From the NCBI GenBank assembly GCA_902771635.1, contig CACXXW010000019.1:1-46429 (forward strand): a DNA stretch of 46,429 nucleotides, given 5' to 3'. The DNA comes from an uncultured Bacteroidia bacterium. GTDB taxonomy: Bacteria > Bacteroidota > Bacteroidia > Bacteroidales > F082. The notes below the pieces were generated by a model. The model had not been told where the DNA came from, did not search any database, and saw nothing but the letters and a program-made list of their open reading frames with translations. The stretch's first letter is position 1, and every line of letters starts with the position of its first letter. Made by a program: the position numbers and the translations under genes. Below, in pieces: positions 1 to 46,429 of the stretch.

Positions 1-785
1 TTACCCAGGATGAGGATGTCGGGGCGCACACCTTCGTGGTCGCAAGCCAACATTTTACCCGTACGGGCGATACCGCATTGCACCTCGTCGGCCATGAACA
101 GCACGTTGTACTTCTTGCAGATGTCATAGCACTTCTTCAAGTAACCATCATCCGGCACGTAGACACCAGCCTCACCTTGGATGGGTTCCAGCAGGAAACC
201 AGCGATCTCATTGCCTTCCTTGGCCAACACTTGCTCCAGAGCATCGGGGTCGTTGTAAGGGATGCGGATAAAACCGGGAGTCATAGGGCCGTAGTTGGCA
301 TACGACTCGGGGTCGTTACTCATCGTTATGATGGTGATGGTACGGCCGTGGAAGTTGCCTTCGCAGCACACGATCTTCACCTTGTCATTCGGGATACCTT
401 TCTTGACGACACCCCAACGGCGAGCCAACTTCAGACCCGTTTCGTCAGCTTCGGCGCCCGAGTTCATGGGCAATACCTTGTCGTAGCCGAAATATTCAGT
501 CACATATTTCTCCCACACGCCGAGAGCGTCGTTATAGAAGGCGCGGCTGCTGAGGGTGAGGCGCTCGGCCTGGTCGGTCATAGCCTTAATGATTTTCGGG
601 TGGCAGTGGCCTTGGTTGACAGCGGAATATGCTGACAGGAAGTCAAAATATTCTTTGCCTTCGACGTCCCACACCTTGGCGCCCTTACCCTTGGCGAGGA
701 CGACTGGCAGCGGGTGATAGTTATGGGCACCGTACTTGGCTTCCAGGTCCATAGCTTGTTGTGATGATGTGATTTTTTCGATCAT
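1..785 (-). CDS. rocD: Ornithine--oxo-acid aminotransferase, 3'-truncated by window edge
   Basis: A class-III PLP aminotransferase that moves the delta-amino group of ornithine to 2-oxoglutarate, giving glutamate semialdehyde (arginine/proline metabolism, cytosol). About 261 N-terminal residues are visible, starting MIEKITSSQQAMDLE at the ATG at 785. Visible family features are the substrate-cap segment (YGAHNYHPLPVVLAKG), the cofactor-phosphate motif NSGAEADETGLKLAR near residue 108, GNFHGRT near 143, the E-P-I-Q-G-E stretch near 200 and the PLP aspartate in ADEVQ near 233. The Schiff-base lysine lies beyond the window. The family usually reads EAVETA where this protein has EADETG. The sequence matches ornithine aminotransferases better than other class-III enzymes. 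A -7 box (TACCTTTG) lies about 50 nt upstream of the start. Confidence 0.9.
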   Translation of the reverse strand, partial: MIEKITSSQQAMDLEAKYGAHNYHPLPVVLAKGKGAKVWDVEGKEYFDFLSAYSAVNQGHCHPKIIKAMTDQAERLTLSSRAFYNDALGVWEKYVTEYFGYDKVLPMNSGAEADETGLKLARRWGVVKKGIPNDKVKIVCCEGNFHGRTITIITMSNDPESYANYGPMTPGFIRIPYNDPDALEQVLAKEGNEIAGFLLEPIQGEAGVYVPDDGYLKKCYDICKKYNVLFMADEVQCGIARTGKMLACDHEGVRPDILILG

Positions 786-833
786 GATTGTTGTTTATTT
801 AAAATTTAAAGATTTAAGATTCAAAAATTCGTG

Positions 834-841
834 CAAAGGTA
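834..841 (-). promoter_or_regulatory. Bacteroidetes-type -7 box for rocD
   Basis: TACCTTTG on the minus strand fits the TAnnTTTG consensus used by the primary sigma factor of Bacteroidetes. I see no clear TTTG at the -33 position. Distance to the rocD ATG is about 49 nt. Confidence 0.5.
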
Positions 842-860
842 AGGTTTTATTTTCAAGGTT

Positions 861-2285
861 TTACACTTTTGCCCGTTTTTTCCGAACAATTTTGTAGGCG
901 ATTAGCAGAGCTATGAAAAAAAGTGCAATAGCCAGCAAGCCGAAGAAGGCCAAACGATATTGGTTGCGTTGAGTTTGGAGGGTTTGGATTTGTTCGGATT
1001 GGGATTCGTATTGTTGAAGAAGGCCTTGTGATTCGTCTTGAAGGGTACTTATCTGGTCGTACAAATCATTGTTTTCACGAAGAAGACCATCGTATTGCTC
1101 TTTGAAATCTTTAAGTTCAAGCCCCATGTCATTGAATTTTCCAAGGCGAGCATAATTCAAAATTAAAGGTATTTTTATTGTAGAATACGCAATAGAAATT
1201 CCTGTTTTTGATTTCAACTCATCTATTAGATTCAAATAATATAAAGATTTATTCGGCTCTGAAAGGTATGAATAAACCAATCCCAGTCCAATAGATGCAA
1301 GCATCTGACCAGAAACATTTGATGATGATTTTGCCAATTCGAAAGCTTTATTATACCATACTTCGGCATCTTTGTAATTATCATTATTATATAATGCATT
1401 TCCCATTTCAACCAATAAATCAACTTTGTCATTCGCATCAACAACAATACCATTTGATTCTAATAGTTCAATAATAGAATAAGCCTTCCTATAATAATAA
1501 CTAGCCGAATCAAATTTGTAATTCTCTTTTACGAAAAGTTGCCCATAGTTTTTATAGACTGTAATTAACAACCCATAATCACCAGCAGCTTCTATCTTAG
1601 GGATGACATCCAAAAAGACTTCTTTTGCTTTGACTGTATTACCCCATTCCATATAGACACCTGCCAAATCTGATTCAACCCTCAAGGACATTAATGTATC
1701 TTTCAATGAAACAAAAATATCCCTACTTTTTTTTAAACCATCTTCTGCTTCGCCAAAACACATTGATTGATACTTGATTATTGCGACATTACGCAATGCC
1801 TTTGCCTTTAGAAGGCTGTCTTTAATCTTATCAGCCGTTTCTAACACTTTTTCATAAATAGTATAAGCCGTGTCAATATGTCCAATAACATGCTCATAAT
1901 ATGCCTGCATCCACAAATCGTACATAGCTTCTTGCTTTTTACCAATTGAAGAATGAATCAAATAAGCCGACCTTAGATTGTTTTGGGCAAGTTCATTGTC
2001 TCCATGATCACCATAAAACATGCCTAAATTATAAGTTGCCACTGCCTCTAAATCGGCAAATCCAAGTTCTTTTGATTCTTTAATAGCCTTTTCGCTCCAA
2101 TCAACACACTCATCAAACGAATAATCAAAGAACGCTTTGGATAGTTCCATCATAGTCTCCACCTTCTCGCGCCCTTCCTGCTTTGCCATGACGCTCTCAA
2201 GGCTATCTATAACCCGTGTCTCATCCTGTGCGAAGATGAAAGTAGTCAAAAAAGAAAGAATCAATATGTTGAACACCCTTTTCAT
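861..2285 (-). CDS. TPR-repeat membrane-anchored protein with coiled coil, no output domain
   Basis: A 474-residue protein starting at the ATG at 2285; this A is shared with the TGA stop of the upstream MBL gene (TGATG overlap), so the two are translationally coupled. An N-terminal signal peptide (MKRVFNILILSFLTTFIFAQ) is followed by about eight TPR-like helical hairpins (residues ~50-370, for example ALRNVAIIKYQS and LLVEMGNALYNNDNYKDAE). Next come a Q/E-rich coiled coil (~405-440), one TM helix near 445-467 (LAFFGLLAIALFFIALLIAY) and a short basic tail. This is the layout of Bacteroidetes TPR sensor proteins (histidine kinase or LuxR type), but it stops just after the TM with no kinase or HTH. 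The stretch 1140-2130 is visibly more A/T-rich than its neighbours. Function unknown; it could act as a scaffold or as a sensor with a separate partner. Confidence 0.75.
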   Translation of the reverse strand: MKRVFNILILSFLTTFIFAQDETRVIDSLESVMAKQEGREKVETMMELSKAFFDYSFDECVDWSEKAIKESKELGFADLEAVATYNLGMFYGDHGDNELAQNNLRSAYLIHSSIGKKQEAMYDLWMQAYYEHVIGHIDTAYTIYEKVLETADKIKDSLLKAKALRNVAIIKYQSMCFGEAEDGLKKSRDIFVSLKDTLMSLRVESDLAGVYMEWGNTVKAKEVFLDVIPKIEAAGDYGLLITVYKNYGQLFVKENYKFDSASYYYRKAYSIIELLESNGIVVDANDKVDLLVEMGNALYNNDNYKDAEVWYNKAFELAKSSSNVSGQMLASIGLGLVYSYLSEPNKSLYYLNLIDELKSKTGISIAYSTIKIPLILNYARLGKFNDMGLELKDFKEQYDGLLRENNDLYDQISTLQDESQGLLQQYESQSEQIQTLQTQRNQYRLAFFGLLAIALFFIALLIAYKIVRKKRAKV

Positions 2286-2926
2286 CAAAGGAACATATTA
2301 TACTTTCTTTCATCAAAGATGGTCGTGATTTCGCCATGGCCGGAATACACTTCCGTATCATCGGGCAGATGGAACAGCCGTTCGATGATGTTGGTGCGAA
2401 GCTGCTCGTAGTTGCCACCAGGAAAGTCCGTACGACCGATGCTGCGGCAGAAGAGCGCGTCGCCCGTGAACACCCAACCCTCGATTTCGGCATAGAGACT
2501 TATACTGCCCATGGCATGGCCTGGCGTGCTGATGACCTCGAGGGTGCTCTCCCCCACCTTGATGATCTCGCCATCTTCCAAATCGACATCGGGAAGGTCG
2601 CTGTCACCCAAAAGCGGCATCCCAAACATAGCAGACTGTTGCCGCGAACGAAGGAAGTCGTTCTTCACATTAGGATGCGCCGCCACTTTGATACCGTAAC
2701 GCTTTTTCACCGCGATGTTACCCACGATATGGTCGATATGGCCATGCGTATTGATAGCCATCAGCGGCTTGAGGTTATGGCTGTCGATGAAACCGAAGAG
2801 TTCGTTTTCCTCGCCTGCATTCGAGCAGCCGGGGTCGATGATGACACATTCCTTGGTGTTGTCATCGTAAACGACATAAGTGTTTTCCGCAAAGGGATTG
2901 AAGACAAATTGTTCCAGTTTAAGCAT
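2285..2926 (-). CDS. MBL-fold metallo-hydrolase (glyoxalase II-like)
   Basis: A 213-residue cytosolic hydrolase of the glyoxalase II-like metallo-beta-lactamase group. The metal-binding motif THGHIDH is at residues 60-66 (H61, H63, D65, H66). Further ligands are H137 in TPGHAMGS, D156 in FTGDALF and H197 in YSGHGE. The SIGRTDFPGG segment (~162-171) is typical of YcbL/GloB-like enzymes. I chose the ATG at 2926 (MLKLEQFVFNPF) because residues upstream of it come from an intergenic palindromic repeat. The exact substrate (S-lactoylglutathione-like thioester or persulfide) cannot be told from sequence. It is the first gene of an operon with the TPR protein. Confidence 0.85.
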   Translation of the reverse strand: MLKLEQFVFNPFAENTYVVYDDNTKECVIIDPGCSNAGEENELFGFIDSHNLKPLMAINTHGHIDHIVGNIAVKKRYGIKVAAHPNVKNDFLRSRQQSAMFGMPLLGDSDLPDVDLEDGEIIKVGESTLEVISTPGHAMGSISLYAEIEGWVFTGDALFCRSIGRTDFPGGNYEQLRTNIIERLFHLPDDTEVYSGHGEITTIFDERKYNMFL

Positions 2927-2943
2927 AGTATCTTTTTTGGTAC

Positions 2944-2993
2944 GGCCTTTCGACAGGCTCAAGGGCCTAAGGTTGTTGAGTCTGTCGAAGCCC
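2944..2993. repeat. Palindromic interspersed repeat, copy 1
   Basis: Inverted arms GGCCTTTCGACAGGCTCA and TGAGTCTGTCGAAGCC flank a loop of about 15 nt. Related copies occur at 10609-10634, 29737-29780 and 33794-33862, always between genes. This copy lies between the minus-strand -7 box at 3012-3019 and the MBL start codon, so it should fold as a hairpin in that 5' UTR. Confidence 0.75.
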
Positions 2994-3011
2994 TACATTC
3001 TTTTGCGAGGG

Positions 3012-3019
3012 CAAAGATA
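3012..3019 (-). promoter_or_regulatory. -7 box for the MBL/TPR operon
   Basis: TATCTTTG on the minus strand. It is divergent from the plus-strand -7 box at 3053-3060. Confidence 0.5.
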
Positions 3020-3052
3020 AGGTTTTTTCCACAATAATCTAAAGAAATTGCC

Positions 3053-3060
3053 TATCTTTG
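3053..3060 (+). promoter_or_regulatory. -7 box for the outer-membrane protein gene
   Basis: TATCTTTG lies 19 nt upstream of the ATG at 3079, giving a very short 5' UTR. This also argues against the in-frame TTG inside this box being the start codon. Confidence 0.55.
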
Positions 3061-3078
3061 TCCGCTAATTTGGTATTC

Positions 3079-6000
3079 ATGTTGTCGAAAAAACGATACG
3101 CGATTCTCTTGTTACTTCTCATGGCCATGATTCCCATGGCTCATGCCCAGTTCTACAACGGCATGAACATGCCCTTCGGTAAGAACCGCGTGCAATATGG
3201 CGACTTCCATTGGTCGTACTACATGAACGACAACTTCGATGTGTATTTCTACCAAGGCGGCAACGACCTTGCACAATATGCCCAAGCCTACGCCAAAGTG
3301 CAGATTCCTCAGTTGGAAAACCGCCTAAACAGTCGCTTCAGCAAGAAAATCCAATTCCTCGTATTCAACAGCAAAAGCGACTTCAAGCAGAGCAACATCA
3401 ACCTTGAGGAAGAGGAAAACGGCAACACGGGCGGCATCACCAAAATCATAGGCACAAAGGTCATTCTTTACTTCGACGGCGACTACACCCATTTCGAAGC
3501 ACAAATCCGAGAAGGCATCGCTCGACTGCTGTTCAGCCAAGTGATGAATGGCACATCGATAGGTTCGCAACTGCGCAGCAGTTACCGCTACGACATACCA
3601 CAATGGTTCCAGGATGGTTTGGTGGCTTTCATCGCTGGTAACTGGGACTGTTACAAGGAAGCCCAACTGCAACGCGGCATAACATCGGGTAGTTACAAGA
3701 AAATCAACCATCTGCGCGATGAAGACGCCTTGATTGCGGGTTATTCCTTCTGGAATTTCATCGATGAAAAGTACGGCAGCAAGTCGTTCAACGACATCAT
3801 GACCTTGGCCGAAAGCACACAAAATGTGAAGAAATCGCTGCTCTATGTCACCGGCAAGGAATATAACGCTTTGGTCGAGGAATGGTTTGAATACTACAAG
3901 GCGCGCTACGAGAGCCTTTTGGTCAACCAACCCACCGACCTGATGAAGCTGAAATACAAGAAGTACCGCACTTTCACGCAGCCTTCTATTAGCCCGAACG
4001 GCAAATACATCGCCTATGTCAGTAACGATGAGGGCAAGATACGCCTTTGGCTCCAAGACCTGCAAAGCGGCAAACGGCAACAACTCTTCAAGGCAGGCTA
4101 CCGCTCCGACGAGAATATCGACACTTCGTTCCCTCTTTTGGCTTGGCATCCCAACGGTGAAATCCTGTCGTTCATCCTTGAGGAAGAAGGCAAAATCCAA
4201 CTCTACAATTTGGATGTCAACAGCGGAAAGAAAGCCAGCACCTATCTCTTCGATTTCCAGAAGGTCAGTTCGTTCTCGTATGCCCATAAGAGTCGCAAGA
4301 TTGTGTTGGCTGCCACTCGCATGGGCAAGCCCGACATTTATGTCTACAATCTGTTTTCCAATACTTTGGAGCAAATCACCAACGACTACCACACCGACCT
4401 GAATCCCGTCTTCACCATCGATGACCGACAAATCGTGTTCAGCTCCAACCGCGACAACGACACACTGAAAGTGGATGAAAAAATCAGGTTCCAAAACAAG
4501 CAATTCGACCTGTTTGCTTACAATTATATTAATAAAGGTGCGGTGCTCCAAAACCTGACCCAGCAACGCCTTTCGAATAGCATCCTGCCTGAGCCTCTCA
4601 AGGATGGTAGCCTGCTCTACTTGAATGACACAAGCGGCTTCTACAACCTCTACCAAATCCGCTTTGATAGTGCCATCAGCCATATCGACACCATTGTACA
4701 CTATCGCTATTTCGGTAAAAAAGAACAACTTACGGACTATTCCACCAACATCATCGATTATAGCTACCAGCCTCGCGACCACAAAGCCGCCATGCTGATG
4801 GCCGACCAAAATGGGGAGAAGTTCTTCCTGTCGCCCATCTTGCGCGGTCATGAACAAAGCCTCAGCCAGATGAGTCCGTACGCACAAAAAAGGCTGCTCA
4901 ACGAGTTGCGAAAGAAAGAAAACGACTCGGTCATAGAGCCCATTTCCAAGCACCGTTTCTCAACCAGCTATCGTTATGCCCGACGCAAACGGCCAATCAA
5001 TGGTCCCTTAGGTGTCGACTCAACCCAAGTCGTTCAAGACAATGGTCCTGCACCCAAACCACGGCAGAAAGACACCATACAACATCCGAACAACTATTAT
5101 GTGGAGCTCTTTACCGATGAGCTGATGAGTCAAATCGACTTCACCAGCATGAACTACAGTTACCAACCCTTCAGCGGCGGCGGTATGCCCATCTATCTCA
5201 ACTCAGGGTTCAACATCTTCCTCGGCACCAAGATGAAAGACCTGATGGAAGACTACAAAATCGAGCTCGGCGTGAAGCTCAACACCAGCCTCACCAACAA
5301 CGAATACTTGCTGCGTTTCAGCGATTACAGCAAACGCTTGGACAAGAGCATCACCCTGCACCGCTATGTCACTGACGACAACTCAAGCTACTACTATCGC
5401 ACATTCACCAACGAGGCCTTTTATACCTTGAGCTATCCTTTCAGCGAAATACTAAGTCTGCGAGGCACAGCCATCTACCGCAACGACCATCGTGTCAACT
5501 TAGCCATTGACAATTACAGTCTGGCCGACAAAGATGTTTACGAGAACTGGGGTGGTTTGCGAGCCGAATTGGTTTACGACAACTCGAAGAAAATCGGAAC
5601 TAACCTGCTCGTTGGGGCAAGAGGAAAAGTGTTTGCCGAATACTACCAACGCATCGCGCGCAACACCAATAACATGATTGTTGTCGGTTTCGATTACAGG
5701 AACTACACGCGTATCAGTCGCAACTTCATTTGGGCCAACCGCATTGCCGGCAGCAGTTCGTTCGGACAGCAAAAGCTCATCTATTATATGGGCGGTGTCG
5801 ACAACTGGATCTTTGCCTCCTTTGACCAAGGGGCACCCGTCGACTACACGCAAAACTACGCCTATCAGACCCTTGCCACCAACATGCGAGGTTTCAGGCA
5901 GAACATTCGCAACGGTAACAACTTCGTTGTATTGAACAGCGAGTTGCGCTTCCCAGTGTTCAGCTACTTCTCTAACCGTCCCATCAACCTCAAGTTCATC

Positions 6001-6279
6001 AAGGACTTCCAGATTGTAGCCTTCGGCGACCTTGGCACCGCTTGGACAGGCTGGAATCCTTACGACCCGAGCAACTCGCTCTATAACACGCACATTAGTG
6101 ACGGGAATCTGAACATCACCGTCACCGAGATGAAAGAACCTTTGGTGGGCGGCATTGGCTTTGGCCTACGCACCACCATCTTAGGCTACTTCATCAGAGG
6201 CGACATGGCTTGGGGAATTCAAGACGGACAAATTTCGAAAAAACCTCGCTATTATCTGTCGTTCAATCTCGATTTCTGA
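3079..6279 (+). CDS. Outer-membrane protein: degenerate peptidase-like domain, TolB-type propeller and beta-barrel
   Basis: A 1066-residue exported protein. A signal peptide (MLSKKRYAILLLLLMAMIP, cut near AHAQ) is followed by a domain (~25-290) that resembles peptidase MA/gluzincin domains (IREGIARLLF and YDIPQWFQDGLVAFIAG), but no HExxH motif is present where the zinc helix would be. Residues ~300-620 hold TolB-like WD40/PD40 propeller repeats (PSISPNGKYIAYVSNDEGKI, FTIDDRQIVFSSNRDND). After a linker, residues ~690-1066 are a D15/surface-antigen-like beta-barrel ending in the aromatic beta-signal YLSFNLDF. It probably sits in the outer membrane with the propeller in the periplasm. Similar Bacteroidales proteins are annotated 'TolB-like' or 'translocation protein'. 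Its 3' end overlaps the convergent lolE-like gene by 28 nt. Confidence 0.8.
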   Translation: MLSKKRYAILLLLLMAMIPMAHAQFYNGMNMPFGKNRVQYGDFHWSYYMNDNFDVYFYQGGNDLAQYAQAYAKVQIPQLENRLNSRFSKKIQFLVFNSKSDFKQSNINLEEEENGNTGGITKIIGTKVILYFDGDYTHFEAQIREGIARLLFSQVMNGTSIGSQLRSSYRYDIPQWFQDGLVAFIAGNWDCYKEAQLQRGITSGSYKKINHLRDEDALIAGYSFWNFIDEKYGSKSFNDIMTLAESTQNVKKSLLYVTGKEYNALVEEWFEYYKARYESLLVNQPTDLMKLKYKKYRTFTQPSISPNGKYIAYVSNDEGKIRLWLQDLQSGKRQQLFKAGYRSDENIDTSFPLLAWHPNGEILSFILEEEGKIQLYNLDVNSGKKASTYLFDFQKVSSFSYAHKSRKIVLAATRMGKPDIYVYNLFSNTLEQITNDYHTDLNPVFTIDDRQIVFSSNRDNDTLKVDEKIRFQNKQFDLFAYNYINKGAVLQNLTQQRLSNSILPEPLKDGSLLYLNDTSGFYNLYQIRFDSAISHIDTIVHYRYFGKKEQLTDYSTNIIDYSYQPRDHKAAMLMADQNGEKFFLSPILRGHEQSLSQMSPYAQKRLLNELRKKENDSVIEPISKHRFSTSYRYARRKRPINGPLGVDSTQVVQDNGPAPKPRQKDTIQHPNNYYVELFTDELMSQIDFTSMNYSYQPFSGGGMPIYLNSGFNIFLGTKMKDLMEDYKIELGVKLNTSLTNNEYLLRFSDYSKRLDKSITLHRYVTDDNSSYYYRTFTNEAFYTLSYPFSEILSLRGTAIYRNDHRVNLAIDNYSLADKDVYENWGGLRAELVYDNSKKIGTNLLVGARGKVFAEYYQRIARNTNNMIVVGFDYRNYTRISRNFIWANRIAGSSSFGQQKLIYYMGGVDNWIFASFDQGAPVDYTQNYAYQTLATNMRGFRQNIRNGNNFVVLNSELRFPVFSYFSNRPINLKFIKDFQIVAFGDLGTAWTGWNPYDPSNSLYNTHISDGNLNITVTEMKEPLVGGIGFGLRTTILGYFIRGDMAWGIQDGQISKKPRYYLSFNLDF

Positions 6280-7499
6280 GTGTTAGCCTTTCTCATGGCG
6301 TGACGCACAGTAAGGAAGGCAGAGGTGCAGCCCACCACCAAAATCGTAGCGAAAATCAGCAACACATCTTTCAGTTTCAAAAGCACGGGATAGGCATCCA
6401 CAACATAGTTGCCACCTGTTCCGAACTTCACAAAACCGAATTGCTGCTGCAACAACACCAAAATGATGCCCAATAGCAATCCTATGATACCGCCGGCCAC
6501 GGAAATCAGCAAGCCTTCATTCATGAAGATTTTCTGAATCAGACGGTTATCGGCACCCATAGCCTTCAAGATTTCCGTGTCCTTGCGCTTGTCGATCATC
6601 AGCATGGAGAGTGAACCGACCACATTGAAAGTGGCCAAAATCAAGATGAAAGTGAGGATGACATACACCGCCCACTTTTCGGAACGCATGATTCTATAAA
6701 GTGTCTCCTGTTGTTCTTGTTGGTTCTTCACCGTGTAATCCTCGCCTATTATGGAGGCAACCGACTTCTTTACCTTATTAATATCGGTGTTCGGAGCTGT
6801 AAAAAGTTCCACATTCGTGGCTTTATTCTCATATTCAAGTAGTTCCGAGAGCAAATCGAATGGCACTAGCACCAGTTTCTCATCCTGTTCCTGCTCGGTG
6901 GAGAAGACACTACGCACAGTCAGCACATCGGAGTTGAAGCTGTTTTCGAGGCTCATCAGCGATGCATTGCCGCGCTTGGGCACATAAATGCGCACCATGG
7001 CGTAAGGATTGTACGCATTAATACCAAGATACCACGCCACACCTGCGCCGGGAATAGCGAAATAATGCTCATCCTCATCTGAAAGTACCAAATCACCACC
7101 ACCGAAAACAACTTCTTTCAAACGAGTAATCTTTTGGTACTCCAAGCCAACACCCTTCACCTGCCCGATATGTTGTTTGTCATTGGCACGGAAAAGCGCA
7201 TCTTCGGTAATTGTTGGAATTACATAGTCAACACCTTGAATATCTTTAAGTTGGCCTAAAGGAAAAACCGTCAAGTCGATGGTCTTGCCTTTCACCGGTG
7301 AGATTTGCAAATCGGGAGTGAGGCGGTTGTTCATCGAAGAAATCACCTTCTCCAGTCCATTGAAGGCCGACAGCACCACAATGAGCGCAAATGAGCCTAC
7401 ACTAATACCCAAAATGGAAATCCATGTGATGATATTAATGAGGTTGTGGCTCTTCTTGGCCAGCAGGTAACGGTTTGCTATGAACAGCGGCAGTCTCAC
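6252..7499 (-). CDS. ABC transporter permease, LolC/LolE family
   Basis: A 415-residue inner-membrane FtsX-type permease. It starts with GTG at 7499, overlapping the TGA of rbfA by 4 nt (GTGA). TM1 is near residues 20-45 (IITWISILGISVGSFALIVV). A periplasmic MacB-like domain follows (~46-275), then TM2-TM4 (~280-310, ~325-360 and ~380-400) with the FtsX-type segment MLMIDKRKDTEILKAMGA. Length and topology fit the permease that releases lipoproteins from the inner membrane to a carrier. No ATPase gene (LolD) is adjacent. rbfA-lolE pairing is common in Bacteroidetes. The start MRLPLFIANRYLLAKKSHNLIN is typical of the family. Confidence 0.82.
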   Translation of the reverse strand: MRLPLFIANRYLLAKKSHNLINIITWISILGISVGSFALIVVLSAFNGLEKVISSMNNRLTPDLQISPVKGKTIDLTVFPLGQLKDIQGVDYVIPTITEDALFRANDKQHIGQVKGVGLEYQKITRLKEVVFGGGDLVLSDEDEHYFAIPGAGVAWYLGINAYNPYAMVRIYVPKRGNASLMSLENSFNSDVLTVRSVFSTEQEQDEKLVLVPFDLLSELLEYENKATNVELFTAPNTDINKVKKSVASIIGEDYTVKNQQEQQETLYRIMRSEKWAVYVILTFILILATFNVVGSLSMLMIDKRKDTEILKAMGADNRLIQKIFMNEGLLISVAGGIIGLLLGIILVLLQQQFGFVKFGTGGNYVVDAYPVLLKLKDVLLIFATILVVGCTSAFLTVRHAMRKANTQKSRLNDR

Positions 7500-7840
7500 T
7501 TTTCGGGATGCAGCAGGTTATCGATGTTTTCGATATAGTCGAGCGAGTCGTCCTCGATGAAACGCAACTCAGGCACTACACGCATTTGGTGGCGGATACG
7601 GTTGCCCAGCAGGCCCCGGATAGCTTTGGCATTTTGGCCTACCTCCTCCACGACCTTTTTCTTCTCATCCACACCGAACACACTCAGATACACACGCGCA
7701 TACGAGAGGTCGGAAGTGACATTGACGCGCGTCACGGTAATCATCAGCGAAGGCACTTTCGGTTTCAGTTCCTTCTGGAAAATATCACCTAATTCTTTTA
7801 GTAACAGCTTGTTTACTTTTTCTAGTCTCTTACCCTCCAT
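7496..7840 (-). CDS. rbfA: Ribosome-binding factor A
   Basis: A 114-residue KH-like protein that binds the 30S subunit and helps mature the 5' end of 16S rRNA. Conserved features seen are the N-terminal helix (KRLEKVNKLLLKELGDIFQ), the strand region MITVTRVNVTSDLSYARVY with the family's D-L-x-x-A-x-V-Y-x-S signature, and the C-terminal R-x-x-P-E-L-R-F-I segment followed by an acidic stretch (DDSLDYIENIDNLL). Length is normal for the family. A minus-strand -7 box (TATTTTTG, 7864-7871) sits 24 nt upstream. It is co-transcribed with the lolE-like gene. Confidence 0.93.
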   Translation of the reverse strand: MEGKRLEKVNKLLLKELGDIFQKELKPKVPSLMITVTRVNVTSDLSYARVYLSVFGVDEKKKVVEEVGQNAKAIRGLLGNRIRHQMRVVPELRFIEDDSLDYIENIDNLLHPEK

Positions 7841-7863
7841 AATTCAGTTTTCTTTTTTGTTTG

Positions 7864-7871
7864 CAAAAATA
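7864..7871 (-). promoter_or_regulatory. -7 box for rbfA-lolE
   Basis: TATTTTTG on the minus strand, 24 nt from the rbfA start codon. Confidence 0.45.
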
Positions 7872-7922
7872 GGCATTTCTTTTGAAATCTTTCGGAAAAG
7901 CATTCAGTAAACTGAAAATGTT

Positions 7923-7930
7923 TATTTTTG
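7923..7930 (+). promoter_or_regulatory. -7 box for the secreted subtilisin gene
   Basis: TATTTTTG on the plus strand, 30 nt upstream of the ATG at 7960. Confidence 0.5.
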
Positions 7931-7959
7931 CGAACTGAAACATAAATAATTACATTCCC

Positions 7960-10050
7960 ATGAAAACAATCATTAAACCACTATTCATCTTGGCCTTAAT
8001 GGCTTTGTCCGTGTTTTCATACGCGCAGGAGCCAGAGCAAAGCCAAGAATCAACCACCTATGTGGAGAACGAATTCATCATCTGGCTAGAGCAAGATGTG
8101 GATGCCGCAGACTTTGCCGCCAAGTCCAATACTGGAATCATGCCGAAAAGACAACTGTCCAAAAGGCTGAATATCTGGCTTTTCGAAATCAACGACAACA
8201 AAGAGCTTAGAGAAGACAAAATACGCCGCTTAAACGCCAATGCTGATGTCCGTGTCATCCAAAACAACCATACCAATATCACGTTACGCGAAGCGATTCC
8301 AGACGATCCTTTCTTTGGCCAACAATGGGCTCCTGCCATTATGAACCTGCCGCAAGCTTGGGAGGAATTTACCACAGGCGGTGTCACGGCGACTGGCGAC
8401 ACCATCGTGGTTGCAGTCATCGACGGAGGTGCTGATTGGACCCATGAAGACCTGAATTGCTGGGAAAACGCTCATGAAATCCCCAACAATGGCATCGATG
8501 ACGATGGTAACGGCTATATCGATGACTTTCACGGTTGGAATGCATACAACCACAACGGCTATGTCGGCAGCAACAACCATGGCACTCATGTTTCGGGCAT
8601 CATCGGTGCTGTCGGAAACAATGGAAAAGGCGTTTGCGGCGTGAATTGGAATGTAAAAATCATGCCCATCTGTGGCAGTTCGAGTAACGAGTCTGTCGTC
8701 GTAGAAGCCTATTCCTATGTTTTGGAGATGCGTGCGCGATACAATGAAACTGATGGAGAAGAAGGAGCTTTCATCGTGGCTACTAATTCTTCTTTCGGGG
8801 TCGATTACGGGAATCCAGACGATTATCCCATCTGGTGTTCGATGTATGATGAGATGGGCAATGTCGGCATATTGAGTTGCGCTGCCGGTCCCAACATGAA
8901 TGTGAATGTTGATGTGGTAGGTGATGTCCCATCCGCCTGTCCTGGAAATTATCTCATAGGCATCACCAACACCACTTCTTCCGACGAAAAATATGGAAAC
9001 GCTGGATATGGTGTCAACAACATCGACCTTGGTGCACCCGGCACATCTATCTATTCTACACTTCCTAACAACAATTACAGCAATATGACTGGAACCTCAA
9101 TGGCCACTCCACAAGTCTCTGGAACTATTGCGCTGATGTATGCTGCCTTGCCCGAGGAGATGATGATAGCATGCAAAAATGACCCAGCAAATTTCTGTCT
9201 TTCAGTGAGGCATCACCTTCTTAACGGTGCCGACCACTTGCCTTCGCTCGATGGTTTGGTTGCCGCAGGAAGGCGATTGAATGCCTACGGTGCAATCGAA
9301 AGTGTTTTATATGACAGCATTATACCCTCTTTAACAGGCGAAGTCAATATTTCTGGAGAACCTTTCTTCGGAGAAACCTTGACCGCCGAAACAAATTTAG
9401 GTTCTACGCCATCCATTCCTGATTTAGGAGAGTTGCATTACCAATGGCGAAGAGACACAACAGCTATCGAAGGAGCTGTCTATTCAACCTACACTTTGAC
9501 CGAAGATGACATTTTCGAGAAAGTCTGTGTACAAGTCACGGCCGAAAACTGCACAGGAGCGATAACTTCACCTCTTTTTGGCCCTATCAAAAAAGCGGAA
9601 CAGCCCATGCCCGAAGCTCCACAAATGGAGAGCAACACCGACACAAGCATAACTCTTGTTGCTATAGAAGATGGTGAATATAACATCAATGGCAGTGAGT
9701 GGCAACCTTCTCCAGTATTTGAAGGCTTAATGCCAAGCACTTCCTATATTTTCACTCAACGCAAGAAGGAAACAAGATCGCATTATGCTTCGCCAGTGAG
9801 TCCTGAAGCGGTATATTGCACGATGCCCTATGATCATCTTTGCGAGAACCATAGAAGCACCTTCAAAGTCTATCCTAATCCTGCCAAGGGATATATTATC
9901 ATCGAAGGCACAGGCAAAATCTTCGTCACAAATGCCCTCGGCCAAACCATCCTGACCAAGGAAATCAAAGGCAAGGAAAAGTTGGAATTGCCGCATGGAA
10001 TATATTTCGTGACCATGGGCGGCGAAACGCGGAAAATTGTGGTAGAATAA
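7960..10050 (+). CDS. Secreted subtilisin-family (S8) serine protease with T9SS sorting domain
   Basis: A 696-residue extracellular endopeptidase. A signal peptide (MKTIIKPLFILALMALSVF, cut near YAQ) and an inhibitor-like propeptide (~30-110) precede the S8 domain. The catalytic triad is visible: D155 in VAVIDGG, H207 in NHGTHVSG and S380 in GTSMATP; the oxyanion asparagine is probably N312 (AAGPN). Residues ~455-620 form Ig/FN3-like modules. The last ~70 residues (FKVYPNPAKG ... GIYFVTMGG) are a T9SS type A sorting domain, so the protein should cross the outer membrane through T9SS and be processed or anchored there. It is followed by an inverted repeat and the convergent dtd gene. Confidence 0.9.
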   Translation: MKTIIKPLFILALMALSVFSYAQEPEQSQESTTYVENEFIIWLEQDVDAADFAAKSNTGIMPKRQLSKRLNIWLFEINDNKELREDKIRRLNANADVRVIQNNHTNITLREAIPDDPFFGQQWAPAIMNLPQAWEEFTTGGVTATGDTIVVAVIDGGADWTHEDLNCWENAHEIPNNGIDDDGNGYIDDFHGWNAYNHNGYVGSNNHGTHVSGIIGAVGNNGKGVCGVNWNVKIMPICGSSSNESVVVEAYSYVLEMRARYNETDGEEGAFIVATNSSFGVDYGNPDDYPIWCSMYDEMGNVGILSCAAGPNMNVNVDVVGDVPSACPGNYLIGITNTTSSDEKYGNAGYGVNNIDLGAPGTSIYSTLPNNNYSNMTGTSMATPQVSGTIALMYAALPEEMMIACKNDPANFCLSVRHHLLNGADHLPSLDGLVAAGRRLNAYGAIESVLYDSIIPSLTGEVNISGEPFFGETLTAETNLGSTPSIPDLGELHYQWRRDTTAIEGAVYSTYTLTEDDIFEKVCVQVTAENCTGAITSPLFGPIKKAEQPMPEAPQMESNTDTSITLVAIEDGEYNINGSEWQPSPVFEGLMPSTSYIFTQRKKETRSHYASPVSPEAVYCTMPYDHLCENHRSTFKVYPNPAKGYIIIEGTGKIFVTNALGQTILTKEIKGKEKLELPHGIYFVTMGGETRKIVVE

Positions 10051-10056
10051 TATTCG

Positions 10057-10143
10057 CACGCAGAATCCGCTGAATTGTGTGAAGCGCGAAGCGACAACAA
10101 GAATACGTCCGACAGGTTCTGTGAATTCTGCGTTTTCTGCGTG
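10057..10143. repeat. Long imperfect inverted repeat between convergent genes
   Basis: Left arm 10057-10079 (starting CACGCAGAATCCGC) pairs with right arm 10119-10143 (ending TTTTCTGCGTG); about 17 of 20 aligned positions are complementary, separated by about 39 nt. It lies between the subtilisin stop and the dtd stop. It may act as a transcription barrier for both, although no clear U-tract follows on either strand. It could also belong to a dispersed repeat family. Confidence 0.55.
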
Positions 10144-10150
10144 AAAAAAA

Positions 10151-10603
10151 TCACTCTTTCCGCTTCGAGTCCATCAAAATGGTCACCGGTCCATCGTTAA
10201 GCAGCTCTACGGCCATCATGGCACCAAATTCACCGCTTTGTACTTCGCGACCTGAGATTTCAGCGAGGCGTTTCAGGAACTGTTCATAAAGAGGAATAGC
10301 CACTTCGGGGCGTGCAGCCCGAATGAAACTCGGGCGGTTGCCTTTTTTGGTCAAGGCATGGAGTGTGAACTGGCTCACTACTAGGAATGCGCCTTCTACC
10401 TGGTTGATGTCCAAGTTCATAGCATCGTTTTCATCGCTGAAAATGCGGAGTTTCGTAAGCTTTTGGCAAAGCCAATCCACATCCTCTTCGTTGTCGGCCT
10501 CCTCAATGCCAAGCAAAATCAACATTCCCAAACCGATTTCCGATTTCATTTTGCCGTCAATCGTGACGGATGCGTGGGTTACTCGTTGTGCTACAATTCT
10601 CAT
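10151..10603 (-). CDS. dtd: D-aminoacyl-tRNA deacylase
   Basis: A 150-residue cytosolic enzyme that hydrolyses D-amino acids (and glycine mischarged on tRNA-Ala) from tRNA. It carries the N-terminal MRIVAQRVTHASV, the SQFTL catalytic motif (residues ~77-81) and the Gly-cisPro motif in NDGPVTI near the C-terminus. Length is standard. It follows holA on the same strand with a 34-nt gap that contains part of a dispersed palindromic repeat. Confidence 0.93.
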   Translation of the reverse strand: MRIVAQRVTHASVTIDGKMKSEIGLGMLILLGIEEADNEEDVDWLCQKLTKLRIFSDENDAMNLDINQVEGAFLVVSQFTLHALTKKGNRPSFIRAARPEVAIPLYEQFLKRLAEISGREVQSGEFGAMMAVELLNDGPVTILMDSKRKE

Positions 10604-10608
10604 AAGTC

Positions 10609-10634
10609 AAGGTCCCTGAGCCCGTCGAAGGGCC
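10609..10634. repeat. Palindromic interspersed repeat, copy 2 (half element)
   Basis: AAGGTCCCTGAGCCCGTCGAAGGGCC is split here as CCCTGAGCCCG and TCGAAGGGCC. It matches the right arm of the copies at 29737-29780 and 33794-33862. The left arm is missing. It lies between holA and dtd. Confidence 0.65.
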
Positions 10635-10637
10635 GAT

Positions 10638-11669
10638 TCAACAATGCATTAGTTTAAAAATCATCTCTCTATACAAATCCTTCTCGCTCACCTCGCCGCT
10701 CTCGTAGCCCTTCGACTTCATGTCGAACTCGCGAAGGATGGAGATACAGCGGATGCAGGCGCCAGGTGGATAATTGCGGGCAGCTAGCTGGTAATCCTTG
10801 ACAAAATAAGGATTGACGCCCAACATACTTGCCAAAGCGCCCTGCGACTTGTCGGCGGCAAAATGCAATTTTAGGATTTTGTCGGCGGCAAAATGCAATT
10901 TTAGGATTTTGGTGAAATAGCCGTAAAGCGTTATCGCCGTGACCAACAGCGGATTGTCCTTGCCGTTGTCACCGAAATAGTTCACGATGCGGTTGGCTTT
11001 CAGCACATCGCGGCTACCGATAGCGTTCTGCAATTCAAAGACATTGTAATCCTTCGAAATGCCGATGTTGCGCTCTACATCTGCGTCATCGATACTCTTG
11101 TTTTTGGGCAAGGCAATGGTGAGTTTCTTCAGTTCGTTGGCGATTTTGTGGAGGTCGGTGCCAAGGAAGTCGGCCAACATTTGCGTCGCCTTAGGCGTAA
11201 TGGAATAGCCTTCCGACTTCAGATAGTTCTGAATCCAGCCAGGGATATTGCTGTCGTACAGCTTCTTCGACTCAAACCAAATACCCTTCTTGTCAATCTT
11301 CTTGGCCAAGGTCTTGCGTTTGTCGAACTTCTTGTACTTGTATGCAAAAACAAGAAGCGTAGTCTCCGGAATGGTGTCAAGATAGGCTTCAAATTTCTCC
11401 AAGTCTTTCACATCCTGTGCTTCCTTGATGATGACCACCATGCGCTCACCCATCATCGGGAAGCTGCGGGCATGGTTGGCGATGGTCTCCACATCCACAT
11501 CACGGCCATAGAGCACGATTTGGTTAAAGGCGCGGTCAGCCTCATCCAAGGCCTCGTTCTCGATGGTGTCCGAAATCATGTCGATGAAATACGGTTCCTC
11601 ACCCGTCAAGAAATAGATGGGAGCAAAGTTTTTCTTGTGAATGTCGGAAAGAATTTGATCGTAAGTCAT
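10638..11669 (-). CDS. holA: DNA polymerase III subunit delta
   Basis: A 343-residue clamp-loader subunit that opens the sliding clamp during replication. It begins with the family pattern (APIYFLTGEEPYFID), has the central hydrophobic strand MVVIIKEAQDV, and a delta-type helical region (LADFLGTDLHKIANELKKL). Its start codon shares one base with the stop of the AMP nucleosidase gene. Residues ~254-273 contain an exact 10-residue duplication encoded by a perfect 30-bp tandem repeat (10851-10910). The frame stays open, so the gene should still be expressed. The change falls in a helical segment of the C-terminal collar domain. Confidence 0.9.
   Translation of the reverse strand: MTYDQILSDIHKKNFAPIYFLTGEEPYFIDMISDTIENEALDEADRAFNQIVLYGRDVDVETIANHARSFPMMGERMVVIIKEAQDVKDLEKFEAYLDTIPETTLLVFAYKYKKFDKRKTLAKKIDKKGIWFESKKLYDSNIPGWIQNYLKSEGYSITPKATQMLADFLGTDLHKIANELKKLTIALPKNKSIDDADVERNIGISKDYNVFELQNAIGSRDVLKANRIVNYFGDNGKDNPLLVTAITLYGYFTKILKLHFAADKILKLHFAADKSQGALASMLGVNPYFVKDYQLAARNYPPGACIRCISILREFDMKSKGYESGEVSEKDLYREMIFKLMHC
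10851..10910. repeat. Perfect 2 x 30-bp tandem duplication inside holA
   Basis: Units 10851-10880 and 10881-10910 are identical over all 30 bases (each begins GTCGGCGGCAAAATGC). The insertion keeps the reading frame and duplicates ten residues (period ADKILKLHFA). Confidence 0.97.
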
Positions 11670-12439
11670 CAGAACTTCAAGTGCTTGACGGTGATACCGT
11701 TATTGATGAGCTGTCGAAGCGAGTCGATGCCGATACGAAGGTGCTCACCGACATAGTTTTTGCTAACCACCTTGTCGCTTTCCTCGGTCTTGACACCCTC
11801 TGGCACCATGGGGTTGTCGGACACCAGCAGTAACGCGCCTGTCGGGATTTCGTTGTGGAAACCGACTGTGAAAATAGTGGCGGTTTCCATATCAACAGCC
11901 ATGCAGCGAATCTTGCGGAGATAGTCCTTGAACTCGTCATCGTGTTCCCAAACGCGGCGGTTGGTGGTATAGACTGTTCCCGTCCAATAGTCACGGCCAT
12001 AGTCGCGAATGGTGGTGGAGATGGCTTTTTCGAGGCTGAATGCCGGCAGTGCAGGCACCTCAGGCGGGAAATAGTCATTTGATGTACCTTCACCACGGAT
12101 GGCAGCAATGGGAAGAATCAGGTCGCCAACCTTGTTGATTTTCTTGATGCCTCCGCATTTGCCGAGAAACAACACCGCCTTGGGTTGAATGGCGCTCAGC
12201 AGGTCCATGATGGTAGCGGCATTGGCGCTGCCCATGCTGAAGTTGATGATGGTGATTTCTCCATCGGTGGCACAAGGCATGGAGCGGTCACGCCCAACGA
12301 CTTCAACGCCTTGCCATTCGGCAAAGCGATCCACATAATTCTGAAAATTGGTCAGCAGGATATACTTTCCAAACTTCTCCAGCGGCAGGCCCGTATAGCG
12401 CGGCAGCCAGTTTTCAACTATTTCTTGCTTAGTTTTCAT
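11669..12439 (-). CDS. amn: AMP nucleosidase
   Basis: A 256-residue enzyme of the nucleoside phosphorylase/Amn fold that cleaves AMP to adenine and ribose-5-phosphate. Family features include the glycine-rich segment VLFLGKCGGIKKINKVGD, the substrate-loop motif RGEGTSNDYFPPEVPALP, and AVDMETATIF, which carries the conserved M-E-x-A of the family, followed by the catalytic aspartate region LLLVSDNPM. This is the short Bacteroidetes form without the N-terminal extension of the E. coli enzyme. A minus -7 box (TATTTTTG, 12459-12466) lies 20 nt upstream. Its stop overlaps holA by one base, so the two form an operon. Confidence 0.9.
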   Translation of the reverse strand: MKTKQEIVENWLPRYTGLPLEKFGKYILLTNFQNYVDRFAEWQGVEVVGRDRSMPCATDGEITIINFSMGSANAATIMDLLSAIQPKAVLFLGKCGGIKKINKVGDLILPIAAIRGEGTSNDYFPPEVPALPAFSLEKAISTTIRDYGRDYWTGTVYTTNRRVWEHDDEFKDYLRKIRCMAVDMETATIFTVGFHNEIPTGALLLVSDNPMVPEGVKTEESDKVVSKNYVGEHLRIGIDSLRQLINNGITVKHLKF

Positions 12440-12458
12440 TTGCTTTCAATTATTTGTG

Positions 12459-12466
12459 CAAAAATA
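12459..12466 (-). promoter_or_regulatory. -7 box for amn-holA
   Basis: TATTTTTG on the minus strand. It is divergent from TATCTTTG at 12489-12496. Confidence 0.45.
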
Positions 12467-12488
12467 GGAAAACTATTTGAATTGTGTG

Positions 12489-12496
12489 TATCTTTG
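12489..12496 (+). promoter_or_regulatory. -7 box for the 25-residue-repeat protein gene
   Basis: TATCTTTG on the plus strand, 31 nt upstream of the ATG at 12527. Confidence 0.5.
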
Positions 12497-12526
12497 CGGC
12501 GAAATCGTAAGATGGAACGGAGCTAA

Positions 12527-12928
12527 ATGACCCACTATCCCGTAAAAATACTAATGGCCTTCGGCTGCACTTTTGAGCCTGAGGGCGACGAATTCTTCGA
12601 ATGGCTGATGCGGAACGGCTATCCCGAACTTGGTGCCTTGAGTCACACCATTCAAGGTGACACCAAGGCCAAAGATTGGCTCATGGAACACGGTTTCCCC
12701 CAGTTGGCCGCTATCGACAGCGCCATCGACAAGGAGGAAAAAGCCGAAGAATGGCTCATCAAAAACCATTTTGAGGTCAATCTCGCCTTTGCAAAAGCCA
12801 TCAATCGAGATGATGAAGCCACCGATTGGTTGGAGAAAAATGAGCTCCAGATTTTCATTGTGCTTGCCGATAGGATTCGTAAATATCTGGATGACAAATA
12901 TTTAAACTTCCATAAAATCCATTTTTAA
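12527..12928 (+). CDS. Small protein of four 25-residue helical repeats, function unknown
   Basis: A 133-residue protein with no signal peptide or TM segment. Residues 26-125 are four tandem units of exactly 25 residues, each opening with Trp-Leu (W26, W51, W76, W101): WLMRNGYPEL, WLMEHGFPQL, WLIKNHFEVN and WLEKNELQIF. Each unit carries a hydrophobic helix followed by an acidic/lysine-rich stretch ending in A-x-D or A-x-E just before the next Trp. The pattern suggests a small alpha-solenoid, perhaps a protein-binding adaptor. It has its own promoter, divergent from amn. I do not recognise the family. Confidence 0.8.
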   Translation: MTHYPVKILMAFGCTFEPEGDEFFEWLMRNGYPELGALSHTIQGDTKAKDWLMEHGFPQLAAIDSAIDKEEKAEEWLIKNHFEVNLAFAKAINRDDEATDWLEKNELQIFIVLADRIRKYLDDKYLNFHKIHF

Positions 12929-12969
12929 TTTCAAGCGAAATTTTTTGTCCTACATAACGGAAAAAATTC

Positions 12970-12977
12970 TAACTTTG
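12970..12977 (+). promoter_or_regulatory. Promoter of the 13020 membrane protein/DUF3822/rsmD operon
   Basis: TAACTTTG forms the -7 box, with TTTG at 12944-12947 as a -33 element (22-nt spacing). The start codon is at 13020. Confidence 0.55.
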
Positions 12978-13019
12978 CAGCCAATCAGAAAAAGAAAATA
13001 ATTAGAAAATCATACTACA

Positions 13020-13664
13020 ATGAAAAAAGGATTATCCATCGTCATCAACATCATTCTGTTTGCCATCATTGTGTTGTTAGCATGGCAAGTTGTCAAGAGC
13101 ATTCAAGCTCCCATCAAGTTCAATACTGAGCAGAAAGCCCGTGAAGCCAAAGTTATCGAGCGTCTTCTCGACATCCGTAATGCCGAGGTGCTTTACAAAA
13201 ACGCCACCAACAAGTACACGGATAATTTTGACACGTTGATTAACTTCTGCCAAACCGCAGAGATTCCTGTGGTGCAAATGATTTCAAAGCAAAACATGGA
13301 GGACTCCACTTATTATACAGTTTACGACACTATCGGATTTGTAAAAGTGATGGACTCCCTCAAAACTGGTCGCGCCAATTTCAATATCAACGACATAAAG
13401 GTGGTGCCTTTCAGCCAACCTCAAACCAATTTCGAACTGGAGGCTGGCACCAAGGAAACCAGCGGTATCAAAGTCCCGCTTTTCGAAGCCCGCACTCCAT
13501 ACGAGGTTTATTTGGGCCAACCAGGTGCTGCATTTAACGAGAAGGAATGGAAACAGCGCGTCGACAACCTTAAGGCTGAAAAGGAAAGCATCAACCGTTA
13601 TGCTGGCCTGAAGGTCGGTTCTATGGAAGAAGCTTCCACCGAAGGTAACTGGGAGAAACTCTAA
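13020..13664 (+). CDS. Single-pass membrane protein of unknown function
   Basis: A 214-residue protein with one N-terminal TM helix (residues ~5-25, LSIVINIILFAIIVLLAWQ) and a large, probably periplasmic domain. The start of that domain (FNTEQKAREAKVIERLLDIRNAE) is a helix, and together with the TM helix it is reminiscent of pilin-like N-termini, without a recognisable prepilin cleavage site. The rest has mixed alpha/beta character, with no cysteine pair and no catalytic motif seen. It is first in a three-gene operon with DUF3822 (13-nt gap) and rsmD. Its role is unknown; the neighbours are conserved in Bacteroidetes. Confidence 0.75.
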   Translation: MKKGLSIVINIILFAIIVLLAWQVVKSIQAPIKFNTEQKAREAKVIERLLDIRNAEVLYKNATNKYTDNFDTLINFCQTAEIPVVQMISKQNMEDSTYYTVYDTIGFVKVMDSLKTGRANFNINDIKVVPFSQPQTNFELEAGTKETSGIKVPLFEARTPYEVYLGQPGAAFNEKEWKQRVDNLKAEKESINRYAGLKVGSMEEASTEGNWEKL

Positions 13665-13677
13665 ACGTCTAGGATGA

Positions 13678-14529
13678 ATGACGGCATCGTTAAATCCTTA
13701 CATCTCCCAATTTGGTGAGGAGTTTGATGCCGAGAAGTCATCGCAATACAAAATGACCATCCAATGTGCATTGGGTGGTCTTTCTTTTGCCCTTCTCGAC
13801 ACCGCCACACAAAGGCTTATCGCCTTGGAATGCTATCAGTCCGAACTGCTTGCCGACAGCGATGACCTGTTCCGCACCTTGGAACGCGCCTTAGAATCGA
13901 AAGGGCTGAACAACAAGGCCTTCCAATCGGTGATTTATATCATCGACAACCGTTACTGCACCCTTGTCCCCGAATCTCTGTTCAATAAAGACAACCAAGC
14001 CTCATATCTTGACTTCGGTTTTCAAATCCCAGAGGGATACTCTATTGTTTCGGAACGCCTGGAGTCGACACAATGCCACAACGTCTTCGCCTATTTGAAA
14101 GCCTTGCAAGACAAGGTGTTGTCCAAATGGGGAAACGCCAGTATCATTCATTCGAGCAGTGTTTTCATCAACAGCATGATGCAAAATGCAGAAAACAACG
14201 GCATCTACGTTAATGTCCGCAACCGCGACTTTGACATGCTCATCAAAAAGGATGGCAAGCTATTGTTTTTCAACAATTTCAGGTTCAACACAAAAGAAGA
14301 CTTCGCCTATTTCCTGCTGTTTGCCATGGAACAAAACGGTGTTTCTGGGCAAGAGATGCCGGTCTCTTTCTCGGGGCTCATCCGTCCAGCCTCAGATATC
14401 ATCGACCTTTGCGGACGCTATGTGAAAGACCTCCGCTTTATGGAAGACACACATATATTTCAATTGAGCAAGCCTTTGGACAAAGTGCCATTCCAATATT
14501 ATTTCATTCTTTATCAATCATTAAGATGA
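13678..14529 (+). CDS. DUF3822 family protein
   Basis: A 283-residue soluble protein matching the Bacteroidetes-specific DUF3822 family, which has an actin/ASKHA-like fold suggestion (ALGGLSFALLDTATQRLIALE, a central IHSSSVFINSMMQ, and a later VNVRNRDFDMLIKKDGKLLF strand pair). In many Bacteroidetes it directly precedes rsmD, as here, where its TGA overlaps the rsmD ATG (ATGA, 14526-14529). No enzymatic motif is seen and the function is unknown. The start at 13678 follows the previous stop by 13 nt; an ATG at 13674 is out of frame. Confidence 0.8.
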   Translation: MTASLNPYISQFGEEFDAEKSSQYKMTIQCALGGLSFALLDTATQRLIALECYQSELLADSDDLFRTLERALESKGLNNKAFQSVIYIIDNRYCTLVPESLFNKDNQASYLDFGFQIPEGYSIVSERLESTQCHNVFAYLKALQDKVLSKWGNASIIHSSSVFINSMMQNAENNGIYVNVRNRDFDMLIKKDGKLLFFNNFRFNTKEDFAYFLLFAMEQNGVSGQEMPVSFSGLIRPASDIIDLCGRYVKDLRFMEDTHIFQLSKPLDKVPFQYYFILYQSLR

Positions 14530-15083
14530 GAATCATAAGAGGAAGATACCAACGGCGGCAAATTACCGCTCCAACCAACCTGCCCGTGCGCCCCACCACC
14601 GATATGGCTAAGGAAAGCTTGTTCAACATCATCGAAAACCACTTCGATTTTGAGGAAACCGAGGCTATGGATTTGTTTGCCGGCACGGGCAACATCTCCT
14701 ACGAACTGGTTTCAAGAGGCTGTCCTAAAGTTGTTTCCGTTGACCAAGACTTTGGCTGCGTGAAGTTTATCCGCGAGACCGCCAACAAACTCAATATGAA
14801 GGAATTGCTCGTGGTTCGTTCGGATGTGTTCCGTTTCCTCGACAAGCACAAGATGCAATACGACCTCATCTTTGCCGACCCGCCTTACGACTGTGAACAT
14901 TACGATACTTTGGTGCAACTCATCTTCGACAACAACTTATTGCGCGAAGGCGGCATGTTCGTTTTAGAGCATGATAAATACCAAAATTTTGAGGAGCATC
15001 CTCATTTCATGGAACAGCGGCATTACGGCAAGGTGAACTTCAGCTTCTTCGCCCAAACTATAGAAGAAGATGATGACCAATAA
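14526..15083 (+). CDS. rsmD: 16S rRNA (guanine(966)-N2)-methyltransferase
   Basis: A 185-residue SAM-dependent enzyme that methylates G966 of 16S rRNA in the 30S subunit. Visible features are the RsmD N-terminus (MRIIRGRYQRRQI, then RPTTDMAKESLFNII), the SAM-binding motif DLFAGTGNISYE (49-60), an acidic SAM-ribose residue in VVSVDQD, and the catalytic DPPY motif at 118-121. The start is the ATG at 14526 inside the DUF3822 stop; upstream in-frame codons belong to DUF3822 read in another frame. A strong hairpin follows the stop. Confidence 0.92.
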   Translation: MRIIRGRYQRRQITAPTNLPVRPTTDMAKESLFNIIENHFDFEETEAMDLFAGTGNISYELVSRGCPKVVSVDQDFGCVKFIRETANKLNMKELLVVRSDVFRFLDKHKMQYDLIFADPPYDCEHYDTLVQLIFDNNLLREGGMFVLEHDKYQNFEEHPHFMEQRHYGKVNFSFFAQTIEEDDDQ

Positions 15084-15085
15084 TT

Positions 15086-15130
15086 ATGACTATGACCGCT
15101 TCCACTAAACGTAAAAGCGGTCATAGTCAT
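15086..15130. terminator. Bidirectional hairpin between convergent genes
   Basis: A perfect 16-bp stem (ATGACTATGACCGCTT at 15086-15101 with its complement at 15115-15130) encloses a 13-nt loop. It separates rsmD from the convergent acyltransferase gene. A third partial copy of the arm (GGTCATAGTCA, 15138-15148) runs into the stop region of the minus-strand gene. No U-tract is visible. Confidence 0.65.
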
Positions 15131-15145
15131 TGTCTTAGGTCATAG

Positions 15146-16933
15146 TCAAATATACCCGAAGCGTTTCCTGACATTTTCCTTCTCTTCATCGTTGCTGTCG
15201 CGGAAGAGCGGCATCACTTCATCCTCAGGGAAATCGGTGAAGGTGAGGAAAAGGAGCGAGTCGAGGGTGTCGTTGAAATCAGGATCGACATTGAAACAGA
15301 GGAATTTGGCATTCAGTTTCAGGTATTTCTTGAACAGTGTAGGCAGACGGTATTGGCCATTGCTCAGGCGGAACATGAACTTGTCGAACTTGTCGATGCT
15401 CTCCATGTTGCCCTTCATCAGCACATCGGCATCCACTTTCAGGAAATCTTCACGGAAAGGCGTCATCGGGGTGGCCATGTGGGCAAGGTCATCGCTCACA
15501 GGATGCTTCTCGGTGACATACTTCACAATCATGCTTTGGTAGAACTTAGGATACCAACTACTAATGCTCACCGGACCAATGAAATGCTCAATGTTGGGGT
15601 AGCGCACCACCACATCCGAAAGGCCTCGCAGCAATAGCACTAATGGCAGCACCTCCTTCTGATAGTCGAGCGCGACAAAAGAACGTCCCAACTCGATGGT
15701 ATGCTCCAAATACGGAACAAAAGACTCGCTGAAATTGACCAAGGTGCTGACATAGAAGCCTTTGATGCCATACTTCGGGACAATATCACTCCCGATACCG
15801 AGACGATAACAACCCACAATCTTCTGCTTAGCCTTATCCCAAAGTATCAAGTGCTTGAAATGCGAGTCAAACTCATCTTGGTCGAGGTTCTTGCCAGTGC
15901 CCTCACCGATGGCGCGGAAAGTCTCCTCGCGCAAACGCGCGATTTCGTGGATGAGATTGGGAATATCTTCATAATCTGCCAAATAGCACTCGAAATCAGA
16001 AGCCGAGAAAAGGAAGGATTTTTCACGAATATCCTCCAATTCGGCCAACATGAGCGACAATTTGCTTGGGGCATCAATCTCAGCTTGTTTCACGGCCTTC
16101 TTCTCCACTGGTTTCAGGGGAATATTGGCTTCGAGCGCGTATGAACGGCTACGCAGATAAGCCGCCAAGTCGGCAGGCTTCTCGTAAGTGGCTATTTCAG
16201 CGGGCAGAATCGGTTTGCCAATCTGCAAGTTGAAGCAAGTATCGTGTTTGTTGATCAATTCCTTGGTCAGGCGCGACGTGCCCAACATGCTATGAATCCT
16301 ATCCTCAAAATAGAACAATTTCGAGTTGCGACCTTCCCAAAACACGGGAATCACTGGAACTCCAGCGTTCTTGATGATACGAGCGATGGACGTGCTCCAC
16401 GGCAAGTCTTCCGGGAAGTCGTGACCATGGTAACGCGACACCTCACCCGCAGGAAACACGCCTAAACCATTGCCTGCGGCGATGTGCATCATAGCGCCCT
16501 TGATACCACCTACGCTACTCTTCCATTCAGGGTTTTTCTCGAAAGGATTCACCGAGAAGAAGCATTCCTTGAGGTTCGGGATGTGCGACAGGATGAAGTT
16601 GGCCATCAGTTTGAAGTCGGGGCGCACCTTGGCAATGGCACTCAACAGCATCACGCCTTCAATGCCACCGAAAGGATGGTTGCTGACCATCACAAAACCG
16701 CCTTCTTTGGGAATGCTCTCCAATTGTTCGGGGCTGACATCAATGGTGATACCCATATTCTCGATAAGATGGTCGGCAAACTCACGGCCTTGATAATCAG
16801 CGGCTCCATCGAACAACCGATTGATTTTGCCCAATCGGAGAAAACCATAAGCCAACCCCGCCACACAAGTGCCGAAGAAGCCTTTCATGCCGAAAGCCTT
16901 TTTCAAATCCGCATTGGTTACAACTTTTCGCAT
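15146..16933 (-). CDS. Fused PlsC-like O-acyltransferase and GNAT N-acyltransferase (aminolipid synthase, OlsF/Gls-like)
   Basis: A 595-residue membrane-associated protein. The N-terminal half (~60-260) is a PlsC-like lysophospholipid acyltransferase with NHPFGG at 85-90 and a later FPAGEVSRYHG block. The C-terminal half (~300-560) is an OlsB/hemolysin-like acyl-ACP N-acyltransferase (LREETFRAIGEGTG, GCYRLGIGSDI, ELGRSFV). This domain order matches bifunctional ornithine-lipid synthases (OlsF). In Bacteroides the equivalent functions for glycine lipids are split into GlsB and GlsA. The likely product is an N-acyl, O-acyl amino-acid membrane lipid; the amino-acid head group cannot be told from sequence. 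A promoter TATCTTTG (16972-16979) with CAAA at 17002 lies upstream. Confidence 0.82.
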   Translation of the reverse strand: MRKVVTNADLKKAFGMKGFFGTCVAGLAYGFLRLGKINRLFDGAADYQGREFADHLIENMGITIDVSPEQLESIPKEGGFVMVSNHPFGGIEGVMLLSAIAKVRPDFKLMANFILSHIPNLKECFFSVNPFEKNPEWKSSVGGIKGAMMHIAAGNGLGVFPAGEVSRYHGHDFPEDLPWSTSIARIIKNAGVPVIPVFWEGRNSKLFYFEDRIHSMLGTSRLTKELINKHDTCFNLQIGKPILPAEIATYEKPADLAAYLRSRSYALEANIPLKPVEKKAVKQAEIDAPSKLSLMLAELEDIREKSFLFSASDFECYLADYEDIPNLIHEIARLREETFRAIGEGTGKNLDQDEFDSHFKHLILWDKAKQKIVGCYRLGIGSDIVPKYGIKGFYVSTLVNFSESFVPYLEHTIELGRSFVALDYQKEVLPLVLLLRGLSDVVVRYPNIEHFIGPVSISSWYPKFYQSMIVKYVTEKHPVSDDLAHMATPMTPFREDFLKVDADVLMKGNMESIDKFDKFMFRLSNGQYRLPTLFKKYLKLNAKFLCFNVDPDFNDTLDSLLFLTFTDFPEDEVMPLFRDSNDEEKENVRKRFGYI

Positions 16934-16971
16934 GGTCGTTTATGCCTATGGCATAGTTATCATTCAAACGG

Positions 16972-16979
16972 CAAAGATA
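16972..16979 (-). promoter_or_regulatory. -7 box for the acyltransferase fusion gene
   Basis: TATCTTTG on the minus strand, with a possible -33 TTTG (17002-17005) at 22-nt spacing. Confidence 0.5.
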
Positions 16980-17046
16980 CGGATTTTATCCATCAATGCA
17001 ACAAAGACGGTGACATTTATGAAATTTGTAGCTTTATATCGACATC

Positions 17047-17083
17047 AAAAAAAAGGGCAAAAGGAAAATTTTCCCCTTGCCCC
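17047..17083 (-). terminator. Intrinsic terminator of small secreted protein A
   Basis: On the minus strand, GGGCAAGGGGAAAA pairs with TTTTCCTTTTGCCC and is followed by eight T. It is closely similar to the terminator at 18942-18982. Confidence 0.85.
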
Positions 17084-17113
17084 CTATCAAATAAAATTAT
17101 CCTTCTTACTTTT

Positions 17114-17584
17114 CTACCCTTTAAGAAAACCATTCAGTTTAATTTTGCTCTCCTCAAAAATACCCTTTTGCTTATCAGTCAGCTTTTTTGTATCTATTTT
17201 TGTACTGAGCCTCAACGCTTTTTCCAAATACTGTCTAAATTGATTCTTTTCGTTATGCTTCTTTTTGTATTCTATTCCACAACTGTCGACCGTTTTCACA
17301 AACTCATCCAACAAGTCGTTAGTCTCTTGTACGACTTGTTTTTTGGCCTCTGCATTGGATTTTGCATCGGCATCTTTTTTTATTTTTAGAGTTTTGGTAT
17401 TTTTTGAGGCTTTCGTAGAATTCTCATTTACATTATTCTTCAAATTCCTCCTTTTGCCCTCTGGTTTTATTTGCTTTTCTGTATTTGCCTTAGCTCTTCC
17501 GACTTTCCTTTCTTGTGCATTAGCAGTAAAGGCAAAGGCACCAATCAAGAGAGCCATTACTGTGGTAATAATAAAATTCTTCAT
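17114..17584 (-). CDS. Small secreted charged helical protein (paralogue A)
   Basis: A 156-residue protein. The signal peptide MKNFIITTVMALLIGAFAF, cut near TANAQ, is nearly the same as that of paralogue B (gene at 19004-19402). The mature part is very basic and Asn/Lys-rich at first (~25-85), then helical with LLDEFVKTVDSC and a C-terminal LTDKQKGIFEESKIKLN. That C-terminal motif is shared with paralogue B (LTKKQSDTFKELEIKYN) and, more weakly, with the protein at 25992-26345. The start is the ATG at 17584; upstream in-frame codons lie in the conserved leader. No known function. It is probably periplasmic or surface-exposed. Confidence 0.8.
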   Translation of the reverse strand: MKNFIITTVMALLIGAFAFTANAQERKVGRAKANTEKQIKPEGKRRNLKNNVNENSTKASKNTKTLKIKKDADAKSNAEAKKQVVQETNDLLDEFVKTVDSCGIEYKKKHNEKNQFRQYLEKALRLSTKIDTKKLTDKQKGIFEESKIKLNGFLKG

Positions 17585-17709
17585 TTTATAATCCCTATAT
17601 GAGTGTCGGGCGCAACTTTTGATGATTTGCCTACTCATAAAGCTTTTCGGCTTCCGCTATAGTATTATTTCAGCTGCAAATATATATATTATAATCTTGA
17701 TTTTACAAA
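17585..17709 (-). promoter_or_regulatory. Promoter and conserved leader, copy A
   Basis: The -33 TTTG (17706-17709) and -7 TATATTTG (17677-17684) are separated by 21 nt. The ~90-nt leader that follows contains, in sense order, GCCGAAAAGCT, GAGTAGGC, GTTGCGCCCGACAC (17603-17616) and TAGGGAT (17591-17597). TAGGGAT ends 6 nt before the ATG and could act as a Shine-Dalgarno-like site. The same blocks occur upstream of the genes starting at 19402, 26345 and (3' half only) 25868. Confidence 0.8.
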
Positions 17710-17760
17710 AAATGTGCCAGAAATAGCAACGACACGCTGTTTTATGGTCACTAAAAAGTG

Positions 17761-17768
17761 TATTTTTG
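17761..17768 (+). promoter_or_regulatory. -7 box for the RluE-type synthase
   Basis: TATTTTTG on the plus strand, 28 nt before the ATG at 17796. It is divergent from leader A. Confidence 0.45.
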
Positions 17769-17795
17769 CATCTGATTTGTCTTTGCAGATTAATT

Positions 17796-18341
17796 ATGGT
17801 GATTCTTTTCAACAAACCTTTTGGTGTTCTCAGCCAATTCACCCCTGAAGCCGGGCATCGGGCACTCAACGAGTTTGGTTTCCCTACCGGCGTGTATGCC
17901 GCTGGTCGCCTTGACCACGATAGCGAGGGCGCCCTGCTCCTCACCGATGAAGGGTGGCTTATCAAGAAACTGTTGGATCCAAAATACGAGCATCCACGTA
18001 CTTATTTGGCGCAAGTCGATGGGCAAATCACGCAAGAGGCTGTTAACCAATTGAAAAAAGGGGTAAACATCAAAGGCTACCACACCAAGCCCTGCCAAGC
18101 ACAAATGGTAGAACCGCCGGAAAAACTTTGGGAGCGGGAGCCACCCATCCGCTACCGCGCCAACATCCCGACCAGCTGGGTCAGGCTCACCCTTATCGAA
18201 GGCAAGAACCGACAAGTGCGCCACATGACGGCAGCCGTCGGGTTTCCCACGCTGCGTCTCATCCGTGTTCAGATTGGGAGTATTTCTCTTGGTGAGTTAA
18301 AGCCAGGGGAATGGAGGATTATTAATGAGCGCGTGATATAA
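17796..18341 (+). CDS. rluE: 23S rRNA pseudouridine synthase, RluE type
   Basis: A 181-residue RsuA/RluE-family enzyme that isomerises a uridine in 23S rRNA. The start MVILFNKPFGVLSQFTPE is the typical beginning of a stand-alone catalytic domain without an S4 domain. The catalytic aspartate is D40 in GRLDHDSEG. Further family motifs are KTYLAQVDG-like (RTYLAQVDG) and the C-terminal LIEGKNRQVRHMTAAVGFPTLRLIR, quoted here in two parts: LIEGKNRQVRHM and GFPTLRLIR. I chose the ATG at 17796 because it starts right at the conserved strand. The specific target (U2457) is inferred from the family. Confidence 0.88.
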   Translation: MVILFNKPFGVLSQFTPEAGHRALNEFGFPTGVYAAGRLDHDSEGALLLTDEGWLIKKLLDPKYEHPRTYLAQVDGQITQEAVNQLKKGVNIKGYHTKPCQAQMVEPPEKLWEREPPIRYRANIPTSWVRLTLIEGKNRQVRHMTAAVGFPTLRLIRVQIGSISLGELKPGEWRIINERVI

Positions 18342-18359
18342 ACACCGAAAGGCTTTCTA

Positions 18360-18911
18360 TCAAGCATAGTTTTCCGTAGGATACGTCTCATTCCAAGCGA
18401 TACTGTAATATTTGCCAAAATACCGTTTGGCGTGTCTGTTGGCTCTTGTTTCCGTCCAGAAAACACTATGGTCTCCCTTGCCGGAAGCACTCAACAGGCT
18501 GGGCAGCCCGATAACGGGAAGATACAACCAACCGAAGCGTTGGCTATCGGTAGTATGCCCAAACTCATGCATGCAAATCTGATTACCGAGAATAAACTTT
18601 TCTCCTTCGCCTTGCATCCAAGAACTAGCCCATAGGTCGACAAAAGTGCCCAACGACACGCCCATGCCATAATTGTAGCCTTTCTTTGTCACAAAAGTGA
18701 TGCCACCAAAGGTATCGACACGGTCGGCCTGACCAACCAAAGCTCGCCCTATTGAATAGAACCAGCCCGCAAGGGTCTGAGGCAACTCCCAAGTGAATCT
18801 GGAAAACAATTGCCAAAAGCGACCCAAAACCATGCGTTTGGAATCGGCAAGGAAAAGGCCTCGGCTGATTTGTGCAACGAGACGCAATCTATGGGACAAG
18901 GATGATGACAT
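18360..18911 (-). CDS. HEFGH-motif putative metallopeptidase-like protein
   Basis: A 183-residue protein starting with ATG at 18911. It contains a zinc-peptidase-like helix CMHEFGHTTDSQRFGWLYLP (residues ~113-132) followed by VIGLPSLLSA and WTETRANRHAKRYFG. The HEFGH plus later acidic ETRAN could supply the zinc ligands. An upstream amphipathic segment (WFYSIGRALV) and a glycine-rich GITFVTKKGYNYGMGVSLG hairpin are present. No signal peptide is seen. Similar HE(F/Y)GH(T)xQS-type domains occur in Bacteroidetes proteins of unknown role. It is convergent with the pseudouridine synthase (18-nt gap). Whether it is catalytic is unknown. Confidence 0.65.
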   Translation of the reverse strand: MSSSLSHRLRLVAQISRGLFLADSKRMVLGRFWQLFSRFTWELPQTLAGWFYSIGRALVGQADRVDTFGGITFVTKKGYNYGMGVSLGTFVDLWASSWMQGEGEKFILGNQICMHEFGHTTDSQRFGWLYLPVIGLPSLLSASGKGDHSVFWTETRANRHAKRYFGKYYSIAWNETYPTENYA

Positions 18912-18941
18912 TGGCAAAACTTGATATTCTATAACAGCATC

Positions 18942-18982
18942 AAAAAAAAGAGGGCAAAAGGAATACTTCCCCTTTGCCCCCT
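18942..18982 (-). terminator. Intrinsic terminator of small secreted protein B
   Basis: On the minus strand, GGGGGCAAAGGGG pairs with TCCTTTTGCCCTC and eight T follow. Hairpin and flanks are about 80% like those at 17047-17083. Confidence 0.85.
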
Positions 18983-19003
18983 ATTCAGATAAGATTATCC
19001 TTC

Positions 19004-19402
19004 TTAATGTTTGTCTTTAAGTTGCTTATAAAGATCAATCAGATTGTTATATTTGATCTCAAGCTCCTTGAAAGTATCAGATTGCTTCTTGGTCAAATTC
19101 TTCAGTTCTTTTTTAACACTCTGATAAGCTGTCTTAGCATCATTCATGTCACCTTCGAGGTTGATCTTATCTGTACTCTTTCCTTCCTTGCACTTATTAA
19201 TATCTGCCTCGAATGTGTTAACTGCTTTCTGAAAAGCATCGATCAAGTTTTGATTCAGAGAGACTTTGTCATCTTGTTTGACAAATCCTTTTTTGTCAGT
19301 TTTAATGCCTTTAGTGTCTTTCACATCTTCCTGTGCATTAGCCGTGATGGCAAAGCCACCCATGAAAAGTGCAAATAATGCAGTAATAAAAAGCTTCTTC
19401 AT
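19004..19402 (-). CDS. Small secreted charged helical protein (paralogue B)
   Basis: A 132-residue protein with signal peptide MKKLFITALFALFMGGFAI, cut near TANAQ. The mature domain is predicted to be helical and rich in Lys/Asp: LIDAFQKAVNTFEADINKC, then SVKKELKNLTKKQSDTFKEL and IKYNNLIDLYKQLKDKH. It resembles paralogue A in signal peptide and C-terminal motif; the middle has diverged. It has its own promoter, leader and terminator, so it is a monocistronic gene. Function unknown. The family resembles other short Bacteroidetes exported helical proteins. Confidence 0.82.
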   Translation of the reverse strand: MKKLFITALFALFMGGFAITANAQEDVKDTKGIKTDKKGFVKQDDKVSLNQNLIDAFQKAVNTFEADINKCKEGKSTDKINLEGDMNDAKTAYQSVKKELKNLTKKQSDTFKELEIKYNNLIDLYKQLKDKH

Positions 19403-19524
19403 TTTTTTATCCCTAAATAAGTGTCGGGCGCAACCTTTAATTTATTGCCTACTCATAAGCTTTTCGGCATCCGCTATAATACTTTTTCAGCCGCAAATAT
19501 ACACTTTAATTCTGATTTCTCAAA
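19403..19524 (-). promoter_or_regulatory. Promoter and conserved leader, copy B
   Basis: The -33 TTTG (19521-19524) and -7 TATATTTG (19494-19501) are spaced by exactly 19 nt. Leader blocks are GCCGAAAAGCT, GAGTAGGCAAT, GTTGCGCCCGACAC (19421-19434) and TAGGGAT (19409-19415). The leader is about 83% identical to copy A, more than the coding regions are to each other. Confidence 0.82.
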
Positions 19525-19625
19525 AGAAAGAGTATTTTTTTGGTCTCACTGTGATAATTCCAAAAACTATGCCAAAAAAACTGAAAAAGACTAAAAAATT
19601 ACATAAGAATATACAACTATATGCA

Positions 19626-19961
19626 TTACAACTTCTTACAAATATCATCAGACTGATATGACTGGATTTCAAACAGGTTCAGAAATCCAGTCATCATGAA
19701 CACGCTACGGATGTCATTGCAAATGTTCTGGATGATGATTTTCCCTCCCCGGTCGGCAGTAGCTTTGCGTAAGGTCAGGAAAATCCTAAGACCCGAGCTG
19801 GATATGTAGGAGAGATCTGTACAATCCAAAATGATTGTTTGGTCAGCTTCCTCGGCCAAAGCGTTCATTTGCGGCGTGATTTCCTGTGCTCCAGGGGTAT
19901 CCAAACGGCCTATAAAGCGAACTATTATCGTTTTGTTTTCACGCGAGATGTTTACTTCCAT
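19626..19961 (-). CDS. STAS-domain anti-sigma factor antagonist
   Basis: A 111-residue single STAS domain like SpoIIAA/RsbV. The signature DCTDLSYISSSGLRIFL (~46-62) holds the serine that partner kinases phosphorylate (probably S55). In the partner-switching scheme, dephosphorylated STAS binds the HATPase kinase and frees its target. It is the last gene of the operon; its start overlaps the end of the SpoIIE/HATPase gene by 23 nt, so the two are surely co-translated. No sigma factor gene is nearby, so the final target is unknown. Confidence 0.9.
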   Translation of the reverse strand: MEVNISRENKTIIVRFIGRLDTPGAQEITPQMNALAEEADQTIILDCTDLSYISSSGLRIFLTLRKATADRGGKIIIQNICNDIRSVFMMTGFLNLFEIQSYQSDDICKKL

Positions 19962-22155
19962 GTTGTTCGTAGTTTTTAGTCATTATTAATATGTTGTTTT
20001 CTCCTTTTCGTTCATAGTTCACCGTATCCATAATGGTACGGACAAGATGGATGCCAAGACCTCCAATCGGACGTTCATCCATCTTTGCATTAATGTCAAT
20101 GTGTTCCTTGGATGTAGGATCGAAGGGGGTGCCACTATCGGTAACGACAAACGACACACGTTTTCCGTCAACGATGGCTTCGATGTCCACCACACCATCC
20201 TTTCCTTCGGGATAAGCATACATGATCACATTGCTCACGGCTTCTTCTAAGGCCAGATTGAGGTTGAAAATGGCTTCGTGGTCGAGTTGTGCCTCGCCTG
20301 CAACAGCCTCAACAAACTCAGGCAATAATGCAATCTGTTCGACATCATTGTGCAGGGTGAGGTGATGCGTAGTCTTGTTGGCCTTGCCCAGATAGCGGAT
20401 GAAGAGCATGGTCAGGTCATCGCTTTGCGGAGCTTCACCTACAAAGAGAGTGACCTGTTGTTCAATGTTCTTCATATGCTCTTCTGAGTGTTTTTTCCCG
20501 TGAAGGACCTTCTTTATTCGAGCTTCGCCAAATTGTTCTTGGAAAACATTTTCTGCCTCTGAAAGTCCGTCAGTATAAAGGAAGAGTGCGTCATCGTATT
20601 TGAAATCGGTTTCCTGCTCAACAAAATCCGACCCCTTGACAATACCTAGCGGAAGGTTGGGTTCCACAGGCAGCATCCTAATGGCATCGGTGAGGATCAT
20701 GGGCGGGTTGTGGCCTGCATTACAGTAGTGAAGGTGACCTGCCTCCAGGTCAAGCACACCACAGAAGAATGTGACAAACATACTGCTTTCGTTGGTTTCG
20801 GCCATAGAGTCGTTCATTGAGGCAACGATTTTTGCCGGGCTGTCTTCATGGGCCGACATGGCACGAAACAGGCTCCGGGTCACCGCCATCACCAATGAGG
20901 CAGGAATGCCCTTGCCCGACACATCGCCAATGCAGAAGAACAACTTTTCATCACGGATGAAGAAATCATACAAGTCACCCCCAACCTCTTTGGCGGGAAT
21001 GATGGAAGCAGCTAAATCCAAGTCTTTTCGTTCTGGAAAAGGCGGGAAAGTCTTGGGAATCATTGCCATCTGAATCTCTCTGGCGATGTGGAGCTCATTT
21101 TCCATCCTTTCCTTCTGTTCGTTCATACTTAGGTATTTGGCTTGGTTTTTTGTCGCCACCCGAAGAATGACAATGAGCATGGCTAAACCTAACAGTTGCA
21201 GCAACTTCACAATCATACCAACCCGACGAACGCCGCCATACAAATCTTTTTCAGGAAGCACAATCGACAAAAACCACCCCGTTCGCTCCACGGGTGAGAA
21301 ATAGACATGGTTGATTTGTCCTTGGTAACGGACAGGCATCTCGCCCGACTGTCCAGATAGCATGGCCTGGTTGAAATGGTCGAGCGCTTCGTAGTCTTCA
21401 GATCCCGAAGCAAACTGATCAACGGTGGTTTGCATCACCAAGGTTTCAACAGGACACACCATAATTTGTCCGCTCCGACTGACAACCATACTGAAGGCGT
21501 TGGGATAAACCTTGATCTCGCCAACGAAATCCGTGAGCCAATCCAAAGAGATGTCGGCGGTTAGGATGGCTGCCACCTCACCGTTTGTGTCTTTTACTGG
21601 CATGGAGAAGGTTGTCATCAGGATATCACCGCCATTTTCATCAAAATAAGGTTCCGACCAATAACTGTCATTCAATTCAATAGGTTTGGTAAACCATTCC
21701 ATGGAGGGATAGTCGTATTCCTCCGTAGCCAGTGAAAGCATCCTGATTTCACCAGTCTCCAAATCTCTAGTGGCGTAAGGGGCATACAATGGGTTCCTTA
21801 TGCTGTAACCAGGAACGAGAGCCATGGTTGACCCGACTACGACAGGGTTTTCGCTCACCACCCGCTGGGGAATCCGTTCCAAGCTGTCGGGATTTTCCAA
21901 ACACCATTGTGCCACCCAAATACTATTGCGGACTGCAGCTTCGGCTTGATTCACGACATCCATGATTTTGTTCTCGGCACTTTTCAATTCGCTCTCCGCG
22001 CGTAGTGAGGCCTCTTGCTTGATTTCCCTTTGGGTAAAGGCAAACTGGATGATGGCAGTGGCCTCCAACGTGAGGGCGGCCACAATCACCAGCAGCAATC
22101 TAGCTCTCATCGATATGCCGCCTTTTTTATTCTCATTCTTTCGATCGAATTTCAT
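19939..22155 (-). CDS. SpoIIE-type PP2C phosphatase with Cache-like sensor and C-terminal HATPase
   Basis: A 738-residue membrane signalling protein combining RsbU- and RsbW-like functions. A TM helix near 17-40 (RARLLLVIVAALTLEATAII) precedes an extracytoplasmic Cache-like sensor (~45-310, with YWSEPYFDENGGDILMTTFS). A second TM is near 320-345. A linker helix follows (NELHIAREIQMAMIPKTFPP), then the SpoIIE/PP2C domain (~385-595: VGGDLYDFF, IGDVSGKGIPASL, SDDLTMLFI) and a HATPase domain (~610-735: LALEEAVSNVIMYAYP, DSGTPFDPT, GGLGIHLVRTIMD). The start is the ATG at 22155, overlapping the upstream stop by 4 nt (ATGA). It likely dephosphorylates and/or phosphorylates the STAS partner in response to an external signal. 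Confidence 0.9.
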   Translation of the reverse strand: MKFDRKNENKKGGISMRARLLLVIVAALTLEATAIIQFAFTQREIKQEASLRAESELKSAENKIMDVVNQAEAAVRNSIWVAQWCLENPDSLERIPQRVVSENPVVVGSTMALVPGYSIRNPLYAPYATRDLETGEIRMLSLATEEYDYPSMEWFTKPIELNDSYWSEPYFDENGGDILMTTFSMPVKDTNGEVAAILTADISLDWLTDFVGEIKVYPNAFSMVVSRSGQIMVCPVETLVMQTTVDQFASGSEDYEALDHFNQAMLSGQSGEMPVRYQGQINHVYFSPVERTGWFLSIVLPEKDLYGGVRRVGMIVKLLQLLGLAMLIVILRVATKNQAKYLSMNEQKERMENELHIAREIQMAMIPKTFPPFPERKDLDLAASIIPAKEVGGDLYDFFIRDEKLFFCIGDVSGKGIPASLVMAVTRSLFRAMSAHEDSPAKIVASMNDSMAETNESSMFVTFFCGVLDLEAGHLHYCNAGHNPPMILTDAIRMLPVEPNLPLGIVKGSDFVEQETDFKYDDALFLYTDGLSEAENVFQEQFGEARIKKVLHGKKHSEEHMKNIEQQVTLFVGEAPQSDDLTMLFIRYLGKANKTTHHLTLHNDVEQIALLPEFVEAVAGEAQLDHEAIFNLNLALEEAVSNVIMYAYPEGKDGVVDIEAIVDGKRVSFVVTDSGTPFDPTSKEHIDINAKMDERPIGGLGIHLVRTIMDTVNYERKGENNILIMTKNYEQHGSKHLA

Positions 22156-22982
22156 AAGATAGATGTTAATGCTGCGCGAAGTTCTGGCATGGGACATTTG
22201 GTGTCCCTTTCCACAATCAAGGTCTTGAGTCCGGCGAAGGGACGTATCATCTCCTCTATCTCTTTCACCGGAATGCCTTCCCCGAAATATGCCGGTACAA
22301 AACACTCCCAGAATCGGATGGCCAGTGCTTTGGGCATATGGAAAGTTTCCTGGATGAACGCCTCATTGCTGAGACAACAACAGAGATAAACCATTCCCAC
22401 GTCAAAAAAGTGGTTGCCCCAACAGAAATCACCCAGATCGATGAAATAGCGTTGGGCGCCAACGAAAATGGCGTTGCTGTATTGGAGGTCACCATGGATG
22501 GCCGTGTCTTCATCGGGAACATCAGCGATGAAACGCTCCAGACGGTCTTTTTCCATTGGCGAAAAGAAGGGGGTTTCCTTGAGGAGCCGATAATAACGGT
22601 CTTTAACATTCTCGAACTGCGTGGTATCCACATGCGTAGCATGGAGTTTAAGGCACATTTGGGCAAATTCGGAAGCAAATTGCATTACTTTTTCCGGCTC
22701 ATCTGCCGTGGCACGCGAATAGGATTTCTTTCCTAAGACACGACGGAAACAGATGCCGTAGCGACCGTCTTCGGTGACGACATATTCTCCTGGTTCCGGT
22801 GTGGAAATGCCCATATCATAGACCTTTCGGGCCAAATTCATCTCATCCAACGGCTGCTGGATTTTGCCAGGAAAATAGAGCTTGAGCATCACCGAAGGGT
22901 CGGTCTTATGGTCGTAGCTCTCGCCGTTGGCGCCGCCGCCAGATAAGACGAAATCATCGAGAGATATTCTTTTGGGCTCCAT
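22152..22982 (-). CDS. Aminoglycoside-phosphotransferase-fold kinase
   Basis: A 276-residue APH/choline-kinase-like protein. The catalytic loop is HGDLQYSNAIF (residues ~164-174) and the metal-binding motif is FIDLGDF (~180-186, in place of DxD/DFG). A nucleotide-binding N-lobe is suggested by LSGGGANGESYDHKT. It resembles the TIGR02172-like small-molecule kinase group common in Bacteroidetes and Firmicutes. The substrate is unknown; antibiotic resistance is not implied. It sits inside the alarmone/partner-switching operon, overlapping the HD gene before it by 29 nt and the SpoIIE gene after it by 4 nt, which argues for a shared role. Confidence 0.82.
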   Translation of the reverse strand: MEPKRISLDDFVLSGGGANGESYDHKTDPSVMLKLYFPGKIQQPLDEMNLARKVYDMGISTPEPGEYVVTEDGRYGICFRRVLGKKSYSRATADEPEKVMQFASEFAQMCLKLHATHVDTTQFENVKDRYYRLLKETPFFSPMEKDRLERFIADVPDEDTAIHGDLQYSNAIFVGAQRYFIDLGDFCWGNHFFDVGMVYLCCCLSNEAFIQETFHMPKALAIRFWECFVPAYFGEGIPVKEIEEMIRPFAGLKTLIVERDTKCPMPELRAALTSIL

Positions 22983-23556
22983 GCGAAAACACCTTATTAA
23001 TTAATAATTCAAATTCTTGGAAAGCTGCCGTGTCTTGCAGATCCCTAAGGGAATCGGCAAGGCCACGGTAATGCCACTCATGGTCTTTGGGGTCTTTGGA
23101 ATGAAAACGTCTCCAGAGGGCATCGCCCATCTCTTCATAGTCACGTGCGATGGCGCGTATGTTGGAAAGCTTGTCGCCAAGGGCTACTATCTTGGCATCG
23201 TAAGACGCTTTGGCCAAACGGTCGATGACGGCTTGTTTGCGCTCATGCCAGCTCTCTTCATCGTTCACACCTTCCTTCTTCTCTTCGCTCTCCTGCGCCA
23301 CCAAGGAAGCTATCCTGTCTCCAAACTCCGTTCTAATGTCTTCAACTGTAATATCGGTGTCTTCTACGGTATCGTGCAAAGCGGCGGCAGCTAATAGTTC
23401 CTGGTCAGTAGTCATCGTTGCCACGATTCCCATCGCTTCCATAGGATGAATGATGTAAGGGAAGCCTTTCCCTCGGCGTTCGGTGCCAGCGTGGGCTTTG
23501 ACCGCAAAGATGATGGAACGGTCGAGAAGTTCTGTGTTGAGCGAGTTGTTTGCCAT
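22954..23556 (-). CDS. HD-domain small alarmone hydrolase-like protein
   Basis: A 200-residue HD phosphohydrolase like MESH1/SAH and the hydrolase half of SpoT, which removes the 3'-pyrophosphate from (p)ppGpp using manganese. Motifs are AHAGTERRGKGFPYIIHP (with the RxxGxPY-like substrate loop and His), AALHDTVEDT (HD pair plus ED) and LGDKLSNIRAIARDY (Asp/Asn of the active site). It ends in a helical tail. The gene starts 2 nt after the alarmone synthetase stop, so the synthetase and hydrolase are made together as separate chains rather than as one Rel protein. Confidence 0.85.
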   Translation of the reverse strand: MANNSLNTELLDRSIIFAVKAHAGTERRGKGFPYIIHPMEAMGIVATMTTDQELLAAAALHDTVEDTDITVEDIRTEFGDRIASLVAQESEEKKEGVNDEESWHERKQAVIDRLAKASYDAKIVALGDKLSNIRAIARDYEEMGDALWRRFHSKDPKDHEWHYRGLADSLRDLQDTAAFQEFELLINKVFSHGAQKNISR

Positions 23557-23558
23557 AA

Positions 23559-24653
23559 CTATTGGTTCATAAAGGGAAGGTCTTTCGTTTGCTCCACCAG
23601 AAGGTCAGCCATCGCCTCGTTCCCTCCAGAGGGTCCGCTCAGCGTGTCCAGCATCCATTTTAGTCCGATGCGACCACCGTTGTTCTTGAGGATATAGGCT
23701 ATACAGAGGTTCTGCAGTGCCACAGAGGAGGAAAGGATATCAATGTCGGTCAGGCCAATTTGGAAGCAGGCGATTTGGTAAGCCGCCTCGGAATAGTTCT
23801 TCATCAAGGCATCTATATCCCCAAGGGTTTTGAACCCCATAGCTTCAAACAACCTTAGGAAAGGAGATAGATCTACCGGCTGAATCTCTGCCTGGTTGAT
23901 GGAGGCAATTCGTCGTGTCAACGCATCAAAAGGTCCGATTTGCAGATAGCTTTTGAAGGCATCGCCGTCGAGTGGCACCTCGTTTAGGTTGCCTGATGCC
24001 ACCAGGTTCTGCACCTGCCGACGATAGTCGGCGAGCTCATGACGGATGCGGCTGAACTCATCATCCACCAGCTCAAGCATGCCCGCCAAGCGACTCAAAT
24101 TGCGCTTATACACCTTGGGAATCTCCACCCCGCTTTTGTATCCTGTATCATGGTTCATGTTGGCCCAAGCGTGTTGGAGGACGGTTCGCATCTGCACTTC
24201 AAAGCGGATCTGGTTCAGTTCGGGAAACTCTGCGTTGGTATAGGCGGCTTCGGGGATTCGACATATATAATGTAAAGAGAGGTAGCCGAAGCTGTCGATC
24301 TCATGCGCCTTTCGCTTGTCGATGGAGTTCTCCCAATCGATCTCAAACAGACGCTCAAGAACAGAGGCCACCTTGTTCACATCATCATTATAGAATGTGA
24401 TCACGCGGATGCCCACCACATCGGTGACATCATGGATGCTCTGGTATTTGTTTCCTTTAAGTTGGAGCTTCCCCGCGAGGGAGTCCTCTTTTTTCACACG
24501 ATGCTCCACGGCAGCCACGATAATGCCTGCCTCGGCGAAGAACTCCTTCAACTTCTCGGGAATCACTTCCGCCATCTGCTCATAAATAGGCAGCAACTGG
24601 CGGTATTGCGCCAGCAATTCTTGTGTGTGGGAATCGGTGATTATATTGTTCAT
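23559..24653 (-). CDS. RelA/SpoT-type (p)ppGpp synthetase
   Basis: A 364-residue protein with a RelA/SpoT nucleotidyltransferase domain (~40-205), which transfers pyrophosphate from ATP to GTP/GDP. Motifs are LKGNKYQSIHDVTDVVGIRV (written here without its tail; ATP-loop and D-x-x-G-x-R), IDSFGYLSLHYI (Y-x-S-x-H) and EVQMRTVLQHAWANMNHDT (catalytic E-x-Q-x-R and QHAWA). There is no HD domain, TGS or ACT domain. The C-terminal ~150 residues are helical and unlike RelQ/RelP, possibly a sensor or oligomerisation part. I chose ATG at 24653 (MNNIITDSHTQELLAQ). It is the first gene of the five-gene operon; the -7 box is at 24672-24679. Confidence 0.88.
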   Translation of the reverse strand: MNNIITDSHTQELLAQYRQLLPIYEQMAEVIPEKLKEFFAEAGIIVAAVEHRVKKEDSLAGKLQLKGNKYQSIHDVTDVVGIRVITFYNDDVNKVASVLERLFEIDWENSIDKRKAHEIDSFGYLSLHYICRIPEAAYTNAEFPELNQIRFEVQMRTVLQHAWANMNHDTGYKSGVEIPKVYKRNLSRLAGMLELVDDEFSRIRHELADYRRQVQNLVASGNLNEVPLDGDAFKSYLQIGPFDALTRRIASINQAEIQPVDLSPFLRLFEAMGFKTLGDIDALMKNYSEAAYQIACFQIGLTDIDILSSSVALQNLCIAYILKNNGGRIGLKWMLDTLSGPSGGNEAMADLLVEQTKDLPFMNQ

Positions 24654-24671
24654 AGTTTGTGTATAAAGAAG

Positions 24672-24679
24672 CAAAAATA
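24672..24679 (-). promoter_or_regulatory. -7 box of the alarmone/partner-switching operon
   Basis: TATTTTTG on the minus strand, 19 nt upstream of the synthetase start. No good -33 match is seen. Confidence 0.45.
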
Positions 24680-24711
24680 CTAATTAATACCAAAATGTGT
24701 TGTTTTTGGGC

Positions 24712-24745
24712 AAAAAAAAGACCTTCAAGTTTCCTCAAAGGTCTT
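24712..24745 (-). terminator. Intrinsic terminator of the WG-repeat gene
   Basis: On the minus strand, AAGACCTT (24738-24745) pairs with AAGGTCTT (24718-24725) and is followed by a run of T. It lies 62 nt beyond the stop at 24808. Confidence 0.8.
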
Positions 24746-24807
24746 ACAATCATACCCATTATTAAAACGGTTTTGTTTCTTCCATGATTGTCCGCAGTTT
24801 AAAACAC

Positions 24808-25593
24808 TTAATACCAAGAGTTGCTCTTTTGACTATCATAGCTATCTCTGGCAACTTTTTCCTCGCTGACAAGTTTACCTTTTTTATCAATATAAAAGGC
24901 ATTGCCCCAAAAATCATAAACAACCGTGTACTTATTTGACAAGCCTTCAATGGATCCAAAATCATACACTTGTTGATACTTACATGGAACAATCAAAGTG
25001 CCAGTTGTGTTGATAAAACCATACCCTTTCTCTAATATCCAAACCTTACACATCCCTTCATGGAAATCCCCGACTTCATCGTATTTCGGTGTAACAAGAA
25101 TCTTTCCAGTCTCAGACATGATGCCCATTTTTTTCGTCTTTTGGTCTTTAATGGCATACATGCCTTCTGATTTGTCACCCACTATATACAACTTGTCTCC
25201 TATTAGTTTCAACTTGATATCACGCCAATCCTGATTCAATCTGACTGGGACCAATCCCTCCGCGTCCATCGTATAAACCCAAGCAAAATCAAATCCGGTG
25301 AGCATTTTTCCGCTTTCACTCATAATGGCACAAGCTTTATTCCTACCGTTGACTTTCACCAATTGGGTATAATGACTGTCTATAGGAATAACCGCATCAA
25401 CCCATTCGCTGATAATCTTGCCAGAAGCATCGGCAACCGCATGTTTCTCTCCATTTGTCACCGAAAAATACTTACCCATAATTGGAGTTGCCTCATCATA
25501 CTCGTCAAACACAGGATTATGATCCGAGGATTGAGCCATGACAAATTGGCAAAGCAACATCATGGACAGGAACAATAAAACCAATCTTTTCAT
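24808..25593 (-). CDS. Secreted WG-repeat protein
   Basis: A 261-residue exported protein. The signal peptide is MKRLVLLFLSMMLLCQFVM, cut near AQ. WG-type beta repeats follow, for example KHAVADASGKIISEWVDAV, MGIMSETGKILVTPKYDEV and YGFINTTGTLIVPCKYQQV, each a pair of strands with the G-K-hydrophobic and P-x-Y-D/Q pattern. The sequence is A/T-rich compared with flanking housekeeping genes. I chose the ATG at 25593. It is 17 nt after the small membrane protein gene and so is probably expressed with it. WG repeats are generally thought to bind protein or ligand; the specific role is unknown. Confidence 0.8.
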   Translation of the reverse strand: MKRLVLLFLSMMLLCQFVMAQSSDHNPVFDEYDEATPIMGKYFSVTNGEKHAVADASGKIISEWVDAVIPIDSHYTQLVKVNGRNKACAIMSESGKMLTGFDFAWVYTMDAEGLVPVRLNQDWRDIKLKLIGDKLYIVGDKSEGMYAIKDQKTKKMGIMSETGKILVTPKYDEVGDFHEGMCKVWILEKGYGFINTTGTLIVPCKYQQVYDFGSIEGLSNKYTVVYDFWGNAFYIDKKGKLVSEEKVARDSYDSQKSNSWY

Positions 25594-25610
25594 AACTATG
25601 GATTGTTTAA

Positions 25611-25868
25611 TTAAAACCCAAATGAGTAAGCAATCAAACCTACAGCAGAGAGCAATGCCAAGAAACCAAACCATCTTGTATATGAGCCTTTCTTACGCAG
25701 ATAAGGAACACAAAATGTGACAATGCCAAATACAGCTTCAATGACGGCTCCTACAATAGGTTCTTCCATGATTATGGCTACTATATCAACTCCAACAGAG
25801 ATGACCAGCCACAACAATGTGATGAGGACCCTCACCAACTTGTTTTCCTTTTTTTCTTCAGTTGACAT
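25611..25868 (-). CDS. Small membrane protein preceded by the conserved leader
   Basis: An 85-residue integral membrane protein with three predicted TM helices (LITLLWLVISVGVDIVAII ~14-33, VGAVIEAVFGIVTFCVPYL ~39-57 and GFLALLSAVGLIAYSFGF ~68-85) and a charged N-terminus (MSTEEKKENKLV). It is not related to the secreted proteins at 17114, 19004 and 25992, yet its start codon carries the same leader 3' half. It is probably cotranscribed with the WG-repeat gene downstream. Function unknown. Confidence 0.72.
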   Translation of the reverse strand: MSTEEKKENKLVRVLITLLWLVISVGVDIVAIIMEEPIVGAVIEAVFGIVTFCVPYLRKKGSYTRWFGFLALLSAVGLIAYSFGF

Positions 25869-25912
25869 TCTTTTATCCCTAAATCCGTGTCGGGCGCAAC
25901 TATTTAATTAGA
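25869..25912 (-). promoter_or_regulatory. Conserved leader, copy C (3' half only)
   Basis: GTTGCGCCCGACAC (25887-25900) and TAGGGAT (25875-25881) occur at exactly the same distances from the ATG as in the other three copies. The upstream GAGTAGGC and GCCGAAAAGC blocks are absent, and no TAnnTTTG box is seen directly before it. Confidence 0.75.
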
Positions 25913-25935
25913 CAATTAATTCATTTCGTTTTATC

Positions 25936-25977
25936 GGTCTGAGGGTGATAAAGGTTGTTTTTTATCACCCTCAGACC
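25936..25977. terminator. Perfect 17-bp hairpin between small genes
   Basis: GGTCTGAGGGTGATAAA (25936-25952) and its exact complement (25961-25977) enclose an 8-nt loop. It lies 15 nt beyond the stop of the gene at 25992-26345. No T-run follows on the minus strand, so it may be a partial terminator or an RNA-stabilising/processing hairpin. Confidence 0.6.
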
Positions 25978-25991
25978 AACAAACACAAGTG

Positions 25992-26345
25992 TCAATTTTT
26001 CTCCAGCAATGCGTCATTCATCTTTTTGGTTATCTTAAGATAACGCTTCATTTGGGCATCGCTCATCTCTCCTTTTGCTTTGTCAATTTTTTCCGAGAGC
26101 TCCTGCGCTTTTTCAGCCAATTTGACATATTCGCTCATTGCCGACATGTCGCCCTTCATCGCTTTTTTGTAAGTTTTGATGTACTGGTCGACATACTTTT
26201 CGTACTCATTGAGCACCTTGTCCCAATCATCACCTGCAACAATTTCCGTCCTTGCAGATGCTTTGGTTTCCATAGCCGAAACCGTGGTGCAGATGTCTCC
26301 CATCAGGAAAGCCATTACTGCTGCTGACATCATTATTTTCTTCAT
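25992..26345 (-). CDS. Small secreted helical protein (paralogue D)
   Basis: A 117-residue exported protein. The signal peptide is MKKIMMSAAVMAFLMGDIC, cut near VSAME. The mature part is one long helical domain: VLNEYEKYVDQYIKTYKKA, then GDMSAMSEYVKLAEKAQEL and MSDAQMKRYLKITKKMNDA. It shares the overall layout and a weak C-terminal match (S/T-x-x-Q-x-x-x-(F/Y)) with paralogues A and B, and carries the same leader. It resembles other short Bacteroidetes proteins with a 'YekyVdxYI...KA..GD..A' pattern. Function unknown. Confidence 0.78.
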   Translation of the reverse strand: MKKIMMSAAVMAFLMGDICTTVSAMETKASARTEIVAGDDWDKVLNEYEKYVDQYIKTYKKAMKGDMSAMSEYVKLAEKAQELSEKIDKAKGEMSDAQMKRYLKITKKMNDALLEKN

Positions 26346-26424
26346 TTTCTAATCCCTAAGTATGTGTCGGGCGCAACTATTGAATTCATTGCCTACTCTC
26401 TCCCAGCTTTTCGGCTTCAGCTGC
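26346..26424 (-). promoter_or_regulatory. Conserved leader, copy D
   Basis: Blocks GCCGAAAAGCT, GAGTAGGCAAT, GTTGCGCCCGACAC (26364-26377) and TAGGGAT (26352-26358) are all present. There is no TATATTTG box just upstream; the nearest is that of the structured RNA (26629-26636), so this gene may depend on read-through past that RNA's terminator, or use a promoter I do not recognise. Confidence 0.75.
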
Positions 26425-26451
26425 ATCGTTCGCGTTTGGGGAAACGGCAAC

Positions 26452-26625
26452 AAAAAAAAGCCCGCACCCCAATCCTATCTTGAAGTGAAGGCTCTCGCAT
26501 GCCCGAAACAAAGATAAGGAAAGCAGTGCGTGCTTTATGGGCACGCAGTGTATCCAGCCTGCCTTGTTTCGTTCAAATTTGCGAGATTCTCACTTTCAGA
26601 CAGGTGGTATCGCTACCGATATATG
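26452..26625 (-). ncRNA. Rod-shaped structured RNA, candidate 6S-like RNA
   Basis: No reading frame fits this stretch, but it folds into one long interrupted hairpin. The 5' end has GGUA-GCGA-UACC with a GNRA tetraloop (26606-26617). Paired arms from the base upward are 26465-26468/26603-26606, 26474-26480/26598-26604, 26484-26488/26590-26594, 26493-26499/26580-26586, 26504-26511/26564-26571 and the apical UGCGUGC/GCACGCA (26526-26532/26540-26546). An asymmetric internal loop lies between 26500-26503 and 26572-26579. The base is followed by eight U (26452-26459), as in an intrinsic terminator, and a promoter lies just upstream. Length (~170 nt), a single rod and an internal bubble resemble 6S RNA, the RNA polymerase regulator. 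I cannot confirm the family, because primary-sequence conservation is low. Confidence 0.55.
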
Positions 26626-26628
26626 CCG

Positions 26629-26657
26629 CAAATATACACATTTTTCATTCTTGCAAA
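26629..26657 (-). promoter_or_regulatory. Promoter of the structured RNA
   Basis: The -7 box TATATTTG (26629-26636) is preceded by TTTG (26654-26657) at 17-nt spacing, slightly short of the usual 19-21. The -7 box and following GCGGC are the same as in leader B's promoter. Confidence 0.55.
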
Positions 26658-26759
26658 GAAAAAAATGCCACTTGCCCCACAAAAAACCGGCACTGCTTTT
26701 CCCGTTACAAAAGTAGGGGATTCGGCTAAATTAAAGTTGGTACTTTTCAGTACTTGTTT

Positions 26760-28145
26760 TCAGTTTCCCTGTAGCAGTCTTTCTAAAGGTAAGTCCTTAT
26801 TTATGTTGAAATAAAGCTTTTGGCACTCAATCCGCAGCGAATCCGCTTTCCTCGGGTTTTCTTGGCCAACCCATCCAATAGAGGGCAACTTTCCAACATA
26901 CAATCCAGAAATTTTTGAGACAAGTTCCTTGGAAACCACATTGAAATCTGTCTCAAATTGAGCTTGACCTGCCAAATCCTTAGGCCTCATCGAATTGTGT
27001 AATTCTTCCATTTCTAACGCAAAACGGTCTTTATAAATCTCTCCATAATCCCAGTATGCGATTACACCGCTTTTCAACCCATCTTGGATTTCCTTTTCAA
27101 ATCTTTTATATAAGACCTGATACGCCTCATGAATAGAATCCAAATTCAGCACGACTGCGGGATTACTAACAACAGGCTCCTCTTTTTTAGTTTTTGTATG
27201 ATTCCGTTTCGCAGAATAGGAATGCTCTGTCACAACCGTATCACGATGCTCTTGAACAATAACTACCGTGTCGGGAACCGTAACAACTTGTGGAACAGGC
27301 TCTATTTGAGCTGGAGCCGATACTTCTTCCGCCTTTTTCTTTGGCCAACTCAAAACAATCAAAGCCATAGCCAAAGCAACCAAAGCCAGCCATATACCAA
27401 ACTCACGCCAGCGAATGGCCTTGCCAACTTCCGAAACTCGCTGATACCGTTTTGCAGCCTCCATTCGTTGACATTTACAAACAGCCCAACCATAACGGTT
27501 CGGAAACAGTAACTTGATGATAAAACCCAAGGAATAAATGTCGCTTGTGACATCCGTCGTTCCCTGATGAACCAATTCGGGAGAAGCATAGGCCTTCGTG
27601 CCACCTGTGGCCTTGTCAATATTGGAATCGCTGTCGGCATAGCCGAAGTCTATCAATTTGACATTGTGCCCGTTGCGGGTGATGAGAATGTTCTCGGGCT
27701 TCAAATCGTTATGCACAATTTGGTGCTTGTGGATATAAGCCAAAGCGTCAAGCAATTCATTCAGAATACGTTTCTTCTCTTTGTTGGAAGGATGGGTTTT
27801 CAGATAGTCGGCCAAAGTCTCGCCGTCCACGTATTCCATGACGATGCAAGGCCCCACTTCGGCATCTTCGCGCCAGCCAATACAACGGACGATGTGCTCG
27901 TGGCCATAAAGCCGTTCCAAAATTTTGTATTCGCGTTGCAAACGAGCAAGATTCTCCGTCGTGGCTCCTTGCTTCTGATTCAAGGCTTTCAGAAACAGTT
28001 TGCGCTCCCCACTAATGACCGTAAATAAAACGCGATAGCCCGCACCACTATAAGGCATTTGCTTATAATCGTGGAACTTGGAAAAGCCATCCGACATTTC
28101 CCCGAATGATCCAGAAGTGTATCTATCATCCATACAGGCACACAT
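26760..28145 (-). CDS. Transmembrane Ser/Thr protein kinase
   Basis: A 461-residue eukaryotic-like kinase. The cytosolic kinase domain (~25-245) has K53 (LFLKAL), catalytic loop HNDLKPEN (145-152, HND in place of HRD), D166-F-G and an SPE motif in YASPELVHQG. The C-lobe is short. One TM helix lies near 250-266 (GIWLALVALAMALIVLSW). A Pro/Val-rich linker and an extracytoplasmic C-terminal domain (~330-461) with no known motif may be a sensor. Two starts are possible: ATG at 28145, or ATG at 28133. The -7 box ends only about 9 nt from the first, so 28133 may be the real one. It is divergent from the HTH-like gene at 28224. Confidence 0.85.
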   Translation of the reverse strand: MCACMDDRYTSGSFGEMSDGFSKFHDYKQMPYSGAGYRVLFTVISGERKLFLKALNQKQGATTENLARLQREYKILERLYGHEHIVRCIGWREDAEVGPCIVMEYVDGETLADYLKTHPSNKEKKRILNELLDALAYIHKHQIVHNDLKPENILITRNGHNVKLIDFGYADSDSNIDKATGGTKAYASPELVHQGTTDVTSDIYSLGFIIKLLFPNRYGWAVCKCQRMEAAKRYQRVSEVGKAIRWREFGIWLALVALAMALIVLSWPKKKAEEVSAPAQIEPVPQVVTVPDTVVIVQEHRDTVVTEHSYSAKRNHTKTKKEEPVVSNPAVVLNLDSIHEAYQVLYKRFEKEIQDGLKSGVIAYWDYGEIYKDRFALEMEELHNSMRPKDLAGQAQFETDFNVVSKELVSKISGLYVGKLPSIGWVGQENPRKADSLRIECQKLYFNINKDLPLERLLQGN

Positions 28146-28153
28146 TATTGATG

Positions 28154-28161
28154 CAAAAGTA
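28154..28161 (-). promoter_or_regulatory. -7 box for the transmembrane kinase gene
   Basis: TACTTTTG on the minus strand. It leaves almost no 5' UTR before the ATG at 28145, which favours the ATG at 28133. Confidence 0.45.
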
Positions 28162-28192
28162 GGAATTTCCCGTCTTATCCGACCGATTATCG

Positions 28193-28200
28193 TAATTTTG
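28193..28200 (+). promoter_or_regulatory. -7 box for the HTH-like gene
   Basis: TAATTTTG on the plus strand, 24 nt upstream of the ATG at 28224. Confidence 0.45.
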
Positions 28201-28223
28201 CCAGACCAAACAAAGCCACAACT

Positions 28224-28790
28224 ATGACAAAGACTTCCGTTTCAAGAAGCGCAAAAGAGCTTGACAACTTGCGCGATGACATTAAAAAACGCGCTGGTTT
28301 TCAAGATAAGACCTTGTCTCCACTATCCAAAACATTCATCAATGCGAAAACCTTGAAGCGCTTTTTCGGCTATGACAGAACGGAAGAAAGTTCATTCATT
28401 AGACTTTACACTTTGGATGTCTTGTCGCAATATGTGGGTTATGAAAGTTGGAACGCCTATCATGAGCATTTACAACTTTTGGAAGGTAGCGGCTCCGGGG
28501 ATTTCAAAGGCGAGGAAATCAACGCAGATGATTTGAGCATTGGTGACGCTTTGCAAATCGCATGGCAACCTAATCGAAAAAGCACATTGAAATATCTTGG
28601 CAATCAAAAGTTTGAAATCACCAAAACGGAAAACTCGAAATGGCAGGTCGGAGACACTTTCTTTTGCAGGCATTTCATTTTGGGTAAGCCGCTTTATGTC
28701 GACAATCTGACTGACAAAAACGGCGTATTGAAATCCTCAATGTATGTTGTTGGGGAAAAGAACGGAATTTATTTTCAATCGCCAATATAA
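28224..28790 (+). CDS. HTH-like N-terminal domain protein of unknown function
   Basis: A 188-residue cytosolic protein. Residues ~8-85 (LSKTFINAKTLKRFFGYDR, then YTLDVLSQYVGYESWNAYH) match a Bacteroidetes N-terminal domain, often seen fused to other signalling or repeat domains, that looks like a helix-turn-helix. The C-terminal half (~95-188) is beta-rich (IGDALQIAWQPNRKSTLKYL, GDTFFCRHFILGKPLYVDNL). It may be a small beta-barrel sensor domain. It is divergent from the transmembrane kinase. It could be a regulator of or substrate for that kinase, but this is inference from position only. Confidence 0.62.
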   Translation: MTKTSVSRSAKELDNLRDDIKKRAGFQDKTLSPLSKTFINAKTLKRFFGYDRTEESSFIRLYTLDVLSQYVGYESWNAYHEHLQLLEGSGSGDFKGEEINADDLSIGDALQIAWQPNRKSTLKYLGNQKFEITKTENSKWQVGDTFFCRHFILGKPLYVDNLTDKNGVLKSSMYVVGEKNGIYFQSPI

Positions 28791-28822
28791 AAAAAGGCCC
28801 TCAGTCACCTAAGGGTCTTTTT
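28789..28822. terminator. Bidirectional intrinsic terminator
   Basis: AAAAAGGCCCT pairs with AAGGGTCTTTTT around a short loop, with A- and T-runs on both sides. It lies between the HTH-like gene (plus) and the DUF2795-like gene (minus). Confidence 0.8.
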
Positions 28823-28842
28823 GTTACTGTTAACTAACTTAA

Positions 28843-29064
28843 TTAATACTCATCCTCGTTGAAAAAGAAATCATCCTTCGAAGGATAATCGGGCCAGAGG
28901 TCTTCGATGCGTTCATAAATCTCACCTTCGTCTTCGATTTCCTGAAGGTTCTCGATGATTTCTTCTTGCGCGCCCGTACGCAAGGCCCAATCCAACAATT
29001 CATCACGGGTTGCCGGCCATGGGGCATCTTCCAATTTTGAGGCTAATTCTAGTGTCCAATACAT
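28843..29064 (-). CDS. DUF2795-like small protein
   Basis: A 73-residue acidic cytosolic protein. Residues 8-45 (ASKLEDAPWPATRDELLDWA, then TGAQEEIIENLQEI) follow the DUF2795 pattern of L-x(2-3)-PxPxx(K/R)xEL and a helical A-x-x-x-G-A. The acidic tail (IYERIEDLWPDYPSKDDFFF) is also conserved in Bacteroidetes homologues. A -7 box TACTTTTG (29103-29110) lies 38 nt upstream. It is monocistronic. Function unknown. Confidence 0.8.
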   Translation of the reverse strand: MYWTLELASKLEDAPWPATRDELLDWALRTGAQEEIIENLQEIEDEGEIYERIEDLWPDYPSKDDFFFNEDEY

Positions 29065-29102
29065 TGTATTTTCGTTTTTTGTTTTACTCTTTTTTGAGGG
29101 CG

Positions 29103-29110
29103 CAAAAGTA
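29103..29110 (-). promoter_or_regulatory. -7 box for the DUF2795-like gene
   Basis: TACTTTTG on the minus strand. Confidence 0.45.
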
Positions 29111-29159
29111 CAAGTATTTTTGGAACTAGCAAGGGCTTTTTTGTATAAATAACAAATAT

Positions 29160-29720
29160 TTATTTATTTGATTCCCAATTGTTTTCACCAACTTTGTCTA
29201 AAAAGCCAAAATATCTTGCCAAAACAAAGAAGTAATCTGACAGCCGATTCAGGTACTTCAAATCGAGTGCATCAATAGGGTGTTGTGCGGCCAAACGCCA
29301 GCCCTGACGCTCGGCACGACGGCATACCGTACGGCACACATGGGCATAGCTTGCCTTGAGATTTCCGCCTGGGATGACAAAGGATTTCAACTCTGGCAAC
29401 TGCTCGTTCATCATGTCGATTTCATGCTCCAAATAGGCTACATCTTCGGCAACCAACACGGGAATCATTTTCTTCACCTCAGAGTTCTCATCCAAGGCGA
29501 AATGCGACTCGATGGTGAACAACTTGTTCTGCACTGTGTCCAACACGGTTTTCATCTCATCAGTGACACCTTCTTGGTCGTACAACACACCAACGAAAGC
29601 ACTCAGTTCATCGACAGTGCCGTAAGCCTCTACTCTGTCATCATATTTCGCGACGCGCAGACCACCAATCAACGAGGTCTTGCCTTCATCACCAGTTTTA
29701 GTATAAGTGATGTTTTTCAT
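29160..29720 (-). CDS. PduO-type cob(I)alamin adenosyltransferase
   Basis: A 186-residue cytosolic enzyme that adds the 5'-deoxyadenosyl group from ATP to cob(I)alamin, making adenosylcobalamin. Family motifs are the N-terminal ATP-binding TKTGDEGKTSLIGG, VEAYGTVDELSAFVG, and the C-terminal VCRTVCRRAERQ with YLNRLSDYFFVLARY. Length is normal for the family. It is preceded by a palindromic repeat and follows the methyltransferase-like gene on the same strand with a 70-nt gap. Confidence 0.92.
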   Translation of the reverse strand: MKNITYTKTGDEGKTSLIGGLRVAKYDDRVEAYGTVDELSAFVGVLYDQEGVTDEMKTVLDTVQNKLFTIESHFALDENSEVKKMIPVLVAEDVAYLEHEIDMMNEQLPELKSFVIPGGNLKASYAHVCRTVCRRAERQGWRLAAQHPIDALDLKYLNRLSDYFFVLARYFGFLDKVGENNWESNK

Positions 29721-29736
29721 GTTTATCTATTCTGTC

Positions 29737-29780
29737 GGGCCTTTCGACAGGCTCAAGGTCCCTGAGCTCGTCGAAGGGCC
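29737..29780. repeat. Palindromic interspersed repeat, copy 3 (complete)
   Basis: The best-formed copy: GGGCCTTTCGACAGGCTCA, a short loop, then CCTGAGCTCG and TCGAAGGGCC. The stem is almost perfect. It lies between the methyltransferase-like stop and the cobalamin adenosyltransferase start. Confidence 0.8.
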
Positions 29781-29790
29781 GATTTAATAA

Positions 29791-30459
29791 TTAATACTTC
29801 AATACAAAATCCTGCTTTTCAATGCCTTCGCGGAAGAAAACAATGCCAACAGAATACAAATCCATACTCAGAGTGACATCCTCATCGGCGATAATGGCTT
29901 CCCAAGCTTCCTCCGTACGACCCGAATGATGGATTCCCTCAAAAATCAATACTGTCTCCTCATTGGCTTGAGCATAGGCTTCCTCAAGTTTGTTCCATGT
30001 GTCCTCGCCAAAGTCATTCAACCCAAAAAACACATAATCGAGACTCAGCCGTTCCAACTGTTCCGGCTCGGGTTTGTCGCGACGCAACAGGTTGACATTG
30101 ACCACACCCATTGAGTTCATAGTTTCAAGGAAGTCGGCTGAGTGATCGAGATAGACCTTGGTTTGCAAATTACCTAAAGCCAATGCTGTAGTATTGAGTG
30201 CCGAGAGCGTACCAAACGACACAACAGACTCAGGCTCAAGATAGTTGACCAAACGATAGAGCAATCGCGCTTCTTTGCGACGCGAACGCGTAGCGTATCT
30301 TTTCCCATCCAACAAGCGACTGATTCTCAACATGGTATCGTAATCAGTATTGGGGCCTTTGTCGTACAAGACTTTGGTCATAAAGTCGTACACAAAAGGT
30401 GAATGCACCTTATATTTGCTCTTGCGTCGCAACAAATATTTCAGATAGCTCAACAGCAT
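29791..30459 (-). CDS. Class I SAM-methyltransferase-like protein
   Basis: A 222-residue protein resembling Bacteroidetes O-methyltransferase-like proteins. The N-terminus is basic and helical (LKYLLRRKSKYKVHSPFVYD). The SAM-fold strand 1 VVSFGTLSALNTTALAL (~79-95) lacks the usual GxGxG motif, so SAM binding may be altered. Later strands are TKVYLDHSADFLETM and LSLDYVFFGLNDFG; a later stretch includes EGIHHSGRTEEAWEAI. No substrate can be named. It starts 3 nt after the stop of the secreted protein at 30463, so the two form an operon. Confidence 0.65.
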   Translation of the reverse strand: MLLSYLKYLLRRKSKYKVHSPFVYDFMTKVLYDKGPNTDYDTMLRISRLLDGKRYATRSRRKEARLLYRLVNYLEPESVVSFGTLSALNTTALALGNLQTKVYLDHSADFLETMNSMGVVNVNLLRRDKPEPEQLERLSLDYVFFGLNDFGEDTWNKLEEAYAQANEETVLIFEGIHHSGRTEEAWEAIIADEDVTLSMDLYSVGIVFFREGIEKQDFVLKY

Positions 30460-30462
30460 AAC

Positions 30463-32046
30463 TCAATCATATTGAACCTTTTGCAGATAAAACACCGAAC
30501 GCTTTGCTTGAGGCTGACTGCTGTTTTGGATGATTTGCGAACCGTAGATAAGGAATCGGTTGCCATACCATTTCATCATCTCAGCGAAATACTCATCATC
30601 CACATAGTCGCCACCATGACTCGGAGCCAATTTCTCGGTCTGTTGGTTCATCAAGACTTGTGCATCTTTGTCGAAAGCGGTGTATCGCAAGTTGTTATGA
30701 TAAGGCGAAGCTACCACCAACTCATCGAAGCATACACCTTCGGAGGCATGGGGAAAGAGGTCGTAGGTAAGCTCATTATCAAACTTCACCGACTGCTGCC
30801 ACTTCAAGTTGCCCTCTTGGTCAAAGGCCAAAAGTATCTCGCTAAAGAAATCGTAGCCGTCAAAAATGGTATAAGTATACGGATAGCCACCATAATAGCC
30901 GTAATAGCCGTAACTCATGCGCGTCTCCGTGTGGTAATAGGGCATGAAGGCCTCCACCGCAAACACCGTCAAGTCGCCAAAATCGGTCAAGCGCGGCGTC
31001 AGGAACTGGAAAGCGATTTCGCCTTTGGTTGCCTTCTGGTTTTTGCTCAGTTTCAGCTTCTCTTCGCGCAACTTGACGCGGTCGGAAGCCGTCAAGGCAT
31101 GCTCAATCTCGGGCATGTCCTTAAACAAATACACCTTACTATCGGGCGTTCCGTTAACAAAGCGCATCCAAACCACGCCGAGGCTCTCTTTATCGAAGTT
31201 TTCGGTCACGCCTTCGAGGTTGACTTTGCGTCCCGTCTCTCGTTCCAAGGTACCGATAACGACAAGATTTCTGCTCTCATCGAAACGGAAAACCATGCGA
31301 CCTAATGCAGCATTGGGGATGTTCTCATAGCGAAAGCTGCCCTGCAAGTTACCCATAGGCGAATAGACATTAAACGAGGTGGACACAAAGTGCTTGTCCA
31401 CGTATTCCTTGGCCGCCACCACGAAACAATGTTCTTTCTGAAAGGCTTCTGTTTGAAACAGCACAAAACTCCCTGAGGAGGGCGTCACCACTCGGCATTG
31501 GTTGTTCGAAAGGTCATAGAAATGCAAAGCCCCATTGCCGCTTTTGTTGTTGAGCGCCATCATCATCGTGCCGCCAGCCACTTCGACCGACAACGGCACC
31601 GACTTCTCAGGCCATTTGTTCCAAAAGGTCTGGTAGGTCTTTTCCTCCCGATTGAAACTCACCACAAGAAAATCCAGTGAGTCGGCTGCTTTTTTGTTGC
31701 CCTCGTTAGTAAAAAGGAAGGCTGCAAATTGTTCATCACTGCCCGAGTCGACAAATCTAAGCTTGTCGGGCAAAGGAATCAAGTCGCTGCGGGTCTCGTA
31801 GAGGCTACTGTCGACACAGGCAAAGTTCCACAAGCGACGTTTGTCTTTGTCGGTTTTTTCGGTCTCGTAAACCACGAGGCCACCTTTTTCATCAAACGAC
31901 TGAAAATGAAAGTTTTGCTCCTTGTTCCATCGATTCACCTCATAGCGCACGGGCTCCACCTGCTGGGCCGAGGCCCAGTTTACGATGAGAAGGAGTGCTA
32001 TGAGGAAAAGATTTTTCAAGAGGTAGGTTTTATTGACTCCCCCCAT
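30463..32046 (-). CDS. Secreted protein of unknown function
   Basis: A protein of up to 527 residues with a signal peptide (NLFLIALLLIVNWASA, cut before QQVEPV). The body is beta-rich and propeller-like, with repeated hydrophobic strand pairs (FVDSGSDEQFAAFLFTNEG, GRMVFRFDESRNLVVIGTL) and a Tyr/Gly-rich loop (SYGYYGYYGGYPYTYT). The ATG at 32046 lies inside a GC-rich palindrome and adds nine residues before the signal peptide. A TTG at 32019 would give a cleaner start (MKNLFLIALLL). I cannot decide between them. No enzyme motif seen. The methyltransferase-like gene follows. Confidence 0.7.
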   Translation of the reverse strand: MGGVNKTYLLKNLFLIALLLIVNWASAQQVEPVRYEVNRWNKEQNFHFQSFDEKGGLVVYETEKTDKDKRRLWNFACVDSSLYETRSDLIPLPDKLRFVDSGSDEQFAAFLFTNEGNKKAADSLDFLVVSFNREEKTYQTFWNKWPEKSVPLSVEVAGGTMMMALNNKSGNGALHFYDLSNNQCRVVTPSSGSFVLFQTEAFQKEHCFVVAAKEYVDKHFVSTSFNVYSPMGNLQGSFRYENIPNAALGRMVFRFDESRNLVVIGTLERETGRKVNLEGVTENFDKESLGVVWMRFVNGTPDSKVYLFKDMPEIEHALTASDRVKLREEKLKLSKNQKATKGEIAFQFLTPRLTDFGDLTVFAVEAFMPYYHTETRMSYGYYGYYGGYPYTYTIFDGYDFFSEILLAFDQEGNLKWQQSVKFDNELTYDLFPHASEGVCFDELVVASPYHNNLRYTAFDKDAQVLMNQQTEKLAPSHGGDYVDDEYFAEMMKWYGNRFLIYGSQIIQNSSQPQAKRSVFYLQKVQYD

Positions 32047-32072
32047 CCCCCTCTCAGAGGGGGTTGGGGGGA
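32038..32072. repeat. GC-rich palindrome at a start codon
   Basis: CCCCCCATCCCCCTCTCAG (from 32040) faces AGAGGGGGTTGGGGGG. On the minus strand the hairpin would hold the ATG of the gene at 30463-32046 in its 3' arm. It resembles short GC palindromes that occur between genes in many Bacteroidetes. Confidence 0.65.
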
Positions 32073-32093
32073 TTCAAAATATTTGCTACTTAC

Positions 32094-33743
32094 TTAGAAC
32101 TTCACGAACTTCGAAACTGCCGTCGTGCCGTTGGCATAGCGGACATTGATGAAGTAGACACCGTTGACAAGTTCGTTAACATCGAGTTGGGCTTCGCCAG
32201 CAGTGGCATTCATCTCGCTCACCTTGCGACCCGTCATGTCGAAGACACTGACTTGGGCATCGCTTTCAAGCGTAAACGACACTTGCTCGCGAGCGGGATT
32301 GGGATAGAGGCTGACTGATTGGATGTTGTTCTCATTCACCGAGGTCGTAGCCTTACCTATCAACTTCACGTAATCAATCTCCCATGAAGCAGCAGCCTCA
32401 TTAGTGCTAGTGTACTTGAAAGCAAAGTGATAGTGTCCAGGGATGATCTCATCAATGACAAACGTGCCCGATTCCACCCACTCATAGTTACCCGTCGAAA
32501 GATCGAAGGCATCGGTGATGTCAAGCCAAGTGTATTCGCCAGGCTCATCTTGGCCGTCGTAATCCATGGAGACCAACACCTGAATGTCGGGACCTTCAAA
32601 CTTCTTGGCCGTACGGAAATCAAATAGCAATTCCTCGTATAAGCCGCTTTGGATTTCGATGGTGGGACTGATCAGCCAGTCTTCATTTTGGTGAGGGGCT
32701 CCTTCAGCATAGCCGTTCATATTGGCGTAAGTTGTACCTTGGTAAATGCCTTGGTGCCAGCTTTGGTCGCCGTATGCATCGTAGGCCGTAAACACGCCGA
32801 GGTCTTCATCAAAATCTTCATTGAGCAAATACTCGATGTTTGCCGTAGTAGCATTTGCCATAGGATAAGGAACATCCGTCAAATAGAGGATGCCGGCACC
32901 ACTACCGGTATAGGGGAAAATAGCAAAATTATACGTGGTGTTGCCTTCCAAACCTCTAAAGGTCACAGTTTGAATACCATCATTCACATTTAAGGCTAAT
33001 GGGCCATCAGGAACTGGCGTGCCATTGGTGGGAACAGTGATGTTACCAGTCGAGGCTAGCACCAAATACTTGACATCACATGGAGCATCAATCCAGCCGA
33101 GGGTCACATCAACACCATCGACATGACTGACCGCAAAGTTGGTAGGATAGGCACATGGAGGAGTGGGCGGGACAGGTGCACCGCCAGCCTTATAGAAGCT
33201 GACACGCGTATCAATGTTGGATGTCTCGGAATAGCAACTGAAAAGCGGATCACCATTCGAGGTATTAGGGTTGAAACGCATGTTGTTGCGGGTGTTTTCG
33301 CCTTGGGCAACGACTTCAGCTGTACCATCGTTATTGAAGGTAATGTTCCATTCGCCGTTGGCATCAAGAGTTGTCTGGGTCTTCAGCTGGTTACCAGAGC
33401 TGCTAGCCGCGTACAGATAGCCACCTTTCACTTCATCGAATAAAGTCCATGCGCCAGCGTTTCCGCCCAAAGTGAATTGGAATACATCGGTCGAACTGTT
33501 AGGATCCGTGCCAAGGGTAACGGTGATAGCGTCGCCACTTTCTGTAACAACCACAGCATTACGGTTGTTGGATTTTTGATAGCCCATCGCGAGAGCGCCA
33601 AAGTCATCGTGATGCGCCACGATAAGGTAGTTGGCACCTGGCTCAAGCTCAGAGGCCGAGGTGACCTTTGCAAATGTCGTTTGAGCAATGCCGCTCAACG
33701 AAAGGAACAGCATGGCCACTAATGAGAATAGAACTTTTTTCAT
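32094..33743 (-). CDS. Secreted T9SS-sorted protein with choice-of-anchor-type and Fn3-like domains
   Basis: A 549-residue exported protein. The signal peptide is MKKVLFSLVAMLFLSLSGIA. Residues ~22-185 form a beta-domain (LEPGANYLIVAHHDDFGALA, FQFTLGGNAGAWTLFDEVKG). An Fn3-like module follows (~195-300). A cleaved-adhesin/choice-of-anchor J type domain covers ~305-465 (LLNEDFDEDLGVFTAYDAYG, EDWLISPTIEI). The last ~75 residues (VSLYPNPAREQVSF ... VNGVYFINVRY) are a T9SS type A sorting domain. It is probably a surface or secreted binding protein; no catalytic site seen. Confidence 0.85.
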   Translation of the reverse strand: MKKVLFSLVAMLFLSLSGIAQTTFAKVTSASELEPGANYLIVAHHDDFGALAMGYQKSNNRNAVVVTESGDAITVTLGTDPNSSTDVFQFTLGGNAGAWTLFDEVKGGYLYAASSSGNQLKTQTTLDANGEWNITFNNDGTAEVVAQGENTRNNMRFNPNTSNGDPLFSCYSETSNIDTRVSFYKAGGAPVPPTPPCAYPTNFAVSHVDGVDVTLGWIDAPCDVKYLVLASTGNITVPTNGTPVPDGPLALNVNDGIQTVTFRGLEGNTTYNFAIFPYTGSGAGILYLTDVPYPMANATTANIEYLLNEDFDEDLGVFTAYDAYGDQSWHQGIYQGTTYANMNGYAEGAPHQNEDWLISPTIEIQSGLYEELLFDFRTAKKFEGPDIQVLVSMDYDGQDEPGEYTWLDITDAFDLSTGNYEWVESGTFVIDEIIPGHYHFAFKYTSTNEAAASWEIDYVKLIGKATTSVNENNIQSVSLYPNPAREQVSFTLESDAQVSVFDMTGRKVSEMNATAGEAQLDVNELVNGVYFINVRYANGTTAVSKFVKF

Positions 33744-33793
33744 TTTCGTTAGATTTTATGTTTGACAATTAGTTGAATTTCAAAATATAGGTC

Positions 33794-33862
33794 GGGCCTT
33801 CGACAGGCTCAGGCACCTTCAAGGGCCGTAAAAGCCAAGGTCCCTGAGCTTGTCGAAGGGCC
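33794..33862. repeat. Palindromic interspersed repeat, copy 4 (arms separated)
   Basis: Left arm GGGCCTTCGACAGGCTCAGG (33794-33813) and right arm CCTGAGCTTGTCGAAGGGCC (33843-33862) match the other copies, but about 29 nt separate them. It lies between the NifU-like stop and the T9SS protein start. Confidence 0.75.
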
Positions 33863-33867
33863 GTTAA

Positions 33868-34125
33868 TTATAGGTCAAGGGCCTCAACTTGCTCGACAGC
33901 CTTGATTTCGGGGATGACTTTCTTCATCACGGATTCGATGCCGTTTTTCAGGGTCATTTTGCTGTGGGGACAGTTGCCACAGGCTCCTGTCAGTTCCACA
34001 ATCACGGTGTTATCTTCGGTGAGTTCCACGAAGTTGACGTCACCGCCGTCCTGCTGGAGGTAGGGACGCACTTGTTCGAGGACGTTTTTGACTTTGCGCA
34101 ATATCGTTTCTCTATCCATTTCCAT
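33868..34125 (-). CDS. NifU-like iron-sulfur scaffold protein
   Basis: An 85-residue NifU C-terminal (Nfu) domain protein that carries a [4Fe-4S] cluster between subunits and passes it to apo-proteins. Features seen are VKNVLEQVRPYLQQDGGDVN at the N-terminus and the cluster motif GACGNCPHSKMTLKNGIE (C-x-x-C, residues ~47-50). The start is ATG 34125 (MEMDRETI) or ATG 34119 (MDRETI). It lies 34 nt downstream of the mrp-like gene, so the two form an Fe-S assembly pair. Confidence 0.9.
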   Translation of the reverse strand: MEMDRETILRKVKNVLEQVRPYLQQDGGDVNFVELTEDNTVIVELTGACGNCPHSKMTLKNGIESVMKKVIPEIKAVEQVEALDL

Positions 34126-34127
34126 CA

Positions 34128-34154
34128 GTTGTTCAGTTGGTAGTTGTTCAGTTG
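34128..34154. repeat. 12-bp direct repeat in the Mrp-NifU spacer
   Basis: GTTGTTCAGTTG occurs at 34128-34139 and 34143-34154, 3 nt apart. It is probably a local slippage duplication. Confidence 0.7.
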
Positions 34155-34159
34155 TTCTG

Positions 34160-35176
34160 TCATGCGTTGATAATCGCATGTGCAATTTGGTCAAAAGCCT
34201 TGGTGACTGGCGAATCGGCATCCAAGGCAAGTGGCATTCCAGCATCGCCACATTCGGCAATCTTCTCCGTAATCGGAATCTGACCCAAGAGCGGCACACC
34301 GAGCTGGTCGGCAAATACCTTGCCAGTCTCCTTGCCAAAGATGTAGTATTTCTTCTCAGGCATGTCGGAAGGCGTGAAGTAGGCCATGTTTTCCACCAAA
34401 CCGTAAATCGGAATCTGCAAGGCTTCTTCCTTGAACATCATCGCGGCACGAAGCACATCGGCAAAAGCCACCTTCTGCGGCGTGGTCACGATGAGCGCGC
34501 CCGACACATTATATTGCTGGGCTAAAGTCAGTTGGATGTCGCCCGTTCCGGGAGGCATGTCGACTACCATCCAATCAAGCTCACCCCAAAGGGTGTCGTT
34601 CATCAACTGGTTCAAGGCGCTAGTAGCCATGGGTCCACGCCAGATAAGCGGACGATCGGCATCGACAAAGCAACCAATGCTCATCAACTTGATACCGAAT
34701 CTTTCGAGAGGCACCATCACCGATTTGCCGTCTTTTTCGAAAGCGGCTGGCTGTTCGTCGCCTAAGCCAAACATCATCGGCACAGAAGGGCCGTAGATAT
34801 CGGCATCAATCAAACCTACGCGTTGGTTGGCGCGAGCTAAAGCGATGGCGAGGTTGGCTGCCACTGTTGACTTGCCTACACCACCCTTCCCTGAAGCCAC
34901 AGCTATGATGTGCTTCACCTTGGAAAGAGCCGTTTTCTCCTCCACCACCTTAATTTCGATGTCGACATCGCCAAAAACCTCGGTCAGTGTTCGCTTGGCA
35001 CCATTCACCAAGATATCATTCTTCGGGTCGTTGGCATGTTCCATAACAAGGTCGAAACGGATGGCATTGTCTCTAACCATCAGGTTTTCAACCATATTCA
35101 ATGCAATGATATTATCCCCTTTGGGAAAATAGATGACGTCCTTCAGGACTTCCTGTACATTCTCTTTATTTAGCAT
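34160..35176 (-). CDS. mrp: Mrp/NBP35-type Fe-S carrier ATPase
   Basis: A 338-residue P-loop NTPase (ApbC/Mrp) that helps assemble iron-sulfur clusters. An N-terminal DUF59/MIP18-like domain (~1-85) precedes the deviant Walker A VASGKGGVGKSTVAANLA (~93-110), LIDADIYGPSVP (Walker A', ~123-134) and VVDMPPGTGDIQLT (Walker B). The usual Cys-x-x-Cys is absent: the segment reads ENMAYFTPSDMPEKKYYIFG, as in Bacteroidetes homologues. A -7 box TACCTTTG (35198-35205) lies 21 nt upstream. It is co-transcribed with the NifU-like gene. Confidence 0.9.
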   Translation of the reverse strand: MLNKENVQEVLKDVIYFPKGDNIIALNMVENLMVRDNAIRFDLVMEHANDPKNDILVNGAKRTLTEVFGDVDIEIKVVEEKTALSKVKHIIAVASGKGGVGKSTVAANLAIALARANQRVGLIDADIYGPSVPMMFGLGDEQPAAFEKDGKSVMVPLERFGIKLMSIGCFVDADRPLIWRGPMATSALNQLMNDTLWGELDWMVVDMPPGTGDIQLTLAQQYNVSGALIVTTPQKVAFADVLRAAMMFKEEALQIPIYGLVENMAYFTPSDMPEKKYYIFGKETGKVFADQLGVPLLGQIPITEKIAECGDAGMPLALDADSPVTKAFDQIAHAIINA

Positions 35177-35197
35177 GAGTTTAAACTATTATCGCTG

Positions 35198-35205
35198 CAA
35201 AGGTA
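35198..35205 (-). promoter_or_regulatory. -7 box for mrp-NifU
   Basis: TACCTTTG on the minus strand, 21 nt before the mrp ATG. Confidence 0.45.
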
Positions 35206-35250
35206 ATAAATAGTTTAGACTATATGGTTTAGAGCTTAGAGTTTTTTTAC

Positions 35251-37788
35251 TTAATGTACAATTGTGATACGTTTGGAAAACATTCCTTTTTCCGTTTTGA
35301 CACGCAGCAGATACAGTCCTCCAGACATGTTTTGCAGATCAATAGTCGTTTTGCTTTCTGCTACTTCTTTCTGTATCAAACACTGTCCCAAAGCATTGTA
35401 AACCAAAACTTGGGTCATGCCATCCGCTTCGATGGTGACAATATCTTTCATCGGATTGGGATACACTTTCACCAAAGCCGTGTTTTCATCCATACCCGTG
35501 GGCGAGTAATACGCATGTAGTTCAAACTCGTTAGGATGGTATTTTCTATTGGCAGGAGAGGATGTACAGTCCATGTCATGATAATAGGCATAGAGACGAT
35601 AGTAGTAGTCGCCTTCCTCCGACAGCGTATTGTCCGTGAAAGTCACCGCAGTCGCATTCAACACCTTGATGCGATGGTATTCGCCATCGCCTTCTTTTCT
35701 GAAAAGGAAATAACCCGAAAAACCCTCGTTAGGCTGTGGAGCTTCCCATTTCAACTTGACCTTGTAACTGTCGGTATACTCGAAATCCAAGTTGCGTGGT
35801 GGATAGCAAGGACCAGCCGTGGCGCACGACTCATTGGAGTAATCGCCGCTCTCACCACCCTCGCAGAGCACGCCCACACGGTAGCAATGACCGCCCATCG
35901 CCACCGCTTCATCCAAAAAGGCATTGCCTGATGGAATGAGGCGATAAAGCAAATCGTCACGATAGATCTGATAGCCATAACCCGCATGCTCAACGTCATC
36001 CCAAGTAAGCAAAATAGCATCACCTTGAGAAGTAGCAACAAGATTCTTGGGCGTGTCGCAGGTCATATCGTATCCACAACCATTATTGGTCTCGAAGAAA
36101 ACACCTGAAGACAAGTCATCGGAAGAGCCTGAATAGGAATACACGGTCTCCCCGTTGGCATCTTTGATGACAAAAGCCATTTGGCTGACGGTTTCCTCAG
36201 GTGCCGTCCACACAAAGCTCAAACGCCCCAAAGGCAACTCCGGTTCAGTCTGAACTGCGGCAGAAGTGGTGGTCGTCATCCGAGAAATTTCGCGTCCCGT
36301 GGCAGAACACACTGTGAGCATGCCACCTTTCCATCCTTGAGCGTCGTTAGAAGTCATAATGACACGCCAGTTACAAGAAGGCCCAACCATCACTTTCATG
36401 ACATTGGCATGTTTTCCGACGCGGCCATTGGCGACAACATACACCGCATAATGGAACACATCGTAGCGCGGCACATTGGTATCTTCAAATTCCAACATGG
36501 CTCCAGGAACCGCATCGTTCAAAGTCGCGATGACTTCATTGTCGCGCAACACCACAACCCGTTCAATTGCATTTATCGGAGTGCCGTCAAGGGTCGCAGT
36601 AGGATTGGTCCAACTGAGGTGCACCTTAAGGTCAGTATCGGAAACGGGAACCGCCATAAACTCCGAGGGAACCGAAGGCGTCTGGTTGTATACCTCAGAG
36701 GGAACAAAGTTGAACATGGCATCGGCGGGATTCGTGTAGGGGGCATCATCGATGAGATACCAACCGTCACTGCTACCACCCCAACCTAAGTTAAAGTGGA
36801 AATAATCGTTGTCATCGTAGCCGTCGCACACAAAAGCATGACAACCACCATTGTCGCAGCCACCGTAATACATCGGCCAGCCCATGTCGAACTGCTCACG
36901 CACCATGGTCTTCCAAGTTTCGGTCTCAAAGTCGTTGCGTCTGAGTTGCACATTGGAATCACTATAGTCGAAATAGGTATGCATAGCGTTCGGAATAGGG
37001 CCAGAGCCGCCACCGCTACCATCGGGGCCGTAGCCCATATCGATGGTCACGCCGCAATGGAAGCACAAAGTTCCTGTGGCCAATTTTTCGGCCTCTGTAG
37101 AGTTGTTGTCCAACACATTGGGCATGTTGTCCCAGTCATATGTGGTGTTGCCGAAGTCGGCACAAATCTGACCGTAAGTCTCATGGGTGTAACAATAGCT
37201 GCCGATGCCTTGGGCGGGAGTGGCCCAAAAACGCATCAGTTGCGACATGGCTGTGGCAAGACAGCCCACGATGGCATGACCGCCCGATCCAGCCGGGTCT
37301 TCGGGGCAGCAATAATTGTACGGATAAGTCTGATTCCATTTGGTTTGGCAGAAATAGCCCGTACCGCGACCTTGAATGCGCGACATGAGTCGTCCATGCT
37401 GAAGCACGGAGTTCCATTCCGATGCCACATCGGGAGTGGCAACTGCCTGACGCAGCTGTAGCATACACTCAGCCACGCCATCCAAATAATAGGCCAACGC
37501 TGGAGGAATATTCGAGGCATCGAAAGCCGACTCGTCGGAGTAGCCAATGACAGGACGATGCGCATCATCGCCTGCAATGATGACAAAGCTATGATCATTG
37601 AGGTTGAACACATAGTACGCCTCATTCTGACTCGTATAAACGAGTTCAGGCATAGCGCGCTCCATGGAGAATTGCACCGTTGCGAATTTCTGGGCCGCCG
37701 TCAAGGCGATATTGCGGTCGATAGGTTTGGCTTGAAGGCTTATCACATTGATAGCCAATACAAAAAGTAGTAGAAAGAGCTTTTTCAT
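35251..37788 (-). CDS. Secreted C10 (streptopain-type) cysteine protease with T9SS sorting domain
   Basis: An 845-residue secreted protease. The signal peptide is MKKLFLLLFVLAINVISLQA, followed by a Spi-type propeptide (~22-130: IALTAAQKFATVQF, FVIIAGDDAHRPVIGYS). The peptidase C10 domain (~140-370) has the catalytic Cys176 in HAIVGCLATAMSQL and His317 in GGCHAFVCDGY, plus FHFNLGWGGSSDGWY. Beta modules including Fn3 follow (~375-760). The final ~80 residues (VKVYPNPMKDIVTI ... GGLYLLRVKTEKG) are a T9SS type A sorting domain. It resembles Bacteroidetes streptopain-like and interpain-like proteases. A -7 box (TACATTTG, 37815-37822) lies upstream. Confidence 0.92.
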   Translation of the reverse strand: MKKLFLLLFVLAINVISLQAKPIDRNIALTAAQKFATVQFSMERAMPELVYTSQNEAYYVFNLNDHSFVIIAGDDAHRPVIGYSDESAFDASNIPPALAYYLDGVAECMLQLRQAVATPDVASEWNSVLQHGRLMSRIQGRGTGYFCQTKWNQTYPYNYCCPEDPAGSGGHAIVGCLATAMSQLMRFWATPAQGIGSYCYTHETYGQICADFGNTTYDWDNMPNVLDNNSTEAEKLATGTLCFHCGVTIDMGYGPDGSGGGSGPIPNAMHTYFDYSDSNVQLRRNDFETETWKTMVREQFDMGWPMYYGGCDNGGCHAFVCDGYDDNDYFHFNLGWGGSSDGWYLIDDAPYTNPADAMFNFVPSEVYNQTPSVPSEFMAVPVSDTDLKVHLSWTNPTATLDGTPINAIERVVVLRDNEVIATLNDAVPGAMLEFEDTNVPRYDVFHYAVYVVANGRVGKHANVMKVMVGPSCNWRVIMTSNDAQGWKGGMLTVCSATGREISRMTTTTSAAVQTEPELPLGRLSFVWTAPEETVSQMAFVIKDANGETVYSYSGSSDDLSSGVFFETNNGCGYDMTCDTPKNLVATSQGDAILLTWDDVEHAGYGYQIYRDDLLYRLIPSGNAFLDEAVAMGGHCYRVGVLCEGGESGDYSNESCATAGPCYPPRNLDFEYTDSYKVKLKWEAPQPNEGFSGYFLFRKEGDGEYHRIKVLNATAVTFTDNTLSEEGDYYYRLYAYYHDMDCTSSPANRKYHPNEFELHAYYSPTGMDENTALVKVYPNPMKDIVTIEADGMTQVLVYNALGQCLIQKEVAESKTTIDLQNMSGGLYLLRVKTEKGMFSKRITIVH

Positions 37789-37814
37789 ATTCGATGAATT
37801 GGAATAACTGCCTG

Positions 37815-37822
37815 CAAATGTA
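37815..37822 (-). promoter_or_regulatory. -7 box for the C10 protease gene
   Basis: TACATTTG on the minus strand, 26 nt before the ATG at 37788. Confidence 0.45.
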
Positions 37823-37825
37823 GCA

Positions 37826-38509
37826 TTATTCTTTCAAAAAAGCCTCCACTACTGTATTAAATGCCTCATAATTCTTATTCGCCACAAAATGGTCGCCCTC
37901 AAGGATGGAAAGTTGCGCATTGGGTAAACTGTTGTAAATTAGCCGCGTATGTTCATCCTTAATCATGTCCTTTGTGCCCGCCACAACCAAAACAGGCATT
38001 TTTAATTGAGCCAATTCCGTGGGGTTAATGTGTGGCTCATTGACCATCAAGCCAAGCATCTCAGCGTTTTTTTGGGCTTCCTCGGACTTTTTCGCAAACA
38101 TTTTTGCAATACGATAACCGATTTCGATGGGCCATTGGTAGATCGGCTTTACGCCGCTTGGAAACAGGTTGGCCCCATCAACGATCATTTTATCGACCCT
38201 TTCCGGGTATTTCAGCGCAAAGGTCAAAGCAATGTTACCACCATCGGAAAAGCCCAATAGAATGGCTTTTCCGATGGCTTTTTCATCCATAAAGTCGTGC
38301 AAGTCCTCGGCAAACTGCTTGATGGTGAACGGCTTGTCACCTCTTGGTGACTGTCCATGACCGCGTGTATCAATGGCTATTACACGATAATCTCTTGCAA
38401 AGCAGGGTATCTGATGCTCAAAATAGTCGCAGTTCTCGCCATTACCATGAAGCAGGATGAGTGGCTTGCCTTGGCCTTGTTCGATATAGTGAAGCTGAAT
38501 GTCAGACAT
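37826..38509 (-). CDS. Alpha/beta hydrolase
   Basis: A 227-residue cytosolic alpha/beta hydrolase. Ser88 is the nucleophile in LLGFSDGGNIAL (GxSxG-type). The oxyanion/HG motif is ILLHGNGENCDYF (~18-30). The likely acid is in GTKDMI, and the catalytic His in EGDHFVA near residue 207. The start is ATG 38509, one base inside the stop of the FHA gene (TGATG), so it belongs to the FHA/kinase operon. The substrate is unknown, and it is not obvious why it sits there. Confidence 0.85.
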   Translation of the reverse strand: MSDIQLHYIEQGQGKPLILLHGNGENCDYFEHQIPCFARDYRVIAIDTRGHGQSPRGDKPFTIKQFAEDLHDFMDEKAIGKAILLGFSDGGNIALTFALKYPERVDKMIVDGANLFPSGVKPIYQWPIEIGYRIAKMFAKKSEEAQKNAEMLGLMVNEPHINPTELAQLKMPVLVVAGTKDMIKDEHTRLIYNSLPNAQLSILEGDHFVANKNYEAFNTVVEAFLKE

Positions 38510-39042
38510 CAATAGTAGTCATACGAGTCGAAACCGTCAAACGCGCCACCAATTGCACCAATCGCGCTAGCAATAACGGTAAAGTAGATTATCCATATCA
38601 CAATGGAGATGATAGAAATAATCAAGCCTGCGATAGCCAATCCTTTCTGCTTGCCACCCATCTTCTTGGCCTTTGAGAGACCTATGATTGAAAAGATGAG
38701 GCCCAGAGGTGAGAGGACAAAAGCGAAGATAAAGCCCAAAATGGCAAAAACGTTGGCACCCGAGGGCTGTTGTGGAGCAGCAGGTGCTGGCTCACTCGTG
38801 CCACCGCCAATCATGTTCCAGTTGAGTACTTCCCTACCGGCAAACATGATGATGTCGCCACGATTGATGGGGAACGATGCGTTGTGTACCCTATTACCGT
38901 TGACCAATGTGCCATTCGTGCTGTGGTCAATGAGTGTGTAAGTGCCGTTGTTTTCCACGATTTCTGCGTGGTCATTGCTGACTTCCGGATTCGAGTAGCA
39001 AATGGTCTTTCCGGGTCTTCTTCCAATAGTATAAGTATTCAT
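38509..39042 (-). CDS. FHA-domain protein with membrane tail (paralogue of 39074-39313)
   Basis: A 177-residue protein. The FHA domain (~1-78) has the phosphothreonine-binding residues RRPGKTICYSNPEVSNDHAE (Arg8, Ser22, H25) and STNGTLVNGNRV. A short Pro/Ala linker precedes two hydrophobic helices (FAILGFIFAFVLSPLGLIFS ~98-117 and LAIAGLIISIISIVIWIIYF ~133-153) with a GLxKAKKMGGKQKG loop. This tail is nearly the same as that of the 39325-39900 protein. The FHA probably faces the cytoplasm and reads phosphothreonine made by the kinase in the operon. Confidence 0.87.
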   Translation of the reverse strand: MNTYTIGRRPGKTICYSNPEVSNDHAEIVENNGTYTLIDHSTNGTLVNGNRVHNASFPINRGDIIMFAGREVLNWNMIGGGTSEPAPAAPQQPSGANVFAILGFIFAFVLSPLGLIFSIIGLSKAKKMGGKQKGLAIAGLIISIISIVIWIIYFTVIASAIGAIGGAFDGFDSYDYY

Positions 39043-39073
39043 AATGTTAAGATTTAGATGATTTTGTTATTGA

Positions 39074-39313
39074 TTATTTAATTAAGTTCCAGTTCAGAAC
39101 TGCGCCACCACCAAACAAGATGACGTCGCCACGGTTGACGGGATACGATGCGTTGTGAACCCTGTTGCCGTTGACCAAAGTACCGTTAGTGCTGTGGTCT
39201 ATCAGGAGATAACTTCCGTTGTTCTCTACGATTTCTGCATGGTCATTACTGACTTCAGGATTTGAGAAGCAAATGGTCTTCCCTGTTCTTCTTCCAATGG
39301 TATATGTATTCAT
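39074..39313 (-). CDS. Stand-alone FHA-domain protein
   Basis: A 79-residue FHA domain only. It is almost identical to residues 1-79 of the downstream paralogue (about 80% by eye: MNTYTIGRRTGKTICFSNPE ... LNWNLIK). It lacks the linker and the two membrane helices. It ends in an ordinary stop, so it seems a real short gene, made by local duplication, rather than a broken one. It may act as a soluble competitor or adaptor for the same phosphoprotein. Confidence 0.8.
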   Translation of the reverse strand: MNTYTIGRRTGKTICFSNPEVSNDHAEIVENNGSYLLIDHSTNGTLVNGNRVHNASYPVNRGDVILFGGGAVLNWNLIK

Positions 39314-39324
39314 AATATTTAGAT

Positions 39325-39900
39325 TTAGTATGAGTCAAACGCGCCACCAATCACACCAATCGCACCAGCAATAAGGGTGATGTAAATGATTGTTATCACA
39401 AGTGAGATAATAGAAATGATTAAACCTGCAATAGCCAAACCTTTCTGCTTACCGCCCATCTTTTTGGCCTTCGCGAGACCTACTATCGAGAAGATGAGGC
39501 CCAGAGGCGAAATGAGGAAAGCGAAGATGAAGCCAAGGATGGCAAAAGCATTGGAGCCTGATGTCTGTGGCGCAGCCACGGAATCCTCGGCTTTGTGGTC
39601 TCCAGTGGGAGTAATCGTTTCTTCGACACCTTCTTGCGCCTGACTGACGAATTCGGGCTCGAAATAGGTGGTCCAGGGCAACATGGTGTCGCCGATACGG
39701 ACAAAGTCGCCTTCGTCAAGCACCACCTCACCTTGAACCCGATTACCGTTGACAAAGGTTCCGTTGGTACTGTTGAAGTCTATCAAATGGTAAGTGCCGT
39801 CGTCAAGCTGCACAATCTGCAGGTGATGACGCGACACCCTATCGTCGTTGTCGATGATGACATCGTTGCCTTTTAATCGGCCTATGGTAATTACTTTCAT
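39325..39900 (-). CDS. FHA-domain protein with membrane tail
   Basis: A 191-residue protein. The FHA domain (~1-80) has GRLKGNDVIIDNDDRVSRHH and NSTNGTFVNGNRVQGEVVLD, with all canonical residues. An acidic linker follows (~85-120), then the same two-helix membrane tail as in 38509-39042. It lies 4 nt downstream of the kinase stop. It is less similar in its FHA domain to the other two than they are to each other, so it may be the older copy. Confidence 0.87.
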   Translation of the reverse strand: MKVITIGRLKGNDVIIDNDDRVSRHHLQIVQLDDGTYHLIDFNSTNGTFVNGNRVQGEVVLDEGDFVRIGDTMLPWTTYFEPEFVSQAQEGVEETITPTGDHKAEDSVAAPQTSGSNAFAILGFIFAFLISPLGLIFSIVGLAKAKKMGGKQKGLAIAGLIISIISLVITIIYITLIAGAIGVIGGAFDSY

Positions 39901-39904
39901 GTGT

Positions 39905-40726
39905 TTATATGTTTATCTTAATAATATCCTCAGCCATCTCGGCGCAGGTTTGATACCGCAGCCAAGGTTCGGGGCGAAGGGCTTTTTCAATGATAGGTTG
40001 GAATTCTGGATTGACGTAGGGACAAACCTGATGTGCCGCAGGAATGTTACCCAACTTGATCTTGTTCCAGATATCTGTCGTAGTCGCCCCGTCAAAGGGC
40101 AGATGGTAGGTAAGCAAGCAAAAGAGCGTCACACCCAAGGCAAAGATGTCGGTCGCGGGGCCGCACTGTTCCTTTTGGAACTGCTCAGGGGGCATGAAAG
40201 CAGGAGTGCCCACGGCACGTGCATTGTTGTTGATGTCCTTAAGCTTGGCGGAGATGCCCATATCGAGCATCTTCACCGTCATGTCTGTCTTACGCACCAT
40301 AATGTTAGCCGGTTTGATGTCCTTATGGACATAGCCGTTACGGTGGATGTAGCCCACGGCATCGAGGATCTGCAAGAAAAGCGGGATGGCAATGTTGTCG
40401 CGTATGGGTCCTTTAACGACCTTGCGCTGATATTCGTCCAGCGTCCAGCCATCAATAAACTCCAAAACAAGATAGTCCTGATTGGGCATCTTGATGAAGT
40501 CCTTGAGTTTGGTGATGTGCTCGTTCTTTTGCGAAAGGTACAAGTACATCTGAGCCTCTTTCTCCAAGGCTTTCAGTTGTTCAAGTGTCGGCTTGCGCGG
40601 TTCCTTGATGGCCACCAGATACCCTGTCTTGGTGTCAATGGCACGATACACTCTGGCAAAGCCGCCCGAATCACTCAGGACGTCGAAGACATCATAACGA
40701 TATTGCCTCAGATTCGGCAGGTCCAT
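39905..40726 (-). CDS. Soluble Ser/Thr protein kinase
   Basis: A 273-residue eukaryotic-like kinase without TM segment. K41 is in VAIKE. The catalytic loop is HKDIKPANIM (134-143, HKD for HRD). The metal motif is DMG (155-157) in place of DFG. Substrate-loop marks are GTPAFMPPEQ. The glycine loop reads SDSGGFARVYRA. It lacks an extra regulatory domain, so its signal is likely supplied by FHA partners. It is 28 nt downstream of the PP2C gene, the expected opposing phosphatase. Confidence 0.88.
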   Translation of the reverse strand: MDLPNLRQYRYDVFDVLSDSGGFARVYRAIDTKTGYLVAIKEPRKPTLEQLKALEKEAQMYLYLSQKNEHITKLKDFIKMPNQDYLVLEFIDGWTLDEYQRKVVKGPIRDNIAIPLFLQILDAVGYIHRNGYVHKDIKPANIMVRKTDMTVKMLDMGISAKLKDINNNARAVGTPAFMPPEQFQKEQCGPATDIFALGVTLFCLLTYHLPFDGATTTDIWNKIKLGNIPAAHQVCPYVNPEFQPIIEKALRPEPWLRYQTCAEMAEDIIKINI

Positions 40727-40754
40727 CTTATTCTATTCCTTATTTTCGCTATTA

Positions 40755-41936
40755 TCAAATCAACTCAGCATCGATGGGTTTATTCTCATTTTTCCCATCA
40801 GCATCTTTGGGTTTCGCTTTCGACTCGGATTCCGCGGCTTTCACTTCCTGGTCGGTATTCTCCTCCATCTCGTTTTCTACATCTTGTAGGTTCACTTCCT
40901 CTTCCGCTTCTTGCTTCGGCTGGATGGGTTCCTCTGTCTTTTCCTTCCCATGCCACCAAATGAAATAGGCCGCTACTCCGCCACCAATCAGCAGCATAAG
41001 TACGACAGCGGGGATCAGGATGGCGAGCAACAATTTGGTTTTCTTTTTCTTAGGAGGCGTTACTTGTTGTGGAGCGGGGTTGTTTGCCACATTAAGGGTC
41101 GGAGTCGAATAAGCTTCCTTACGCCAGTTGGGGTTGTGGTCGGGGTGATTGCTAAGCGGATAAGGACTTTCCACCACCTTGATGACTTGAGCAGTGATGT
41201 TGTCCAAACCCTTGCCCGGCACGTTGGCGTTGGTCACCAAATCGAGCACCTTTTGTTCTATGGACTGATCCGACGACAAGATGGCTTCGATGCCATCATC
41301 ATCAACCATGCCGGAGAGTCCATCGCTGCAAATCAGGAACATATCACCCTTGGCGGGCTGCACAGGAGACATATACACTTCCGGTTTCAGCTCCTCCTTT
41401 GTCCCCAAGGCTTTCATGATCACGTTTTTGCGCGGATGGTGTTCGGCTTCACGGTCATCCAATTGCCCCATGTCGACAAGTGACTGGACGAAGGAGTGAT
41501 CCTTGGTGATACGGAAAAGACGCTTTTTCTGGCCTTCATAGAGATAGATGCGGCTATCACCCACATGAGCGATGTAGGCGTCATTGCCATCGAACAGCAC
41601 GATGCAAGCCGTGGTGCCCATGCCTTTCAGCGAAGGCTCGGCGTTGGCAGCACCGATAATCTGGAAATTGGCTCGACACAACGCATCATGCAAGGCTTGA
41701 TAAATGTTAGGATAACGTTGGGCCTTGAAATACTGAATGATTTGTTCCACAGCAATGCGCGAAGCCGTGGCTCCACCCACATGGCCGCCCATCCCGTCGC
41801 AAACGACAAAAAGCTCGCCGTTGGGCACGGTAGCAAAGCCACATGAATCCTCGTTGGCCTGACGCACCTGGCCAGTGATAGTGAGACCATAAGCCTCTAT
41901 GTTGGTGTTGCTGACTAAATAATGTTCGCAGTTCAT
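40755..41936 (-). CDS. PP2C-family Ser/Thr phosphatase with C-terminal TM and acidic tail
   Basis: A 393-residue protein starting at ATG 41936. The PP2C domain (~15-245) carries VRQANEDS, VVCDGMGGHVGG (D47, G48), MGTTACIVL, AHVGDSRIYL, ICSDGLSGMVDDD and GLDNITAQVIKV, the full set of metal and phosphate residues. A basic segment and one TM helix follow (~295-320: LLAILIPAVVLMLLIGGGVA), then a very acidic tail (~330-393). It would reverse kinase phosphorylation of FHA partners. It begins 5 nt after the vWA-FHA gene. Confidence 0.9.
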   Translation of the reverse strand: MNCEHYLVSNTNIEAYGLTITGQVRQANEDSCGFATVPNGELFVVCDGMGGHVGGATASRIAVEQIIQYFKAQRYPNIYQALHDALCRANFQIIGAANAEPSLKGMGTTACIVLFDGNDAYIAHVGDSRIYLYEGQKKRLFRITKDHSFVQSLVDMGQLDDREAEHHPRKNVIMKALGTKEELKPEVYMSPVQPAKGDMFLICSDGLSGMVDDDGIEAILSSDQSIEQKVLDLVTNANVPGKGLDNITAQVIKVVESPYPLSNHPDHNPNWRKEAYSTPTLNVANNPAPQQVTPPKKKKTKLLLAILIPAVVLMLLIGGGVAAYFIWWHGKEKTEEPIQPKQEAEEEVNLQDVENEMEENTDQEVKAAESESKAKPKDADGKNENKPIDAELI

Positions 41937-41941
41937 TTGAA

Positions 41942-43492
41942 TCAAAGATAAAAGATGATTTTAACCTGTCCCAATTGGATTGTGTCGGCACTATGAAGCA
42001 CTGTCTGTGCCTGCACCATGCCGTTCACGATGACGTGGTTGGTGCTGTTCGTGTCGATGATGTAGAAGCCATAACCATCGTAAGTGATGATGGCATGTTG
42101 GCGCGACACCGATGAATGGTTTAACATGATATCGTTGCTCGCATCGCGTCCTATAGTCACGGTGGGTTTGGTCATGTCGTATGTCGATTTCAAGCCCTCT
42201 AACTCGTACACCAAGCGGGGATAAACGTTCTTTGTTTTCATCAAGGTGGCTAAGCGTTCCTGCTCAGCCCGCTCCTTGTCGGCTACACGATTTTTCTCTT
42301 GCTGGCGCTTGTATTCATCCAACGAGCTGTTGGCTTGGGCAATAGCCTGTTGGGCCTCAGCTTCGGCAACACGCTGCTTGTTCTCCAAGTCTTTCAGCTT
42401 ACGTGCTTTTTTCTTGTGACCTATCACGCTAAGAACGATGGCCAAAACTATCAGCATAAGGAGAAGGAGGATTATCAGCACCGTAAGCAGGACATGCTCT
42501 TTAATCCATTCTTTTAGCGAGAACGCAGGGGGCATGTATTGTTCCTGATACTCGACACCTTTAATATTAATAGCAACCGTCTGGGGGTCGTCGCCACGTT
42601 TCATGCTCGATTCAAAGGTGAAGCGATAGTCATGGCCGAAGTAGGACTCATCGATCTTGTTGTACCATCCCAACATGGAGGCGCAGGCCTGCTCTTCTTC
42701 ATTTTGGTCAAAGGCCTTGAAATCGCCTTCGGTGGCCTTGGCAAAGTTAGCCGGCTCGAGAGCCACGCCACTGGCAGGATAATACTCAAGGATATACACG
42801 GGGATGTTGCAACGTTGGGCCAACAGCAGCACCTGATCGGCCGAGTCGGCACCCGCCACGTTGCGCGGATGGCCGGAGGTAAACAGATACACTGCCCTTG
42901 ACTTGCCGTCCTCGGGCAGGTCATGTAACAGTTCAACGGCCTCGCGCACAGCGGTATAAAGGTCAGTGCTATTAGGCGCGTCGGTGAAGCTACGGTCGGA
43001 GTGGCGGTGACTCATCACCAAGTCCTTGAGGTAGCCGAAGTCGTTGGAGAAGCCGTCGCCGAGCGGCTGCATCACTGTGGTAGTATTGATACTACGGTGG
43101 AACTGGGCCACCATCACCTGATCACCGGAACCCAACTCGTTGCTCGACAAGAACAGGTTGATACTGTTCTTCACGAACTCATGCTGACCCGCACGGATGT
43201 CCTTTCCCTTACTAATCTCCATGAAGTCCTCCCATAGGATGACAATGTGATGACCTACATTCTGCGCATCGCGTTGCAGCATTTGCATGGTAAAGGGCTT
43301 GCTCAGGCCATTTTCCTTCAGGAAGCGGACATCATTCTCCGACAGTTGTACAGCACCGTCATCGTGCCACACAAACGACACCTCAGGAAAGGCCTCTGAG
43401 TTAAAGGTTTCCTTCATATACCCCTCTGTCTGCGCCAGCATGGCGTAAGGGCACAATAGGCATAACATTGCAAAGGCAAAGATCTTTTTCAT
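41942..43492 (-). CDS. Transmembrane vWA-FHA protein
   Basis: A 516-residue protein. The signal peptide is MKKIFAFAMLCLLCPYAMLA. An extracytoplasmic von Willebrand A-like domain (~80-260) shows VILWEDFMEIS and RAVYLFTSGHPRNVAG strands, with MIDAS-like residues partly degenerate (no clear DxSxS). A TM helix lies near 325-350 (LLTVLIILLLLMLIVLAIVL). A charged coiled coil follows (~355-420). A cytosolic FHA domain (~440-516: TVTIGRDASNDIMLNHSSVS, STNHVIVNGMV) closes the protein. It joins an outside ligand domain to a phosphothreonine reader, so it may carry a signal across the inner membrane. Confidence 0.87.
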   Translation of the reverse strand: MKKIFAFAMLCLLCPYAMLAQTEGYMKETFNSEAFPEVSFVWHDDGAVQLSENDVRFLKENGLSKPFTMQMLQRDAQNVGHHIVILWEDFMEISKGKDIRAGQHEFVKNSINLFLSSNELGSGDQVMVAQFHRSINTTTVMQPLGDGFSNDFGYLKDLVMSHRHSDRSFTDAPNSTDLYTAVREAVELLHDLPEDGKSRAVYLFTSGHPRNVAGADSADQVLLLAQRCNIPVYILEYYPASGVALEPANFAKATEGDFKAFDQNEEEQACASMLGWYNKIDESYFGHDYRFTFESSMKRGDDPQTVAINIKGVEYQEQYMPPAFSLKEWIKEHVLLTVLIILLLLMLIVLAIVLSVIGHKKKARKLKDLENKQRVAEAEAQQAIAQANSSLDEYKRQQEKNRVADKERAEQERLATLMKTKNVYPRLVYELEGLKSTYDMTKPTVTIGRDASNDIMLNHSSVSRQHAIITYDGYGFYIIDTNSTNHVIVNGMVQAQTVLHSADTIQLGQVKIIFYL

Positions 43493-43524
43493 AGGTAAAT
43501 GGATTAAATGCGAAAAGACAAGGT

Positions 43525-44232
43525 TCAGAACGAAGTGCGGAACTTGAAAACCGTCTTGCCCACCTGGATGACATCGCCGTCGTTCAAGGCAACAGCGTTC
43601 ACGCCAGTGTCGCTGCCATTGACGCGGGTGCCGCTTGTCGAGAGGCTATCCTGAATGAAGTAACTACCTTCGCGATAGAGCAGTACTGCATGCTTGCCCG
43701 AAACGGTGTTGTCGTTGACACTAATCTGGCAGTCCAAGTCGCGACCAATGGTGTTGCGTCCTTCAAAGAGTTTGAAGTCGACACCCATATCATTGAGTGT
43801 ATAGGAGACCAACCAGCCTACCAATTTGCGTGAGCTGCGCACTTCGCCGCCACCCACTCCCGGTGCTGAATCGTCGAAGATCATCGTCTTCGAAGCGGAT
43901 GAAATAGGCGTGTTGACCACACGTTCCGGCTCCGCAGCAGTAAAGGCACCAGAGTTGGGTACAGTTTCGCCGCCCATCGGAGCACCCATATCAGGCATAA
44001 CGCGGGTTTTGTTGGGGTCACTCATTCCGCCACCACTTGGAATTGTGGCTCCTCCCATCGGCATAGCAGCTCCTATACCTGGCATTGTGGTACCACTATT
44101 ATAGGCACCACCTCCAGCAGGGGAAGCTTGCGTAGCATTTGGAGCGCCAGCACTACTTGAACAATAAGGGCATTGAGCCAGGTCATCCTTATAGAAATGA
44201 CCATTGGGACATCTTTTGTAACCTGAAACCAT
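43525..44232 (-). CDS. Zinc-ribbon FHA-domain protein
   Basis: A 235-residue cytosolic protein and the first gene of the operon. The N-terminal zinc ribbon has CPNGHFYKDDLAQCPYC (Cys8, His12, Cys21, Cys24). A Gly/Pro/Met-rich linker (~30-125) with DPNKTRVMP and ASKTMIF repeats could be phosphorylation sites (Thr followed by Arg/Met). A C-terminal FHA domain (~150-235: FEGRNTIGRDLDCQISVND, VSGKHAVLL) ends it. This layout resembles GarA-like or kinase-substrate FHA proteins in other bacteria, in which the Thr-rich linker is phosphorylated and docks to the FHA. Confidence 0.87.
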   Translation of the reverse strand: MVSGYKRCPNGHFYKDDLAQCPYCSSSAGAPNATQASPAGGGAYNSGTTMPGIGAAMPMGGATIPSGGGMSDPNKTRVMPDMGAPMGGETVPNSGAFTAAEPERVVNTPISSASKTMIFDDSAPGVGGGEVRSSRKLVGWLVSYTLNDMGVDFKLFEGRNTIGRDLDCQISVNDNTVSGKHAVLLYREGSYFIQDSLSTSGTRVNGSDTGVNAVALNDGDVIQVGKTVFKFRTSF

Positions 44233-44294
44233 AACTTTTTGTTTTTGAGAGTTTTAATTGATATAATAACTATTCTTTATTATTTTGCAACCTG

Positions 44295-44329
44295 CAAATA
44301 TATAAAGTTTTTTTTAAAACTCAACCAAA
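44295..44329 (-). promoter_or_regulatory. Promoter of the FHA/kinase operon
   Basis: The -7 box TATATTTG is at 44295-44302, and a possible TTTG is at 44326-44329 (23-nt spacing). An 11-bp palindrome, ACCAAATTGGT (44324-44334), overlaps the -33 site and could be an operator. Confidence 0.5.
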
Positions 44330-44352
44330 TTGGTCAAAAGTTATTGTTTTTC

Positions 44353-45066
44353 CTACAATGCCATAAAATAACCGCGTTCCTCTTCAGAAAACTTCTCAAT
44401 GGCATACCTTAACATTGTGCGCGGCATGGATTTATATCGTGTTGATAACCAATCTTTCAGCCGTTGCTCATCACGTTTACCAGCTTCGCGCAAGAGCCAA
44501 CCTACAGCCTTTTGCAAGAGATCGTGCAAGGGCTGAGCATTGGCCAAAAAGATTTCAGCGATAGCATAAGTATCATCTAGCTCATCGTGGCGGATGAACT
44601 GCATCGTGCTGACCATCCCGATACGCTGTTCCCAAATCGTTTTACCATCACGAGCAAGGTCATAGAGCAAAGTCCTGTCTTTATCCAAGAGCCAAGTGCC
44701 TAAAAGTTCGTAACATGACAGGTCGACCAAGTCCCAATTATTAATGTATTGCGTGTGCGAGAGGTAGAAATCAACGCATTGTTGTTGCAAAGCCTTGTCT
44801 TTCTTGGCATGTTTGAATATTTGCACCAAAGTGAGCAGAGCAGCCAAACGCATCTCGTGGTATTCAGAAGTGATGCATACTTCCAGGTCATCAAAAGAGG
44901 TTTCTTGCCAGCATTGTTTCACCACTTCGCGCGTCACGGGCACTTTGATGCCCAAAAACTTGTCGCCTTCGCCGTATTGGCCCTTCCCTATCTTGAAGAA
45001 ACGCGACAGGCCTTCAACCTGATTTGGATCCTGTTTGGCGAGGATATTCTCATATAAGGTATTCAT
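44353..45066 (-). CDS. AlkD-like DNA alkylation repair protein
   Basis: A 237-residue all-helical HEAT-repeat DNA glycosylase family protein (DNA alkylation repair enzyme, AlkC/AlkD type). Features are the N-terminal KQDPNQVEGLSRFFKIGKGQ, YGEGDKFLGIKVPVTREVVK, a central NNWDLVDLSCYELLGTWLL (the conserved N-W-D-x-V-D motif, with the catalytic Asp of AlkD), and RIGMVSTMQFIR. The C-terminus (KAVGWLLREAGKRD) also matches. I chose the ATG at 45066, overlapping the acyltransferase stop by 4 nt (ATGA). Confidence 0.92.
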   Translation of the reverse strand: MNTLYENILAKQDPNQVEGLSRFFKIGKGQYGEGDKFLGIKVPVTREVVKQCWQETSFDDLEVCITSEYHEMRLAALLTLVQIFKHAKKDKALQQQCVDFYLSHTQYINNWDLVDLSCYELLGTWLLDKDRTLLYDLARDGKTIWEQRIGMVSTMQFIRHDELDDTYAIAEIFLANAQPLHDLLQKAVGWLLREAGKRDEQRLKDWLSTRYKSMPRTMLRYAIEKFSEEERGYFMAL

Positions 45067-46175
45067 GCGGTTTTCTCCTTTTTGATACCTAACACACACC
45101 AACGAATGAAGGGTATCCGCTTGATGATTTCATTCAACGCGAAAGGTATCGTCATCACCGCCACAAACAAAATGGCATACATCATCCAAGGCGCCAACGA
45201 TGTGTATTGCTTCATCATATAGCCCAGTGCAGCTATCACCAGATAATGAAGGATATAGACGCCATAACTTGAACGCGTCATATAATCTGCAAAAGCACCA
45301 GTACGGTCAAAGCGTGCCTTGAACCAAGCCATCATGGCGAGGCACATCAACCAGCCGTAGAGGCAATTGAGCGGACTCCCAAGATACTGAGGCGAAGTGT
45401 TGTCCTGTCCAAAGGTAGTGACAATCAGCAATGTACCAACAACAACTGCACAAGCCAGCAACGGAATCCAAGCCTTTTGGAGCTTCTCCTGCACCTCATC
45501 GTGCGAGAACACGAAATAGCCCAACAAGAAGGGCACCAAATAGAAGATAGGCTTATACAAATTCAAGAGACCGTCAAGACTCTCTGGACGAGGATTCTTG
45601 ATAAGGGTCTGTTCACCAGCCCAAAATAGTACGCCTAACAAGACGATGACAACAAGATTGGCTTTCCCACACCAATTCCAAAATCTATCCTTTCTGTCTA
45701 TCGCACGCACCAATAGCAACACAAGACAAAGCAACCACAGCACCTGAATGAACCACAACGGTCCAGTGCCGCTAAAAGCCATGATGAAATACTTTGCTAT
45801 TGCGGGCACGCCGTCAAACACGCCCTGTCTTGCGGCCACAACAGTATTGAAATAACCGACCATCCAATGGAACACGAGAAGACCGATGGTGCCTGGCACC
45901 AATAATTTACGGGTGCGGGCTTTGAACCACTCCCCTGCCGACTGCTTATCTAGCGCATAACGGGAACTGATGCCCGCCAACAAAAACAAAAGCGGCATGA
46001 ACCAAGGATAAAGAATATACATGATGACATCCTGATATTGCTTATACTCCGGATATTCGCCGAATCCGCCAATGCCACCAAAGACACCTTTGTTATTGTA
46101 GAAATAAAAAACATGGTAGAACAGCACCAAAAGCACCGTCACCCAACGCAAGTTGTCAATCCAATGCTTTCTCAT
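45063..46175 (-). CDS. Acyltransferase-3 family membrane protein
   Basis: A 370-residue integral inner-membrane protein with about ten TM helices. The start MRKHWIDNLRWVTVLLVLFYHV includes the catalytic-type His at residue 21 and the R/W signature of the acyltransferase-3 (OafA-like) family. Later family marks are LFLLAGISSRYALDKQSA and MTRSSYGVYILHYLVI. The substrate (sugar, lipid or peptide acylation) cannot be inferred. Its start overlaps the AbrB-like stop by 4 nt, and its stop overlaps the AlkD-like start by 4 nt. Confidence 0.87.
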   Translation of the reverse strand: MRKHWIDNLRWVTVLLVLFYHVFYFYNNKGVFGGIGGFGEYPEYKQYQDVIMYILYPWFMPLLFLLAGISSRYALDKQSAGEWFKARTRKLLVPGTIGLLVFHWMVGYFNTVVAARQGVFDGVPAIAKYFIMAFSGTGPLWFIQVLWLLCLVLLLVRAIDRKDRFWNWCGKANLVVIVLLGVLFWAGEQTLIKNPRPESLDGLLNLYKPIFYLVPFLLGYFVFSHDEVQEKLQKAWIPLLACAVVVGTLLIVTTFGQDNTSPQYLGSPLNCLYGWLMCLAMMAWFKARFDRTGAFADYMTRSSYGVYILHYLVIAALGYMMKQYTSLAPWMMYAILFVAVMTIPFALNEIIKRIPFIRWCVLGIKKEKTA

Positions 46176-46417
46176 TTGGGAAGGCCCTCCATCGCCTGAT
46201 CAATAGCTGCTTGGAAGATTTCCGTTTTCAAAAGTGCCATTCCTCTTTGGTCGCCTAGTACCAAAAGACTGTCACCAGCCTTGATGTCGTACACCTCGCG
46301 GGCTTCCTTTGGGATGACAATCTGTCCCCGATCGCCCACCTTCACTACGCCAAAAATGTATTTTCCATTTTCTGCTTCCATGATGATTTGATTTTGATGA
46401 TTAGTATGATTTTTCAT
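46172..46417 (-). CDS. AbrB/SpoVT-type DNA-binding regulator
   Basis: An 81-residue swapped-hairpin protein. The core FGVVKVGDRGQIVIPKEARE (~20-39) and KAGDSLLVLG are typical of the AbrB/MazE fold, which binds DNA as a dimer. I use the ATG at 46417; an ATG at 46381 (MEAENGKYIF) would give 69 residues. Upstream sequence is cut by the window edge, so an earlier start cannot be excluded. It is the first gene of the AbrB-acyltransferase-AlkD operon and may control it. No toxin gene is seen next to it. Confidence 0.85.
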   Translation of the reverse strand: MKNHTNHQNQIIMEAENGKYIFGVVKVGDRGQIVIPKEAREVYDIKAGDSLLVLGDQRGMALLKTEIFQAAIDQAMEGLPK

Positions 46418-46429
46418 ATTTTGCTGCAA

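Follow-up and report, generated by a model that had tools for sequence, protein, structure and literature searches.

The window, a stretch of 46,429 nucleotides from an uncultured Bacteroidia bacterium (Bacteroidales; F082), carries four small minus-strand genes of interest.

17114..17584, minus strand: gene A, small protein (156 aa) with a signal-peptide-like N-terminus
19004..19402, minus strand: gene B, small protein (132 aa) with a signal-peptide-like N-terminus, a weak paralogue of A
25611..25868, minus strand: gene C, an 85-aa membrane-like protein
25992..26345, minus strand: gene D, small protein (117 aa) with a signal-peptide-like N-terminus

The proteins of A, B and D are paralogous, as the original prediction held, if only weakly so (A-B BLASTP 27.5%, 4e-11; A-D weaker, 4e-5). 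Gene C is indeed unrelated, with no BLASTP match to the other three at E 10. No Pfam family was found at cut-off for the gene A protein. The open reading frame listed for gene A begins further upstream (17638), and the ATG at 17584 is the start placed by the element described below.

Each of the four starts is preceded by a copy of the element GUUGYGCCCGACAC-N5/6-AGGG-N8/9-AUG.

17593..17616, minus strand: copy A hairpin element (14-mer 17603-17616; CCC 17608-17610, GGG 17593-17595); the helix covaries in relatives
19411..19434, minus strand: copy B hairpin element (14-mer 19421-19434; CCC 19426-19428, GGG 19411-19413)
25877..25900, minus strand: copy C hairpin element, without DUF805b (14-mer 25887-25900; CCC 25892-25894, GGG 25877-25879)
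26354..26377, minus strand: copy D hairpin element (14-mer 26364-26377; CCC 26369-26371, GGG 26354-26356)

The shared minus-strand 14-mer reported earlier is exact in 4/4 copies, its first base and the A of the ATG being 32 nt apart in every case. TAGGGAT was likewise correctly placed 6 nt from the ATG, and TAGGGAT-N6-ATG occurs four times in the window compared with 0.09 on average over 100 shuffles. When up to 3 mismatches are allowed, the 14-mer has 14 matches in the window (shuffled mean 2.8), a number that 0/100 shuffles reach. Three further exact 14-mers, not previously noted, lie on two other contigs of the same genome. Shuffled sequences fold as well as window copies A-D, and the CCC/GGG helix is missing from the optimal fold of copy A.

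The leader is composed of two modules, an upstream half found at copies A, B and D and the start-proximal hairpin half. The upstream half is the DUF805b RNA (Rfam RF02914, clan CL00115; Rfam type cis-regulatory), which had been missed.

17628..17660, minus strand: DUF805b RNA before copy A (Rfam 37.8 bits, gathering score 35.6)
17677..17684, minus strand: TATATTTG box before copy A, read directly
19446..19477, minus strand: DUF805b RNA before copy B (36.3 bits, gathering score 35.6)
19494..19501, minus strand: TATATTTG box before copy B, read directly
26390..26424, minus strand: DUF805b RNA before copy D (35.6 bits, exactly the gathering score; listed in one scan, unlisted in another and counted above the cut-off in a third)
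26453..26616, minus strand: rod-shaped structured RNA with a terminator-like end, before copy D (model R2, 40.5 bits, E 2.1e-9)

As described before, GCCGAAAAGC and GAGTAGGC are common to A, B and D farther upstream and absent before C, where the Rfam scan gave no DUF805b match. The promoter-type boxes proposed ahead of A and B are seen directly in the sequence, and TATATTTG resembles the consensus of the Bacteroidetes -7 box. The rod RNA upstream of copy D represents a separate multicopy family. The 35-position DUF805b model stops before the 14-mer, and the hairpin occurs without DUF805b at copy C and at loci L001, L002 and L003. No Rfam 15 family covers the hairpin element in the window and the 34 other loci scanned. 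The earlier statement that nothing of this kind had been described thus holds for the start-proximal half in the Rfam-scanned stretches and fails for the upstream half. DUF805b RNA, rod RNA or neither can precede the hairpin, and these look like separate inputs on one start-site module.

Profile matches to the hairpin element (E 0.01) were obtained in 81/99 genomes of the genus and 28/295 genomes of the order; loci taken from the genus search are part of the matches listed. Since 18/99 genus and 267/295 order genomes are without a match at E 0.01, the element is not a general translation signal. The carriers are gut and rumen Bacteroidales together with viral contigs, while named phages and plasmids gave short matches alone, from other hosts and at E 2 to 4. 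A literature search with the motif strings returned nothing on Bacteroidetes by title among the matches listed.

The proteins encoded downstream are diverse: 239 of them fall into 115 BLASTP clusters, between which distant homology is possible. Gene descent therefore fails to explain the element, in agreement with the earlier proposal of a cis-acting RNA feature. The weak paralogy of A, B and D would fit a leader that is the inherited flank of related genes; the cluster count contradicts this reading. Chance is opposed by the start codons, as a pattern free of any ATG requirement gave 111 new matches, 94 of which have an ATG at 7-9 nt (background 5.7%). We consider inherited flank or chance to be negligible explanations. 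The predicted small-exported-protein target set was also supported by enrichment, with exported-type proteins, recognized by a regular expression for signal peptides, making up 121/151 host targets versus 209/594 background ORFs.

The helix has 3 bp (CCC/GGG), or 4 bp if it is flanked by G and Y; the A-rich AAAGUUGY precedes it, and its loop opens with GACAC in most sites. Starts are in place at 319 sites, where the middle pair is C-G in 267, A-U in 49 and G-C in 3. Of these last three, L410 is flanked by GC-rich sequence and could be a chance match. The 15 matches with a non-complementary middle pair include no start in place, and 26 complementary sites are also without one (15 C-G, 10 A-U, 1 G-C). 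In a viral scan that did not fix complementarity (80/81 stretches; 67 sites after deduplication), an ATG 7-10 nt away is present at 42 sites, all of them (42/42) complementary. Mixed middle pairs (C/non-G, non-C/G) were covered only by a one-mismatch scan of 60 genomes and by the profile. Host sites are mostly C-G and stand before exported proteins, and viral sites are mostly A-U, a contrast that is approximate because host sites were gathered mostly with C-G patterns and it rests on four scans.

On an ungapped alignment of 91 sequences, 30 double-change cells were counted (shuffled mean 10.8) and the covariation score was 0.265 (shuffled 0.089), with 0/500 shuffles as high in either case, although these shuffle controls leave relatedness in. 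Helices slid out of register score at most 0.016. Two of five covariation measures (pairs changed on both sides; further pair types) are not above shuffles. Covariation is restricted to one of the four pairs, which shows three Watson-Crick types; the two flanking C-G pairs are invariant on the 91-sequence alignment. Scans for alternative outer pairs (index 6 and 8) gave 56 deduplicated matches, with an ATG at 7-10 nt in one, so that these positions provide almost no covariation evidence. The single match with an ATG, L484, is non-complementary and looks like chance. At index 6, U faces G in one host site, L312. Judged by sequence comparison, the CCC/GGG pairing makes the start-proximal element a hairpin. 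It had been argued that a leader confined to homologous genes and devoid of covariation would be inherited flank; what we find is non-homologous genes and covariation, in a different helix from the one first drawn.

The originally drawn helix, GUUG-CGCC-CGAC, would together with CCC/GGG give the arrangement of an H-type pseudoknot, such that the element could be a ligand-binding riboswitch of the preQ1-I type. Riboswitches of this type are small and adjoin the start codon. GUU/GAC can pair in 98.5% of cells, and loop variants GATTAAC and GATTGAC still allow GUU pairing in a shifted register. However, GUU/GAC is never changed on both sides, its U-A pair is broken in 4/91 sequences, the GAC strand of true sites contains insertions (GATGAC, GATTGAC, GACGAACAC), and the targets share no evident common pathway. 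With GUU relaxed, 48 viral stretches included two without GUUG (L511, L512), both lacking an ATG; with GAC relaxed (56 stretches), the 10 sites not known as GAC sites included an ATG only at L428. We regard such a riboswitch as improbable. The proposed GGC-GCC contact cannot be general either, because GAGTAGGC lies within 80 nt upstream at only 17/245 sites. Thus, the cis-acting RNA and the exported-protein targets of the original prediction are retained, and its hairpin and loop contact are not.

The element keeps a nearly fixed distance to the start codon (17.8 +/- 1.0 nt), whereas the nearest promoter-like box lies 60 +/- 47 nt away. A TAnnTTTG box is found within 200 nt at 79/237 sites, compared with 19 in shuffled sequence, as a DNA-level operator or promoter element might predict. 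This reading is nevertheless very improbable given the variable box distance, the covariation of the two arms and the 100/173 testable sites at which an ORF on the same strand ends close by or no more than 150 nt upstream.

The distance to the AUG also follows the length of the helix. The 3-bp helix is weak (-2.2 kcal/mol in 119/196 C-G families). A fourth pair is possible in 46/49 A-U sites versus 101/267 C-G sites (Fisher 3e-14), and in A-U sites it restores stability (mean -2.9 kcal/mol with it, 0.0 without). With one site taken per family by a crude protein k-mer filter, an AUG spacing of at least 9 is seen in 51/77 C-G families with the fourth pair versus 12/119 without (Fisher 1e-16). 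Where a fourth pair is possible the AUG is thus shifted 1 nt away, keeping the distance from helix end to AUG constant at 8 nt. Most sites have 8 nt between the helix and the AUG, and this AU-rich 8-nt spacer is the same in the 3-bp and 4-bp classes.

These features suggest that the 5' UTR hairpin acts at translation initiation, a reading to which we assign a probability of roughly 0.55. The 3' strand of the helix occupies the position of a Shine-Dalgarno sequence. The 30S subunit may measure or contact the helix while the P site holds the AUG, and either the ribosome or a trans factor could read the conserved loop and 5' flank. The most likely effect would be ribosome recruitment or placement on small accessory genes, mostly exported in hosts, in bacteria with a sequestered anti-Shine-Dalgarno. 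According to PMC9976891, Bacteroidia ribosomes sequester the anti-Shine-Dalgarno and Shine-Dalgarno sequences are not generally used; initiation there relies on reduced secondary structure, which counts against a hairpin. More tentatively, and with doubt on our part, the hairpin might stand in for the Shine-Dalgarno helix, encoded by the mRNA itself with both duplex strands in cis and docked at the vacant platform site 8 nt ahead of the AUG, the viral A-U version being stabilised by the fourth pair.

Conservation of GUUG and GACAC suggests a specific partner, more than a plain ribosome-placing hairpin would need. The hairpin could instead be a translational operator, at which an RNA-binding protein or sRNA bound to the loop and flank represses or activates an accessory regulon. 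About a dozen bases outside the helix are strongly conserved, a figure inflated because sites were gathered by motif match; host targets are enriched in exported proteins, the taxonomic distribution is patchy, and the site spans -32 to -9, a usual place for such operators. In 40 genomes, however, a search for an sRNA fully complementary to the 14-mer (G-U allowed) gave no clear single candidate, and an operator would not need the AUG to shift by one nucleotide with the length of the helix. An operator is possible, though we lean against it. Some degenerate strings in the sRNA search recur in up to five of the 40 genomes.

Read as a start-site device, the hairpin looks like an undescribed translation-start signal, as far as sequence comparison can indicate. 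A covarying hairpin offers a compact handle on the question of how start codons are chosen when Shine-Dalgarno pairing is not used, as in Bacteroidia, a dominant part of the gut and rumen flora. The element also provides a shared regulatory label for small exported proteins that are uncharacterised, and could be used as an expression-control part in gut commensals.

Among known systems, preQ1-I riboswitches are alike in small size and start-codon position; their second helix is unsupported here. The RbpB/FopS network of Bacteroides (PMC11697453) is likewise a post-transcriptional system of Bacteroidales with a multicopy RNA family, but FopS acts in trans as an sRNA, combining a terminator hairpin with a 5' stretch that is single-stranded. 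No ribosomal RNA was found in the host genome. The Shine-Dalgarno helix likewise has a short G-rich strand paired 8 nt ahead of the AUG. It differs in that the CCC partner here is carried by the mRNA itself and covaries with the G-rich strand. When the cis partner of the middle G changes, that G becomes U or C, also before an AUG, which argues for cis pairing.

The original prediction that four minus-strand leaders in the window (copies A to D, before genes A to D, with ATG at 17584, 19402, 25868 and 26345) share an identical, identically placed element was borne out exactly when the window sequence was rechecked. The element is a 14-mer that opens with GUUG and ends in GACAC, followed after 5 or 6 nt by AGGG and after a further 8 or 9 nt by AUG, with a potential CCC/GGG helix between the two parts. 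Chance is ruled out inside the window, since TAGGGAT-N6-ATG occurs there four times against 0.09 expected. When up to one mismatch is allowed, seven 14-mers are found in the whole genome (3.02 Mb, 269 contigs, 77% complete), every one exact; the three outside the window (L001, L002 and L003, on contigs C1 and C12) are each followed by AGGG and then by a start codon at 8 nt. Genes A to D match no Pfam family at the Pfam cut-off.

Distribution was assessed with R1, a sequence-only profile built from 17 sites with the start codon left out. Of the 99 genomes of the genus, R1 matched 89 at E 0.5, including 81 at E 0.01. Across the order (295 genomes, evenly drawn, 90% completeness), matches at E 0.01 were found in 28 genomes from 18 of 177 genera, among them the window's genome and three others from the same genus; two of the weakest (L301 and L304) have no AGGG and resemble chance matches. 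A permissive search of 14 genomes gave 85 matches, 69 at E ≤0.0055 and 16 at E ≥0.07. At least one of the 69 (L024, G021:C89) has neither AGGG nor a start, and 19 of the 20 weaker matches examined have both the element and a start codon, a match at E 0.07 among them. With one genome per species, the exact pattern was found in at least 119 stretches. Carriers among the matches listed (80 titles) include Prevotella, Muribaculaceae, Paludibacteraceae, Candidatus Symbiothrix, Azobacteroides and many rumen Bacteroidales; the two from outside Bacteroidota, L210 (Gemmatimonadetes) and L220 (Sphingomonadales), have no start codon in place and serve as an internal negative control. At L112 (G075:C22:1700-8900), eight hairpin elements are arrayed within 7.2 kb, seven with a start codon in place.

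In copies A, B and D, the upstream half was assigned by an Rfam scan to DUF805b RNA (RF02914) at 37.8, 36.3 and 35.6 bits; the gathering score is 35.6, and copy D, lying exactly on it, is absent from one Rfam listing and counted above the cut-off in another. The scan found this module neither at copy C nor at L001, L002 and L003, and no Rfam family covers the start-proximal half in the window or at 4, 20 and 10 further loci. The "cis-regulatory" label of DUF805b RNA is its Rfam type field, and the RNA was reportedly described by Weinberg and colleagues in 2017. A weak DUF805b-like element (23.7 bits, under the cut-off) lies upstream of a lipoprotein-like gene elsewhere in the window's genome (L011, G000:C69:10232-10267); the stretch examined there holds no 14-mer.

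Farther upstream, CCACGCTT or GTGCCACG was found within 120-150 nt at 26 of 245 sites. In most cases these motifs form the terminator-like end of a ~170-nt rod-shaped RNA, although at least one (L265) appears unrelated by eye. A model of this RNA (R2, from 13 copies) matches once in the window:

26453-26616, minus strand, rod-shaped RNA (single R2 match)

R2 matched 95 of the 99 genus genomes, including the ten without an R1 match, with up to 18 copies per genome, and no Rfam match covers the rod RNA in the loci scanned. It is apparently a separate, undescribed multicopy RNA. The terminator-like end CCACGCTTCTTTT is seen in the window copy and at L016, L037 and L522-L541, and the hairpin element often follows the rod RNA at a distance of ~40 nt. 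At L522 its place after the rod RNA is taken by a DUF805b-like element scoring under the cut-off, and at L523, L527, L532 and others a small conserved hairpin, roughly CCTTTGAGGTGCTGGAAAGG, sits between the terminator-like end of the rod RNA and the hairpin element. Between genes D and C, window positions 25936-25978 hold an inverted repeat, GGTCTGAGGGTGATAAA...TTTATCACCCTCAGACC, with no T run.

The element is not passed down along with the gene. The 239 proteins of 35 aa or more encoded downstream fall into 115 single-linkage BLASTP clusters, the two largest of 42 and 35, and 113 representatives gave 52 Pfam families, each in at most three. In two collection scans whose pattern had no ATG requirement, an ATG nevertheless lies 7 to 9 nt past AGGG in 94 of 111 new matches (background 5.7%). 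Among host genes that follow the element and encode 100 aa or more, 121 of 151 begin with a signal-peptide-like sequence, against 209 of 594 background ORFs, which were scored generously; at viral loci the figure is 4 of 45 families.

Evidence for the helix comes first from its middle pair. AGTG replaces AGGG at host loci L294 and L296, both with GTTGCGCACGACAC, and likewise at three more in one genome (L307-L309, G004). Viral contigs were scanned allowing any middle base but C in the CCC arm and any but G in the GGG arm; of 81 stretches, 80 were analysed, leaving 67 sites once deduplicated. The middle combination was A-T at 47, G-C at 4, T-A at 1 and non-complementary at 15, and an ATG followed 7 to 10 nt downstream at 39, 3, 0 and 0 of these, respectively. 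Over all loci gathered, sites with a start number 267 C-G, 49 A-T and 3 G-C; a further 26 sites of these complementary types lack one, and the non-complementary combinations have a start at 0 of 15. On viral contigs the C-G form was found in 8 stretches, against the 47 deduplicated A-U sites. Among the 295 genomes sampled from the order, 6 have the A-U form, at 9 places in all, some of them also scored by R1, which matches 28 of the 295. Viral loci L347-L426 mostly have an A-U middle pair before small proteins without signal-like starts, whereas host loci mostly have C-G before exported proteins.

In an ungapped alignment of 91 sequences, 30 cells in the helix are altered on both sides against a shuffled mean of 10.8 (0 of 500 shuffles as high), and the signal is lost when the helix is slid; two other measures, the number of pairs with a double change and that of further pair types, are no higher than in shuffles. 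RNAalifold recovered the three core pairs unprompted. The two flanking pairs are invariant in this alignment, and among 56 deduplicated scan matches with alternatives at these pairs only one, non-complementary, has an ATG. Thus, a single pair, seen in three types, supplies the covariation evidence, together with the fourth-pair and spacing data.

The fourth pair, between the base after GGG and a G before CCC, is possible in 46 of 49 A-U but 101 of 267 C-G sites (Fisher 3e-14), a bias explained by predicted stability: 0.0 kcal/mol without and -2.9 with it for the A-U form, -2.2 and -4.6 for the C-G form. Where it forms, AUG lies one nucleotide farther off. Among C-G sites, spacing is at least 9 in 65 of 101 that have the fourth pair and in 14 of 166 that lack it (51 of 77 vs 12 of 119 when each family is represented by one site, Fisher 1e-16), a shift replicated in two separately gathered host-locus sets (8e-6, 1e-10). 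Bases at the next two positions correlate with spacing too, because both classes share a spacer (A at -8, U at -7) and the longer has one additional base adjoining GGG, which in 81 of 90 is a pyrimidine. Consequently, the helix ends 8 nt before AUG in 237 of 319 sites. This near-constant unpaired length from helix to start codon is the strongest clue to function.

A GUU/GAC pairing, which would give a pseudoknot, is not supported: it shows no double change, is broken in 4 of the 91 sequences, and true sites have GATGAC, GATTGAC, GATAGAC, GATTAAC or GACGAACAC for GACAC, some of which would still permit GUU pairing in a shifted register. When GUU was relaxed on viral contigs, GUUG was missing in only 2 of 48 stretches, both without a start. 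A helix by itself does not account for the conserved flank and loop, for which the simplest explanation would be contact with the ribosome or a trans-factor. No clear candidate emerged when 40 genomes were searched for an RNA able to pair along the full 14-mer, G-U pairs included, though some strings recurred in as many as five genomes.

The element ends 17.8 ± 1.0 nt from the ATG. An upstream TAnnTTTG accompanies 79 of 237 sites, against 19 when the sequence is shuffled, and the nearest one lies at 60 ± 47 nt; a same-strand ORF ends near or within 150 nt upstream at 100 of 173 testable sites. The near-fixed ATG distance, variable TAnnTTTG distance and upstream ORFs fit action on translation better than on transcription. 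The preferred reading of these sequence patterns is that the element may be a hairpin that places the ribosome; the main rival is a repressor or activator operator. On the other hand, the helix is weak, the four window leaders fold no better than shuffles, and in short windows the middle pair has a mean predicted probability of 0.82 in 196 C-G families and 0.43 in 43 A-U families.

According to one report, bS21, bS18 and bS6 sequester the anti-SD in Bacteroidia, where initiation depends on upstream adenines and less secondary structure (PMC9976891). In Bacteroidia one would not expect to find a conserved helix at the SD position. In its bold version, the ribosome-placing reading would have the hairpin serve as a replacement, encoded in cis, for the SD helix.
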